The notes below the pieces were generated by a model. It did no database searches, had not been told where the DNA came from, and saw only the letters and a program-made list of their open reading frames with translations. Below, piece by piece: positions 1-43,798 of a stretch of DNA of 43,798 nucleotides (within the stretch, counting starts at the first letter, position 1; each line of letters starts with the position of its first letter). The position numbers were made by a program, and so were the translations under genes. This stretch comes from Acetofilamentum sp. (GTDB taxonomy: Bacteria > Hydrothermota > 32-111): contig DYMB01000002.1 in NCBI GenBank assembly GCA_020721805.1, positions 1-43,798 on the forward strand. The letters are read 5' to 3'.

Positions 1-193
1 TGTAGGTCTTTTTGGGGTCAGTCTTATAACTTTGAGAATAGTTATTTGAAAATAGGATTTTCATTGTATTTTATTGAAAGAATCAAAACATAGGGTTTAG
101 ATGATGAATTATATTTTTTTATTCCCCATTATGTTGCTTGGATTTGGGGTTTGGTTTTTATAATTTCAATGACTGACCTCGAAAAACCATGAA
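1..193. other. Non-coding stretch upstream of the IS remnant
   Basis: I see no credible gene here. An 8-base inverted repeat (GGTCAGTC at 17-24, GACTGACC at 171-178) flanks the stretch. A related sequence, ATCAGTCTTA, recurs at 558-567 near the end of the transposase remnant, matching GTCAGTCTTA at 18-27 in nine of ten positions. These could be leftovers of insertion-element ends, but the repeats are short and chance cannot be excluded. Confidence 0.3.
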
Positions 194-574
194 AAGTCTG
201 TTAACAGGGAGTATCCTGAGAGGATAAGGGATAGCGAACAGAGACTGCGACTGGTATCTTACAACGGTTGTCAGACTACATCATTAAAGTTTATAAAACA
301 CACGGCTCTATTGGGAATAGAAAAGATATTTATATTTTAGAATAACCTTAAGGGAAACGCCAAGACAAAACGGTTTATGAGGACAATGAAGGAACATCTG
401 TTCTGGAGAAGAGAGTATGATAATCTGTTTGAGTTTGAAAAGTCATTTAAGAATTTCATTGAGTTTTACAATGAAGATTATCCGCACAGTATGAAATATC
501 AGAGTCTTTATCACTTTTATAGAACTTACTGCGGACAACAGGATATCACTTCACATCGATCAGTCTTACTCTAA
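194..574 (+). pseudogene. Decayed IS3-family transposase (integrase core, C-terminal part)
   Basis: Translation in the frame of 194 gives the C-terminal half of an IS3-type OrfB integrase core. The recognisable blocks are a LVSYNGCQTTS-like block (normally LVTDNGSQ.TS), LGIEKIF, NN.KGNAKTKRFMRT and FIEFYNEDYPHS. A TAG stop interrupts the frame at 338-340, just before the KGNA block. The catalytic aspartate that normally precedes NG is replaced by tyrosine. The N-terminal half and the OrfA frame are not visible upstream. The longest open piece, 377-574, starts inside the domain and is not a functional gene. This is a dead mobile-element remnant directly upstream of the suf operon. The family call rests on motif order; the exact IS group is unknown. 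Confidence 0.75.
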
Positions 575-586
575 CTAATTAAGGGC

Positions 587-614
587 TTGACAAAGTGGAT
601 GCAGGGTTTATATT
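587..614 (+). promoter_or_regulatory. Putative sigma70-type promoter of the suf operon
   Basis: A consensus -35 box TTGACA lies at 587-592 and TATATT at 609-614, with a 16-bp spacer, the same spacing seen at other promoters in this window. Transcription would begin near 621, about 40 nt before the first suf-linked ORF. It lies just past the end of the transposase remnant. Confidence 0.5.
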
Positions 615-662
615 ATACAACAAAGGTCTAGATTAAAGAAGATAAAAATTGGTAAAGAAAAT

Positions 663-1064
663 TTGCAAAATATTGCAGTATCTCACAAAGAGAAAGAGAA
701 TCTTGATATTATTCTTGTTTGTGATGGTGCTGCCTTGGTTGGCCAGGTCGGGTATAAAGTTGCTGTAAAATTAACAAAACAAGTTAAGAAGGAAAGGATG
801 TGTTGTTTATCCGCAGTTACAGCAAGGTCTAAACAACAGGTGAATATTGCAGAAAGAGCAAAGAAACGCATCATCAACGGTTATCAGAATGAGTCTGCTT
901 CGAAAATATTAGAGCAATTTAATAAAAAGTTTACCTATGAAATAACAATTGCAAAGGAAGATTTAAAAAAAATACCTACGATTGATTTTTATGATGCGAA
1001 TGTTGAACGCATTGAAAGAAAGATTGTATCGAATGTTTCAAAACCATCTGATAGGAATGAGTAA
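663..1064 (+). CDS. DGC-like domain protein (putative zinc-binding family, ligands partly lost)
   Basis: This 133-residue protein resembles the DGC family of small putative zinc-binding proteins. A CDGAALVGQVGY block at residues 20-31 corresponds to the family's first Cys-x-Gly motif. MCCLSAVTA (47-55) and RIINGYQNESASKIL (69-83) align with the middle and Asp-Gly-Cys segments. In the last block the DGC triplet reads NGY, and the following cysteine (usually ..CA) is replaced by ESA, so two of the expected metal ligands are missing. The start is a TTG with only a weak purine-rich upstream sequence, so the N-terminus is uncertain. The stop directly abuts the ATG of sufC, which suggests co-transcription with the Fe-S assembly genes. 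It may be a degenerate paralogue or a family member that no longer binds metal. The biochemical role of the family is not established. Confidence 0.55.
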   Translation: MQNIAVSHKEKENLDIILVCDGAALVGQVGYKVAVKLTKQVKKERMCCLSAVTARSKQQVNIAERAKKRIINGYQNESASKILEQFNKKFTYEITIAKEDLKKIPTIDFYDANVERIERKIVSNVSKPSDRNE

Positions 1065-1811
1065 ATGAATACTGGATACCACCAAAATGTTATACTTGAG
1101 GTGAAAAATCTCCATTCCAAAGTAGGGGATAAGGAGATACTAAAAGGTGTAAATCTCTCTATTGAAAAGGGAGAGATTCGTTCCATAATTGGTGTCAATG
1201 GCACAGGAAAAACCACACTTGCCGCTATTATTATGGGGCTTGAAGGTTATAACCCCAGTAATGGTGGGATATTCTTTGAGGGAAAGGATATAACAAACAT
1301 TTCTCTTACAGAAAGGGCAAAAAGGGGAATTACACTTGCATGGCAGTCTCCAGCAAGATTTGAAGGTATAACGGTAAGGGAATATTTAAGTATCGGTGCA
1401 TCTAAAAATGATGTAGAAAATTTCCTAAAATTTGTTGGACTTGCCCCAAACCTGTATCTAAATAGGGTAGTAGATGAGAAATTAAGTGGTGGGGAAAGAA
1501 AACGGATAGAACTTGCCTCTGTTTTTTCTATAAGACCAAAGGTTGTAATTCTTGATGAACCTGATTCTGGTATTGATATGGCATCCATCCACGCCATTAT
1601 AAATGTGATAAGGAAGTTCAAAAAGATGGGAACTGCTACATTATTGATAACACATAATGAAGAGATGGCAAAGATCGGAGACAAGGTTTCCCTTTTATGT
1701 GATGGGAAAGTTTTAAAGGAAGGGGAAACAGAAGAGGTGATAAAATTTTTCAAACAAAATTGTAAGATTTGCAACCATATAGGGCAAATAGATGAGGAGT
1801 TGTTAAAATGA
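1065..1811 (+). CDS. sufC: SufC, Fe-S cluster assembly ATPase
   Basis: This is a 248-residue ABC-type ATPase of the SUF system, cytoplasmic. It drives conformational change in the SufB/SufD scaffold during Fe-S cluster assembly. Walker A is GVNGTGKT (residues 43-50), the signature LSGGERKR (140-147), Walker B VVILDEP (160-166) and the switch histidine H197. The length is normal for SufC. A C-terminal CKIC pair is present near residue 220. The gene begins right at the stop of the DGC-like ORF and overlaps sufB by 4 nt (ATGA), as expected for translational coupling. No SufS, SufU or SufD gene is nearby. That matches the minimal SufBC arrangement known from archaea and some anaerobes, so sulfur donation must come from elsewhere in the genome. 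Confidence 0.95.
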   Translation: MNTGYHQNVILEVKNLHSKVGDKEILKGVNLSIEKGEIRSIIGVNGTGKTTLAAIIMGLEGYNPSNGGIFFEGKDITNISLTERAKRGITLAWQSPARFEGITVREYLSIGASKNDVENFLKFVGLAPNLYLNRVVDEKLSGGERKRIELASVFSIRPKVVILDEPDSGIDMASIHAIINVIRKFKKMGTATLLITHNEEMAKIGDKVSLLCDGKVLKEGETEEVIKFFKQNCKICNHIGQIDEELLK

Positions 1812-2761
1812 ACATAGATTACTCAAAAGAATTTGAATATCTGGTAAAAACCTATGAGAAAACGGGTGATGATGCTTCTCCTTTAATGGACAGTAAATAT
1901 GATAGTCTTGTAATAAATCAAGATAGAGTATTGGCAAAGAATGAGACAGAGGGAATTAAAATAGAAACAAAAAAGATTAAGGATGGAGTATCACTAAAGG
2001 TTTACATAAAAGAGGGAATCGTTAAACCCCTCCCTGTCCATCTTTGTTTCGGCATGCTTCCAAGAGAAGGAAAGCAAGTGATAAAATCAGAATTCTTTGT
2101 CGGAAAAAAATCAAAGGTAAAATTTATCTCCCACTGCTCTTTTCCAAATGCAAAACATATCATTCATATTATGGATAGCAAGGTTCACATAGAGGATGGT
2201 GCTGAAATGGAATATACAGAGACTCATTATCATTCCAAAGAAGGCGGTGTCGAAACATACCCAAAATTAAGAGGGAGAATAGAAAATGGCGGTAGATTGA
2301 AGGAGGAATTTAAACTTGTTGTTGGGCGGGTTGGTCTGTTAAAAATTGATTACGAAGTAGAACAGTTAAAGAAAAGTATATGTGAATTAGACACCAAGGT
2401 ATATGGGAAAGAGAATGATAGGATTGAGATAAGAGAAGCCCTTTTATTAAATGGTGAATACGCAAGCGGTTTAGCAAAGAGTAGGGTTGTCTTAAAGGAT
2501 AAGTCTTATGGAAATGTACTGGGAGAAGTGCAGGGAAATGCCCCATATACACGGGGGCATACAGATTGTCAGGAGATAGTTTATGGCGAAAATGCTGTTG
2601 CATATTCCACGCCGAACATCAGCGTAAAAAATTCACTTGCAAAAATCACACACGAAGCATCAATTGGAAGAATAGATAAAAAGGAAATGGAAACACTTAT
2701 GGCAAGAGGGTTGAATGAGGAAGAGGCTGTAGACTTGATTGTGAAGGGAATATTGAAATAA
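1808..2761 (+). CDS. sufB: SufB/SufD-family Fe-S assembly scaffold (short form)
   Basis: At 317 residues this is the short SufBD form, compared with about 495 for E. coli SufB. It contains the beta-helical core and the conserved C-terminal region. Diagnostic segments are GEVQGNAPYTRGHTDCQ, STPNISVKNSLAKITHEAS, IGRIDK, and a terminal MARGLNEEEAVDLIVKG helix. The cysteine in HTDCQ and the histidine in THEAS are the residues expected at the SufB-SufD cluster-binding interface. With only one SufBD gene present, a homodimeric scaffold with SufC is likely, as in archaeal SufBC. It overlaps sufC by 4 nt. The stop is followed immediately by the remnant of a methyltransferase gene, so the operon end appears to be a deletion junction. 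Confidence 0.9.
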   Translation: MNIDYSKEFEYLVKTYEKTGDDASPLMDSKYDSLVINQDRVLAKNETEGIKIETKKIKDGVSLKVYIKEGIVKPLPVHLCFGMLPREGKQVIKSEFFVGKKSKVKFISHCSFPNAKHIIHIMDSKVHIEDGAEMEYTETHYHSKEGGVETYPKLRGRIENGGRLKEEFKLVVGRVGLLKIDYEVEQLKKSICELDTKVYGKENDRIEIREALLLNGEYASGLAKSRVVLKDKSYGNVLGEVQGNAPYTRGHTDCQEIVYGENAVAYSTPNISVKNSLAKITHEASIGRIDKKEMETLMARGLNEEEAVDLIVKGILK

Positions 2762-2762
2762 T

Positions 2763-3671
2763 ATATATTATGGAAGGTATAAGGTCATTCCGATAAGAAC
2801 AGAGATAATCAAGTTCTGCAAAAATGCAGGTTTTGATTATATTGGTGCTATCATCTGGCAGAAAGTCAGCACATGTCATACAACCGGTGTGGCAACTGTG
2901 ATGGGCTCCTTTCCTTATCCAAGAAGTGGGATTATTAAAGTGGATTATGAATTTATATTAATATTAAAGAAATATGGCAATCCTCCAAAGGTTAACAAGG
3001 AAATAAAAGAAAAATCAAAATTGACTGATGAAGAATGGAACCAATATTTCACTGGGTATTGGAATTTTCCCGGCGAAAAACAGGATAAACTCCTTGCAAT
3101 GTTTCCTTAAGAATTGCCAAATCGACTTATTAAAATGTTCAGTTTTGTTGGGGATACTGTGCTTGACCCATTTCTTGGAAGAGGAACTACCTCTTTGGCG
3201 GCTAAGAATCTGAGTAGAAACTCAATGGGATATGAAATAAACGAGGATTTTTTACCTATCATAAAGGAAAAACTTGGACTAAAACAAAGTACTATTTTTC
3301 AAAATGTTAGACTTGAGGTAATCAAGCAGGTAGATATGTGAATAGACTTTAAAGAAGAGATTAAAAGATTGCCTTACATCTTCAAAGATACTTTAATATT
3401 TGATAAAAAAGTTGACCCTAAGAAATTAAGGTTTGGCTCTAAAATAGACAATTCTCATTCCGAAAGGGAAACATATTATACTGTTAAGGAAATAATCTCA
3501 CCAGAAATTTTGATTTTAGATAATGGATTGAAAATCAGGTTATTTGTTGTAAAAAAGAATCCAGAAAGGAATGGAGAGGCCATTCAATTTTTAAGAGAAA
3601 AAACCTGTGGACAAAAAGTATTCATAAAGTTCGATACTACAAAGTATGATGGGCAATGCTTAAATGATTAG
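2763..3671 (+). pseudogene. Truncated, broken DNA methyltransferase with SNase-like C-terminal region
   Basis: One continuous frame from 2763 encodes the C-terminal part of a beta-type N6/N4 DNA methyltransferase. Recognisable blocks are GFDYIGAIIWQKV, GSFPYPRSG, YEFILILKKYG, EEWNQYF, WNFPGEKQDK, LPNRLIKMFS and the AdoMet-binding DPFLGRGTTSLAAKNL. The frame is broken by TAA at 3108-3110 (FP*ELPNRL, apparently a lost Glu) and TGA at 3339-3341, and ends at TAG 3669-3671. Beyond the second stop the same frame continues with IRLFVVKKNPERNGEAIQF and GQKVFIKFD, which looks like the start of a staphylococcal-nuclease-like fold. The catalytic (D/S)PP(Y/W) motif should lie upstream and is missing, because the remnant starts 1 nt after the sufB stop. 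Fusion of the two parts in the intact ancestor is inferred from frame continuity. Confidence 0.75.
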
Positions 3672-3726
3672 TTGAAATGAAATAATTTTAAAAGCAGATG
3701 AAGATTGAAATTTTACTCTCAATCAT

Positions 3727-4029
3727 TTGAGATGTAGACTCCTAAGATCTTTTGTTGATGATGCAACATATGGAAGAAGAGCCCTTGAGTGTTGGATTAT
3801 GGCGAATGAATTAAAGATCGATGTAGAAATAAATCCAAATATCGGTGGTAATTTTGAACTATATGAGTTTAAGGCATGGTATTTTGATGATATGTGGCAT
3901 ATATTCTTTCTTCCAGCAATAGTGGATACGGTTTTGCCTCTTTTGAAAAAGGAAGATTTAAGAGTATGGATAAATGGTGTAGAAGGAAAAATCAAAAGTT
4001 TTACACCTCATAAGTTCTATTTTGAATGA
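3727..4029 (+). CDS. Unrecognised ORF, about 100 residues, possibly a gene remnant
   Basis: I do not recognise this protein. It is acidic and aromatic-rich, with the segments FVDDATYGRRALECWIMA, DVEINPNIGGNFELYEF and WINGVEGKIKS. Residue use looks like real coding sequence rather than a shadow frame. The only start is a TTG at 3727 without a Shine-Dalgarno, and the frame is open back only to about 3709. An original N-terminus may therefore be missing. It follows the broken methyltransferase in the same orientation and could be the tail of another decayed gene. Confidence 0.4.
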   Translation: MRCRLLRSFVDDATYGRRALECWIMANELKIDVEINPNIGGNFELYEFKAWYFDDMWHIFFLPAIVDTVLPLLKKEDLRVWINGVEGKIKSFTPHKFYFE

Positions 4030-4465
4030 GCAAACAAGGGAAGGCATCCAGCATACATAATGAATGTAATACCAGATTAAGTCTTCTAATATGATTTGTC
4101 TCCCTGCGTTAATAAATATTAGATAGATTCACCTGAAAAAGGTAAAAAACATGGTGTATTCATTACTAATAATTTTAAGTAATAGAAATTAGAGAAAGTG
4201 TATAAATAGAATAAAAATTCAAATTGTGGGGGAATTTTTCGATAGATTTGTAATCATTGTGCTTAACTTTCTAACGACCAAAAGCATTATTGACATTTAC
4301 CTAAAATTAAGTAGACTAAAAAATAAATAAATCAAGAACTAGTGGGTTTGATACGGCCTCTTAATAATTATGGTATTCTAAATAGTGAAAATGTGGAGAA
4401 TTCTAATCGCTGTTCACACACATAGTGTTCTAAATAATATATTTTATAAATTCTTTCATATATAA
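4030..4465. other. Non-coding stretch of about 430 bp
   Basis: I find no ORF of convincing composition, no tRNA cloverleaf, and no strong hairpin followed by a T-tract. The stretch is AT-rich and contains scattered stops in all frames. It separates the decayed zone from the cyclase gene and may hold the cyclase promoter, although no clear paired boxes are visible upstream of 4466. Confidence 0.4.
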
Positions 4466-6430
4466 ATGAAAAGAATTATTCTCATTCTTTCAATATTTTT
4501 TATCTCTTTATTTATATCCAATATAAAACTAACACAATATCTTGAACTAAAATCAAAGGATATCAGATCTATTCTTAAAGGTGAAAGAATACCCCCTTCT
4601 GAAATTGTAATTGTAGATATAGATGATGCCTCTTATGATGCATTAGAAATGCGATTCCCATGGCATAGAAGTATCTATGCTGGATTTTTAAAAAATCTAA
4701 AAAAGGCGGGGGCAAAGATGGTAGTTTTTGATATTGAATTTGATGTCCCTGATTCGCCTTTGGATGATACTATATTCGCTGGTGCTATAAAAGATTTTGG
4801 TAAAGTAATTCTTGGCGCCGCAATAAGGACGGGGATTATTCCTACTATAATATATCCCATCGAACCTTTTAGAAAATATGCTAATGTAGGAATGTTAAAT
4901 AAACTATATGATATGGATGGGGTTATCAGGAGGTATCCTTTGAGAATATCCTTCAATGATAGTGTTTATAATTCTGTTGCTCTTACCGCATTCTCTCAAT
5001 TGAACAGAAGTGAAAATTTACCTATTTCAAATACAATAACTATGGATTTCTACGGACCAGCAAAGAGATTCCCATATTACTCCTTTTGGACGGTTGTTGA
5101 TGATAAAGATTTTCGTGTGATGGGTATAGAAGATACTCCGGATGATGTGAATGCCTTTGATGAACTCCTGCAAGATAGTGTTTTTTACAATAAAATCGTG
5201 CTGGTTGGATCAAGTATAGAAGAGTTACACGATTTATACCAGACTCCATTTTTTAACTATAAAGGAGAAAAAAAATTGATGCCTGGGGTTGAACTACATG
5301 CAACAGCGCTTGCAAACCTTATTGAAGGCAGGCGGATGAAAGAAATTCAAGGATACTTTAATATTTTATTTCTGCTCCTGCTTGCTATTATATTTGCCTT
5401 TTTTAATTATGATAGGATTTATCTTTCATTATTTTCTTTATTCAGCATTATCATCCTTATAATATTTTTATCATTATTTATATTTATAAAAGGTTTGTAC
5501 ATTCAATTGGTACCTCTGATTATTGTATCAATTGTTGGATATAGTGTTGGGATGATTGAGAGATTTGTAAAGACGAGAAAGGAGAAAGAGTGGATAACAT
5601 CTATATTTGGGAAATATGTTTCAAAGGATATTGTGCAAACAATACTAAAAAATCCTGATATTATTAAACTTGGTGGAGAAACGAAAAAAGTTACCGTTCT
5701 ATTTTCTGATATAGAGAAATTTACCACATTTTCTGAAAAAACACCACCCGAAAAATTAGTAGAAATTTTGAATATATATTTTGAGAGATTAACACATATT
5801 ATTATTAACTACGGGGGTATGATTGATAAATTTGAAGGTGATGCAATAATGGCAGTATTTGGACTTCCACTTTCTCATAAAGATGATGCAGAAAGGGCAG
5901 TTTTATGTGCATTGAAAATGCAGGAAGAGATCGATAAGATGATAAAATCTAAAGAAATTCCACTTTTCAGAACTCGTATTGGTATAAATACAGGAGAGGC
6001 TATTGCAGGAAATTTAGGCTCAAGTCAAAGAATGAATTACACTGTTATTGGGGATACAGTAAATCTTGCTTCAAGATTAGAGGGGATAAATAAATTATAT
6101 AAAACAAATATTTTAATGGGTGAGAATACATATAAAGAAGTATTTGAAAAAATTATATGCAGGGAGGTTGATAAAATTCGAGTTATAGGTAAAAAGATTC
6201 CTATTTCTATCTATGAACCTGTTGATAAGACATTAAAGGATAAATATGAAATTGGATTAGAATATTATAGAAATAAAGAATGGATAAAGGCAAAGGTGGT
6301 ATTTTCACAATTGGTACAGGAATATAAAGATGGAGTGTCACAAAGTATGATAGAAAGAATTGAGGAATTGCAAAAAACCCCACCACCAGAGGACTGGGAT
6401 GGGGTCTTCACTTTTGAAAAAAAATATTAA
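4466..6430 (+). CDS. CHASE2-domain class III adenylate/guanylate cyclase
   Basis: This 654-residue membrane-bound cyclase makes a cyclic nucleotide in response to an extracytoplasmic signal. An N-terminal signal anchor is followed by a CHASE2 sensor domain (about residues 30-285, with VIVDIDDASYDAL and FPWHRS blocks). Three closely spaced hydrophobic segments follow (about 294-365), then a class III catalytic domain (about 405-585). Metal-binding aspartates lie in FSDIEKFT and FEGDAIMA. The lysine in IDKFEGD and the TVIGDTVNLASRLEG block match the substrate-selecting and transition-state residues of adenylate cyclases, so cAMP is the more likely product. The C-terminal helical tail is short. 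No Shine-Dalgarno precedes the ATG. A Crp/Fnr-type regulator with an intact cyclic-nucleotide cassette lies at 12848, a plausible but unproven receptor. Confidence 0.9.
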   Translation: MKRIILILSIFFISLFISNIKLTQYLELKSKDIRSILKGERIPPSEIVIVDIDDASYDALEMRFPWHRSIYAGFLKNLKKAGAKMVVFDIEFDVPDSPLDDTIFAGAIKDFGKVILGAAIRTGIIPTIIYPIEPFRKYANVGMLNKLYDMDGVIRRYPLRISFNDSVYNSVALTAFSQLNRSENLPISNTITMDFYGPAKRFPYYSFWTVVDDKDFRVMGIEDTPDDVNAFDELLQDSVFYNKIVLVGSSIEELHDLYQTPFFNYKGEKKLMPGVELHATALANLIEGRRMKEIQGYFNILFLLLLAIIFAFFNYDRIYLSLFSLFSIIILIIFLSLFIFIKGLYIQLVPLIIVSIVGYSVGMIERFVKTRKEKEWITSIFGKYVSKDIVQTILKNPDIIKLGGETKKVTVLFSDIEKFTTFSEKTPPEKLVEILNIYFERLTHIIINYGGMIDKFEGDAIMAVFGLPLSHKDDAERAVLCALKMQEEIDKMIKSKEIPLFRTRIGINTGEAIAGNLGSSQRMNYTVIGDTVNLASRLEGINKLYKTNILMGENTYKEVFEKIICREVDKIRVIGKKIPISIYEPVDKTLKDKYEIGLEYYRNKEWIKAKVVFSQLVQEYKDGVSQSMIERIEELQKTPPPEDWDGVFTFEKKY

Positions 6431-6536
6431 AATAAATATTTTAACAAGCGAAAAAAAGATATACAAAAGCAAAAAAGAAACGATAAAAAAACTTGTTCAT
6501 TTTACTTAAAACTTTATAGTTAAACCTTCTGATGCC

Positions 6537-7100
6537 TTACTTTGTTTTAATTTCAATGTCAATAGTCATCTCTCTAAGCAGCTTTTCAGGGATGCTTCCT
6601 GCAACTGAAATCCCTATTTCATCTTTTTTTAGACTTATAGAGCCCTTATCGTTACTTAATTCTACAATACCTTCATTTACAGCGACCTTTGTAGTATCAA
6701 AGAAAAAAGATACCGAGAAATCTGTCCCTTTTACAGCAGCAACTGAATTAGGTGTTTCTACTGAAAAAATATCACCTTTAATTAAAGGTAAAATCTCTCC
6801 AAAAAGAAGTGAAACCTTTTTCTCGTTACCGCCTTGTTTTACTTCCATTATGGTATTCTCTTTTATACTTACAATAGACTTTTCATCAAGGAATTTCATA
6901 ATAACCATTCCCTTATCTTCCACTATTATTTTATCTCCGGTCTGAATTCTATCATCTTTTTTAAGTAAAAAGATTTCTTTATCCCTTTTCAACAATGCTG
7001 TCTCTTTTACTTTTAATATAACTGCTACTTCTTCTGCATTGGCTAAAAATAGAGTAGATATAAAGAGTAAAAAAAATAATAAATATCTTAACCTCATCAT
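6537..7100 (-). CDS. Exported FecR-domain protein
   Basis: This 187-residue protein has a cleavable signal peptide (hydrophobic core to about residue 20, ending in ANAEE) followed by a FecR-type domain. The pattern RIQTGDKIIVEDKGMVI, then LDEKSIVSIKENTIMEV, then DIFSVETPNSVAAVKGTDF is typical of this fold. Here the domain stands alone, without the anti-sigma transmembrane region of classical FecR. Its job is probably structural or ligand-binding in the periplasm or at the cell surface rather than sigma-factor control. The start codon lies 6 nt past the stop of the OmpA-like gene, so it is the second gene of a two-gene unit. It converges on the cyclase gene across about 100 bp. Confidence 0.8.
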   Translation of the reverse strand: MMRLRYLLFFLLFISTLFLANAEEVAVILKVKETALLKRDKEIFLLKKDDRIQTGDKIIVEDKGMVIMKFLDEKSIVSIKENTIMEVKQGGNEKKVSLLFGEILPLIKGDIFSVETPNSVAAVKGTDFSVSFFFDTTKVAVNEGIVELSNDKGSISLKKDEIGISVAGSIPEKLLREMTIDIEIKTK

Positions 7101-7106
7101 AACCTC

Positions 7107-8774
7107 CTATTTGATTATAATAAATTCAATTCTTCTGTTTTTTGCTCTTCCTTCCTTTGTTGCATTTGTTGCTATTGGTTTTGTTTCACCATATCCCTTT
7201 GCAATAAGTCTTGATGGCTCAATACCATGTTCAACAAGATAATTTCTAACAGCATTTGCCCTTGCATCTGAAAGTCTGAAGTTAGAACTTGCACGCCCAA
7301 CACTATCTGTATGGCCTGCAATTTCAACCTTCACATCAGGATTTACCTTAAGAAGTTGAACCGCCTCATCCAGCATAGGATAGGATGCAGGAAGAATCGT
7401 AGCTTTAGCAGTTTCAAAATTTATTCCTCTTAAGGTAATCTTTTTATTTTCAACAAGTTTTTGATAAATCTTTATTACTTTAACGAATATACCCTTGTTC
7501 TTGATTTCGCAAGGGAATGTTTGCGTTATATACCCATCCGCTTCCACCTTTACAGTAAAATTACCTGCTGGGAGTGTATCCATAAAATCCCCTGTATTAA
7601 TATCAGATAGAATCGCAGGTTTATCCTTCAGTTCCATAATATAAATCTTTGCGGAAACAGGATTCGCTGTTTGGGCATTTATTACCATTCCTCTAAATAT
7701 CCCTTTTGGATTGGAAACTTCTGTTGTATTTGAAACTTCATTTTGAACTTTATTCAGGCTAACAGGCACAGAAAGTTCTCCATTTTTGTTTAATGTAAAT
7801 GGAAGACTTTCGGTCTTATATCCATCCTTTACTATATTTACATTGTATTTTCCAGGAGTTAATGCGATTGAAGTTTTTCCTGTTGAGTCAGTCATTAATG
7901 GATGTATTTTATTATCAGGAAATATAATATTTGCTTCAAGTGGTTTTTTTGTTTCTTTATCCTTTACATTAAAAATAACAGTCCTGGATTGTTGGGCAAG
8001 AGAGAATTTATAAGAAAGTTCGACACCTATTCTTGTAGGGGAACTTCCAATGGTTTGTTCTACCCTTTCCCATGCAATATTTGCCTGAAACATTGGAGAA
8101 TCGTATCTCAAACCAATATTGGCATTTCTTCCATCAAAATCAGCCATTAAAAACAAATATGGTTTAAGTTCTATTTTAGCTCCCATAAATAATCCAAAGG
8201 TGCCCCATGGATGATTAGTACTGAAAAACATATCTGTGTTAAACCAATGACTATGTGGACCATACCCTACAAATTCACCCCTTCCTAAGCCAAAACTCAT
8301 CTCTATAAGTGAATGTGGTTTAAAACTTATTACCCCATAGATGGAACCAATTTCTGGTGGTCTTCCTCCTACTTTAACATAATCACTATCATCTGGAAAT
8401 GCAGTCTCTTCACTTCCGCCAACAGGTGAGATATACTTTCTATAGGTTATATTTCTTATACCTGCTGCAAAAGAGGGTTTTTTGCCTTCACCTTTTAAAA
8501 TCAGATACTTAAAATCAAGTGCATAATCTTTAAGTGTATATGTCTTAAGATATAACTCTATATTCTTGTTAAAACATCCACCCAAAACGATATCGAAGTC
8601 AGCTGGATAACTTACCATACTTTTTGTTGCAAAAGATGTAAGGATTCTTACCTCTAATCCATTACCTATAACATTTGCAGTTGGTATACCTATAAGCCCC
8701 GAACCATCCTCTAGGGCTGGTAGCACAGGAAGTGAAAGAAGCAAGAGTAGTAAAATGACAAGTAATTTTTTCAT
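7107..8774 (-). CDS. OmpA-family outer-membrane protein with beta-barrel and two carboxypeptidase-regulatory-like domains
   Basis: This 555-residue protein begins with a signal peptide (LLVILLLLLLSLPVLPA). The N-terminal half (about 20-270) has a beta-barrel look with alternating hydrophobic and aromatic strands, and its GSGLIGIPTANVIGNG opening recalls YjbH-like barrels. Two beta-sandwich modules of the carboxypeptidase-regulatory type follow (about 275-345, with GYKTESLPFTL, and about 360-430, with DGYITQTFPCEI). The last 110 residues are an OmpA peptidoglycan-binding domain with GHTDSVG, LSDARANAVRNYL and GYGETKPIA. It presumably anchors the outer membrane to the wall. AAGGA lies just before the ATG. 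A TTGTAA-17-TATAAA promoter-like pair is visible on the minus strand around 8813-8841. Confidence 0.85.
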   Translation of the reverse strand: MKKLLVILLLLLLSLPVLPALEDGSGLIGIPTANVIGNGLEVRILTSFATKSMVSYPADFDIVLGGCFNKNIELYLKTYTLKDYALDFKYLILKGEGKKPSFAAGIRNITYRKYISPVGGSEETAFPDDSDYVKVGGRPPEIGSIYGVISFKPHSLIEMSFGLGRGEFVGYGPHSHWFNTDMFFSTNHPWGTFGLFMGAKIELKPYLFLMADFDGRNANIGLRYDSPMFQANIAWERVEQTIGSSPTRIGVELSYKFSLAQQSRTVIFNVKDKETKKPLEANIIFPDNKIHPLMTDSTGKTSIALTPGKYNVNIVKDGYKTESLPFTLNKNGELSVPVSLNKVQNEVSNTTEVSNPKGIFRGMVINAQTANPVSAKIYIMELKDKPAILSDINTGDFMDTLPAGNFTVKVEADGYITQTFPCEIKNKGIFVKVIKIYQKLVENKKITLRGINFETAKATILPASYPMLDEAVQLLKVNPDVKVEIAGHTDSVGRASSNFRLSDARANAVRNYLVEHGIEPSRLIAKGYGETKPIATNATKEGRAKNRRIEFIIIK

Positions 8775-8812
8775 TTTTTTTCCTTCTTGTTTATGATTTA
8801 AACCAGAATCAA

Positions 8813-8841
8813 TTTATATATAAAAATTTGTAAATTTACAA
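8813..8841 (-). promoter_or_regulatory. Possible promoter of the OmpA/FecR unit
   Basis: On the minus strand TTGTAA (plus 8836-8841) and TATAAA (plus 8813-8818) are separated by 17 bp, upstream of the OmpA-like gene. The boxes are degenerate, the region is very AT-rich, and alternative registers exist, so this is weak. Confidence 0.35.
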
Positions 8842-8863
8842 TTCTTGTGCTTAAATCAATACT

Positions 8864-9598
8864 TTATAAAAATTGTGTTCCGATCTTTTCTAAACTATCT
8901 TTTATTATTTTTTCTATTCTTTCAAGAAGTTCATCTGAATATTTTTTGCATTTCTTTCCATCCAGGTCTATCTTTCCACCATTTTCAGAGTAGAGTATCG
9001 TTGATGCTGGTGATGGTATCGATTCGAATCCATCTATCGATATATTGTAAAGATCTTTATCTTCTATGTATTCGCTGTTAATCTGCTTTGGATCTATTAT
9101 GGAGATCATCGCTGTTTCATCTATTCCACCATGTCCACCCTCTTTGCCAAAAATTTTATTGCAAATTGGATAACCTATAACCCACCAGTGAATAATCAAA
9201 ACGAAGATCCCGGTTTCAAGAAAAATTTTTTTCTTCAGGGTTGATAAACTTTTATTGTTTCCACCATGTCCATTCATAATTATTAAAAACTTGAATTTAT
9301 CCTTCTTGATAGATTTTGCGATATCTAAAATAAGTGCCTCAAAAGTTTCGTCAGATAATGTAACTGTGCCGGGATATGGCAGAAGTGATGATGTTATCGA
9401 ATAATGCAGCGGTGGATATATGAGAGCATTTATTTTGGACGCAAGTTTTTCAGAAATGTATTCAGGTATTACAGTATCGGTTCCGTTTGATGTTATCGAA
9501 TGTGCTTCAAGTGTTCCAACAGGTAATATCGCTATATCGGTATTGCTTTTTAATTTTTTTATGTCTCTCCAGTTTAATTTATCTATTCTTCTTTCCAT
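8864..9598 (-). CDS. Creatininase-family amidohydrolase
   Basis: This is a 244-residue metal-dependent amidohydrolase of the creatininase / formamide-hydrolase fold. GTLEAH, NGTDTVIPEYI, the central NGHGGNNKS and GGHGGIDETA blocks carry the expected metal ligands (Glu, Asp, His and Glu). I chose the ATG at 9598 rather than one 48 nt upstream because AGGAG sits 5 nt before it and the family's N-terminus starts at this point. The substrate cannot be read from sequence. Family members act on creatinine, on the deformylation step of archaeal riboflavin/F420 synthesis, or in peptide maturation. It is divergent from rmuC across a 60-bp gap, and no pathway neighbours are obvious. Confidence 0.8.
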   Translation of the reverse strand: MERRIDKLNWRDIKKLKSNTDIAILPVGTLEAHSITSNGTDTVIPEYISEKLASKINALIYPPLHYSITSSLLPYPGTVTLSDETFEALILDIAKSIKKDKFKFLIIMNGHGGNNKSLSTLKKKIFLETGIFVLIIHWWVIGYPICNKIFGKEGGHGGIDETAMISIIDPKQINSEYIEDKDLYNISIDGFESIPSPASTILYSENGGKIDLDGKKCKKYSDELLERIEKIIKDSLEKIGTQFL

Positions 9599-9624
9599 AC
9601 CAACTCCTTTTTTTTCTATTATAC

Positions 9625-9652
9625 TTGTATATAGAAAAAAATCCATTATAAT
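9625..9652 (+). promoter_or_regulatory. Promoter of rmuC, likely giving a leaderless mRNA
   Basis: TTGTAT (9625-9630) and a perfect TATAAT (9647-9652) are separated by 16 bp. The ATG of rmuC is at 9659, only six nucleotides after the -10 box, where transcription is expected to start. No Shine-Dalgarno is present. The message is therefore likely leaderless. Confidence 0.55.
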
Positions 9653-9658
9653 TTACAT

Positions 9659-10669
9659 ATGGAAATTTTAATTTTAATTTTAGCCCTAATAATATTTTTA
9701 ACGATAAATTTTATATCTTTTAAATTTTTTGAATTAAAAATTCTCAATAGAATAAATCAAAGTGATAAAGTCAACAGCGACAACATTATAAACTCTTTAA
9801 ATCAAAATATAGAAAAACTTGAAAGGACAAAAGATTTAATCTCAACGAATACTTTTGAAACATACAAAATAATAAACAGTCTCAACGATGCACTTATACA
9901 GTTAAAAAATGAACAGAAATTTGCAAATGAAATTTCAAAAGATTTGAAATATTTTTTTGATAGACCTAAACTCAGAGGAGGATATGGAGAGGTTATTTTA
10001 ACTGAACTCGTATCCGAGATCCTACCAAATTATATGTATCAAGAACAGTATACTTTTTCAAACAAAACCAAAGTGGATCTCGTCATAAAATATAAAGAAC
10101 TTTTAATTCCGATAGACTCAAAGTTTCCCGTTGAAGAGTATAAAAGATATTATGATGAAAAAGATGAAAATAACAAAAAAGAATATTTTAAAAGATTTAT
10201 AAAACAGTTGAAGGGGATAGGGGACTCCATAAGTTCAAAATATATAAAACAGGATGAGAACACTACAGATTTTGCGATAATGTTTATACCTTCTGATTCT
10301 ATATACATAGAGGCTATTCAACAATCCTTACCTGATGGCGAAAAGAATGATCTTTTTGAAACACTTTTAAAGAAAAAAATTCTTCTCGCTGGACCCTCAA
10401 CTTTTTTTGCATTTTTAAATGTTATTCTTGCTGGTTTAAAACAGTATAAGTTTGTTGAGATTTCAAAGGATATTATTAAGAATGTGGAAAAACTGAACAA
10501 AAATCTTGAAGAGTATTCGTCAAGCATTGGAAATTTTGAAAAAAAATTGAAAGAACTCAACAACGCCTTTGAAATCCTTCAAAAAAATTATGAAAAAACT
10601 GAGAAAAGTTTTAAAAGTATACTTGATTTAAAAAACGAAGATGAAAATAAAAATCTTGAAGAGATCTAA
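9659..10669 (+). CDS. rmuC: RmuC-family DNA recombination protein
   Basis: This is a 336-residue RmuC homologue, a family linked to limiting DNA inversion and recombination, with a PD-(D/E)xK-like nuclease core. An N-terminal membrane helix (about residues 3-23) is followed by a coiled coil, then the conserved core. Core blocks are PKLRGGYGEVIL (near residue 105), VDLVIKYKELLIPIDSKFPVEEY and FIPSDSIYIEAI. A second coiled coil ends the protein. VDLVI and PIDSKFP carry the acidic-x-Lys pattern typical of the core. It starts a three-gene unit, and its end overlaps the next ORF by 29 nt. The start codon sits at the expected transcription start of the upstream promoter. Confidence 0.9.
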   Translation: MEILILILALIIFLTINFISFKFFELKILNRINQSDKVNSDNIINSLNQNIEKLERTKDLISTNTFETYKIINSLNDALIQLKNEQKFANEISKDLKYFFDRPKLRGGYGEVILTELVSEILPNYMYQEQYTFSNKTKVDLVIKYKELLIPIDSKFPVEEYKRYYDEKDENNKKEYFKRFIKQLKGIGDSISSKYIKQDENTTDFAIMFIPSDSIYIEAIQQSLPDGEKNDLFETLLKKKILLAGPSTFFAFLNVILAGLKQYKFVEISKDIIKNVEKLNKNLEEYSSSIGNFEKKLKELNNAFEILQKNYEKTEKSFKSILDLKNEDENKNLEEI

Positions 10670-11153
10670 AATATTTATTTTCATTTTCCTACTTTTTTTT
10701 CAAGGATGTTATTTACAAAAAGTTCAGATCAATTTTGATAGTATAGGTAACCTTTCACCAAAATCTGCTGTAATTTTTGAAAACGATTCTATAGGTTATG
10801 TGAAGAGTATCCATAGTTTTGAGTCAAACCACCTTGTTGAAATTGATATTGATGATTTCTCACTTCATGATATTGATCCTGAATATTATCTTGTCGATCC
10901 TGATGGTAAAACAAAAATATTGATAATTTCAAAAAACTCAAGAAACAATTTAGATACGATAAATTTTTTAAAAGGAAAACCAAGAACAAGCTATTATTTT
11001 AATCTTTTCAAATATAAATTTGATGATTTTTATAGAAATTTCAATTCAGACATAACCTTATTTTTTAAAGGATTTGAAAAAAGTTTAAAAGAATTCAACG
11101 AAAAATTTTCAGAAAGATTAAAAAAATATTTTAATTACCAGAATAAACTCTAA
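10641..11153 (+). CDS. Putative lipoprotein with MCE/MlaD-like segment
   Basis: This 170-residue protein has a basic N-terminus, a hydrophobic stretch and a lipobox-like LFFQGC around residue 22, so it is probably a lipoprotein. The region INFDSIGNLSPKSAVIFE followed by NDSIGYVKSI resembles the start of an MCE (MlaD-type) domain, where similar wording forms a small beta-barrel involved in lipid transport. The rest is charged and coiled-coil-like. No other Mla components are nearby, so the lipid-transport reading is tentative. The start ATG lies within the end of rmuC (29-nt overlap); a slightly later start is possible, but the signal sequence supports this one. Confidence 0.5.
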   Translation: MKIKILKRSKIFIFIFLLFFQGCYLQKVQINFDSIGNLSPKSAVIFENDSIGYVKSIHSFESNHLVEIDIDDFSLHDIDPEYYLVDPDGKTKILIISKNSRNNLDTINFLKGKPRTSYYFNLFKYKFDDFYRNFNSDITLFFKGFEKSLKEFNEKFSERLKKYFNYQNKL

Positions 11154-11158
11154 ACTCA

Positions 11159-11911
11159 ATGTTTTATCTGTTTTTAAGTATTCTTTCATCGGTATCCATA
11201 GCTAACTTTTTTAAAGTTTTTCAAAAGGACAAGAATTCTTTTATACTTTTTATACTCCTTTTTAACTATCTTACCGCATCCTTTCTGGGATTTTTTCAAA
11301 ACGGGATCCAGAATTTTGAAATAAATTTTTTTGACTCTCTTCTTGCTTTTATTATCGGTTTTTTGTTTTTTATCAGTTTTTTTATCTATGATAGAAACAT
11401 AAAGAATAATGGTATATCCTTCAGTATCTCAGTAATGAGAATTTCACTCCCTGTCCCCACGATCGTTTCAATAATCTTTTTTAAAGAAAAGATAAGAACA
11501 AGTTTTATGATAGATCTTGTCTTTTTAACTATGGGTTTTATTTTACTTGGATATGTAAAAAAAAGTTTAAACATTTTTTTGATTTTTTCACTTTTTTTCA
11601 TCTTCGCTCTTTCGGATACAGATTTGAAGATATTTGATGTGTATGGGAAAAGTTCACCATCCTTATTTCTTTTCTTTCTTTTCCTTTCGGCGTTTCTTGT
11701 AAACCTTGTTACGATTTTTTTTGTAAAGAAAAGGCTAAACTATAAGAATATTTTATATGGTATAATCGTTGGAATACCAAACTATTTAATGTCCTTTTTC
11801 TTTTTAAAATCTTTAGAATTTATATCTGCATCTATCGCTTATCCATTGCTTGGTAGTGGAATAGTTGGTGGTGGTATTCTGACAGACATTTTTTTCTGGA
11901 AAAAAACTTGA
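11159..11911 (+). CDS. DMT/EamA-like membrane protein
   Basis: This 250-residue polytopic membrane protein has about eight predicted helices. The pattern of paired helices, an early SIANFFK motif, SVMRISLPVPTIVSIIFFKE in the middle and SASIAYPLLGSGIVGGG near the end recalls the EamA/drug-metabolite transporter superfamily, which exports small metabolites. Similarity is by pattern only and the substrate is unknown. The C-terminus ends early, close after FFWKK, so it may lack the last helix of a typical DMT protein. It follows the lipoprotein by 5 nt with no Shine-Dalgarno, which suggests translational coupling. Confidence 0.55.
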   Translation: MFYLFLSILSSVSIANFFKVFQKDKNSFILFILLFNYLTASFLGFFQNGIQNFEINFFDSLLAFIIGFLFFISFFIYDRNIKNNGISFSISVMRISLPVPTIVSIIFFKEKIRTSFMIDLVFLTMGFILLGYVKKSLNIFLIFSLFFIFALSDTDLKIFDVYGKSSPSLFLFFLFLSAFLVNLVTIFFVKKRLNYKNILYGIIVGIPNYLMSFFFLKSLEFISASIAYPLLGSGIVGGGILTDIFFWKKT

Positions 11912-11997
11912 TTCAAATCAGATGATAATTTTGATTTTTCTTTTTGTCGGAATGGTTCTCTTAAATCTCAAATAATTTTTATTCAGGATTTATTATA

Positions 11998-12025
11998 TTG
12001 ACTAAAACCTTATATATATTAAAAT
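11998..12025 (+). promoter_or_regulatory. Promoter of nadE, likely leaderless
   Basis: TTGACT (11998-12003) and TAAAAT (12020-12025) are separated by 16 bp. The nadE ATG is at 12034, eight nucleotides past the -10 box, and is not preceded by a Shine-Dalgarno. Confidence 0.5.
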
Positions 12026-12033
12026 AGAAAACT

Positions 12034-12837
12034 ATGGAAAAGGATAAAATTTTAAAACTTATAGTGAATAAAAACTGGCAACTCATTATAGATACTTTAT
12101 GCAAAGAGTTAAAAAAAGAATTTTCAAAAAGAGGGTTTAAAAAGAGTGTTATCGGGATATCAGGTGGTATAGATTCTTCTGTTGTTCTTGCGTTACTTGT
12201 TAAAACTTTTCCCCTTGAAAATATTAAGCCTATATTTATGCCATATAAAACAACCCTTGAAATTTCCCACAGGGATGTGAAACTTTTAACATCTAAGTTC
12301 AATCTAAATTATGAAATTATTCCGATAACTGAGAGGATAGATTCATATTTTTCAAATGTGAAAAACGATAATAAGTTGAAACTCAGAATAGGAAACAAAT
12401 GTGCAAGGGAGAGGATGTCCATACTATTTGATAAGGCACTTGAAAACGATGCTCTTGTGATTGGGACCAGTAACAGATCTGAAATAATAATGGGTTATGG
12501 AACATTGTTTGGAGATCTTGCGTCTTCGTTGAATCCCATCGGTTCATTTTATAAAACGCAGATTTTTCAGATCGCAAAATTTTTAAAGATACCTGAAAGC
12601 ATAATAGAAAAAATACCATCCGCTGATCTCTGGGAAGGGCAAACGGACGAAGGGGAAATGGGTATAGATTATGAAACAATTGATGTGATTTCCTATCTTT
12701 ACTTTGATAAAAAGATGAAAAAAGAAGATATCGCAAAAAAGTATAATATAAAACCTGAGTCGATACAAAAAGTTATCAGTGCTTATAAAAAGAGTAGTTT
12801 TAAAAGAAAACTACCAAAAATTTTAAAAATCAAATAA
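12034..12837 (+). CDS. nadE: NH3-dependent NAD+ synthetase
   Basis: This 267-residue cytoplasmic enzyme makes NAD+ from deamido-NAD+, ATP and ammonia, the last step of NAD synthesis. The PP-loop SGGIDSS is at residues 43-49. GTSNRSEIIMGYGT, FGDLASSLNPIGSFYKTQ and the P2-type loop IPSADLWEGQTDEGEMG are diagnostic of the family. No glutaminase domain is attached, so it is the short ammonia-dependent form. It heads the long housekeeping run, and nadK lies about 3.5 kb downstream in the same orientation. Confidence 0.95.
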   Translation: MEKDKILKLIVNKNWQLIIDTLCKELKKEFSKRGFKKSVIGISGGIDSSVVLALLVKTFPLENIKPIFMPYKTTLEISHRDVKLLTSKFNLNYEIIPITERIDSYFSNVKNDNKLKLRIGNKCARERMSILFDKALENDALVIGTSNRSEIIMGYGTLFGDLASSLNPIGSFYKTQIFQIAKFLKIPESIIEKIPSADLWEGQTDEGEMGIDYETIDVISYLYFDKKMKKEDIAKKYNIKPESIQKVISAYKKSSFKRKLPKILKIK

Positions 12838-12847
12838 GGAGAGAATT

Positions 12848-13489
12848 ATGGGAGAAATTGATAAAATAGAAAGAACTCTAAAGGTGGGTGAAATCCTTTT
12901 CAAGGAAGGTGAGGCTGCCGATGAAATGTACCTTATAAAATCAGGCAAGATAAAAATTGTTCAAAAAATTGGTGAAGATTATAAAACTCTTGCTCTTCTT
13001 TCAGATGGGGATTTTTTTGGAGAGATGGCTTTGATAGATGGAAGCCCAAGATCTGCGACCGCAATCGCTGAAACCGATGTTGAACTCATAACATTCGATA
13101 AAGCAGCATTCAGAAAAAAAATAGGTGAAGAACCCCTGATTGAATATATAATAACTGAACTTTCAAAAAGATTAAGAAGGGCTGATGAACAGATAAAGTT
13201 TCTTATGATAAAAGGTGATGAAAAAAGGTTCATAGCCTTCCTGATAACAAAGACTCAGGATGAAGGCATAAAACAGGAGGATGGTTCTTATCTTATAAGT
13301 ATGGATTTTAACCTTGATGTGATAGCTCCAATAGTTGGTATAGGTATTGAGAAATTAAAAAAGATAATTGAAAATCTTGAAAAATCTAATCTCATTAAAA
13401 CTTATAACGATAAAATAGTGATCACCAATTTAAAAAATCTTGAAGAGTATTTAAAATATGTTTCATTAAAGGAGAAATATGGAGAATAA
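12848..13489 (+). CDS. Crp/Fnr-family cyclic-nucleotide-binding regulator
   Basis: This 213-residue protein has an N-terminal cyclic-nucleotide-binding domain with the phosphate-binding cassette FGEMALIDGSPRSATA (residues 57-72, E59 and R68). The cassette is fully intact and compatible with cAMP or cGMP. The C-terminal part (about 140-205) matches the Crp winged-helix position (DVIAPIVGIGIEKLKKIIENL, a possible helix-turn-helix). Its recognition helix lacks the usual S/T-R-x-x-V-S-R pattern, so DNA specificity must differ from classical Crp. A good AAGGAG precedes the ATG. The gene overlaps DUF1385 by 11 nt. The CHASE2 cyclase at 4466 is a plausible source of ligand. Confidence 0.85.
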   Translation: MGEIDKIERTLKVGEILFKEGEAADEMYLIKSGKIKIVQKIGEDYKTLALLSDGDFFGEMALIDGSPRSATAIAETDVELITFDKAAFRKKIGEEPLIEYIITELSKRLRRADEQIKFLMIKGDEKRFIAFLITKTQDEGIKQEDGSYLISMDFNLDVIAPIVGIGIEKLKKIIENLEKSNLIKTYNDKIVITNLKNLEEYLKYVSLKEKYGE

Positions 13490-14393
13490 AAGAAAAGCAG
13501 GTGGACAGGCACTCATTGAAGGGATATTGATGATGACCGATTCAGGTTACGCTATAAGTGTAAGAAAAAAGAATGGAGAGATTATTACCGAATCGAAACC
13601 ATTCAAAAAATTTATAGATAAAAATAAAAAATTCAATTTTTTCCCTTTAAGAGGCATAATAACATTTTTTGAAACTTTAAAAATTGGATTTGAAAGTCTA
13701 AACAAAAGTGCTGATATATACTATGAGGATTCAGAGGAAAAGAATAAAAAGAATGAGAAAAAAGTTTTTTTTGATAATATTTTAACTGTTCTGATAGCAC
13801 TTTTTGTTGGTTTTTTTATTTTTATGTTTTTACCTATTCAACTTGTCCAGTTTTTAAAACTCAACAATCAACTTTATTTTAACATTTTAATCGGGTCTAT
13901 TAGATTATTTTTTTTCATAATCTATCTTTTTATAATCTCACAAATAAAAGATGTCAAAAGAATTTTTATGTATCATGGTGCTGAACACAAGACAGTTTTT
14001 ACATATGAAAATGGCGAGGATTTAATAACAGAGAATGTTAAAAAATATTCAACCAAACATCCACGGTGCGGGACAAGTTTTTTATTCATAACACTTGCCT
14101 TTGCTATAATATTTTATTCTGTGATAGATACCATCGTCTTTTCTCTTTTAAAGATTACCAATACACCTGTTAACAGATTTATAAACCATATAATCTTTTT
14201 GCCTCTCATAGCAACCATTTCATATGAATTACTTTTTCTTGCAGAAAAATTTTCAAAAAATATTTTTGTGAAAATTCTGATTCTGCCAGGTATACTATTT
14301 CAGTATATAACAACAAAAGAACCAACTGATGATATGATAGAGGTTGCCATAAATTCATTAAAGGAAGCGTTAAAATACAGTTCAAAGGAGTGA
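13479..14393 (+). CDS. DUF1385 (YqhQ-like) membrane protein
   Basis: This 304-residue protein carries both hallmarks of DUF1385: GGQALIEGILMM near the N-terminus (residues 8-19), and a YHGAEHKTVFTYENGEDL, TENVKKYSTKHPRCGTSF block in the middle. Four to five hydrophobic segments place it in the cytoplasmic membrane. The function is unknown. In many genomes, Firmicutes among them, this family sits beside prfA and prmC as it does here, hinting at a link to ribosome or translation physiology. It overlaps the preceding regulator by 11 nt and ends 4 nt before prfA. Confidence 0.9.
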   Translation: MENKRKAGGQALIEGILMMTDSGYAISVRKKNGEIITESKPFKKFIDKNKKFNFFPLRGIITFFETLKIGFESLNKSADIYYEDSEEKNKKNEKKVFFDNILTVLIALFVGFFIFMFLPIQLVQFLKLNNQLYFNILIGSIRLFFFIIYLFIISQIKDVKRIFMYHGAEHKTVFTYENGEDLITENVKKYSTKHPRCGTSFLFITLAFAIIFYSVIDTIVFSLLKITNTPVNRFINHIIFLPLIATISYELLFLAEKFSKNIFVKILILPGILFQYITTKEPTDDMIEVAINSLKEALKYSSKE

Positions 14394-14397
14394 AGAA

Positions 14398-15477
14398 TTG
14401 TTAAAGGAAGCACTCGAATTAAAATTGAAAGAATATAAAGAACTTGAAAAGATGTTATCGGATAATCAGATTATCTCAAACAACAAAAAATATAAAGAGA
14501 TCTCTAAAAAATATTCTGAGATGGGTTCGCTTGTTCAAAAAACAAACGATTATTTTAAAATCCTTGATCAGTTGATGGAGAATCAGGAACTTTTGAAATC
14601 TGAAAAAGATCAGGAAATCAGAGAGATGATAAACGAAGAGATAAAAAATATAAACGCAAGATTGATCACGATTGAGGAGGAATTAAAGATACTTCTACTT
14701 CCGAAGGATCAGGATGATGAAAAAAATATAATATTTGAGATAAGGGCTGGAACAGGTGGAGAAGAAGCAGCCTTATTTTCGGCGGATCTTTACAGGATGT
14801 ATAAAAGATATGCTGAAAGTAAAGGCTTTGTTTTTGAACTTATAGATTTTCATCCGACCGAACTCGGTGGATACAAGGAAATTATTTTCGCTTTAAAAGG
14901 TAAGGATGCTTATAAAACATTTAAATTTGAAAGTGGTGTTCACAGAGTTCAGAGGATCCCTGAAACCGAAGCAAATGGAAGGATACATACTTCTGCTGTA
15001 ACTGTTGCGGTTTTACCTGAAGTGGAAGATGTTGAACTCGAGATCAACGAAAAGGATTTAAGGATAGATATTTTTCATTCCTCAGGTGCTGGAGGACAAA
15101 ATGTTAACAAGGTCGCTACAGCCGTAAGGATAACACATCTTCCAACCAACCTGGTCGTTGTTTGTCAGGATGAAAGAAGTCAACATAAAAACAGAGAAAA
15201 GGCTATGAGAATTCTAAAAGCAAGGTTATATGAAAAAATAATGAAGGAACAACAGGAAAAAATAGCTTCTGACAGAAAAAATCTTGTTGGTAGTGGTGAT
15301 AGATCCGAAAGGATAAGAACATACAATTTCCCTGAAAGAAGGGTTACGGATCACAGAATAAACCTGACAGTATATAGACTTGAAGAGATACTTGATGGTA
15401 ATCTTGATATTCTTATCGAACCATTGAAAGAAGAGGATATAAAGTTAAAGTTAAGAGAATTTTATGAGAGAGTATAA
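14398..15477 (+). CDS. prfA: Peptide chain release factor 1
   Basis: This 359-residue factor terminates translation at UAA and UAG. The GGQ peptidyl-hydrolysis motif is at residues 232-234 (SGAGGQNVNK). The RF1-defining PxT codon-recognition tripeptide reads PET within RIPETEANGRIHTSA. The N-terminal helical domain and full length are normal. The start is TTG at 14398, preceded by AAAGGAG with good spacing; no ATG in frame would give a complete N-terminus. It overlaps prmC, which methylates the GGQ glutamine, by 14 nt. Confidence 0.97.
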   Translation: MLKEALELKLKEYKELEKMLSDNQIISNNKKYKEISKKYSEMGSLVQKTNDYFKILDQLMENQELLKSEKDQEIREMINEEIKNINARLITIEEELKILLLPKDQDDEKNIIFEIRAGTGGEEAALFSADLYRMYKRYAESKGFVFELIDFHPTELGGYKEIIFALKGKDAYKTFKFESGVHRVQRIPETEANGRIHTSAVTVAVLPEVEDVELEINEKDLRIDIFHSSGAGGQNVNKVATAVRITHLPTNLVVVCQDERSQHKNREKAMRILKARLYEKIMKEQQEKIASDRKNLVGSGDRSERIRTYNFPERRVTDHRINLTVYRLEEILDGNLDILIEPLKEEDIKLKLREFYERV

Positions 15478-16336
15478 AATAACCCCAAAAGAACTTATCT
15501 TAGAATCGATTCTACTGCTCAAAAAAAATAAGATAAAAGAACCAAAATTAAACGCTGAACTTATAATGTCCCATTGTATGAATGGTGATAGAATTTATCT
15601 TTATGAAAATTATACAAAAAAACTTACAAAAATAGAACAGAATCTTTTCAGAACACTTATAAGAAGAAGAATAAAACATGAACCTGTTCAATATATAATT
15701 GGGAAAACTGAATTTATGGGACTTCCTTTTAAATTGAACAAAAATGTTCTAATACCCAGACCTGAAACTGAAACACTTGTTGAGTTTGCAATAAACTATT
15801 CGCTTGAAAACAAAGAAAAATGTAAAAAGATCCTTGATCTTGGGACTGGAAGTGGGAATATAATCATTTCACTGGCAAAATATTCTCCAAACCTTAAATA
15901 TTATGCGGTTGATATCTCAAGAGGTGCATTATATGTTGCAAAGGAAAATGCTATTTTAAACAAAGTTGATAAATTTATAACATTCTTCCAGTGTGATCTG
16001 TTTTCCTGTTTCAACAAAAAATTCAAATTCGATATGATTTTAACAAATCCCCCATATATACCCCAAAAAGTTTTATCAACTCTACCCGAAGAGATAAAAC
16101 TATTTGAACCACAGATATCGATTGATGGTGGTGAGGATGGTTTGAAACTGATCAAAAGAATAATATATGAATCTTACAAATATTTAAATAAAAATGGGAT
16201 ATGTTTAATGGAGATAGGTTATGACCAGAGTTATCAGGTTGGAAGGATACTGAGGGAATCTGAAAAGTATAAGGACATAAAATTTATAAAGGATCTTGCG
16301 AGGACAAAAAGGGTAGTTTTCTTCAAAAGAAAATGA
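15464..16336 (+). CDS. prmC: Release factor glutamine N5-methyltransferase
   Basis: This 290-residue AdoMet-dependent enzyme methylates the GGQ glutamine of release factors. The N-terminal helical substrate-recognition domain is followed by the Rossmann core with [16 protein letters not shown] (about residues 124-139) and the catalytic NPPY at 195-198. GKTEFMG and LIPRPETE are family blocks. It overlaps prfA (14 nt) and nadK (4 nt), a classic operon layout. Confidence 0.96.
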
Positions 16337-17145
16337 AAAAAATTTTTTATTCTTATAACGCCAATAAAATAAAATCTTTTGATATAATCAAAAGATTAAG
16401 AAGATGGTGTAAAAAAAATTCAGTTGAAGTTTTTCATATAGATGAATTAAACAGTTTAAAACTTGATTTAAAAGATTCTTTTGCTTTATCTTTTGGTGGT
16501 GATGGGACGATGATCGCGACAGCAAAGAAAGCTTTGAAATATTCTCTTCCCCTTATGGGCGTTAACCTTGGCTCACTCGGTTTCCTATCAAATATTCGTG
16601 AAAAAGAGTTTGAAAAAAGACTCACTATGATAAAAGAGAAAGATTATAGAATTCAAAAGTTGAATTTATTATATTCAAAAATAGATGGCGAAGAACTGAT
16701 AGGAGTAAACGATATAGTTATGAAATCCGGAGATATTCACAGGATGATAAAAATAATGGTGCTCATAGATGAAAAGGAAATTGCAACGATATCAGCGGAT
16801 GGAGTTATAATTTCTACTCCAACAGGTTCAACAGCCTATTCGCTTGCAGCGGGGGGACCAATAGTTTCACCTGAACTCAACGCTTTTATCATAACTCCCA
16901 TATGTCCACATCTTTTAGTTCAAAGACCAATAATAGTAAAAGTATCATCTAAAATTAAACTGATACCTGTATCAAAAAATGCTATAGTATCTGCCGATTC
17001 TCAACATATAGTTGAAGTAAAAGAAAATTATCAGGTTATTCTCTCAAATTATAAGAAAAAGGTAAAGATGGTAAAATTTAAAGATTTTGACCTTTTCGAT
17101 ATTTTAAAAGAAAAATTTCACCTTGGAAAGGATCCTAGATTATGA
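16333..17145 (+). CDS. nadK: NAD kinase
   Basis: This 270-residue enzyme phosphorylates NAD+ to NADP+. The GGDGTM loop (residues 55-60), [19 protein letters not shown] and [17 protein letters not shown]-like block (read here as [16 protein letters not shown]) are all present and intact. It overlaps prmC by 4 nt and recN by 4 nt. The nadK-recN pair is common in bacteria. Confidence 0.96.
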
Positions 17146-18779
17146 TGAAACAACTCATAATTGAGAATCTCTCATTTTTTCAGGACACTCAGATAGAGTT
17201 TAAAGAAGGTTTCAATGTTATAACCGGTGAAACCGGCGCAGGAAAAACATTGCTTGTCAACACACTTCTTTCGCTGATCGGTGAAAAAAGTGAGATCTTT
17301 TTAAAGAATGAAAAAAAGGATGGGCATATAACAGGTATTTTTAAAATTTCCGATGAAATATCAGAAGAGTTGAAAAGTATAGATATATATGTAGAGGATG
17401 AACTTATTGTAAGAAAAGTCATTAAACCATCAAACAGAACAACAATCTATCTCAACGATAACATAATCACACAGACAACTTTAAAAAAGATAGGAAGTTT
17501 ACTCTTCGATTTACATGGACAATACGATCATCAGTTGCTTTTGAAAAAGGAAAATCACATTAAAATAATAGACAGAATATCTCAAAATGAAGAGATACTA
17601 TCCGAGTTTCTTTACAGGTTAAAAGAATACAACGCTGAAGTTGAAAAATATGAGCAACTTAAAAAAATGTTAATCGATTATTCAAAAGAAAAGGATTACC
17701 TTGAGTTCGCACTTGAAGAACTTGAAAAAATGGATATAGAGAACATAGATGAAACTGCGATATATGAGCAGCTGACCGAAATGGAAAATTTTGAGAATAT
17801 AAAAGAGGTTATAGATTTATCTTTAAATATGATAGATTCCGATGATCTAAATTTAAACCTCCTGTTGAATAACCTTAAAAAGAATTTAACCAAATTTAGC
17901 GATAAAAGTTCTAAAATTGGAAAATTGTGCCAGAATCTTGATCTCATAATAGAAAATCTAAGCGATCTTTACAATGAACTTTACACTTATGGAAACGAAC
18001 TTTATTATGATCCTGAACAACTTGAAGAACTAAGAAATAAGTATAATAAACTTCAGGAAGTTAAAAAAAAGTATGCGATGGATTTGAACATGTTAAAAAA
18101 TTTTAAAAAGGAGATTGTTTCAAAATTACAACTTTTAAACTATCCTCAGGATCAGTTAACTGAAAGTGAAAGTATCATAATGGAACTTAAAATGCAACTT
18201 AAGGATATAGGTTTAAAACTTCATAATAGAAGAGAAGAATCTTCTAAAAAATTTAAGGAAAGTGTTGATTCAACTCTTGCTTTGTTAAATATGAAGGATA
18301 CCAATCTGGTGATAAATATAGATTATAACCCTGAAAATCTAAATCAAAATGGTTATGATGATATAGAGTTTTTTATTATCAACAGATTCAAAAAAGAACC
18401 ACAACCTTTAAGAAAAGTGGTTTCTGGCGGAGAGATTTCAAGAATTATGTTGAGTATAAAAGATTTTTTGAGAAAGAATGACCCTGTAATGACGATGATC
18501 TTTGATGAGATAGATATAGGTATAAGTGGTGATACGGCAACAGCGGTTGCAAATCTTATGAAAAACATATCCAAATATAAACAGGTTATAACTATAACAC
18601 ATCTTCCACAGATCGCCGCAAAAGCACAAAACCATATACTTGTGAAAAAGGAAGCAAAGAGTATAACCGTTAAGGAATTGGACAGCGATGAAAGGGTAAA
18701 AGAAATAGCAAGATTACTTGGTAGTGGTGAATCGTATGAAACAGCACTGAAACATGCGAAGGCACTTCTTCAAAAATGA
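17142..18779 (+). CDS. recN: DNA repair protein RecN
   Basis: This 545-residue SMC-like ATPase acts in double-strand break repair. Walker A GETGAGKT is at residues 29-36. The mid-protein is a long antiparallel coiled coil (about 150-350). [13 protein letters not shown] is the ABC signature, and [14 protein letters not shown] (Walker B and D-loop, about 453-466) is followed by ITHLPQIAA. Two tandem ATGs occur at 17142 and 17145, and either could start. It overlaps both neighbours by 4 nt. Length and motif order are normal. Confidence 0.95.
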
Positions 18780-19402
18780 TATTATCCTTTTTTATTTATT
18801 CGTCTATTTTAATATATTCGGTTTTTATTTTCATTTTTATATTCTTTAATAAAGATTTTTCATTCTATTTAAACATCGGACATTATAATTTTATTTTTGG
18901 TTTTTTTTTATATCTTTTAATAAGATTTTTCAATAAAAAGTTTAAATATAATATACTCTTTTTCGAAACTTTCCAGCATGAGTTGACGCATATGTTTTTT
19001 GCTCTTATAACATTTAAAAATATATATTCATTTAAAGCCTCTTCCACCAGAGGTGGAATGATCAAAACTGAAAAGATAACTCCAATAGTAGCGTTATCAC
19101 CTTATACCATTCCATTATTTTCGTTATTTTTTATCATTCTAACAATTTTCTTTAAAGAGAGGTATGTTAATTTTTTATATTTTTTTTCAGGATTTTTCTT
19201 TAATCAATTTTTTATATCAACCATAAAGGATGCTTTTTTCACAAAACAAACCGATCTTGAAAACTACATTCTGATATCACATATTTTAATAATATTCTCA
19301 CTTTTTTTTAATATATTTTTCTTTTACTTTTTCATCCTATATGGTTTCAACCTTTTTGTCATTTTACCTAAATCATTTTTCTTTCTGATTTTTTCAAAAT
19401 GA
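18776..19402 (+). CDS. M50-like membrane metalloprotease (HELTH)
   Basis: This 208-residue, very hydrophobic protein has about six helices. It contains FQHELTHMFFAL near residues 66-77, an HExxH zinc motif embedded at the edge of a membrane helix. That is typical of M50B-like intramembrane proteases such as SpoIVFB or the PF13398 group. A serine- and glycine-rich SFKASSTRGGMI segment follows, as often seen after HExxH in this group. I do not see a classical NPDG-like third ligand, although DAFF near the end of a helix could serve. The gene overlaps recN and priA by 4 nt each, so it is co-translated with DNA-repair and replication-restart genes. The substrate is unknown. Confidence 0.65.
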   Translation: MILSFFIYSSILIYSVFIFIFIFFNKDFSFYLNIGHYNFIFGFFLYLLIRFFNKKFKYNILFFETFQHELTHMFFALITFKNIYSFKASSTRGGMIKTEKITPIVALSPYTIPLFSLFFIILTIFFKERYVNFLYFFSGFFFNQFFISTIKDAFFTKQTDLENYILISHILIIFSLFFNIFFFYFFILYGFNLFVILPKSFFFLIFSK

Positions 19403-21474
19403 AAGTAGCAAAAGTTATTCTTCCGGTTGCACTTGAAAGAAGTTTTGACTATCTGATACCAGATGAACTTGAGTTAACGAAAGGTAATATAGTTGAGGTA
19501 AATTTCAGAGGCAAAATGTTCTATGGTATCGTGGATGTTGTTGTTGATTCGAGCGAAGTTGAAAAACTTAAATATGTTGAAAGAAAGATTTTTGAAATTC
19601 CGATCCCTGAAAAAATTTTAAATTTTATTGAGTGGATCTCAGAATATTATTTTACCTCGAAAGGACTCATTTTAAAAAATTTACTTCCAGATAAAACAAA
19701 GATACCGGCAAAATATGTTTGTGTTAGTAGAAAAAGAGAGTTTACCGAACTTTATTACGAAACTCAAAAAAGATCTCTTTCTAAGAGTGAAATAGAAAAG
19801 TTGATAAAAATTGATGTGGATAGAATGATTGATGAAAATATTTTAAAAGAGGATATTTTTCCATATAGAAAACCTTCATATGTTGAAAAAAGATTAACCG
19901 AAGAACAGGAAGATGCTTATTTGAAATTGAAAGAATCAGTTGATGCAGATCAGTTTAAAACTTTTCTATTATATGGTCAACCAGCAACCGGAAAAACTGA
20001 AGTTTATATAAAACTTATAAGTTATGTGATAGAAAAAACTCAAAAAAATATTCTCCTACTTTTACCTGAAATAGGTTTGGTCGAACAATCCTACAGTATA
20101 CTTTCTGAACTTTTTGGTTCAACTAATATGGTTAAAGTTCATTCCGAACTATCTAAAGGGGAATTCAATTTTATCTTTAAAGAAATCCTTTCAAACAATA
20201 GAAGAATAGTGATAGGGACAAGATCCTCTATCTTTTTACCATTTTCAGATCCCGGAGTTATAATAGTTGATGAAGAACAGGATGTTTCATTCAAACAATA
20301 TGATATGGCTCCATTCTATAATGCGAGAGATTCTGCCATATATCTTGGCAAACTTTTTAACTCTACAGTTTTACTCGTTTCAGCAACGCCTTCCCTTGAA
20401 ACATATAACAATGTTTTAAAAGGAAAGTATGAACTGTTAACTTTAAACCAAAAATATTATAACTCTGAAAAGCCGGATGTTCAAATCATATATACGGAAA
20501 CTGGATATAAAAACATTTCAAAAAATTCTATAGATCTGATTTTAAATTCTTTAGAAGAGAACGAACAGGTTATAGTTTTTTTGAACAGAAGAGGTTATCT
20601 CAACCTTTACAGATGTTCGGTTTGTGGCGAATTTTTTAAATGTGATAACTGTGCTGTTTCTTATTCTTACCATAAGTCTTTCAACTCTTTTATCTGTCAT
20701 TATTGTGGTGATAGAAAACCTCTTGATTCGAAATGTCCACTGTGTGGTGGGAAGATAGTTCCAGCAGGGATATGGGGAACGGAAATGGTTGAATCAATTT
20801 TTAAAAAAATTTTCAAGAATAAGGTTATTGAAAGATTTGATATCGATATTACCACGAAAAAGGGAGCAAGGAAAAAGATCATAGAAGATTTTATCCAGCA
20901 TAAAATAGATATACTCATAGGAACACAGATGGTTTCAAAAGGTTATGATGTTCCAAATGTTTCAACTGTCCTTATACTGAATTTTGATTCGTCGATAAAC
21001 CTTCCAGACATAAGAAGTGTTGAAAGATTTATGCAATTACTTGTTCAGACATCAGGTAGAGCCGGCAGAAGGGATAAACAGGGAAAAATAATCATAGAGA
21101 GTTCCATAACCAATGAAAAATTTTTGAAAATGATCAAAAATCTTAATTATACTATGTTTCTTGAGGACGAATTAAAAAGAAGAAGGGAAAGAGATTTTCC
21201 TCCATTCAAAAGGATGCTAAAAATTTCTCATAGGAACAAGGATAGAGATGATTGCTGGAATAATATAAAAAAGATTTACAGTATACTTGTTGAAAAAAAC
21301 ATTTATAGGGATATAAAGATCTTTCCACCCGGTTTTTATTATATAGAAAGGATAAATAGATACTATCGAACTGAAATTTTTATATTCTATGAAAATTTCA
21401 AAAATATAAAAAAATTACTTGATAATTTAAAAAACTTAAAATTTGAATATTATATAGACAACGATGCTCTCTAG
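19399..21474 (+). CDS. priA: Primosomal protein N' (replication restart helicase)
   Basis: This 691-residue helicase reloads the replisome at stalled forks. Order of parts: 3'-DNA-binding domain (about 1-100), helicase lobe 1 with Walker A GQPATGKT (193-200) and a DEEQD box (usually DEEHD) near 290, an inserted zinc region of eight cysteines (CSVCGEFFKCDNC through CPLCGG, about 406-455), and helicase lobe 2 with GTQMVSKGYDVPNV and QTSGRAGR. Length is near normal. The DEEQ variant replaces the usual histidine of motif II with glutamine and is worth noting. It overlaps the M50-like gene by 4 nt. Confidence 0.96.
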   Translation: MKVAKVILPVALERSFDYLIPDELELTKGNIVEVNFRGKMFYGIVDVVVDSSEVEKLKYVERKIFEIPIPEKILNFIEWISEYYFTSKGLILKNLLPDKTKIPAKYVCVSRKREFTELYYETQKRSLSKSEIEKLIKIDVDRMIDENILKEDIFPYRKPSYVEKRLTEEQEDAYLKLKESVDADQFKTFLLYGQPATGKTEVYIKLISYVIEKTQKNILLLLPEIGLVEQSYSILSELFGSTNMVKVHSELSKGEFNFIFKEILSNNRRIVIGTRSSIFLPFSDPGVIIVDEEQDVSFKQYDMAPFYNARDSAIYLGKLFNSTVLLVSATPSLETYNNVLKGKYELLTLNQKYYNSEKPDVQIIYTETGYKNISKNSIDLILNSLEENEQVIVFLNRRGYLNLYRCSVCGEFFKCDNCAVSYSYHKSFNSFICHYCGDRKPLDSKCPLCGGKIVPAGIWGTEMVESIFKKIFKNKVIERFDIDITTKKGARKKIIEDFIQHKIDILIGTQMVSKGYDVPNVSTVLILNFDSSINLPDIRSVERFMQLLVQTSGRAGRRDKQGKIIIESSITNEKFLKMIKNLNYTMFLEDELKRRRERDFPPFKRMLKISHRNKDRDDCWNNIKKIYSILVEKNIYRDIKIFPPGFYYIERINRYYRTEIFIFYENFKNIKKLLDNLKNLKFEYYIDNDAL

Positions 21475-21486
21475 GGAGAAAATAAA

Positions 21487-22728
21487 ATGTTTAACTTAAA
21501 GAATACTTTCAGATCTTTTAAGTATTACAACTTTAGATTATTTTTTTTTGGACAGGGGCTTTCTCTTATAGGAACCTGGATGCAGCAAATAGCTGCCCCC
21601 TGGCTTGTTTATAGAATTACAGATTCTCCGTTTCTTCTCGGTTTAACCTCTTTTGTTGGAATGAGTCCCAACTTTTTGATCACCCCTATAAGTGGTGTTA
21701 TCGCTGATAAACTCGATAGAAAAAAAATACTTTATTTTACACAGATAAATATGATGATCTCTGCATTTTTACTTGCATTTTTTTACTTTAAGGATAATGG
21801 GAGTATAAATTATGGGATAATACTTTTACTCTTATTCTATAATGGTTTAATGAATGCTATCGATGGTCCAACGAGACAGGCTATTATTTTTGATATAGTT
21901 GAAGAAAAAAATGATCTTCCAAACGCCATCGCTCTGAACAGTGCGATGTTTAACGGTGCAAGACTCATCGGGCCAAGTCTGGCTGGAATCGTACTTGCAA
22001 AATGGAACGAAGGAGTATGTTTTGTTATAAACGGTATAAGTTTTTTTACGGTGCTCATCGCTCTTTATTTTATGAGATTAAAAATCAGAAAAAAGACTAA
22101 ACTGAACTCCATTGATTTTAAACTGGAATTTAAAGAAGGAGTTGATTATATTTTTAAAAACAAAGCTATTCTGACAATTCTTTTCATAGTTATAATAATC
22201 TCGATTTTCGGAATGAGTTATTATACGATTCTACCTGTTTATGTGAAAAATGTTTTAAAAAAAGATGGAGGTATTTTTGGTTTTTTACTCTCTTTTATTG
22301 GAATAGGTGCTCTTGGTGGTGCGTTGATGATAGCATCTATAAAGAATATATCATTTCTTACAAAACAATTCTTTTTTGCAGGTGCAATGTTTGGAATACC
22401 ACTAATTTTACTTTCCTTTACAAAAACGACATTATGGGCAGCCTTTCTTCTTTTGATAATCGGGTTTGGCATGGTATCGCAGGTTTCCATAGGAAACACT
22501 TTAATTCAACTTCTTGTTGATGATAACAAAAGAGGAAGGATAATGAGTTTTTACAATATGGCTTTTCTTGGTTCCGCTCCAATTGGAAGTATAATCGTAG
22601 GATTTCTTGCAAAGGAGAATATTATCGGTATACACAAAACTTTAATTTTTTTGGGGTTGGTGACAACCATATCATCATTTTATCTTATTGTAAGAAAAAA
22701 AGAGTTTAAAAAACTTTTTATAGGTTAA
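21487..22728 (+). CDS. MFS transporter, EntS-like exporter
   Basis: This 413-residue protein has twelve predicted helices and matches the MFS_3 (enterobactin-exporter-like) group. Key blocks are FRLFFFGQGLSLIGTWMQQIAAPWLVYRIT, of which FGQGLSLIGTWMQ is the family's N-terminal mark, GVIADKLDRKK (loop 2-3) and DGPTRQAIIFDIV. It probably extrudes a small molecule by proton antiport; the substrate is unknown. AGGGAG precedes the ATG. It converges on the following minus-strand ORF with only 2 bp between stops. Confidence 0.85.
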   Translation: MFNLKNTFRSFKYYNFRLFFFGQGLSLIGTWMQQIAAPWLVYRITDSPFLLGLTSFVGMSPNFLITPISGVIADKLDRKKILYFTQINMMISAFLLAFFYFKDNGSINYGIILLLLFYNGLMNAIDGPTRQAIIFDIVEEKNDLPNAIALNSAMFNGARLIGPSLAGIVLAKWNEGVCFVINGISFFTVLIALYFMRLKIRKKTKLNSIDFKLEFKEGVDYIFKNKAILTILFIVIIISIFGMSYYTILPVYVKNVLKKDGGIFGFLLSFIGIGALGGALMIASIKNISFLTKQFFFAGAMFGIPLILLSFTKTTLWAAFLLLIIGFGMVSQVSIGNTLIQLLVDDNKRGRIMSFYNMAFLGSAPIGSIIVGFLAKENIIGIHKTLIFLGLVTTISSFYLIVRKKEFKKLFIG

Positions 22729-22730
22729 AT

Positions 22731-23078
22731 TTACCTTTTTACGCTTAAAATTATTCCAAAAACAACAGACCATAATACAGACATACCCATCTGAAAATCT
22801 TTTGGAAGTAAAAATGTTATGGTATGTGCAGAGATCCAGAACCACAGGAGTGAAAGAATTGAAAATTCAATACCTTTAAAATCTTTTTTTGCCATTATGA
22901 TATTCTCTTCAAATCTGTGAAATAACATCATCTGTGGTCCAAAAAATATATTTGTTAAAGTTGATAAAGAAAAGGAGTAAAGAAATGAAATAAATTCGCC
23001 AAAAAATCCGAGTATGGCAAACTGGATAAAGGAAGATTGAAGTGGATACATTTTCACAAAATTTATATAGTTCTCCAT
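22731..23078 (-). CDS. Small membrane protein, family not identified
   Basis: This 115-residue protein has about three hydrophobic helices. Segments such as FAILGFFGEFISF, MLFHRFEENIIMAKKD and FWISAHTITFLLPKDFQ look conserved in character rather than random. I do not recognise the family with certainty. A TTGAAA-16-TATACT promoter lies upstream, with AGAGG before the ATG, so it is expressed as a single gene. Confidence 0.6.
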   Translation of the reverse strand: MENYINFVKMYPLQSSFIQFAILGFFGEFISFLYSFSLSTLTNIFFGPQMMLFHRFEENIIMAKKDFKGIEFSILSLLWFWISAHTITFLLPKDFQMGMSVLWSVVFGIILSVKR

Positions 23079-23103
23079 AAAATAAAAACCTCTTTTATTT
23101 TAA

Positions 23104-23131
23104 AGTATATCTGTTAAAAAATAATTTTCAA
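23104..23131 (-). promoter_or_regulatory. Promoter of the small membrane protein gene
   Basis: On the minus strand TTGAAA (plus 23126-23131) and TATACT (plus 23104-23109) are separated by 16 bp, 26 nt upstream of the start codon. Confidence 0.5.
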
Positions 23132-23150
23132 TCACAATAAAATGTGAAAC

Positions 23151-23178
23151 TTGACTTGTATATATGTAATTGTATAAT
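23151..23178 (+). promoter_or_regulatory. Promoter of the carboxyltransferase operon
   Basis: TTGACT (23151-23156) and a perfect TATAAT (23173-23178) are separated by 16 bp, followed by a short leader with GAGGAG (23191-23196) before the ATG at 23202. This is the best leadered promoter in the window. Confidence 0.65.
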
Positions 23179-23201
23179 TTTAATCTTAAAGAGGAGTTTT
23201 T

Positions 23202-24746
23202 ATGAAATTTATTGAAAAGATGGTCAAATGGTTTAACAAGAAAAAAATATTGCTTGAGGGTGGTGGAGAACAGGCTTTAGAAAAACAAATTCAAAGTGGA
23301 AAACTTTTTGCAAGAGATAGAATCGAGATGCTACTTGATAAGGATAGTTTTGTTGAAACCGATCTTTTCGTTGAACACAGTGCAAAAGATTTTGGATTAT
23401 CAAAAAAATCTCTTGCAGGAGATGGTGTGATAACAGGTTATGGTAAGATAAATGGAAGAAAAGTTTGTATATTCGCTCAGGATTTCACTGTTGCCGGGGG
23501 TTCTCTCGGTGAGATGCATGCTTTGAAGATAACAAAGATTATGGATCTCGCTGCAAAGATGGGAGTCCCTTTGATAGGGCTTAACGATTCAGGTGGAGCA
23601 AGAATTCAAGAGGGTGTTTCAGCCCTTGCCGGTTATGGAAACATATTTGTTAGGAATGCCAGATTATCAGGAGTGATCCCACAGATTTCGGTTATCCTTG
23701 GACCTTGTGCGGGTGGTGCAGTTTATTCACCAGCATTGATGGATTTTGTTTTTATGGTTAACGATCTCTCAAAAATGTTTATAACAGGTCCCCAGGTTAT
23801 AAAAACCGTTATCGGCGAGGATATATCGATGGAAGAACTCGGTGGCGCTTATACCCACTATACAAAGACTGGAAACATTCATTTTTTTGCCTCAAACGAA
23901 TATGAAACTTTCTATCAGATTCAAAAATTACTCTCCTTTATACCTGACAACTGCAATGAGAAGCCAAAATCGATTGAACCTAAAGAACCAAAAGTCGATA
24001 AACCTATCGAAGATATAATCCCACATGATTCCAAAGAGCCTTACGATATCAAAGATGTCATCTATAGCATTGTAGATGATTCCGATTTTTTTGAAGTACA
24101 ATCTGGATGGGCACAGAATATTGTTATAGGTTTTGCAAGACTTGATGGTAAGAGCATAGGAATAGTCGCCAATCAACCTGATGTTCTTGCTGGTGTTCTC
24201 GATGTTAATTCATCAGATAAAGCATCAAGATTCGTTAGATTCTGTGATGCTTTCAATATACCCTTACTCACTCTTGTTGATATGCCAGGTTATCTACCCG
24301 GGGTTGATCAGGAATATGCTGGTGTGATAAGGCATGGTGCAAAATTGCTTTATGCTTTTTCTGAAGCGACGGTTCCAAAAATAACTTTGATATTGAGAAA
24401 AGCGTATGGCGGAGGATATATAGCGATGTGTTCAAAACATCTTGGTGCCGATCTTGTTTTTGCCCTCCCAACAGCGGAAATCGCTGTTATGGGACCTGAG
24501 GGAGCTGCAAACATAATTTTTAAAAAGGAAATTGATGAGAGTGAAGATAAAGAGAGAACAAGACAGTTGAAGATACAGGAATATATAGAAAAATTCGCCA
24601 ATCCTTTCGTTGCAGCGTCAAAAGGGTATATAGATTCGGTTATCAATCCTTCAGAGATAAGGGATATGCTTGTAAAAGCATTTCAGATAACCGAAACAAA
24701 AAAAGAGACTTTACCCTTCAAAAAACATTCAAATATGCCGGTGTAA
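23202..24746 (+). CDS. mmdA: Acyl-CoA carboxyltransferase (propionyl/methylmalonyl-CoA type)
   Basis: This 514-residue biotin-dependent carboxyltransferase has two crotonase-like halves. LNDSGGARIQEGV and GPCAGGAVYSPAL mark the first oxyanion-hole region. VDMPGYLPGVDQE, LRKAYGGGYIAM and PTAEIAVMGPEGAANIIF mark the second. It moves CO2 between biotin and propionyl-/methylmalonyl-CoA. It could be the alpha subunit of Na+-pumping methylmalonyl-CoA decarboxylase or the beta subunit of propionyl-CoA carboxylase. The biotin carrier follows 1 nt after the stop. Neither the membrane beta subunit nor a biotin carboxylase gene is in the window, so the choice is open. Confidence 0.9.
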   Translation: MKFIEKMVKWFNKKKILLEGGGEQALEKQIQSGKLFARDRIEMLLDKDSFVETDLFVEHSAKDFGLSKKSLAGDGVITGYGKINGRKVCIFAQDFTVAGGSLGEMHALKITKIMDLAAKMGVPLIGLNDSGGARIQEGVSALAGYGNIFVRNARLSGVIPQISVILGPCAGGAVYSPALMDFVFMVNDLSKMFITGPQVIKTVIGEDISMEELGGAYTHYTKTGNIHFFASNEYETFYQIQKLLSFIPDNCNEKPKSIEPKEPKVDKPIEDIIPHDSKEPYDIKDVIYSIVDDSDFFEVQSGWAQNIVIGFARLDGKSIGIVANQPDVLAGVLDVNSSDKASRFVRFCDAFNIPLLTLVDMPGYLPGVDQEYAGVIRHGAKLLYAFSEATVPKITLILRKAYGGGYIAMCSKHLGADLVFALPTAEIAVMGPEGAANIIFKKEIDESEDKERTRQLKIQEYIEKFANPFVAASKGYIDSVINPSEIRDMLVKAFQITETKKETLPFKKHSNMPV

Positions 24747-24747
24747 T

Positions 24748-25059
24748 ATGGAAAAAAAAGAAAAAATAATTTCGGTCGATTTCGATACCTATAAAACAAA
24801 AGTTCCAGAAAATTCACAATTACCTGTGGATACTAATCTTGATAATCCTTATCAGATAACCGCTCCGATCCCCGGGGTTATAACAAAAATTTTTGTTAAG
24901 GAAAAGGAGAACATATCCAGCGGAACCGTAATTATGATTCTTGAGGCTATGAAAATGAGGAATAGAATATATTCAAAAATCGAAGGAGAGATAAAAAAGA
25001 TTTATGTAAAAGAAGGAGAAAGGGTTGTTAAAAATCAAAAACTTTGTGAAATCGAGTAA
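24748..25059 (+). CDS. Biotin carboxyl carrier protein
   Basis: This 103-residue protein carries a biotinyl/lipoyl domain with the biotinylation motif EAMKM; the acceptor lysine is residue 69. The matching second hairpin (VKEGERVVKNQKLCEIE) closes the fold. A short acidic N-terminus precedes the domain, without the long Ala/Pro linker of many decarboxylase gamma subunits. It shuttles carboxybiotin to the adjacent carboxyltransferase. The downstream ORF starts within its last codons. Confidence 0.93.
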   Translation: MEKKEKIISVDFDTYKTKVPENSQLPVDTNLDNPYQITAPIPGVITKIFVKEKENISSGTVIMILEAMKMRNRIYSKIEGEIKKIYVKEGERVVKNQKLCEIE

Positions 25060-25672
25060 ATTTATTTGTTCTATTTTTATCGTTTTTCAATGTTTAAACA
25101 TTTTTGCTGATTTAAACTTAAAGTATGAGTTGACATTTTATGAAAATAATGATTCAACGGTTTCCAATTTTGATTTTATTACATCAAAAAATAAAGTTTT
25201 ACTTGAAACTGATAATACTCTATTCTTCATCTTTGATAATAATGATACACTTTATGTCTATAATGAAAAAACAGGGAATCTGAATTATATATCTTTATCT
25301 TTTTTTGAATATTTTACATTTAAAGATGTTAAGAAAAATTCAGAAAGTAAATCTTTTATTTTTTTGAAAGATACCGTTATATCAAATCAGGAAATCAGTG
25401 TTTATAGATTCGATTATGATTCAAATAAGTTTTTTATAGTTTATATAACAAAGAAAAGTTATGAGGAGATGAGAACGCTAAAAAACTATGATAAAATTTT
25501 AAAAAATTTCCTTGATATAGAGGTGGATCTTATATTCAATAACCTATTGAATGGTATACCTGTAAATGTGATTTTCTATGATGATACTTTGAAGAGCATA
25601 AAATTAAAGTTGAAAGAATATGAAATTGGGAATTTTTCATCAAAATTCGATGTTTTAAAAAATAATGAATAA
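25025..25672 (+). CDS. Exported protein of unknown function
   Basis: This protein of about 215 residues has a signal sequence (FICSIFIVFQCLNIFADL) and a beta-rich mature part (LKYELTFYE, KVLLETDNTLFFIF). The style resembles small periplasmic proteins of the DUF4412/LolA kind, but I do not recognise it. The TTG at 25025 is favoured as start because GGAG lies 7 nt upstream, inside the biotin-carrier gene; a GTG at 25046 is an alternative. It overlaps the carrier by 35 nt and the next gene by 8 nt, so it is part of the operon. Confidence 0.5.
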   Translation: MLKIKNFVKSSKFICSIFIVFQCLNIFADLNLKYELTFYENNDSTVSNFDFITSKNKVLLETDNTLFFIFDNNDTLYVYNEKTGNLNYISLSFFEYFTFKDVKKNSESKSFIFLKDTVISNQEISVYRFDYDSNKFFIVYITKKSYEEMRTLKNYDKILKNFLDIEVDLIFNNLLNGIPVNVIFYDDTLKSIKLKLKEYEIGNFSSKFDVLKNNE

Positions 25673-26507
25673 ACATATATTTTTATTTCTAATTTTGATT
25701 TTTATCAGTCTTAACATTTTTTCTTTATTTGTTCAACCTAATTCTGATTATACCTTTAGATATTATGATTATTTCCCAAAAGGCTTGAGTTTCAACATTA
25801 CTTCATCATTACTTTCAAATTCTTTTAACATTATCTATCTTTATAACAGGAATGATATCAAAGGAGTAGGTTTTAAATTCACAAACTATGGGAATATCGA
25901 TTACACACAACTAATTGATAGTTTGAACGAAATTTCTCCAATAAATTATCCATATGTTTATAAAACTGAGAATCTTTCCAAATACACTTTCAATTTCTTT
26001 TATGGTAAAACAATGGATAATTCAAAATTTATGGGAAACATTGATTTTGAATATATGAACTATGTGGACAATTCCATTCTTATGAAAAATTCTTTATATT
26101 TTAAAAAAGGTTTTAAAAATTTTGATCTCCTCTTTTCTTTTACCGATCTTTTTCCAATTTTAAATTTTGAAAATAGTTTTACATCCTATTATAAGCCTTC
26201 GGCAATATTTTCTTTTGTAAAAAAGAGTTCAAAAAACAATATCGATTTCAATGTTGGATTTGACTTTAATTTTGGATATAACTATTATATAGATTCCTAT
26301 TTTATATATAAAAATTTATCCTTCTATCCTTCGTTATTTTTAGATTATAAAACAAAAAATTTAAATATACTCTGTAAACTTTTATCGGATGATTTAAATT
26401 TTGCGTTAGTTTATGAATTCTCATCTGGAATTTTTGTGTTTTTTAATTTTGTAAAAAAATCCTATGATTTCAAAAGTATCTCAATAGGAATTAACTATTC
26501 AAGGTGA
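25665..26507 (+). CDS. Putative outer-membrane beta-barrel protein
   Basis: This 280-residue protein has a signal peptide (IFLFLILIFISLNIFSL). The mature sequence is rich in alternating Tyr/Phe/Asn strands (FNITSSLLSNSFNIIYLYN, NIDFNVGFDFNFGYNYYI) and ends in an aromatic-rich strand, as in small outer-membrane barrels. I do not recognise the family. It overlaps the preceding exported-protein gene by 8 nt and sits 3 nt before crtI. Confidence 0.45.
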   Translation: MNKHIFLFLILIFISLNIFSLFVQPNSDYTFRYYDYFPKGLSFNITSSLLSNSFNIIYLYNRNDIKGVGFKFTNYGNIDYTQLIDSLNEISPINYPYVYKTENLSKYTFNFFYGKTMDNSKFMGNIDFEYMNYVDNSILMKNSLYFKKGFKNFDLLFSFTDLFPILNFENSFTSYYKPSAIFSFVKKSSKNNIDFNVGFDFNFGYNYYIDSYFIYKNLSFYPSLFLDYKTKNLNILCKLLSDDLNFALVYEFSSGIFVFFNFVKKSYDFKSISIGINYSR

Positions 26508-26510
26508 AAA

Positions 26511-27972
26511 ATGAAAAAAGTTATAATCATTGGTGGTGGTTTTGGTGGATTAACGGTTGCCTCATTTCTTGCAAAAGCAGGATATTCTGTAAAATTGTTT
26601 GAAAAAAATTCACAGATCGGAGGCAGGGCATCCACATATAATGTGGATGGTTTTCTTTTCGATAAGGGTCCATCCTGGTATTTGATGCCAGAAATCTTTG
26701 AAAGATATTTTAAAAAGATGGATAGGAATTTATCCGATTATTATAAACTCGAGAGATTGAATCCTAATTATAGATTATTTTTTGAGGATGGTGATATTGT
26801 TGACATCCCGTCTGAAATCGAAGGGATATATAATGTGTTTGAAAAAATTGAAAAGGGTAGTACTAAAAAACTTGATGAATACTTAAAGAATGCAGCCTAT
26901 CAGGATAATCTTATAGAACCGATTCTGTATAAAAGTTATGATTCCCCAAAAATCTTGTGGATATAAATCTAATCATTTAGGGGCTGAAAAATTTTAACTA
27001 TATGGATGATTATGTGAAAAAATATTTTAAAGATCAAAAATTGAGGCAGATAATAGAATATACAACAGTTTTTCTCGGTTCATCCCCTTACAACACGCCA
27101 GCTTTTTATTCGATAATGAGCCATGTTGATTTTAACCTTGTGGTCTATTATCCACAGGGAGGTTTTTCAAAGATAGCCGATGCTTATGAAAAAATTGCCA
27201 AAGAGTAGGTTGTGAAGTTCAAAAAGAGAATCCTGTGATTAAAATAGTTGCAAAGAATGGTAAGGCGATAGCAGTCAAAACCAAAAATGGGTCATACGAT
27301 TGTGATATTCTGACCTCTAACGCTGATGAATATTATACTGAAATGGAACTTCTTGATGAAGATTACAGAAGTTATGATAACATTTCCCGGGAAAAAAAGA
27401 TAATGAGTCCATCTTCATTCTTATTGTTTTTAGGGGTTGATGAAAAAATAAGAGACTTGAAACATCATAATCTTTACCTTGCAAAAGATTGGAAAAAACA
27501 TTTTGATTCAATTTTTAAACAAAAAATTATGCCTGAGAATCCTTCATTCTATATTTCGGTAACATCAAAAACTGATAAAGAAAGAGCGCCAGAAGGAAAA
27601 GAGAACCTTTTTGTTCTCGTTCCTATTGCCTCGGGAATTGAAGATAATGAAAAAATAAGAAAAATCTTCTTTGATCTGATCGTTGAAAAGATTTCAAAAC
27701 TTACCAATTTCGATTTAAAAAATAAAATTATCTTTACAAGAACATATTCTATAAACGATTTTATTTCTGATTATAATTCTTATTTTGGAACAGCACTCGG
27801 TCTTTCACATGCTAATTTCCAAACAGCGTTGTTCAAATTACCTTTTAAAAGTAAAAAATTAAAAAATCTTTATTATGTCGGTCATTACACACATCCTGGA
27901 ATAGGTGTGCCAATGGTTACAATAGCAGGGGAAATAGTATCGAGGATAGTTACAGATGTTCATAAAAGATAA
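26511..27972 (+). pseudogene. crtI: Broken phytoene desaturase (CrtI family)
   Basis: Three consecutive pieces together make one CrtI-type FAD enzyme that would dehydrogenate phytoene. Piece one (26511-26966) has the dinucleotide-binding IIGGGFGGLTVASFLAKAG and GGRASTY. Piece two (27002-27208) has MDDYVKKYF, SSPYNTPAFYSIMSHVDF and YYPQGGFSKIADAYEKIA. Piece three (27235-27972) has SNADEYYTE and the C-terminal YYVGHYTHPGIGVPMV motif. Between one and two, a missing base in the A-run near 26948-26952 shifts the frame; restoring it reads LVDINLII then TAG (26978-26980). Between two and three, another single-base loss near 27206 shifts frame; restoring it reads GCEVQKENPVIK. That makes two frameshifts and one stop. 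The neighbouring crtB overlaps its end by 17 nt and is intact. Confidence 0.85.
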
Positions 27973-28789
27973 TATCATTTATGATACCTTCAAAAAAGGG
28001 TCAAAAACATATTTTTATTCAAGTCTATTCTTTCCTATAGCGGTAAGAAGCAGGGTCTTTGTTCTTTACGCCTTTGTTAGAAAAGCGGATAATTTCGTCG
28101 ATTCGATCCCTCAGAATGTTACAGGTTTTTATAAATTTAAAAAAGATTATTATGATGCTCTCAAAACGGGGAAAGCGAATGATATAGTGGTTGATTCTTT
28201 TGTTGAATTAAAAAATGAGTTAACGATTAAAGATGAATGGATTGATGCTTTTTTTAAATCTATGGAGATGGATTTAGAAAAAAAGGTTTACAAAGATCTT
28301 GATGAAACCATAGAATACATATATGGATCCGCTGAGGTCATTGGTATGATGATGTGTAGAATAATGGGAATAGATCCAAAAGGATATTATTATGCAAAAA
28401 ATCTTGGGAAAGCGATGCAGTACATCAATTTCATAAGGGATATAAAAGATGATAATCTTCTTGGAAGGATATATCTCCCTGTAAATATTTTAAAAAAATA
28501 TGGACTTGATTCACTTGATTTTAACGAAGTCAAAGAAAATGAAAAAGGATTCAAAGATTTTTTGAGAGATGAACTCAAAAGATATTTTAACTGGCAGGCT
28601 CTTGCTGAAAAAGGATACAGATATATCCCTAAATATCTTCTTGTTCCAGTTAAAACCGCATCCGATATGTATAAATACACAGCTAAAAGAATATTTGATG
28701 ATCCGCTGATCGTTTACAAAATCAAAGTTAAGCCAAGGATAAGAAGGATAATCTATACGAGTTTGAAAAATTTTGCTGATACTTTTTAA
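27956..28789 (+). CDS. crtB: Phytoene/squalene synthase family
   Basis: This 277-residue enzyme condenses two prenyl diphosphates head to head, giving phytoene (from GGPP) or a C30 analogue. Both aspartate-rich motifs are intact: DNFVD in RKADNFVDSIP, and DIKDD in NFIRDIKDDNLLGRIYLP. The latter block is highly diagnostic. It lies between crtI and a lycopene cyclase, so phytoene is the expected product. No inactivating change is visible, although the preceding desaturase is broken. Confidence 0.9.
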   Translation: MFIKDNIIYDTFKKGSKTYFYSSLFFPIAVRSRVFVLYAFVRKADNFVDSIPQNVTGFYKFKKDYYDALKTGKANDIVVDSFVELKNELTIKDEWIDAFFKSMEMDLEKKVYKDLDETIEYIYGSAEVIGMMMCRIMGIDPKGYYYAKNLGKAMQYINFIRDIKDDNLLGRIYLPVNILKKYGLDSLDFNEVKENEKGFKDFLRDELKRYFNWQALAEKGYRYIPKYLLVPVKTASDMYKYTAKRIFDDPLIVYKIKVKPRIRRIIYTSLKNFADTF

Positions 28790-28822
28790 ATTGAAAAAAG
28801 ATTTAAATTTTAAGGTTGTTTA

Positions 28823-29503
28823 ATGAGTAAATATTTGATGATAAACCTTGTCATAGTGAGTTTCCCTCTCATATTTTCTATCATTCTTTATAGGTACACT
28901 TTACAAAAGTTATCTTCATTTTTTTTATCTTTCATTGTTGTAGGAATACCTTTTATAATATGGGATGTTTTTGCTACGGGCAGGGGAGATTGGAGTTTCA
29001 ACCCATCCTATGTCAATGGTGTAAAATTTTTCGGGCTTCCCTATGAGGAAATATTATTTTTTGTAACGGTTCCATTTGCCTCTCTTTTTCTTTTTGAATC
29101 ACTAAGATATTTTGTCTTCGATACCTATATTTCAAATCGTTATAGAATTGTTTTTCTCATTCTTTCACCGCTATTCTTTTTCTCAGGATTATATTTTATT
29201 TTTACACCATACACTTCAACTGTCCTTTTAGTTACCAGTTTTACCTGTCTGATGCTCTATTTATGTTTTAATTTTTTACTGAAAAGTATACATTTTTATC
29301 TATACCTTTTTTTAACGATGTTATTCTTTCTAATTTTCAACTCTCTTCTTACAGGTATACCTGTTCTTTTATATTCGAAAAATTCCATATTGAACATAAG
29401 ATTTGGAACCATTCCTGTTGAAGATTTTTTTTACAATTTTTCATTGCTCGTTTTATATCTTGGCGTATATGAATTGATAAACAGGAAAAATTTAAAGAAA
29501 TAG
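28823..29503 (+). CDS. Fused lycopene cyclase (CrtYc-CrtYd type)
   Basis: This 226-residue membrane protein has about seven helices. Two tandem repeats of the carotenoid-cyclase domain can be seen. The first carries IIWDVFATGRGDWSFNP and LPYEEILFFVTVP (PxEE..FF); the second carries TGIPVLLY and TIPVEDFFYNFSL (PxED..F). This CrtYcd fusion is found in archaea, myxobacteria and fungi and cyclises lycopene ends to beta-ionone rings. AAGG precedes the ATG. Its 3' end overlaps the convergent agmatinase gene by 12 nt. Confidence 0.85.
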   Translation: MSKYLMINLVIVSFPLIFSIILYRYTLQKLSSFFLSFIVVGIPFIIWDVFATGRGDWSFNPSYVNGVKFFGLPYEEILFFVTVPFASLFLFESLRYFVFDTYISNRYRIVFLILSPLFFFSGLYFIFTPYTSTVLLVTSFTCLMLYLCFNFLLKSIHFYLYLFLTMLFFLIFNSLLTGIPVLLYSKNSILNIRFGTIPVEDFFYNFSLLVLYLGVYELINRKNLKK

Positions 29504-30316
29504 AATGATTTCCCTTACAAGTTTTGCTGCTGCTGCTGCTGATATTCCAGAAGGATCGTGATCGGGTGATAGTTCTACGACATCAACTCCCACTATATCG
29601 AATGTTTTAAATTTCAAAAGAAAATGAATAAATTCTTTGAAAGTGAATCCTCCAGCCTCCGGAGTGCCTGTACCAGGAATATTGGAAGGATCAAGAAGAT
29701 CAAGGTCTATTGAAATATATATTTTTTTTGACTTTATAAGATCAAAGTTGAAAGATTCCAGATCCTCTGAAAAATACAAAAGATTTTTTGAGAATTCATA
29801 TTCCTCTGATGTGAAGGATCTTATTCCAAGTTGGCATATTCTTTTTGTGCCAATGATTTCAGCACAGTTCCTTATAACACAGGCATGTGAAAATTTAACT
29901 CCCATATAATCTTTTCTTAAATCGGCATGTGCATCAAAAACTATTAAAATAAAATCATCATAAAACTGGTTGAACGCTTTTATTATTGGATATGTTATAG
30001 AATGTTCTCCACCGAGCGAAATTATTTTCTTTTTATTTTTTAAAAGTTTTTTTGTATTCTCATATATTATTTTGTTGGTTCTTTTTATATCTCCATAAGG
30101 TAGTTCAACATCACCCATATCAAAATAATTTTTTGTGTGAATATCCTCCTTTTGATAGTTGGAGAATGTTTCCAGATTCCAGGAGAATAATCTCAAAGCC
30201 ATCGGTCCATTTCTCGAACCGGATCTGAATGAAGATGTTGAATCATAAGGATATCCAACGATAACTATTTCTGAATTTTTTTTGTCGGTGGAAGATTCAA
30301 GGAAATTATATACCAT
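29492..30316 (-). CDS. speB: Agmatinase
   Basis: This 274-residue ureohydrolase converts agmatine to putrescine and urea. The binuclear Mn site residues are present in order: GGEHSIT (His), VFDAHADLR (Asp, His, Asp) and SIDLDLLDPSNIPGTGTPE (Asp, Asp). Arginase-type alternatives are less likely given that arginine decarboxylase is in the same operon. It is the last gene of the polyamine operon, overlapping speE by 11 nt. Confidence 0.92.
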   Translation of the reverse strand: MVYNFLESSTDKKNSEIVIVGYPYDSTSSFRSGSRNGPMALRLFSWNLETFSNYQKEDIHTKNYFDMGDVELPYGDIKRTNKIIYENTKKLLKNKKKIISLGGEHSITYPIIKAFNQFYDDFILIVFDAHADLRKDYMGVKFSHACVIRNCAEIIGTKRICQLGIRSFTSEEYEFSKNLLYFSEDLESFNFDLIKSKKIYISIDLDLLDPSNIPGTGTPEAGGFTFKEFIHFLLKFKTFDIVGVDVVELSPDHDPSGISAAAAAKLVREIILFL

Positions 30317-31172
30317 ACATCTTTTTTACAAAATTTGGTAGTGAAAATGAGCCTGTGTGTATCTGATGGTTATAATACTTCAAAACATTTTGAAAACTTT
30401 TTATAAGATTTTTATTTTTTACATCAAGTGAGGTTTCTTCTTTCAAACATAGAAAGAAATTCCACATACCAGAAGGATATGTTGGAATGAAAGCGAGATA
30501 AGGTTTTACATTCAAAAAAACTTTTTTAAGCCTATTGTATATCGTTTTAACCGAGTCTTTGTAGAAATAGGGCGATTCAGCTTGTAGTGTTAAAATTCCA
30601 TTTTCATTTAAAATTTCATAGCATTTCCTGTAAAATTTTTCTGTAAACAATCCCTCGCCTGGGCCTATGGGGTCGGATGAATCTATTATTATCAGATCAA
30701 ATATCTCTTTTGTCTTAAAAACAAAATCGATACCATCACCAACAATTATTTTATAATTTTTCGAAAAAGTTTTTGTTAAATTTGGGAAAAATTTTTTTGA
30801 GGAAGTGATAACATCTTTGTCGATCTCAACCATTTTTATATTTTTTATATGTTTATACCTTGAAACCTCTCTTAGAGTGCCACAATCTCCGCCACCTATG
30901 ATCAGAACATTTTCAATCTTTGGGTTAATATTTATGGGAACATGTGTTATCATCTCGTGATATACAAACTCATCTCTATCCGTGAGCATAACAAGTCCAT
31001 CGAGCAACATCACTTTACCGAACTCGTAGGTATCGATTATAACCAGATCCTGATATTTGGTTTTTTTTCGATAAAGTGTTTCTTTAACTTTAAAGGTTAT
31101 TCCGCTGTTGGGTGTATGATATTCTGTAAACCAGAGTTGTGTTTGACCAGAATTGTTAAACTCTTTCATCAT
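30306..31172 (-). CDS. speE: Spermidine synthase (polyamine aminopropyltransferase)
   Basis: This enzyme of about 288 residues transfers an aminopropyl group from decarboxylated AdoMet to putrescine, or possibly to agmatine. LLDGLVMLTDRDEFVYHEM, IGGGDCGTLREV and IIDSSDPIGPGEGLF mark the polyamine- and dcAdoMet-binding sites; the catalytic aspartate is in DSSDPIGP. I chose the ATG at 31172, which overlaps the stop of the arginine decarboxylase gene by one base (TGATG). An ATG three codons upstream and one immediately after are alternatives. The acceptor (putrescine or agmatine) cannot be told from motifs alone. Confidence 0.92.
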   Translation of the reverse strand: MMKEFNNSGQTQLWFTEYHTPNSGITFKVKETLYRKKTKYQDLVIIDTYEFGKVMLLDGLVMLTDRDEFVYHEMITHVPININPKIENVLIIGGGDCGTLREVSRYKHIKNIKMVEIDKDVITSSKKFFPNLTKTFSKNYKIIVGDGIDFVFKTKEIFDLIIIDSSDPIGPGEGLFTEKFYRKCYEILNENGILTLQAESPYFYKDSVKTIYNRLKKVFLNVKPYLAFIPTYPSGMWNFFLCLKEETSLDVKNKNLIKSFQNVLKYYNHQIHTGSFSLPNFVKKMYGI

Positions 31173-31639
31173 CACTCCCATAAAACAACGGCTGCGAAAG
31201 CTGTTCCTATTCTTTTGACACGATGTTCACAAGATTTGCTTAAAATGTTATAACTTGTTATGTTTCTGACTCTCATCGCTTCTTCAGCCATGCTTCTCAC
31301 TATTTCCTCTATCTCTTTTTTCCTTCCGTTGGAAGAATATTCCATAATTACACCGGGCAAAGAATCATCGGTTGGTTTTGCCGCTGCAACTCCAGCGGAT
31401 ATATATTGACCTGTCATATCTGATGTTATGGATGCGTATGCAACCGGAATGAAACTTCCTTGTGGAATTTTAATGAATTTTACAGGATGACAGAATGGGG
31501 GAATTATAGAGGAAATTTTTATCAGATTCATATTTCCTATTTTTGCGTTCAAAAGAGCACAATCGAAAGAATTCAATTTTGAAAATCCTTCAGAATTCCC
31601 TGAAACGATGAAGAATCTTTTGGGGTTGACAAAATTCAT
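31172..31639 (-). CDS. Pyruvoyl-dependent arginine decarboxylase
   Basis: This 155-residue enzyme turns arginine into agmatine using a self-generated pyruvoyl group. Sequence and order match the archaeal PvlArgDC: VSGNSEG, LNAKIGNMNLIKISSIIPP, GSFIPVAYA, IMEYSSNG and the final IGTAFAAVVLWE. Self-cleavage is expected between Ser43 and Ser44 in KISSIIPP, the position corresponding to Ser52/Ser53 of the Methanocaldococcus enzyme. The start codon directly follows the speD stop; the stop overlaps speE. Confidence 0.92.
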   Translation of the reverse strand: MNFVNPKRFFIVSGNSEGFSKLNSFDCALLNAKIGNMNLIKISSIIPPFCHPVKFIKIPQGSFIPVAYASITSDMTGQYISAGVAAAKPTDDSLPGVIMEYSSNGRKKEIEEIVRSMAEEAMRVRNITSYNILSKSCEHRVKRIGTAFAAVVLWE

Positions 31640-32047
31640 TTAAACTCCTATTGTTTCAGATGTTTTTTGGTCAGTTTTATGTTTCAAAACACCATCCACA
31701 TCAAAAAGTCCTCTTTTTACTTCCATCATGGAAGTATCTTTCGCTTTTAATTTTTTTACAAGGTATTTGAATGAAATCCAGGGATCGAGAGTGTTCCCAC
31801 ATGTGTAAATATCAATGGATGCGTATCCGTATTCAGGCCATGTGTGGATTGAAAGATGGGATTCTGCGATTACGACTACTCCGCTAACTCCAAAAGGTGA
31901 AAAGTGATGAAAAGAACTTGAAATCACTGTTGCTCTTGCTCTTTTTGCTGCTTCAACCATCAGTTGTTCTATAAGAGCAACATCGTTAAGAATAGCTGAG
32001 TCACATTTATAGAACTCAGCAAGAATGTGTTTACCTAAGGCTTGCAT
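31640..32047 (-). CDS. speD: S-adenosylmethionine decarboxylase proenzyme
   Basis: This 135-residue bacterial/archaeal-type SpeD makes decarboxylated AdoMet for spermidine synthesis. Self-processing is expected between Glu62 and Ser63 in ESHLSIHTWPE; His68 and Cys83 (YTCGN) are the known helper residues, at the same numbers as in Thermotoga SpeD. GGAGG lies 9 nt before the ATG. It leads the operon speD-PvlArgDC-speE-speB, which would supply every step from arginine plus AdoMet to spermidine. Confidence 0.95.
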   Translation of the reverse strand: MQALGKHILAEFYKCDSAILNDVALIEQLMVEAAKRARATVISSSFHHFSPFGVSGVVVIAESHLSIHTWPEYGYASIDIYTCGNTLDPWISFKYLVKKLKAKDTSMMEVKRGLFDVDGVLKHKTDQKTSETIGV

Positions 32048-32134
32048 TCTTTCATACCTCCATAATCAGAAGTTAAAGGGTTTAAAATTGACCTACTTAA
32101 AACTAAACACATAAAAACTCCCAGTTTTTTTGGT

Positions 32135-32162
32135 ATTATATATTTTTTTGTTCAAAATTCAA
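32135..32162 (-). promoter_or_regulatory. Promoter of the polyamine operon
   Basis: On the minus strand TTGAAT (plus 32157-32162) and a perfect TATAAT (plus 32135-32140) are separated by 16 bp. The expected leader is about 80 nt and opens near a small hairpin (AAAACT, GGG, AGTTTT; plus about 32114-32128), which could be regulatory or simply AT-rich noise. Confidence 0.5.
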
Positions 32163-32186
32163 TAGGGAAAAATTTTTTATTTTATG

Positions 32187-32214
32187 TTGAAAAATTTTTT
32201 TATTGTTGTAAAAT
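32187..32214 (+). promoter_or_regulatory. Promoter of the small lipoprotein gene
   Basis: TTGAAA (32187-32192) and TAAAAT (32209-32214) are separated by 16 bp, about 20 nt before the start codon. It is divergent from, and adjacent to, the polyamine operon promoter. Confidence 0.5.
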
Positions 32215-32233
32215 AAAAAAAAGGGGGGTGAAG

Positions 32234-32584
32234 ATGTTCGGGAAAAAAATTATTATTTTACTTTTATCCATTCTTTTTTTCAACTGTGCAAAAAGACAGA
32301 TAGAGAATAATATAAATTATTCGATGATCGGTATAAACGGTCCACCTGAACTTTCGGTTGGTGAAACAGCGATATACAATGTTGTTGCTTATGATGATAA
32401 TCAAAAGGTTCTAAAAAAATTTTCATCACTTGATGTTGACTGGGAGTTTGAGGAAGAGAAAATTATTCTTGTCGAAAAAAAAGAGAAAAAATTTGTAAAA
32501 ATAAAAGCCATAAATAAAGGGATATTTTGCATAAAAGCTAAATATAAAGATCAGATAACTTCTTATACTGTAAAAATATTTTAA
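32234..32584 (+). CDS. Small lipoprotein with Ig-like domain
   Basis: This protein of about 116 residues has a lipoprotein signal (IIILLLSILFFNC, lipobox LFFNC). The mature part reads like a single bacterial Ig-like (Big2-type) domain: GPPELSVGETAIYNVVAYDD, VDWEFEE, KIKAINKGIFCIKAKY. I prefer the ATG at 32234, which follows a G-rich ribosome-binding sequence, over the GTG at 32228. The function is unknown, probably surface-exposed. It converges on the TPR gene with 3 bp between stops. Confidence 0.6.
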   Translation: MFGKKIIILLLSILFFNCAKRQIENNINYSMIGINGPPELSVGETAIYNVVAYDDNQKVLKKFSSLDVDWEFEEEKIILVEKKEKKFVKIKAINKGIFCIKAKYKDQITSYTVKIF

Positions 32585-32587
32585 AGG

Positions 32588-33919
32588 TCATTGAATATAT
32601 TTCCCCTTCAACCTCTCAGACAATTCTGGGAATTTTTCCTTTATAGATTCTATAAGATCGTTTAATTTTGTATATTCTTTATTTTTACTGAAAATAAGTG
32701 CAAGAAGTTTTATGTTGGTCGTATCGGTATCGTTTATAATAAACAATTTTTCGAAATAGGTTTCTGCGGAATCCAGTTGTGAATTATTGTATTTTATTAT
32801 CCCTTTAAATTTATAAAAGAAAGTTGAATCTAAGAAAGTTTTCAAATTCATATTGGATATTATTTTTTCAGAGAGATCATAATCTTCGGTTAATATGAAA
32901 GTTTGGACAGCTTCCTTTGAAAAATAATTTTTATCTTTTTGAAATATCGTTTTAAAATATTTTTTTGAAAATTCGTAAGAGTCAATTTTAAAAAATTCTT
33001 TTCCCATATTTTCAAAAAGATCCACTTGAAAAAGATTGTTTTTTTCAATCTTTTCATCAAGGGAAGATAAAAGTTGATACTCTTTTTTTGTAACTATGTA
33101 GGAGAAAAATTTTTTATAAAATTCTGTCGAATCGGGATATCTATCCAATGCTTTAGAAATTAAAATTTTAAAAGAATCATCATTTGATTTAAAAAAATAA
33201 TTGTCAAGATTCCTTATATAAGAGATATAATCATATTCGGTATTAAAGAGTTTATCAAAATATTTTATACTTTTATCATAATCGTTTAAACCATTGTATA
33301 TTTCTCCACCAATAAGAAAATATTCTTTATCTATAGAATTCTTCTTTTGAAGTTTTTCAAAATAATTTTGTGCAAGGTTATAGTTTTTTTTTGATAGATA
33401 ATATTTTGCCATAGCAAAGTATGCTTCATAATCATTAGCATCGATTACAATTATTTTATCGGTGATGGATGGAAATGAATCTATCATATTGTTTTTATCA
33501 AAAAAGAGAAGTTTTAATTTTAAAATCTTTAAACTTGCAGGATATTTAATTAAAGCATTATTGAGAGTTTTTAAAAAAGTCGTATCATCGGTGAGAAGAA
33601 GCATTTTGATGTAAAGGTATGTTATATCTTCATTTTGGTATAATGATACAGTTTTATTGAAAAACTCTTTTGCTTTTTTATAATCAGATTTATTATAATA
33701 ATATTTTCCCATTAAATAATACGGTTCATACCTTGTTGAATCGAAATCTTTGAGAACATAAAAAAATTTTAAAGATTTTAAAGAATCATTCTTTTCCACA
33801 TATATTTCAAGTGAATCAAGAATGTTTAAAAAAAAATCTGTAAATTGGGTAGAATGTATATAAAGTGGGATAAAAATCAGAAATATGAATTTTAATATTA
33901 TTCTTTTGCCCGACATCAA
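32588..33919 (-). CDS. Exported TPR-repeat protein
   Basis: This 443-residue protein has a signal peptide (IILKFIFLIFIPLYIHS) and about eight to ten tetratricopeptide-like helical repeats. Clear examples are YEPYYLMGKYYYNKSDYKKAKEFF near residue 56, DYEAYFAMAKYYLSKKNYNLAQNYF and FLIGGEIYNGLNDYDKSIKYF (shortened here). It probably acts as a periplasmic or outer-membrane scaffold. It overlaps the upstream barrel-like gene by 4 nt (coupled). The partner is unknown. Confidence 0.7.
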   Translation of the reverse strand: MMSGKRIILKFIFLIFIPLYIHSTQFTDFFLNILDSLEIYVEKNDSLKSLKFFYVLKDFDSTRYEPYYLMGKYYYNKSDYKKAKEFFNKTVSLYQNEDITYLYIKMLLLTDDTTFLKTLNNALIKYPASLKILKLKLLFFDKNNMIDSFPSITDKIIVIDANDYEAYFAMAKYYLSKKNYNLAQNYFEKLQKKNSIDKEYFLIGGEIYNGLNDYDKSIKYFDKLFNTEYDYISYIRNLDNYFFKSNDDSFKILISKALDRYPDSTEFYKKFFSYIVTKKEYQLLSSLDEKIEKNNLFQVDLFENMGKEFFKIDSYEFSKKYFKTIFQKDKNYFSKEAVQTFILTEDYDLSEKIISNMNLKTFLDSTFFYKFKGIIKYNNSQLDSAETYFEKLFIINDTDTTNIKLLALIFSKNKEYTKLNDLIESIKEKFPELSERLKGKYIQ

Positions 33920-34446
33920 AATTTAAAACCAAAAGATAAAGATGATGCTGAGGATAGATTAAATTCAAGCAAAAATTTTTTCTTTAAAAGTAATCCTAAC
34001 TTCAAAGATGGAGATGGAAAATCATTCTTGTATTCATCATCAAAGCTATCATTACTGTATGAAACCATTTTGAAGGGAACAAGTAGTCCAAATCCTCCAT
34101 AGAATATTAAACCTTTTTTTACCGTTTCTTTCAATTCATAAAGGTAATAATATATTGAGATGTCGGGAATGACCATAGAATAGATAAATTCGGATTCGAC
34201 ATTGAATATTCCTATGTTTTCATTCACGATACCTGTTCCCATCGATATACCAATTTTTGGTCTTAAGTTTAAATGTTTAACTTCGAAAATATCTTCGATT
34301 TCATATCCATAGGATAAGCCAAGAGTTCCAAAATATGATGTTGTGTTGGCTGGTTTTGAAAATACAAAATCAAATAGCAGGTTATTTTGTGCAAAAATAA
34401 AAGTCGATAAAAAAAGTGCGATAGTAACGGATAAAATTTTTTTCAT
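33916..34446 (-). CDS. Small outer-membrane beta-barrel-like protein
   Basis: This 176-residue protein has a signal peptide (ILSVTIALFLSTFIFAQ) and a strand-rich mature part (FGTLGLSYGYEIEDIF, LIFYGGFGLLVPFKMV) ending in a typical terminal phenylalanine (SSLSFGFKF). That suggests an eight-stranded outer-membrane barrel. The specific family is unknown. It heads a two-gene unit with the TPR protein and has the only full-consensus promoter in the window (TTGACA, 16 bp, TATAAT) plus GGAAGG before the ATG, so it is probably strongly expressed. Confidence 0.6.
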   Translation of the reverse strand: MKKILSVTIALFLSTFIFAQNNLLFDFVFSKPANTTSYFGTLGLSYGYEIEDIFEVKHLNLRPKIGISMGTGIVNENIGIFNVESEFIYSMVIPDISIYYYLYELKETVKKGLIFYGGFGLLVPFKMVSYSNDSFDDEYKNDFPSPSLKLGLLLKKKFLLEFNLSSASSLSFGFKF

Positions 34447-34471
34447 CTACAACCTTCCATTTTTATTGAAA

Positions 34472-34499
34472 ATTATATATGGTAGATTATAATTGTCAA
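34472..34499 (-). promoter_or_regulatory. Full-consensus sigma70 promoter of the barrel/TPR unit
   Basis: On the minus strand TTGACA (plus 34494-34499) and TATAAT (plus 34472-34477) are separated by 16 bp. The expected start is near 34465, with a leader of about 19 nt that contains GGAAGG. Confidence 0.65.
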
Positions 34500-34616
34500 C
34501 ATATGAAGTTTCTTAATAATATTTTTTTATATCTTCATAATTTTTTGTGCTTGAACTTTTTTCAAGATTTCTTTTAAGAAAAATAAAAAGAAAATTTTGC
34601 GTATATTAATTCATTC

Positions 34617-35469
34617 CTCTGGGGTTTTAATTTGAGCAATGATAGGTTGATAACAAGTTTGTTATCGAATGACTTAAAATGTGAAATGAAAAATTTTGGA
34701 ATCGTTGGTTATGGAATCGATCAGGAATATCTTCTTTTTAAAGAGATGATTGAAGATTCATCTATAGTTTTTTTCTTCTTTTACCTGAACGATTTAAGAG
34801 ATATTCTTTACAATAACCTTGAAACACCATATATATCCCAAACACAATTTTTTAATTGAAAACGATTCACTTCCACTTACAAGTTTTGCGGTGGAGAAAG
34901 ATGAAAAAATTAAAAGAATCAGTTTATAACTCTTGAAGAAAATTTGCAATATAATATAAGGTATAAAATTTCAAAGAATATAAATCTTTATTTTACATAT
35001 TCGCAAGAATAAAAATTTTTTTGTTTTGCTCAATATACAAGATCTGGATAATTTCTTTATGAAAAGAACCTTATGGAGTTGACAGATTTTATAAAACCTG
35101 AATGGGATATTCCCAACAGTGATGATAGGAACTTACATTAAAAGTCTATAAGAAAATAATGATTAAGATTAAAAAAGAATGAGCAAGAAGATGGTACGAA
35201 CTGATAGTTTTTATTATTCTTTCTTAGTTCACATATGATAAAAGAGATATTCAAAAACTCAATTCACCTGAAATTATATGGTTAGAAAAAATGGTATAAA
35301 GAGATATGGATAAGGTTAAAATGATACTTGATGGAAAGAATATAGATAACATTTATCCTTTAAAAGAGTTTAAAGAGGCAAATCCAAGAAAACATTTGAC
35401 AAAAAGATTTGACAAATATTTTTTTGATTATGGTGCAGAGTTTGTTAGGGAGATTTTGAAAAAAAGTTA
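34617..35469 (+). pseudogene. Decayed SGNH/GDSL-like hydrolase
   Basis: The first open piece (to 34859) reads NLSNDRLITSLLSNDLKCEM, then NFGIVGYGIDQEYLLFKEM and IVFFFFYLNDLRDIL. That matches the middle of an SGNH/GDSL hydrolase, where a GYG.DQ block is followed by the N-D block. A frame change then gives IENDSLPLTSFAVEKDEKIK, later YGVDRFYK, and finally a last piece with FTYDKRDIQKLNSPEIIWLEK and EANPRKHLTKRFDKYFF ending at TAA 35467-35469. Several stops of all three kinds interrupt it, and the N-terminal catalytic GDS block is missing. The family name is an inference from the remaining blocks. Confidence 0.6.
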
Positions 35470-35493
35470 ATACAAAGATTATAATTTTGAAGG

Positions 35494-35522
35494 TTGACTT
35501 TTTATTCTTAAAATGATAATAT
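35494..35522 (+). promoter_or_regulatory. Promoter of the buk-por operon
   Basis: TTGACT (35494-35499) and TAATAT (35517-35522) are separated by 17 bp, followed by a short leader with AAGGAG ahead of the ATG at 35552. The -10 is weaker than at other sites. Confidence 0.45.
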
Positions 35523-35551
35523 AAAATTTAAAAATTTAAAAAAGGAGTTCT

Positions 35552-36619
35552 ATGTTTAAGATATTAACAATCAATCCAGGTTCAACATCAACCAAAATAG
35601 CAGTATACGAAGATGAGAAGGAAATTTTTAAAAAAAATATCTCACACCCGGAAAGTGAGATCTCAAAATACAAACATATAGTGGATCAATATGATTTCAG
35701 AAGAGCAGCAATAGAAGAATCTTTAAAGGAGAACGGTTTTAATCTTAAGAGTTTTGACTGTTTTGTTGGTAGAGGAGGCCTCTTGAAACCGATACCGTCT
35801 GGGACATACAGGGTAAACCAGAAAATGATCGATGATTTAAAACATTCTCCGCTTGGGGAACATGCCTCAAACCTTGGTGGTATGATCGCACATGAATTTG
35901 AAAAGGAGAGCGGTAAGCCATCTTATATCGTTGATCCGGTTGTTGTTGATGAGATGGATGACATAGCAAGGATAACCGGTTTCCCTGAAATTCAGAGGGT
36001 ATCGATTTTCCATGCTTTAAACCAAAAGGCTACAGCAAGAAAGGCAGCTTCCGATCTTGGGAAGAAGTATGATGAATTGAATCTTATAGTTGTTCACCTC
36101 GGAGGAGGGATTTCCATAGGGGCTCACAGAAAGGGAAAAATTGTCGATGTTAACAACGCTTTGAACGGTGATGGCCCATTAGCTCCAGAAAGGGCTGGTT
36201 CAATACCTTCTTGGGGTTTGTACAAATTTATAGTTGAAACAAAGATGGAGGAGAAAGATTTTAAAAAGCGACTTGCCGGTAAAGCAGGGATAGTTGCACA
36301 TCTCGGAACGAACGATATGAGAAGAGTGGAAGATGAGGTGAAGGCTGGAAATAAAAAATTTGAAAGAATATATCACGCAATGGCTTACAATATAGGCAAA
36401 TGGGTTGGAATGATGGCGGCGGTGCTTCATGGAGATGTTGACGAAATCGTTATAACAGGTGGACTTGCCTATGATAAAATGTTTGTAGGTTGGATAGAGG
36501 AGATGGTAAAATTTATAGCACCTGTAAAAATTTATCCCGGCGAAAATGAGATGCAGGCGCTTGCTTTTGGTGGACTGAGAGTGCTAACGGGTGAAGAGAA
36601 TGCGAAAGAGTATAAATAA
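35552..36619 (+). CDS. buk: Butyrate kinase
   Basis: This 355-residue ASKHA-fold kinase interconverts butyryl phosphate and butyrate with ATP. NPGSTSTKIAVYED, VGRGGLLKPIPSGTYRV, VVHLGGGISIGAH and ITGGLAYD are its signatures, and the length is normal. It precedes the porGDAB genes by 18 nt, implying a shared operon in which oxidative decarboxylation of 2-oxoacids and substrate-level phosphorylation are expressed together. No phosphotransbutyrylase gene is in the window, so the acyl-phosphate donor is encoded elsewhere. A branched-chain acyl substrate is equally possible. Confidence 0.93.
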   Translation: MFKILTINPGSTSTKIAVYEDEKEIFKKNISHPESEISKYKHIVDQYDFRRAAIEESLKENGFNLKSFDCFVGRGGLLKPIPSGTYRVNQKMIDDLKHSPLGEHASNLGGMIAHEFEKESGKPSYIVDPVVVDEMDDIARITGFPEIQRVSIFHALNQKATARKAASDLGKKYDELNLIVVHLGGGISIGAHRKGKIVDVNNALNGDGPLAPERAGSIPSWGLYKFIVETKMEEKDFKKRLAGKAGIVAHLGTNDMRRVEDEVKAGNKKFERIYHAMAYNIGKWVGMMAAVLHGDVDEIVITGGLAYDKMFVGWIEEMVKFIAPVKIYPGENEMQALAFGGLRVLTGEENAKEYK

Positions 36620-36637
36620 AGTTCAATAGGAGGAAAA

Positions 36638-37189
36638 ATGCTTGAAATAAGAGTTCACGGAAGAGGAGGACAGGGAGGGGTTATAGCTTCCAAGATACTC
36701 GCATACGCTTTTGCGATGGAAGGTAAATATGTTCAGGCTTTCCCTGAATTTGGAGTTGAAAGAAGAGGGGCACCTGTCACCGCTTTCATAAGGGTTTCCG
36801 AAGGTAAAATAAATATCCGTTCAAAAATTTATGAACCACAGCATCTTATAGTTCTTGAACCGACACTACTCGGTGCAATAGATATAACGGAAGGGTTGAA
36901 GGATGGAGGCTTCATAGTGATAAATACTAAAAAAAGACCCGATGAATTAAACCTTAAAGTAAAAAATAGCAAAATAGCAACAGTTGATGCTACTGGAATC
37001 GCTTTGAAATACAGACTGGGTTCATCAGCATCACCTATTGTTAATACTGCTATTCTTGGAGGATTTGCAAAAGCAACTGGATTTGTAAAAATTGAATCGA
37101 TAGTGGAAGCTATAAAAAAGGAGGTACCGATTAAACCTGAAGAGAATGCACAGGCGGCTATTGAAGCTTATAATTCTACTTTAATGTAA
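36638..37189 (+). CDS. porG: 2-oxoacid:ferredoxin oxidoreductase gamma subunit
   Basis: This 183-residue gamma subunit of the pyruvate (or related 2-oxoacid) ferredoxin oxidoreductase opens with VHGRGGQGGVIASKILAYA. It continues with FPEFGVERRGAPVTAFIR and ends with PIKPEENAQAAIEAY, all typical. It contributes to the CoA-binding region of the heterotetramer. AGGAGG precedes the ATG. Confidence 0.93.
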   Translation: MLEIRVHGRGGQGGVIASKILAYAFAMEGKYVQAFPEFGVERRGAPVTAFIRVSEGKINIRSKIYEPQHLIVLEPTLLGAIDITEGLKDGGFIVINTKKRPDELNLKVKNSKIATVDATGIALKYRLGSSASPIVNTAILGGFAKATGFVKIESIVEAIKKEVPIKPEENAQAAIEAYNSTLM

Positions 37190-37201
37190 AAAGGAGAGTT
37201 T

Positions 37202-37501
37202 ATGATAAAAAAGATAGGCAAAAAGATAATTTTTGAAAAAGCGGATGATCTACCACCAAATGCTATGTCACTAGGAACAACCGAATTCAACGAAACAGGT
37301 TCTTGGAGAAACGAAAGGCCTGTTGTGGATAAAGATAAATGTATCGCTTGTGGAATATGCTGGAAATTTTGCCCTGATATGTCGATCAAAGAGGATGCGC
37401 AAGGAAAGGCTGAAATAGATTATGTTTTTTGCAAAGGTTGTGGAATATGTGCTGCTGAATGCCCTGTTAAGGCTATAAAGATGATTGAGGAGGAAAAATG
37501 A
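37202..37501 (+). CDS. porD: 2-oxoacid:ferredoxin oxidoreductase delta subunit (2[4Fe-4S] ferredoxin)
   Basis: This 99-residue delta subunit carries two [4Fe-4S] motifs, CIACGICWKFCPD and CKGCGICAAECPVKA, which relay electrons to an external ferredoxin. The N-terminal ETGSWRNERPVVDKDKC segment is characteristic of PorD. It overlaps porA by 4 nt. Confidence 0.95.
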   Translation: MIKKIGKKIIFEKADDLPPNAMSLGTTEFNETGSWRNERPVVDKDKCIACGICWKFCPDMSIKEDAQGKAEIDYVFCKGCGICAAECPVKAIKMIEEEK

Positions 37502-38658
37502 GTGAACAAAAAGTTATAATGGGAAATCATGCTTTATCATATGGTGCTGTTACCTCAAGAGTTCAGGTTGTTGCTGCTTATCCTATAACACCCCAGACTC
37601 AGGTGGTTGAACTTCTTTCAGAGATGTGTGCTGATGGAACACTCGATGCAGAATTCATAAAGGTTGAATCTGAACATTCTGCAATGGCAGCATCTATTGG
37701 TGCTTCCGCTGCTGGAGCAAGAGCCTTTACAGCAACAAGTTCGCAGGGACTTGCACTTATGCATGAAATGTTACATTGGGCTGTGGGAGCAAGACTCCCA
37801 ATAGTTATGGGAAACATAAACAGATCTATGGCACCACCCTGGACAATCTGGTCAGAACAGACCGATTCACTTTCTCAAAGAGATACTGGATGGTTACAGA
37901 TTTATGCTTCAAGTAACCAGGAAGTTTATGATTCTGTTTTGATAGCATACAAGGTTGCTGAGAATAAAAAAGTATCTTTACCAGTGATGATAGTTCTGGA
38001 TGCGTTTTTTCTCTCACACACATCAGAAAATGTTAACCTGATAGATCAAAAGGATGCTGATAGATATTTAAAACCATACAATCCAGAATTTAAACTCGAT
38101 ATAAAGAATCCACATACTTTTGGTGGATTAACAACAGCAGATTGGTATATGGAATTAAGGTATAAAATTCAAAAGGCGATGGAAGATTCGATTGATGTTA
38201 TAAAAGAAGCACACAAAGAATTTAAAGATTTGTTTGGTAGAGAGTATGGCTTGGTTGAAACATATAAATGTGAAGATGCTGATACTATTCTTGTTGCTAT
38301 AGCAACCGCTGCTTCAACAGCAAAAGAAGTCATCGATGAGTTAAGAAAAGAGGGTAAAAAGGTAGGGCTGTTGAGAATAAGATTCTTTAGACCATTTCCT
38401 TTTGACGATGTAAAAAAGAATCTAAAAAATTCTAAAAAAGTGATAGTTCTTGACCGTAACCTTTCACCAGGAAATGGTGGAATAGTATATCAAGAAGTTA
38501 AATCTGCACTTTACAATGAACCAGTTAAACCTAAAGTTTATGGTTATATAGCTGGTTTGGGTGGTAGAGATATTACTGTTGATACGATAAAAAAACTTTT
38601 TGAAGATGCCCAAAAGAGTGAGCCAGCAGAGGTTAAGTGGATGGAGGTGAAAATATGA
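37498..38658 (+). CDS. porA: 2-oxoacid:ferredoxin oxidoreductase alpha subunit
   Basis: This 386-residue alpha subunit has AYPITPQTQVVELLSEM, KVESEHSAMAASIGASAAG and TSSQGLALMHEML, all typical of the TPP-pyrimidine-binding lobe. MAPPWTIWSEQTDSLSQRDTGW marks the pyruvate (PorA) subtype; only TIWSEQTDSLSQRDTGW is needed for recognition. It overlaps porD and porB by 4 nt each. Confidence 0.94.
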   Translation: MSEQKVIMGNHALSYGAVTSRVQVVAAYPITPQTQVVELLSEMCADGTLDAEFIKVESEHSAMAASIGASAAGARAFTATSSQGLALMHEMLHWAVGARLPIVMGNINRSMAPPWTIWSEQTDSLSQRDTGWLQIYASSNQEVYDSVLIAYKVAENKKVSLPVMIVLDAFFLSHTSENVNLIDQKDADRYLKPYNPEFKLDIKNPHTFGGLTTADWYMELRYKIQKAMEDSIDVIKEAHKEFKDLFGREYGLVETYKCEDADTILVAIATAASTAKEVIDELRKEGKKVGLLRIRFFRPFPFDDVKKNLKNSKKVIVLDRNLSPGNGGIVYQEVKSALYNEPVKPKVYGYIAGLGGRDITVDTIKKLFEDAQKSEPAEVKWMEVKI

Positions 38659-39539
38659 AATATTCAATACCAGAAAAAGAGTTAATAAACCCTGGTCATC
38701 TTGCATGTCAGGGTTGTGGTGGTGCTTTGGCTATGAGAATTGTTTTAAAAACACTTGGTGAGAATACTATTTTGACAATTCCAGCCTGCTGTTGGTCAGT
38801 AATAGATGGTCCATTCCCTTATTCTGCAGTTAAGGTTCCTCTTTTTCATACGGCATTTGAAACCGCTGCCATAACCGCAGCTGGCATAAAGGCTGGAACA
38901 AAAAAGGTCGAAAAAGAGTATATACATAGTGTTGCATGGGCAGGAGATGGTGGAACTTTTGATATCGGATTGCAGGCTTTGTCCGGTGCTGCCGAAAGAA
39001 ATGATGATATATTTTATTTTGTGTATGATAATGAAGCATATATGAATACAGGTATCCAAAGATCCTCTGCAACTCCAAAAGGAGCATGGACAACAACAAC
39101 ACCAACCACCTTTCCAAAACTTGAGAGTAAAAAGGATCTTGATGCTATCGTTGCTGCTCATAATGTTCCGTATCAGGCAACCGTATCGGTTTCATATCCA
39201 GAAGATTTTACAAAGAAACTTGAAAAAGCGGTTAAAAAAAGAGGTTTTAAATTCTTCCATATACTCGCCCCATGTCCTCCAGGATGGAAAACAAATCCAG
39301 AGGATACTATAAAATTGGGAAGAATGGCAGTTGAAAGTGGTATTTTCCCACTCTATGAAATAGAGAATGGCGAAAATTACACAATAAATATGCCATCACC
39401 CAAAAAAGAATTAAAACCGGTAAATGAATACCTTTTAAAACAAGGAAGATTCAGACATCTTAAAGAAAAAGACATAGAACTGATTCAAGAAATTATTAAT
39501 AAGAGATGGGAAAAACTTAAAAGACTGGCTGGAGTTTAA
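38655..39539 (+). CDS. porB: 2-oxoacid:ferredoxin oxidoreductase beta subunit
   Basis: This beta subunit of about 294 residues binds TPP pyrophosphate (WAGDGGTFDIGLQALSGA, YDNEAYMNTGIQRS) and a [4Fe-4S] cluster (CQGCGGALA, then PACCWS and the cysteine in APCPPGW). I chose the ATG at 38655, which overlaps the porA stop (ATGA) and has GGAGG upstream, rather than a GTG 18 nt earlier. With porG, porD and porA it completes the four-subunit archaeal-type enzyme. A terminator follows directly. Confidence 0.94.
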   Translation: MKYSIPEKELINPGHLACQGCGGALAMRIVLKTLGENTILTIPACCWSVIDGPFPYSAVKVPLFHTAFETAAITAAGIKAGTKKVEKEYIHSVAWAGDGGTFDIGLQALSGAAERNDDIFYFVYDNEAYMNTGIQRSSATPKGAWTTTTPTTFPKLESKKDLDAIVAAHNVPYQATVSVSYPEDFTKKLEKAVKKRGFKFFHILAPCPPGWKTNPEDTIKLGRMAVESGIFPLYEIENGENYTINMPSPKKELKPVNEYLLKQGRFRHLKEKDIELIQEIINKRWEKLKRLAGV

Positions 39540-39564
39540 AAGGGGCAAATAAGCCCCTTTTTAT
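39538..39564 (+). terminator. Intrinsic terminator after porB
   Basis: The hairpin AAAGGGGC / GCCCCTTT with loop AAATAA (39547-39552) is followed by a T-rich tract. It is the strongest terminator in the window and ends the buk-por operon. The next ORF starts at 39570, immediately after it. Confidence 0.85.
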
Positions 39565-39569
39565 TTATT

Positions 39570-40628
39570 ATGAAAATCGGAATATTAGGATTACCGAAAT
39601 CTGGTAAAACAACAATTTTTCAATTATTAAGCAATAAAAATCTAAGTGATAATTTAAAAGAAAGATTTTTTGTTTCATCTGTTAAGGTAAAAGATTCAAG
39701 GATAGATTATCTTTCAAAAATTTTTAATCCAAAAAAGACAACTTATCCAGTTATAGATTTTATTGATTATAACCCACCTCTTGAAAAAGAGGAAAAGGGA
39801 ATAGATCTGGAATATTTTACAAAACTAAAAGAGAGTGATGGAATTTTAAAAGTTATAAGATTTTTTGAAAACGAGGTTTATCCTCCATATTTTCAAGATA
39901 TTTCACCTTTGAAGGAGTTGACTGAACTTGACGATCATACAATATTGACCGATCTTGAAATAGTTGAAAGAAGATATGAAAAGTTGAAAAATGCAAAATA
40001 TAGACTCTCCCTGATTGAAACTGCTGAATTGACTTCTTTAGAAAAGTTTAAGAATATTCTTTCAGACGGTAGAAGGCTTTCAGAATTTAAATTTTCTCCC
40101 GAAGAAGAAAAGATAATAAAAAATTTTTCACTAATAACTGCAAAAGAGGAGATAATAGTTATAAACACCGATTCACTTGAAAGAAGTTTACCGCAGGATC
40201 TTATCGATTATCTTGAAAAAAATCAAAGAGAATATTTTATAGTTTCCGCTTTAGAAGAGAAGGAGTTGAACGAACTTGATGAAGAATCGAAAAAAGAGTT
40301 CGCAACAGAGATGAAGATAGATACTTTTGCAATAGATAATGTGATTTCCAAATTTTACAAAAAATTGGATCTTATAACTTTTTTAACGGTTGGTGAGGAT
40401 GAGGTTAAGGGTTGGACAATAAAAAATAAAACCACAGCCCTTAAAGCTGCTGGAAAGATCCATTCAGATTTCGAGAAAGGTTTTATCAAAGCACAGGTAG
40501 TCTCTTTCGAAGATTTTAAAAAATACAATAGCATTAAAGATTGTTCAAAGAATGGTGTTTTAAGGCTTGAAGGTAAAGATTATTTGGTAAAAGATGGGGA
40601 TATAATAGAGTTCAAATTCAATCTATAG
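39570..40628 (+). CDS. ychF: YchF/Obg-like P-loop NTPase
   Basis: This 352-residue protein has a P-loop GLPKSGKTT (7-15), a helical insertion rich in coiled coil (about 110-185) and a C-terminal TGS-type region (about 270-352, with FLTVGEDEVKGWTIK and AAGKIHSDFEKGFIKAQVV). That is the YchF layout. The guanine-specifying NKxD is replaced by VINTDS; YchF proteins are known to prefer ATP. The N-terminal G2 and G3 motifs are divergent (DFIDYNP rather than DxxG), so this is an unusual member. No Shine-Dalgarno precedes the ATG, and a terminator ends just before it. Confidence 0.85.
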   Translation: MKIGILGLPKSGKTTIFQLLSNKNLSDNLKERFFVSSVKVKDSRIDYLSKIFNPKKTTYPVIDFIDYNPPLEKEEKGIDLEYFTKLKESDGILKVIRFFENEVYPPYFQDISPLKELTELDDHTILTDLEIVERRYEKLKNAKYRLSLIETAELTSLEKFKNILSDGRRLSEFKFSPEEEKIIKNFSLITAKEEIIVINTDSLERSLPQDLIDYLEKNQREYFIVSALEEKELNELDEESKKEFATEMKIDTFAIDNVISKFYKKLDLITFLTVGEDEVKGWTIKNKTTALKAAGKIHSDFEKGFIKAQVVSFEDFKKYNSIKDCSKNGVLRLEGKDYLVKDGDIIEFKFNL

Positions 40629-40660
40629 AAAAAGGTTAAAACTTTCATTTTTTGAAATTC

Positions 40661-40688
40661 TTGACTTTTAAACATTTTGATTTAAAAT
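40661..40688 (+). promoter_or_regulatory. Promoter of ORF 40695, likely leaderless
   Basis: TTGACT (40661-40666) and TAAAAT (40683-40688) are separated by 16 bp. The ATG at 40695 is exactly where transcription is expected to start, six nucleotides past the -10 box, with no Shine-Dalgarno. Confidence 0.55.
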
Positions 40689-40694
40689 AATATT

Positions 40695-41186
40695 ATGGAA
40701 AAAATAGACTTATTTTATAAACTGAAAAAGGCTGTTATAAACCAAAACAATAAAGAGATAATGGAAATTTATCTTTATAGTTTGAAATCAAATTTGCGTG
40801 ATAAAGATCTTATAGTAAAATTGATGGAATATATGTATTTGAAGAAGGATGCTGATAAATATGTTAACCTTTTAAGATTATTTGGCTCTTTAACAGATTC
40901 GGATTCAGACATAGCATATTTTGTAGGTTTTTATTTTTTGATAAAAAAATCATATTTCCATGCTTTATGTTCTTTTAAACTTGTTGATAAATACAGTGTA
41001 TATTATGGTTTTGCTCAGAGCAATATAAATCTTATTGAAAATAATGAACTCAAATTACTTGTGGTAATAAAAAATGAGAATGATGGAAACAAAAGACTGA
41101 AAAATATTGAAACCCATGTTTATAGAACCGTCAACAAAATGATTAAATATGCAAAATCCAGATCAGATGGTTTTAAGGATAATTGA
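40695..41186 (+). CDS. Unrecognised helical protein
   Basis: This 163-residue soluble protein appears mostly alpha-helical. A repeated pattern (LIVKLMEYMYLKKDADKYV, IAYFVGFYFLIKKSYFHAL) recalls helical-hairpin or TPR-like repeats. No catalytic motif or signal peptide is seen. It overlaps the HAD gene start by one base (TGATG), so the two are coupled. I do not recognise the family. Confidence 0.5.
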   Translation: MEKIDLFYKLKKAVINQNNKEIMEIYLYSLKSNLRDKDLIVKLMEYMYLKKDADKYVNLLRLFGSLTDSDSDIAYFVGFYFLIKKSYFHALCSFKLVDKYSVYYGFAQSNINLIENNELKLLVVIKNENDGNKRLKNIETHVYRTVNKMIKYAKSRSDGFKDN

Positions 41187-41917
41187 TGATAAAGGTCGTC
41201 TCTTTTGATCTATGGAACACTATTCTTTCCGATAGGGATACAAAAAATCATAAAGAATACAGATATAATGGATTATCTTTTATTTTTTCAAAATACGGAT
41301 ATTTTTTAGATAGGGATAAATTTTTAAAAAGTATAGATGATACCTGGAATATTTTTTTTAACCACCATTGGTTAGAAAAAGGTTTTACCCCAACAACCCG
41401 CTCATCAATGAGAACTTTTTTATCATATCTTTCAATCGAAGATTATCCTGAAGAATTTTTTGATGAGGTTGTAAAATTTATGGAAACCTCATTTTTAAAC
41501 AGGGAAGTATCATTTGTTGATAATATGGATAGACTTATAAAAAATCTTAGCAACGATTATAAACTGGCTTTGATCTCTGATACCGGTTTTACGCCAGGTA
41601 AATATTTACGAAGAGTTTTAAAAAAAGTTGATATTTTCAAATATTTTTCGCTTTTTATTTTTTCTGATGAAATAGGTGTTGCAAAACCTGATAAAAAAGT
41701 TTTTGAATTACTTTTGAAATATTTTGATTGTCAACCAGGAGAAGTTGTTCATATTGGTGATATTCCCAAAACTGATATTAAGGGAGCGATAGATAGTGGT
41801 ATTAAAAGTATTCTTTTTAAAAAGGAAATATATAATTTTAAAGATATGGAAAAATTGAAGGCTGATTTTGAAACTGACGATCCCTTTGAAATAGAAAAAA
41901 TTATTAAAAACTTATAG
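41186..41917 (+). CDS. HAD-superfamily hydrolase
   Basis: This phosphatase-like protein of about 243 residues has the HAD motifs in order: FDLWNTI (nucleophile Asp8, although the usual DxDxT reads DLWNT), LISDTGF (motif II), KPDKKVF (motif III) and HIGDIPKTDIKGA (motif IV). A helical cap lies between motifs I and II. Substitution of the second aspartate of motif I by Trp is common in dehalogenase-like members, so phosphatase activity is not assured. The ATG at 41186 is chosen over the TTG before it. Confidence 0.8.
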   Translation: MIKVVSFDLWNTILSDRDTKNHKEYRYNGLSFIFSKYGYFLDRDKFLKSIDDTWNIFFNHHWLEKGFTPTTRSSMRTFLSYLSIEDYPEEFFDEVVKFMETSFLNREVSFVDNMDRLIKNLSNDYKLALISDTGFTPGKYLRRVLKKVDIFKYFSLFIFSDEIGVAKPDKKVFELLLKYFDCQPGEVVHIGDIPKTDIKGAIDSGIKSILFKKEIYNFKDMEKLKADFETDDPFEIEKIIKNL

Positions 41918-41925
41918 GAGGAGAT

Positions 41926-42924
41926 ATGAATGGAAATCTCCAATTGCAACATTTTATTTTAAATGAACAAAAAAAATTTCCTTATGCAAAAGGTGATTTT
42001 ACATTACTCATACTTGATATAGCACTGGCAGGTAAAATAATCTCAAGTGAAGTTAACAAAGCTGGACTTATTGAGATACTGGGACTTACCGGAAAAGAGA
42101 ATATACAGGGGGAGCAGGTTCAAAAACTTGATGAATTTTCAAACTCAACACTTGTTAACATTCTTTCAAGAAATGAAACCGTTGGAGGTTGTGCATCAGA
42201 GGAGATGGCTGATGCCGTATTATTTGAGAAACATACTAAAGCAAAATATTGTGTGATTTTTGATCCCCTCGATGGTTCATCCAACATTGATGTCAATGTA
42301 AGTATAGGAACCATATTTTCGATTTACAAACTTTCAAATGAAGGGGAATGTAGTGAAAAGGATTTTTTGAAAAAGGGTGAAGAACAGGTCGCGGCAGGTT
42401 ATATCATCTATGGTTCATCAACAATGCTCGTTTTAACTACCGGAGAGGGTGTTCATGGATTCACACTCGATCCCTCACTTGGAGAATTTTTGCTTTCACA
42501 TCCAGATATAAAATATCCGGAACCACCTAAAAGATACTATTCTGTCAACGAAGGGAACTTTAAATACTGGGACAAAAATGTAAAGAAATATGTGGATCAT
42601 CTTAAAAATAATGAAAAACCATTTTCTCTGAGATATATAGGTTCACTTGTTTCCGATTTTCATAGAAACCTTATCTATGGTGGAATATTCTTTTATCCTT
42701 TAGACTATAAAAATCCTGAAAAACCAAAAGGAAAGTTAAGACTTATGTATGAGGCTAATCCTCTCGCATTGATTTCAAAAAATGCTGGTGGACTTGCAAG
42801 TGATGGAAAGAATGATATTCTTTCTTTGAAACCGGAAGAGTTGCACCAGAGGGTTCCTCTCTATATTGGAGCGAAGAGTTTTGTAGAAGAAGCCTTAGCA
42901 TTTTTAAATTCGGAGGAAAAATGA
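41926..42924 (+). CDS. fbp: Fructose-1,6-bisphosphatase class I
   Basis: This 332-residue gluconeogenic enzyme hydrolyses fructose 1,6-bisphosphate. DPLDGSSNIDVNVSIGTIF (from residue 113) carries the metal-binding aspartates, and ASEEMADAV, RYIGSLVSDFHRNLIYGGIF and RLMYEANPLA are further family blocks. Full length. GGAGG precedes the ATG. The last codons overlap the start of the PorV-like gene by 4 nt. Confidence 0.95.
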   Translation: MNGNLQLQHFILNEQKKFPYAKGDFTLLILDIALAGKIISSEVNKAGLIEILGLTGKENIQGEQVQKLDEFSNSTLVNILSRNETVGGCASEEMADAVLFEKHTKAKYCVIFDPLDGSSNIDVNVSIGTIFSIYKLSNEGECSEKDFLKKGEEQVAAGYIIYGSSTMLVLTTGEGVHGFTLDPSLGEFLLSHPDIKYPEPPKRYYSVNEGNFKYWDKNVKKYVDHLKNNEKPFSLRYIGSLVSDFHRNLIYGGIFFYPLDYKNPEKPKGKLRLMYEANPLALISKNAGGLASDGKNDILSLKPEELHQRVPLYIGAKSFVEEALAFLNSEEK

Positions 42925-43798
42925 AAAAATATTTTTTAACTCTCTTTTTGATTTTTTCCTTTATAATTTTTATATATCCCGTCTTTTACACCGGTGATCT
43001 TGGATTTTCATTTATGAATGTTCCGGTTGATCCACTGAGTCTAGCATATTCAACCACTTCAGCATCAATAGTTGGAAGAACAGGTGATCTTATAAATCCC
43101 GCATCGTTAAATCTGGAAAATAAAAATTCTTTCTTTTTTGCATATATGCCATTTCTTGTTTCTTCACATTTTGGTATCTTGGGATATACTTTTTCAGGTT
43201 CGCAGGTTATGTTGAAATATTTTAATTCTGGAAGTATGGAGAGAAGGGATTCTTTAAACACCGATCTTGGGGAATTTTTTTCATCGGATCTTCTTCTGGA
43301 ATATTCAAAATCTTTCAAAATGAAAGATAATTTAAGGTTTGGTGCAGGAATAAACTTTGGTATGGAGAATGTTCTCGATTACAATGTTTTAATCTCTTCT
43401 TTAAGTTTTGGAATCATCTATGAAAAAGTCTATAAAGATTTTTTAAACATAGGGTGTCAAATATTGAATCTTGGTGCGGGATACGATTTTGAAAAAATTT
43501 CTCCAACACCTGCAAAGTTTATTGTTGGATTATCCGTATCTAAAGATGATATGCCATTTTCCGTGAATTTTGATGTTGGGAAGATTCTTGATAGAAAATA
43601 TTTTTATTCTTTTGCCTTGAAATTTTCAGTTGTAAAACCAACCGTTGAACCCACAGTTGAAAATCCGGATAACAATATTTTAAAGGATGAACCCAATAAG
43701 AATGAAAGTCCAACGAATTCTTTATCTGATAGTATGAAAATCAACTTAACCTATGAACAGTTAAAAGAATTACAGGACACATCAACTATCGATTCAAC
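42921..43798 (+). CDS. PorV/PorQ-like outer-membrane protein (cut by window end)
   Basis: The ATG at 42921 overlaps the fbp stop (ATGA). The frame is open to the window edge, at least 292 residues. A signal peptide (YFLTLFLIFSFIIFIYPVF) is followed by GDLGFSFMNVPVDPLSLAYS and a GRTGDLINPASLN motif, as in PorV/PorQ-family outer-membrane proteins, where the N-terminal asparagine-proline-alanine segment is conserved. Strands continue to about residue 240. A low-complexity Pro/Asn/Glu-rich linker (VEPTVENPDNN and beyond) then suggests another domain past the edge. The family is widespread in the FCB group. Confidence 0.75.
   Translation, partial: MKKYFLTLFLIFSFIIFIYPVFYTGDLGFSFMNVPVDPLSLAYSTTSASIVGRTGDLINPASLNLENKNSFFFAYMPFLVSSHFGILGYTFSGSQVMLKYFNSGSMERRDSLNTDLGEFFSSDLLLEYSKSFKMKDNLRFGAGINFGMENVLDYNVLISSLSFGIIYEKVYKDFLNIGCQILNLGAGYDFEKISPTPAKFIVGLSVSKDDMPFSVNFDVGKILDRKYFYSFALKFSVVKPTVEPTVENPDNNILKDEPNKNESPTNSLSDSMKINLTYEQLKELQDTSTIDS

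Follow-up and report, generated by a model that had tools for sequence, protein, structure and literature searches.

A probable recent crtI pseudogene beside an intact crtB in a carotenoid gene cluster of Acetofilamentum sp.

We analysed a window of 43,798 nt, the whole stretch of DNA presented here, from the genome of Acetofilamentum sp. (G000; 1.70 Mb, 74 contigs, 99.8% complete). Its phytoene desaturase gene, crtI (26511-27972, forward strand), is spread over three reading frames, changing frame near 26950 and again near 27206. The first piece (26511-~26950) is the FAD-binding N-terminal part and matches NF058655 (E=1.3e-55) and positions 1-141 of the TIGR02734 profile (E=2.7e-39). The second piece (26951-27205), in another frame of the same strand, matches profile positions 146-237 (E=1.9e-19) and carries an in-frame TAG, read in the sequence at 26978-26980, while the third (27208-27972), in the third forward frame, matches positions 233-490 (E=4.2e-54) and could start no earlier than a GTG at 27235. 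An earlier note on this DNA had reported two frameshifts and a TAG in a gene that still reads as one CrtI; all three lesions lie where they had been placed, and the pieces cover the desaturase profile in order, the middle piece filling the gap, such that correcting the frames (start 26511) yields one continuous phytoene desaturase with 487 positions. Judged from the sequence, such consecutive matches to a single profile are not due to chance. Translation from the crtI start gives 151 residues and ends at a stop at 26966, the frame of the first piece overrunning the break near 26950, so that crtI is predicted to yield no full desaturase. At 135.2 and 184.1 bits, the two outer pieces stay below the curated CrtI cut-off of 238.1. 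A two-residue gap just past the TAG, considered as a further lesion, was dropped since the same short form is found in 2 of 7 named relatives among the matches listed.

The next gene, crtB (27956-28789, forward strand), overlaps the end of crtI and encodes a protein of the phytoene/squalene synthase family (PF00494, 160.7 bits against a cut-off of 26), in which both Asp-rich motifs line up with those of CrtM and phytoene synthase of solved structure. Its scores fall below the curated CrtB equivalog cut-offs (97.4 against 500, 80.9 against 480 and 73.4 against 550 bits) and also below those for HpnD (120.7 against 278.6) and HpnC (79 against 250.45); because all curated equivalog cut-offs are missed, the exact product is not fixed by sequence. 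The lycopene cyclase gene crtYcd (28823-29503, forward strand) has its two cyclase domains in a single open frame (TIGR03462, 85.5 bits in two stretches against a cut-off of 39.4; PF18916, 84.4 bits). With both frames open, crtB and the fused CrtYcd are undamaged, as originally described. On the right, the cluster is flanked by a convergent gene (29492-30316, reverse strand) that we take to be speB, of the agmatinase family, and then by three more polyamine genes (30306-32047, reverse strand), presumably speE, arginine decarboxylase and speD. A polyprenyl synthase of unspecified chain length (PF00348) is present in 8 of 8 genomes, and the window also contains a ferredoxin oxidoreductase gene and an acetokinase-family gene. 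Hopanoid use of the CrtB product was considered and found unsupported, with squalene-hopene cyclase in 0 of 8 genomes and controls positive in 2. A search for rhodopsin gave 0 matches in 8 genomes, with the control genomes silent too.

We compared the cluster with relatives in the same family (f1, which includes G000-G004, with G001 from the genus of G000) and in another family of the same phylum (f10). In G004 crtI, crtB and crtYcd are all unsplit, crtI encoding 489 aa that are 55% identical, and crtI is also unsplit in three f10 genomes (G113, G116 and G118), at 53-55% identity to G004. These four genomes have an open frame of about 490 aa where G000 has three frames and a TAG, which contradicts the possibility, raised in the earlier note, that the crtI family is naturally split here. 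Nor is the split conserved: the crtI of G003 is broken in another way, with approximately residues 38-118 missing, three frame changes plus stops, and the FAD-motif glycine lost. The G003 crtYcd is frame-shifted, and its crtB, of 275 aa, is intact. By its predicted product, crtB stays intact in both decaying lineages, G000 and G003. We detected no match to crtI, crtB, crtYcd or speB in G001 or G002. The block crtI-crtB-crtYcd-speB (window 26511-30316) goes unmatched in these two genomes, as if it had been lost or never gained. In G000, G003 and G004 the crt cluster adjoins the same polyamine genes, with speB at the right flank and the order of the three following genes kept in G003 and G004, and the crtI copies of these three f1 genomes group in a single clade (SH-aLRT 99 in a quick tree of 35 rows). 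Given this shared flank and single clade, one ancestral cluster followed by separate losses is the simplest reading. The proposal that pigment synthesis is being lost is supported by a broken crtI in G000, broken crtI and crtYcd in G003, and no crt genes found in G001 and G002.

Carotenoid genes are sparse in this phylum. A CrtI match at E 1e-15 or better was found in 8 of 147 genomes of the phylum and lycopene cyclase domains in 3 of 60, own genome included in both counts; PF00494 was found in 6 of 60, namely G000, G003 and G004 plus weaker matches in G014, G023 and G042. The named relatives (45 loci) are mostly Bacteroidota, at 37-42% identity, with one partial sequence at 51%; 43 of them entered the CrtI conservation count (leaving out L066, with no qualifying frame, and L076, partial), 42 the CrtB count and 24 the tree. 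The f10 clusters share the order crtI-crtB-crtYcd with G000 but have a small gene between crtB and crtYcd, and they additionally hold a second desaturase as well as one more small gene (with a PF04240 match in G116), both of which are absent from the G000 cluster. The small gene between crtB and crtYcd (L099 8285-8851, L161 6923-7507) is present in G004, G113, G116 and G118, is shorter in G003 (142 aa), and is not at this place in G000. The G004 copy has no Pfam match, and the gene is possibly an unrecognised carotenoid-pathway partner.

Since the f10 clusters hold a second CrtI-like gene, a different desaturase elsewhere in G000 might replace CrtI and supply lycopene, as the earlier note had also suggested. 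None was found in the 99.8% complete genome by three CrtI-type searches: those with the CrtI protein and TIGR02734 otherwise gave only short FAD-binding stretches, and PF01593 gave one match but overlooked the third crtI piece, so that its sensitivity is incomplete. We consider such a replacement very improbable. Placed end to end, the pieces of crtI can still be aligned with CrtI, and a working enzyme could in principle arise by frameshifting and read-through of the TAG. This would require two shifts plus one read-through in a gene that is a plain ORF in G004, G113, G116 and G118. Moreover, TAG ends 21 of 141 ORFs of at least 200 aa in the sampled G000 sequence and is therefore an ordinary stop in this genome, and same-frame coding continuation was observed past 0 of the 3 TAG stops retained after filtering. 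Recoding is scarcely credible as an explanation. Given its disabling lesions, the intact copies in relatives and the lack of any second copy in these searches, the G000 crtI is most likely a pseudogene, predicted to be non-functional in converting phytoene to lycopene.

We assayed the state of the three genes by their rates of protein change. Because synonymous change was saturated, a codon-model dN/dS analysis of G000, G003 and G004 gave no usable omega, and we relied on protein branch lengths and site counts. On a fixed tree with the f10 outgroup and 60 bootstraps each, the G003/G004 branch ratio was 2.13 (1.30-4.10) for crtI, 3.75 (2.26-11.57) for crtYcd and 0.54 (0.25-1.01) for crtB, from which crtI and crtYcd, and not crtB, are decaying in G003. 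With no outgroup, a three-taxon branch test yielded weaker contrasts (crtI versus crtB, P=0.12; crtI versus polyamine genes, P=0.03; crtYcd versus crtB, P=0.0045) and gave no excess for G000 crtI relative to the polyamine genes (b0/b4 3.19 versus 3.94). Loss starting with the desaturase, also proposed previously, is not established as a general rule, given that the acceleration in G003 is higher for crtYcd than for crtI, with overlapping intervals, and that none of the three genes was found in G001 and G002.

For G000, we counted G000-only against G004-only changes at sites fixed in the outgroup, which was G113, G116 and G118 for the crt genes, G005 and G006 for speB, G005-G007 for polyprenyl synthase and prfA, and G002 for priA. 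The counts were 56:19 for crtI (330 sites), 14:19 for crtB (175 sites) and 15:6 for crtYcd (126 sites). Four household genes (speB, 10:14; polyprenyl synthase, 6:5; prfA, 17:18; priA, 77:77) pooled to 110:114; prfA with G002 as the outgroup gave 23:37 and was left out of the pool. Against the pooled value, crtI is elevated (P=0.00015), with P=0.067 for crtYcd and P=0.58 for crtB. At the 95 crtI positions that do not vary in f10 and are conserved in 95% or more of the 43 named relatives there is no excess (10:8); the excess lies at sites of lower conservation (14:3 and 32:8), and G000 departs from conserved crtI positions about as often as the intact G004 (43/130 versus 45/130). A gene long dead would be expected to have such an excess at the deeply conserved sites, and as none is seen, the crtI core appears to have been kept until recently and the break to be young. 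For the same reason, only G003 allows the constraint on crtB after a break in crtI to be judged. We suggest that G000 crtI evolved somewhat faster and was probably working until recently; the excess, which presupposes a single clade of f1 copies, could predate the break.

These counts also bear on whether the three lesions are artefacts of assembly or sequencing and crtI is intact in the strain. We scanned coding frames in 228,071 bases of G000, 10,616 of which are N (about 217 kb unmasked), and obtained 201 coding segments with 18 neighbouring pairs lacking a nearby ATG. A nearby GTG or TTG is present in 12 of the 18 pairs, only some of which were inspected; the other 6, without any nearby start, were classed by eye as three ordinary genes, two A-run cases and one methylase remnant. 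The scan called both halves in 123 of 141 simulated one-base deletions, and crtI itself is absent from its list, the score of the middle piece being too low. The first crtI break does fall at an A-run, and the two other A-run cases in ~217 kb of unmasked sequence suggest A-run length errors or slips in the G000 assembly; the lack of excess change at the most conserved crtI positions (10:8) would also fit an intact gene. However, crtI combines a substitution-type stop with two frame changes within ~260 bases, and three lesions over that distance exceed the frame-scan background, the rest of the sample holding three start-less cases that are abnormal by eye and 12 GTG/TTG pairs that were partly inspected. 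The raised crtI rate in the G000 lineage (56:19 versus 110:114) and the independent, gross decay of crtI in G003 likewise argue against an artefact. Assembly error, which the earlier note thought possible for the A-run, is unlikely as the overall explanation.

Other apparently disrupted genes were noted. A DNA methylase remnant at window positions 2760-3670, with a PF01555 piece at 3111-3338 (E=4e-17), is interrupted by TAA at 3108-3110 and TGA at 3339-3341, the same-frame stretch beyond having no Pfam match, and is an apparent second pseudogene of the window. At ~15900-16150 of L107 (reverse strand) a gene without a start codon, which by motif and by eye we take to resemble GGGP/heptaprenylglyceryl phosphate synthase, has a frame change at a long A-run (assembly or slippage). 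At ~480-680 of L115, a frame that by eye is histidine-kinase-like stops at an A-rich run, beyond which a receiver-like frame with no start codon carries on, possibly a broken hybrid kinase.

Collectively, the data make it probable that crtI is a real, recent pseudogene in a crtI-crtB-crtYcd cluster that was inherited within the family and is being lost piecemeal. With CrtI broken, the carotenoid pathway can go no further than phytoene. CrtB is not known to need an electron acceptor. The G000 crtB, still predicted to encode a complete synthase, would together with the polyprenyl synthase allow the cell at most to make colourless phytoene, and crtYcd would be left without lycopene to cyclise. 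G000 is probably an anaerobic fermenter, as suggested by a few genes (ferredoxin oxidoreductase, acetokinase family). The Pantoea CrtI requires oxygen, for which quinones can substitute, as its terminal electron acceptor, and under nitrogen it was fully inactive in dehydrogenation (PMC3382138). Given this need for oxygen or a quinone, anaerobes may stop at colourless phytoene: a shortage of electron acceptors would devalue the CrtI step first and spare CrtB, and in a fermenter with ferredoxin-linked oxidoreductases desaturation may have been the first step to become useless. A more speculative and rather doubtful extension is that phytoene synthase has been kept by selection after the loss of desaturation, independently in G000 and G003, with phytoene or another head-to-head prenyl product being the useful end point of the pathway, perhaps as a lipid in the membrane of an anaerobe. 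This reading of phytoene as a product rests on the rate contrast in G003 and on two genomes, both of which plain order of loss explains too.

Loss of the pathway is itself a known kind of event; what is new here is the longer survival of crtB than of crtI in two lineages. Carotenoid genes have been differentially lost in bacteria, a patchy distribution of the pathway being explained by loss within lineages (Klassen 2010, PMC2889829). The present case is alike in that lineage loss explains a patchy pathway, and differs in that intermediate stages are visible, G000 having a broken crtI beside an intact crtB and an open crtYcd, and G003 adding a stage in which crtI and crtYcd are broken and crtB is intact. 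Among the literature matches listed, as far as their excerpts go, there was no report of crtB retained beside a broken crtI. Carotenoid genes in an anaerobe, as G000 would be judging from its genes, have a counterpart in the obligate anaerobe Eubacterium limosum, which keeps C30 carotenoid genes and showed no carotenoid in strictly anaerobic culture; its crtM and crtN are still functional on expression in E. coli grown aerobically (PMC11611032). In contrast to those functional C30 genes, the G000 desaturase is broken and its cluster includes a lycopene cyclase (C40 type).

Within this family a pigment pathway appears to have been caught in the middle of its loss, with stages running from an intact cluster in G004 through a broken crtI in G000 and crtB as the only intact gene in G003 to no crt genes found in G001 and G002. 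If crtB is indeed selected on its own, this would suggest that colourless phytoene has a so far unrecognised role in anaerobes, and crtB alone should then not be relied on to predict pigment.
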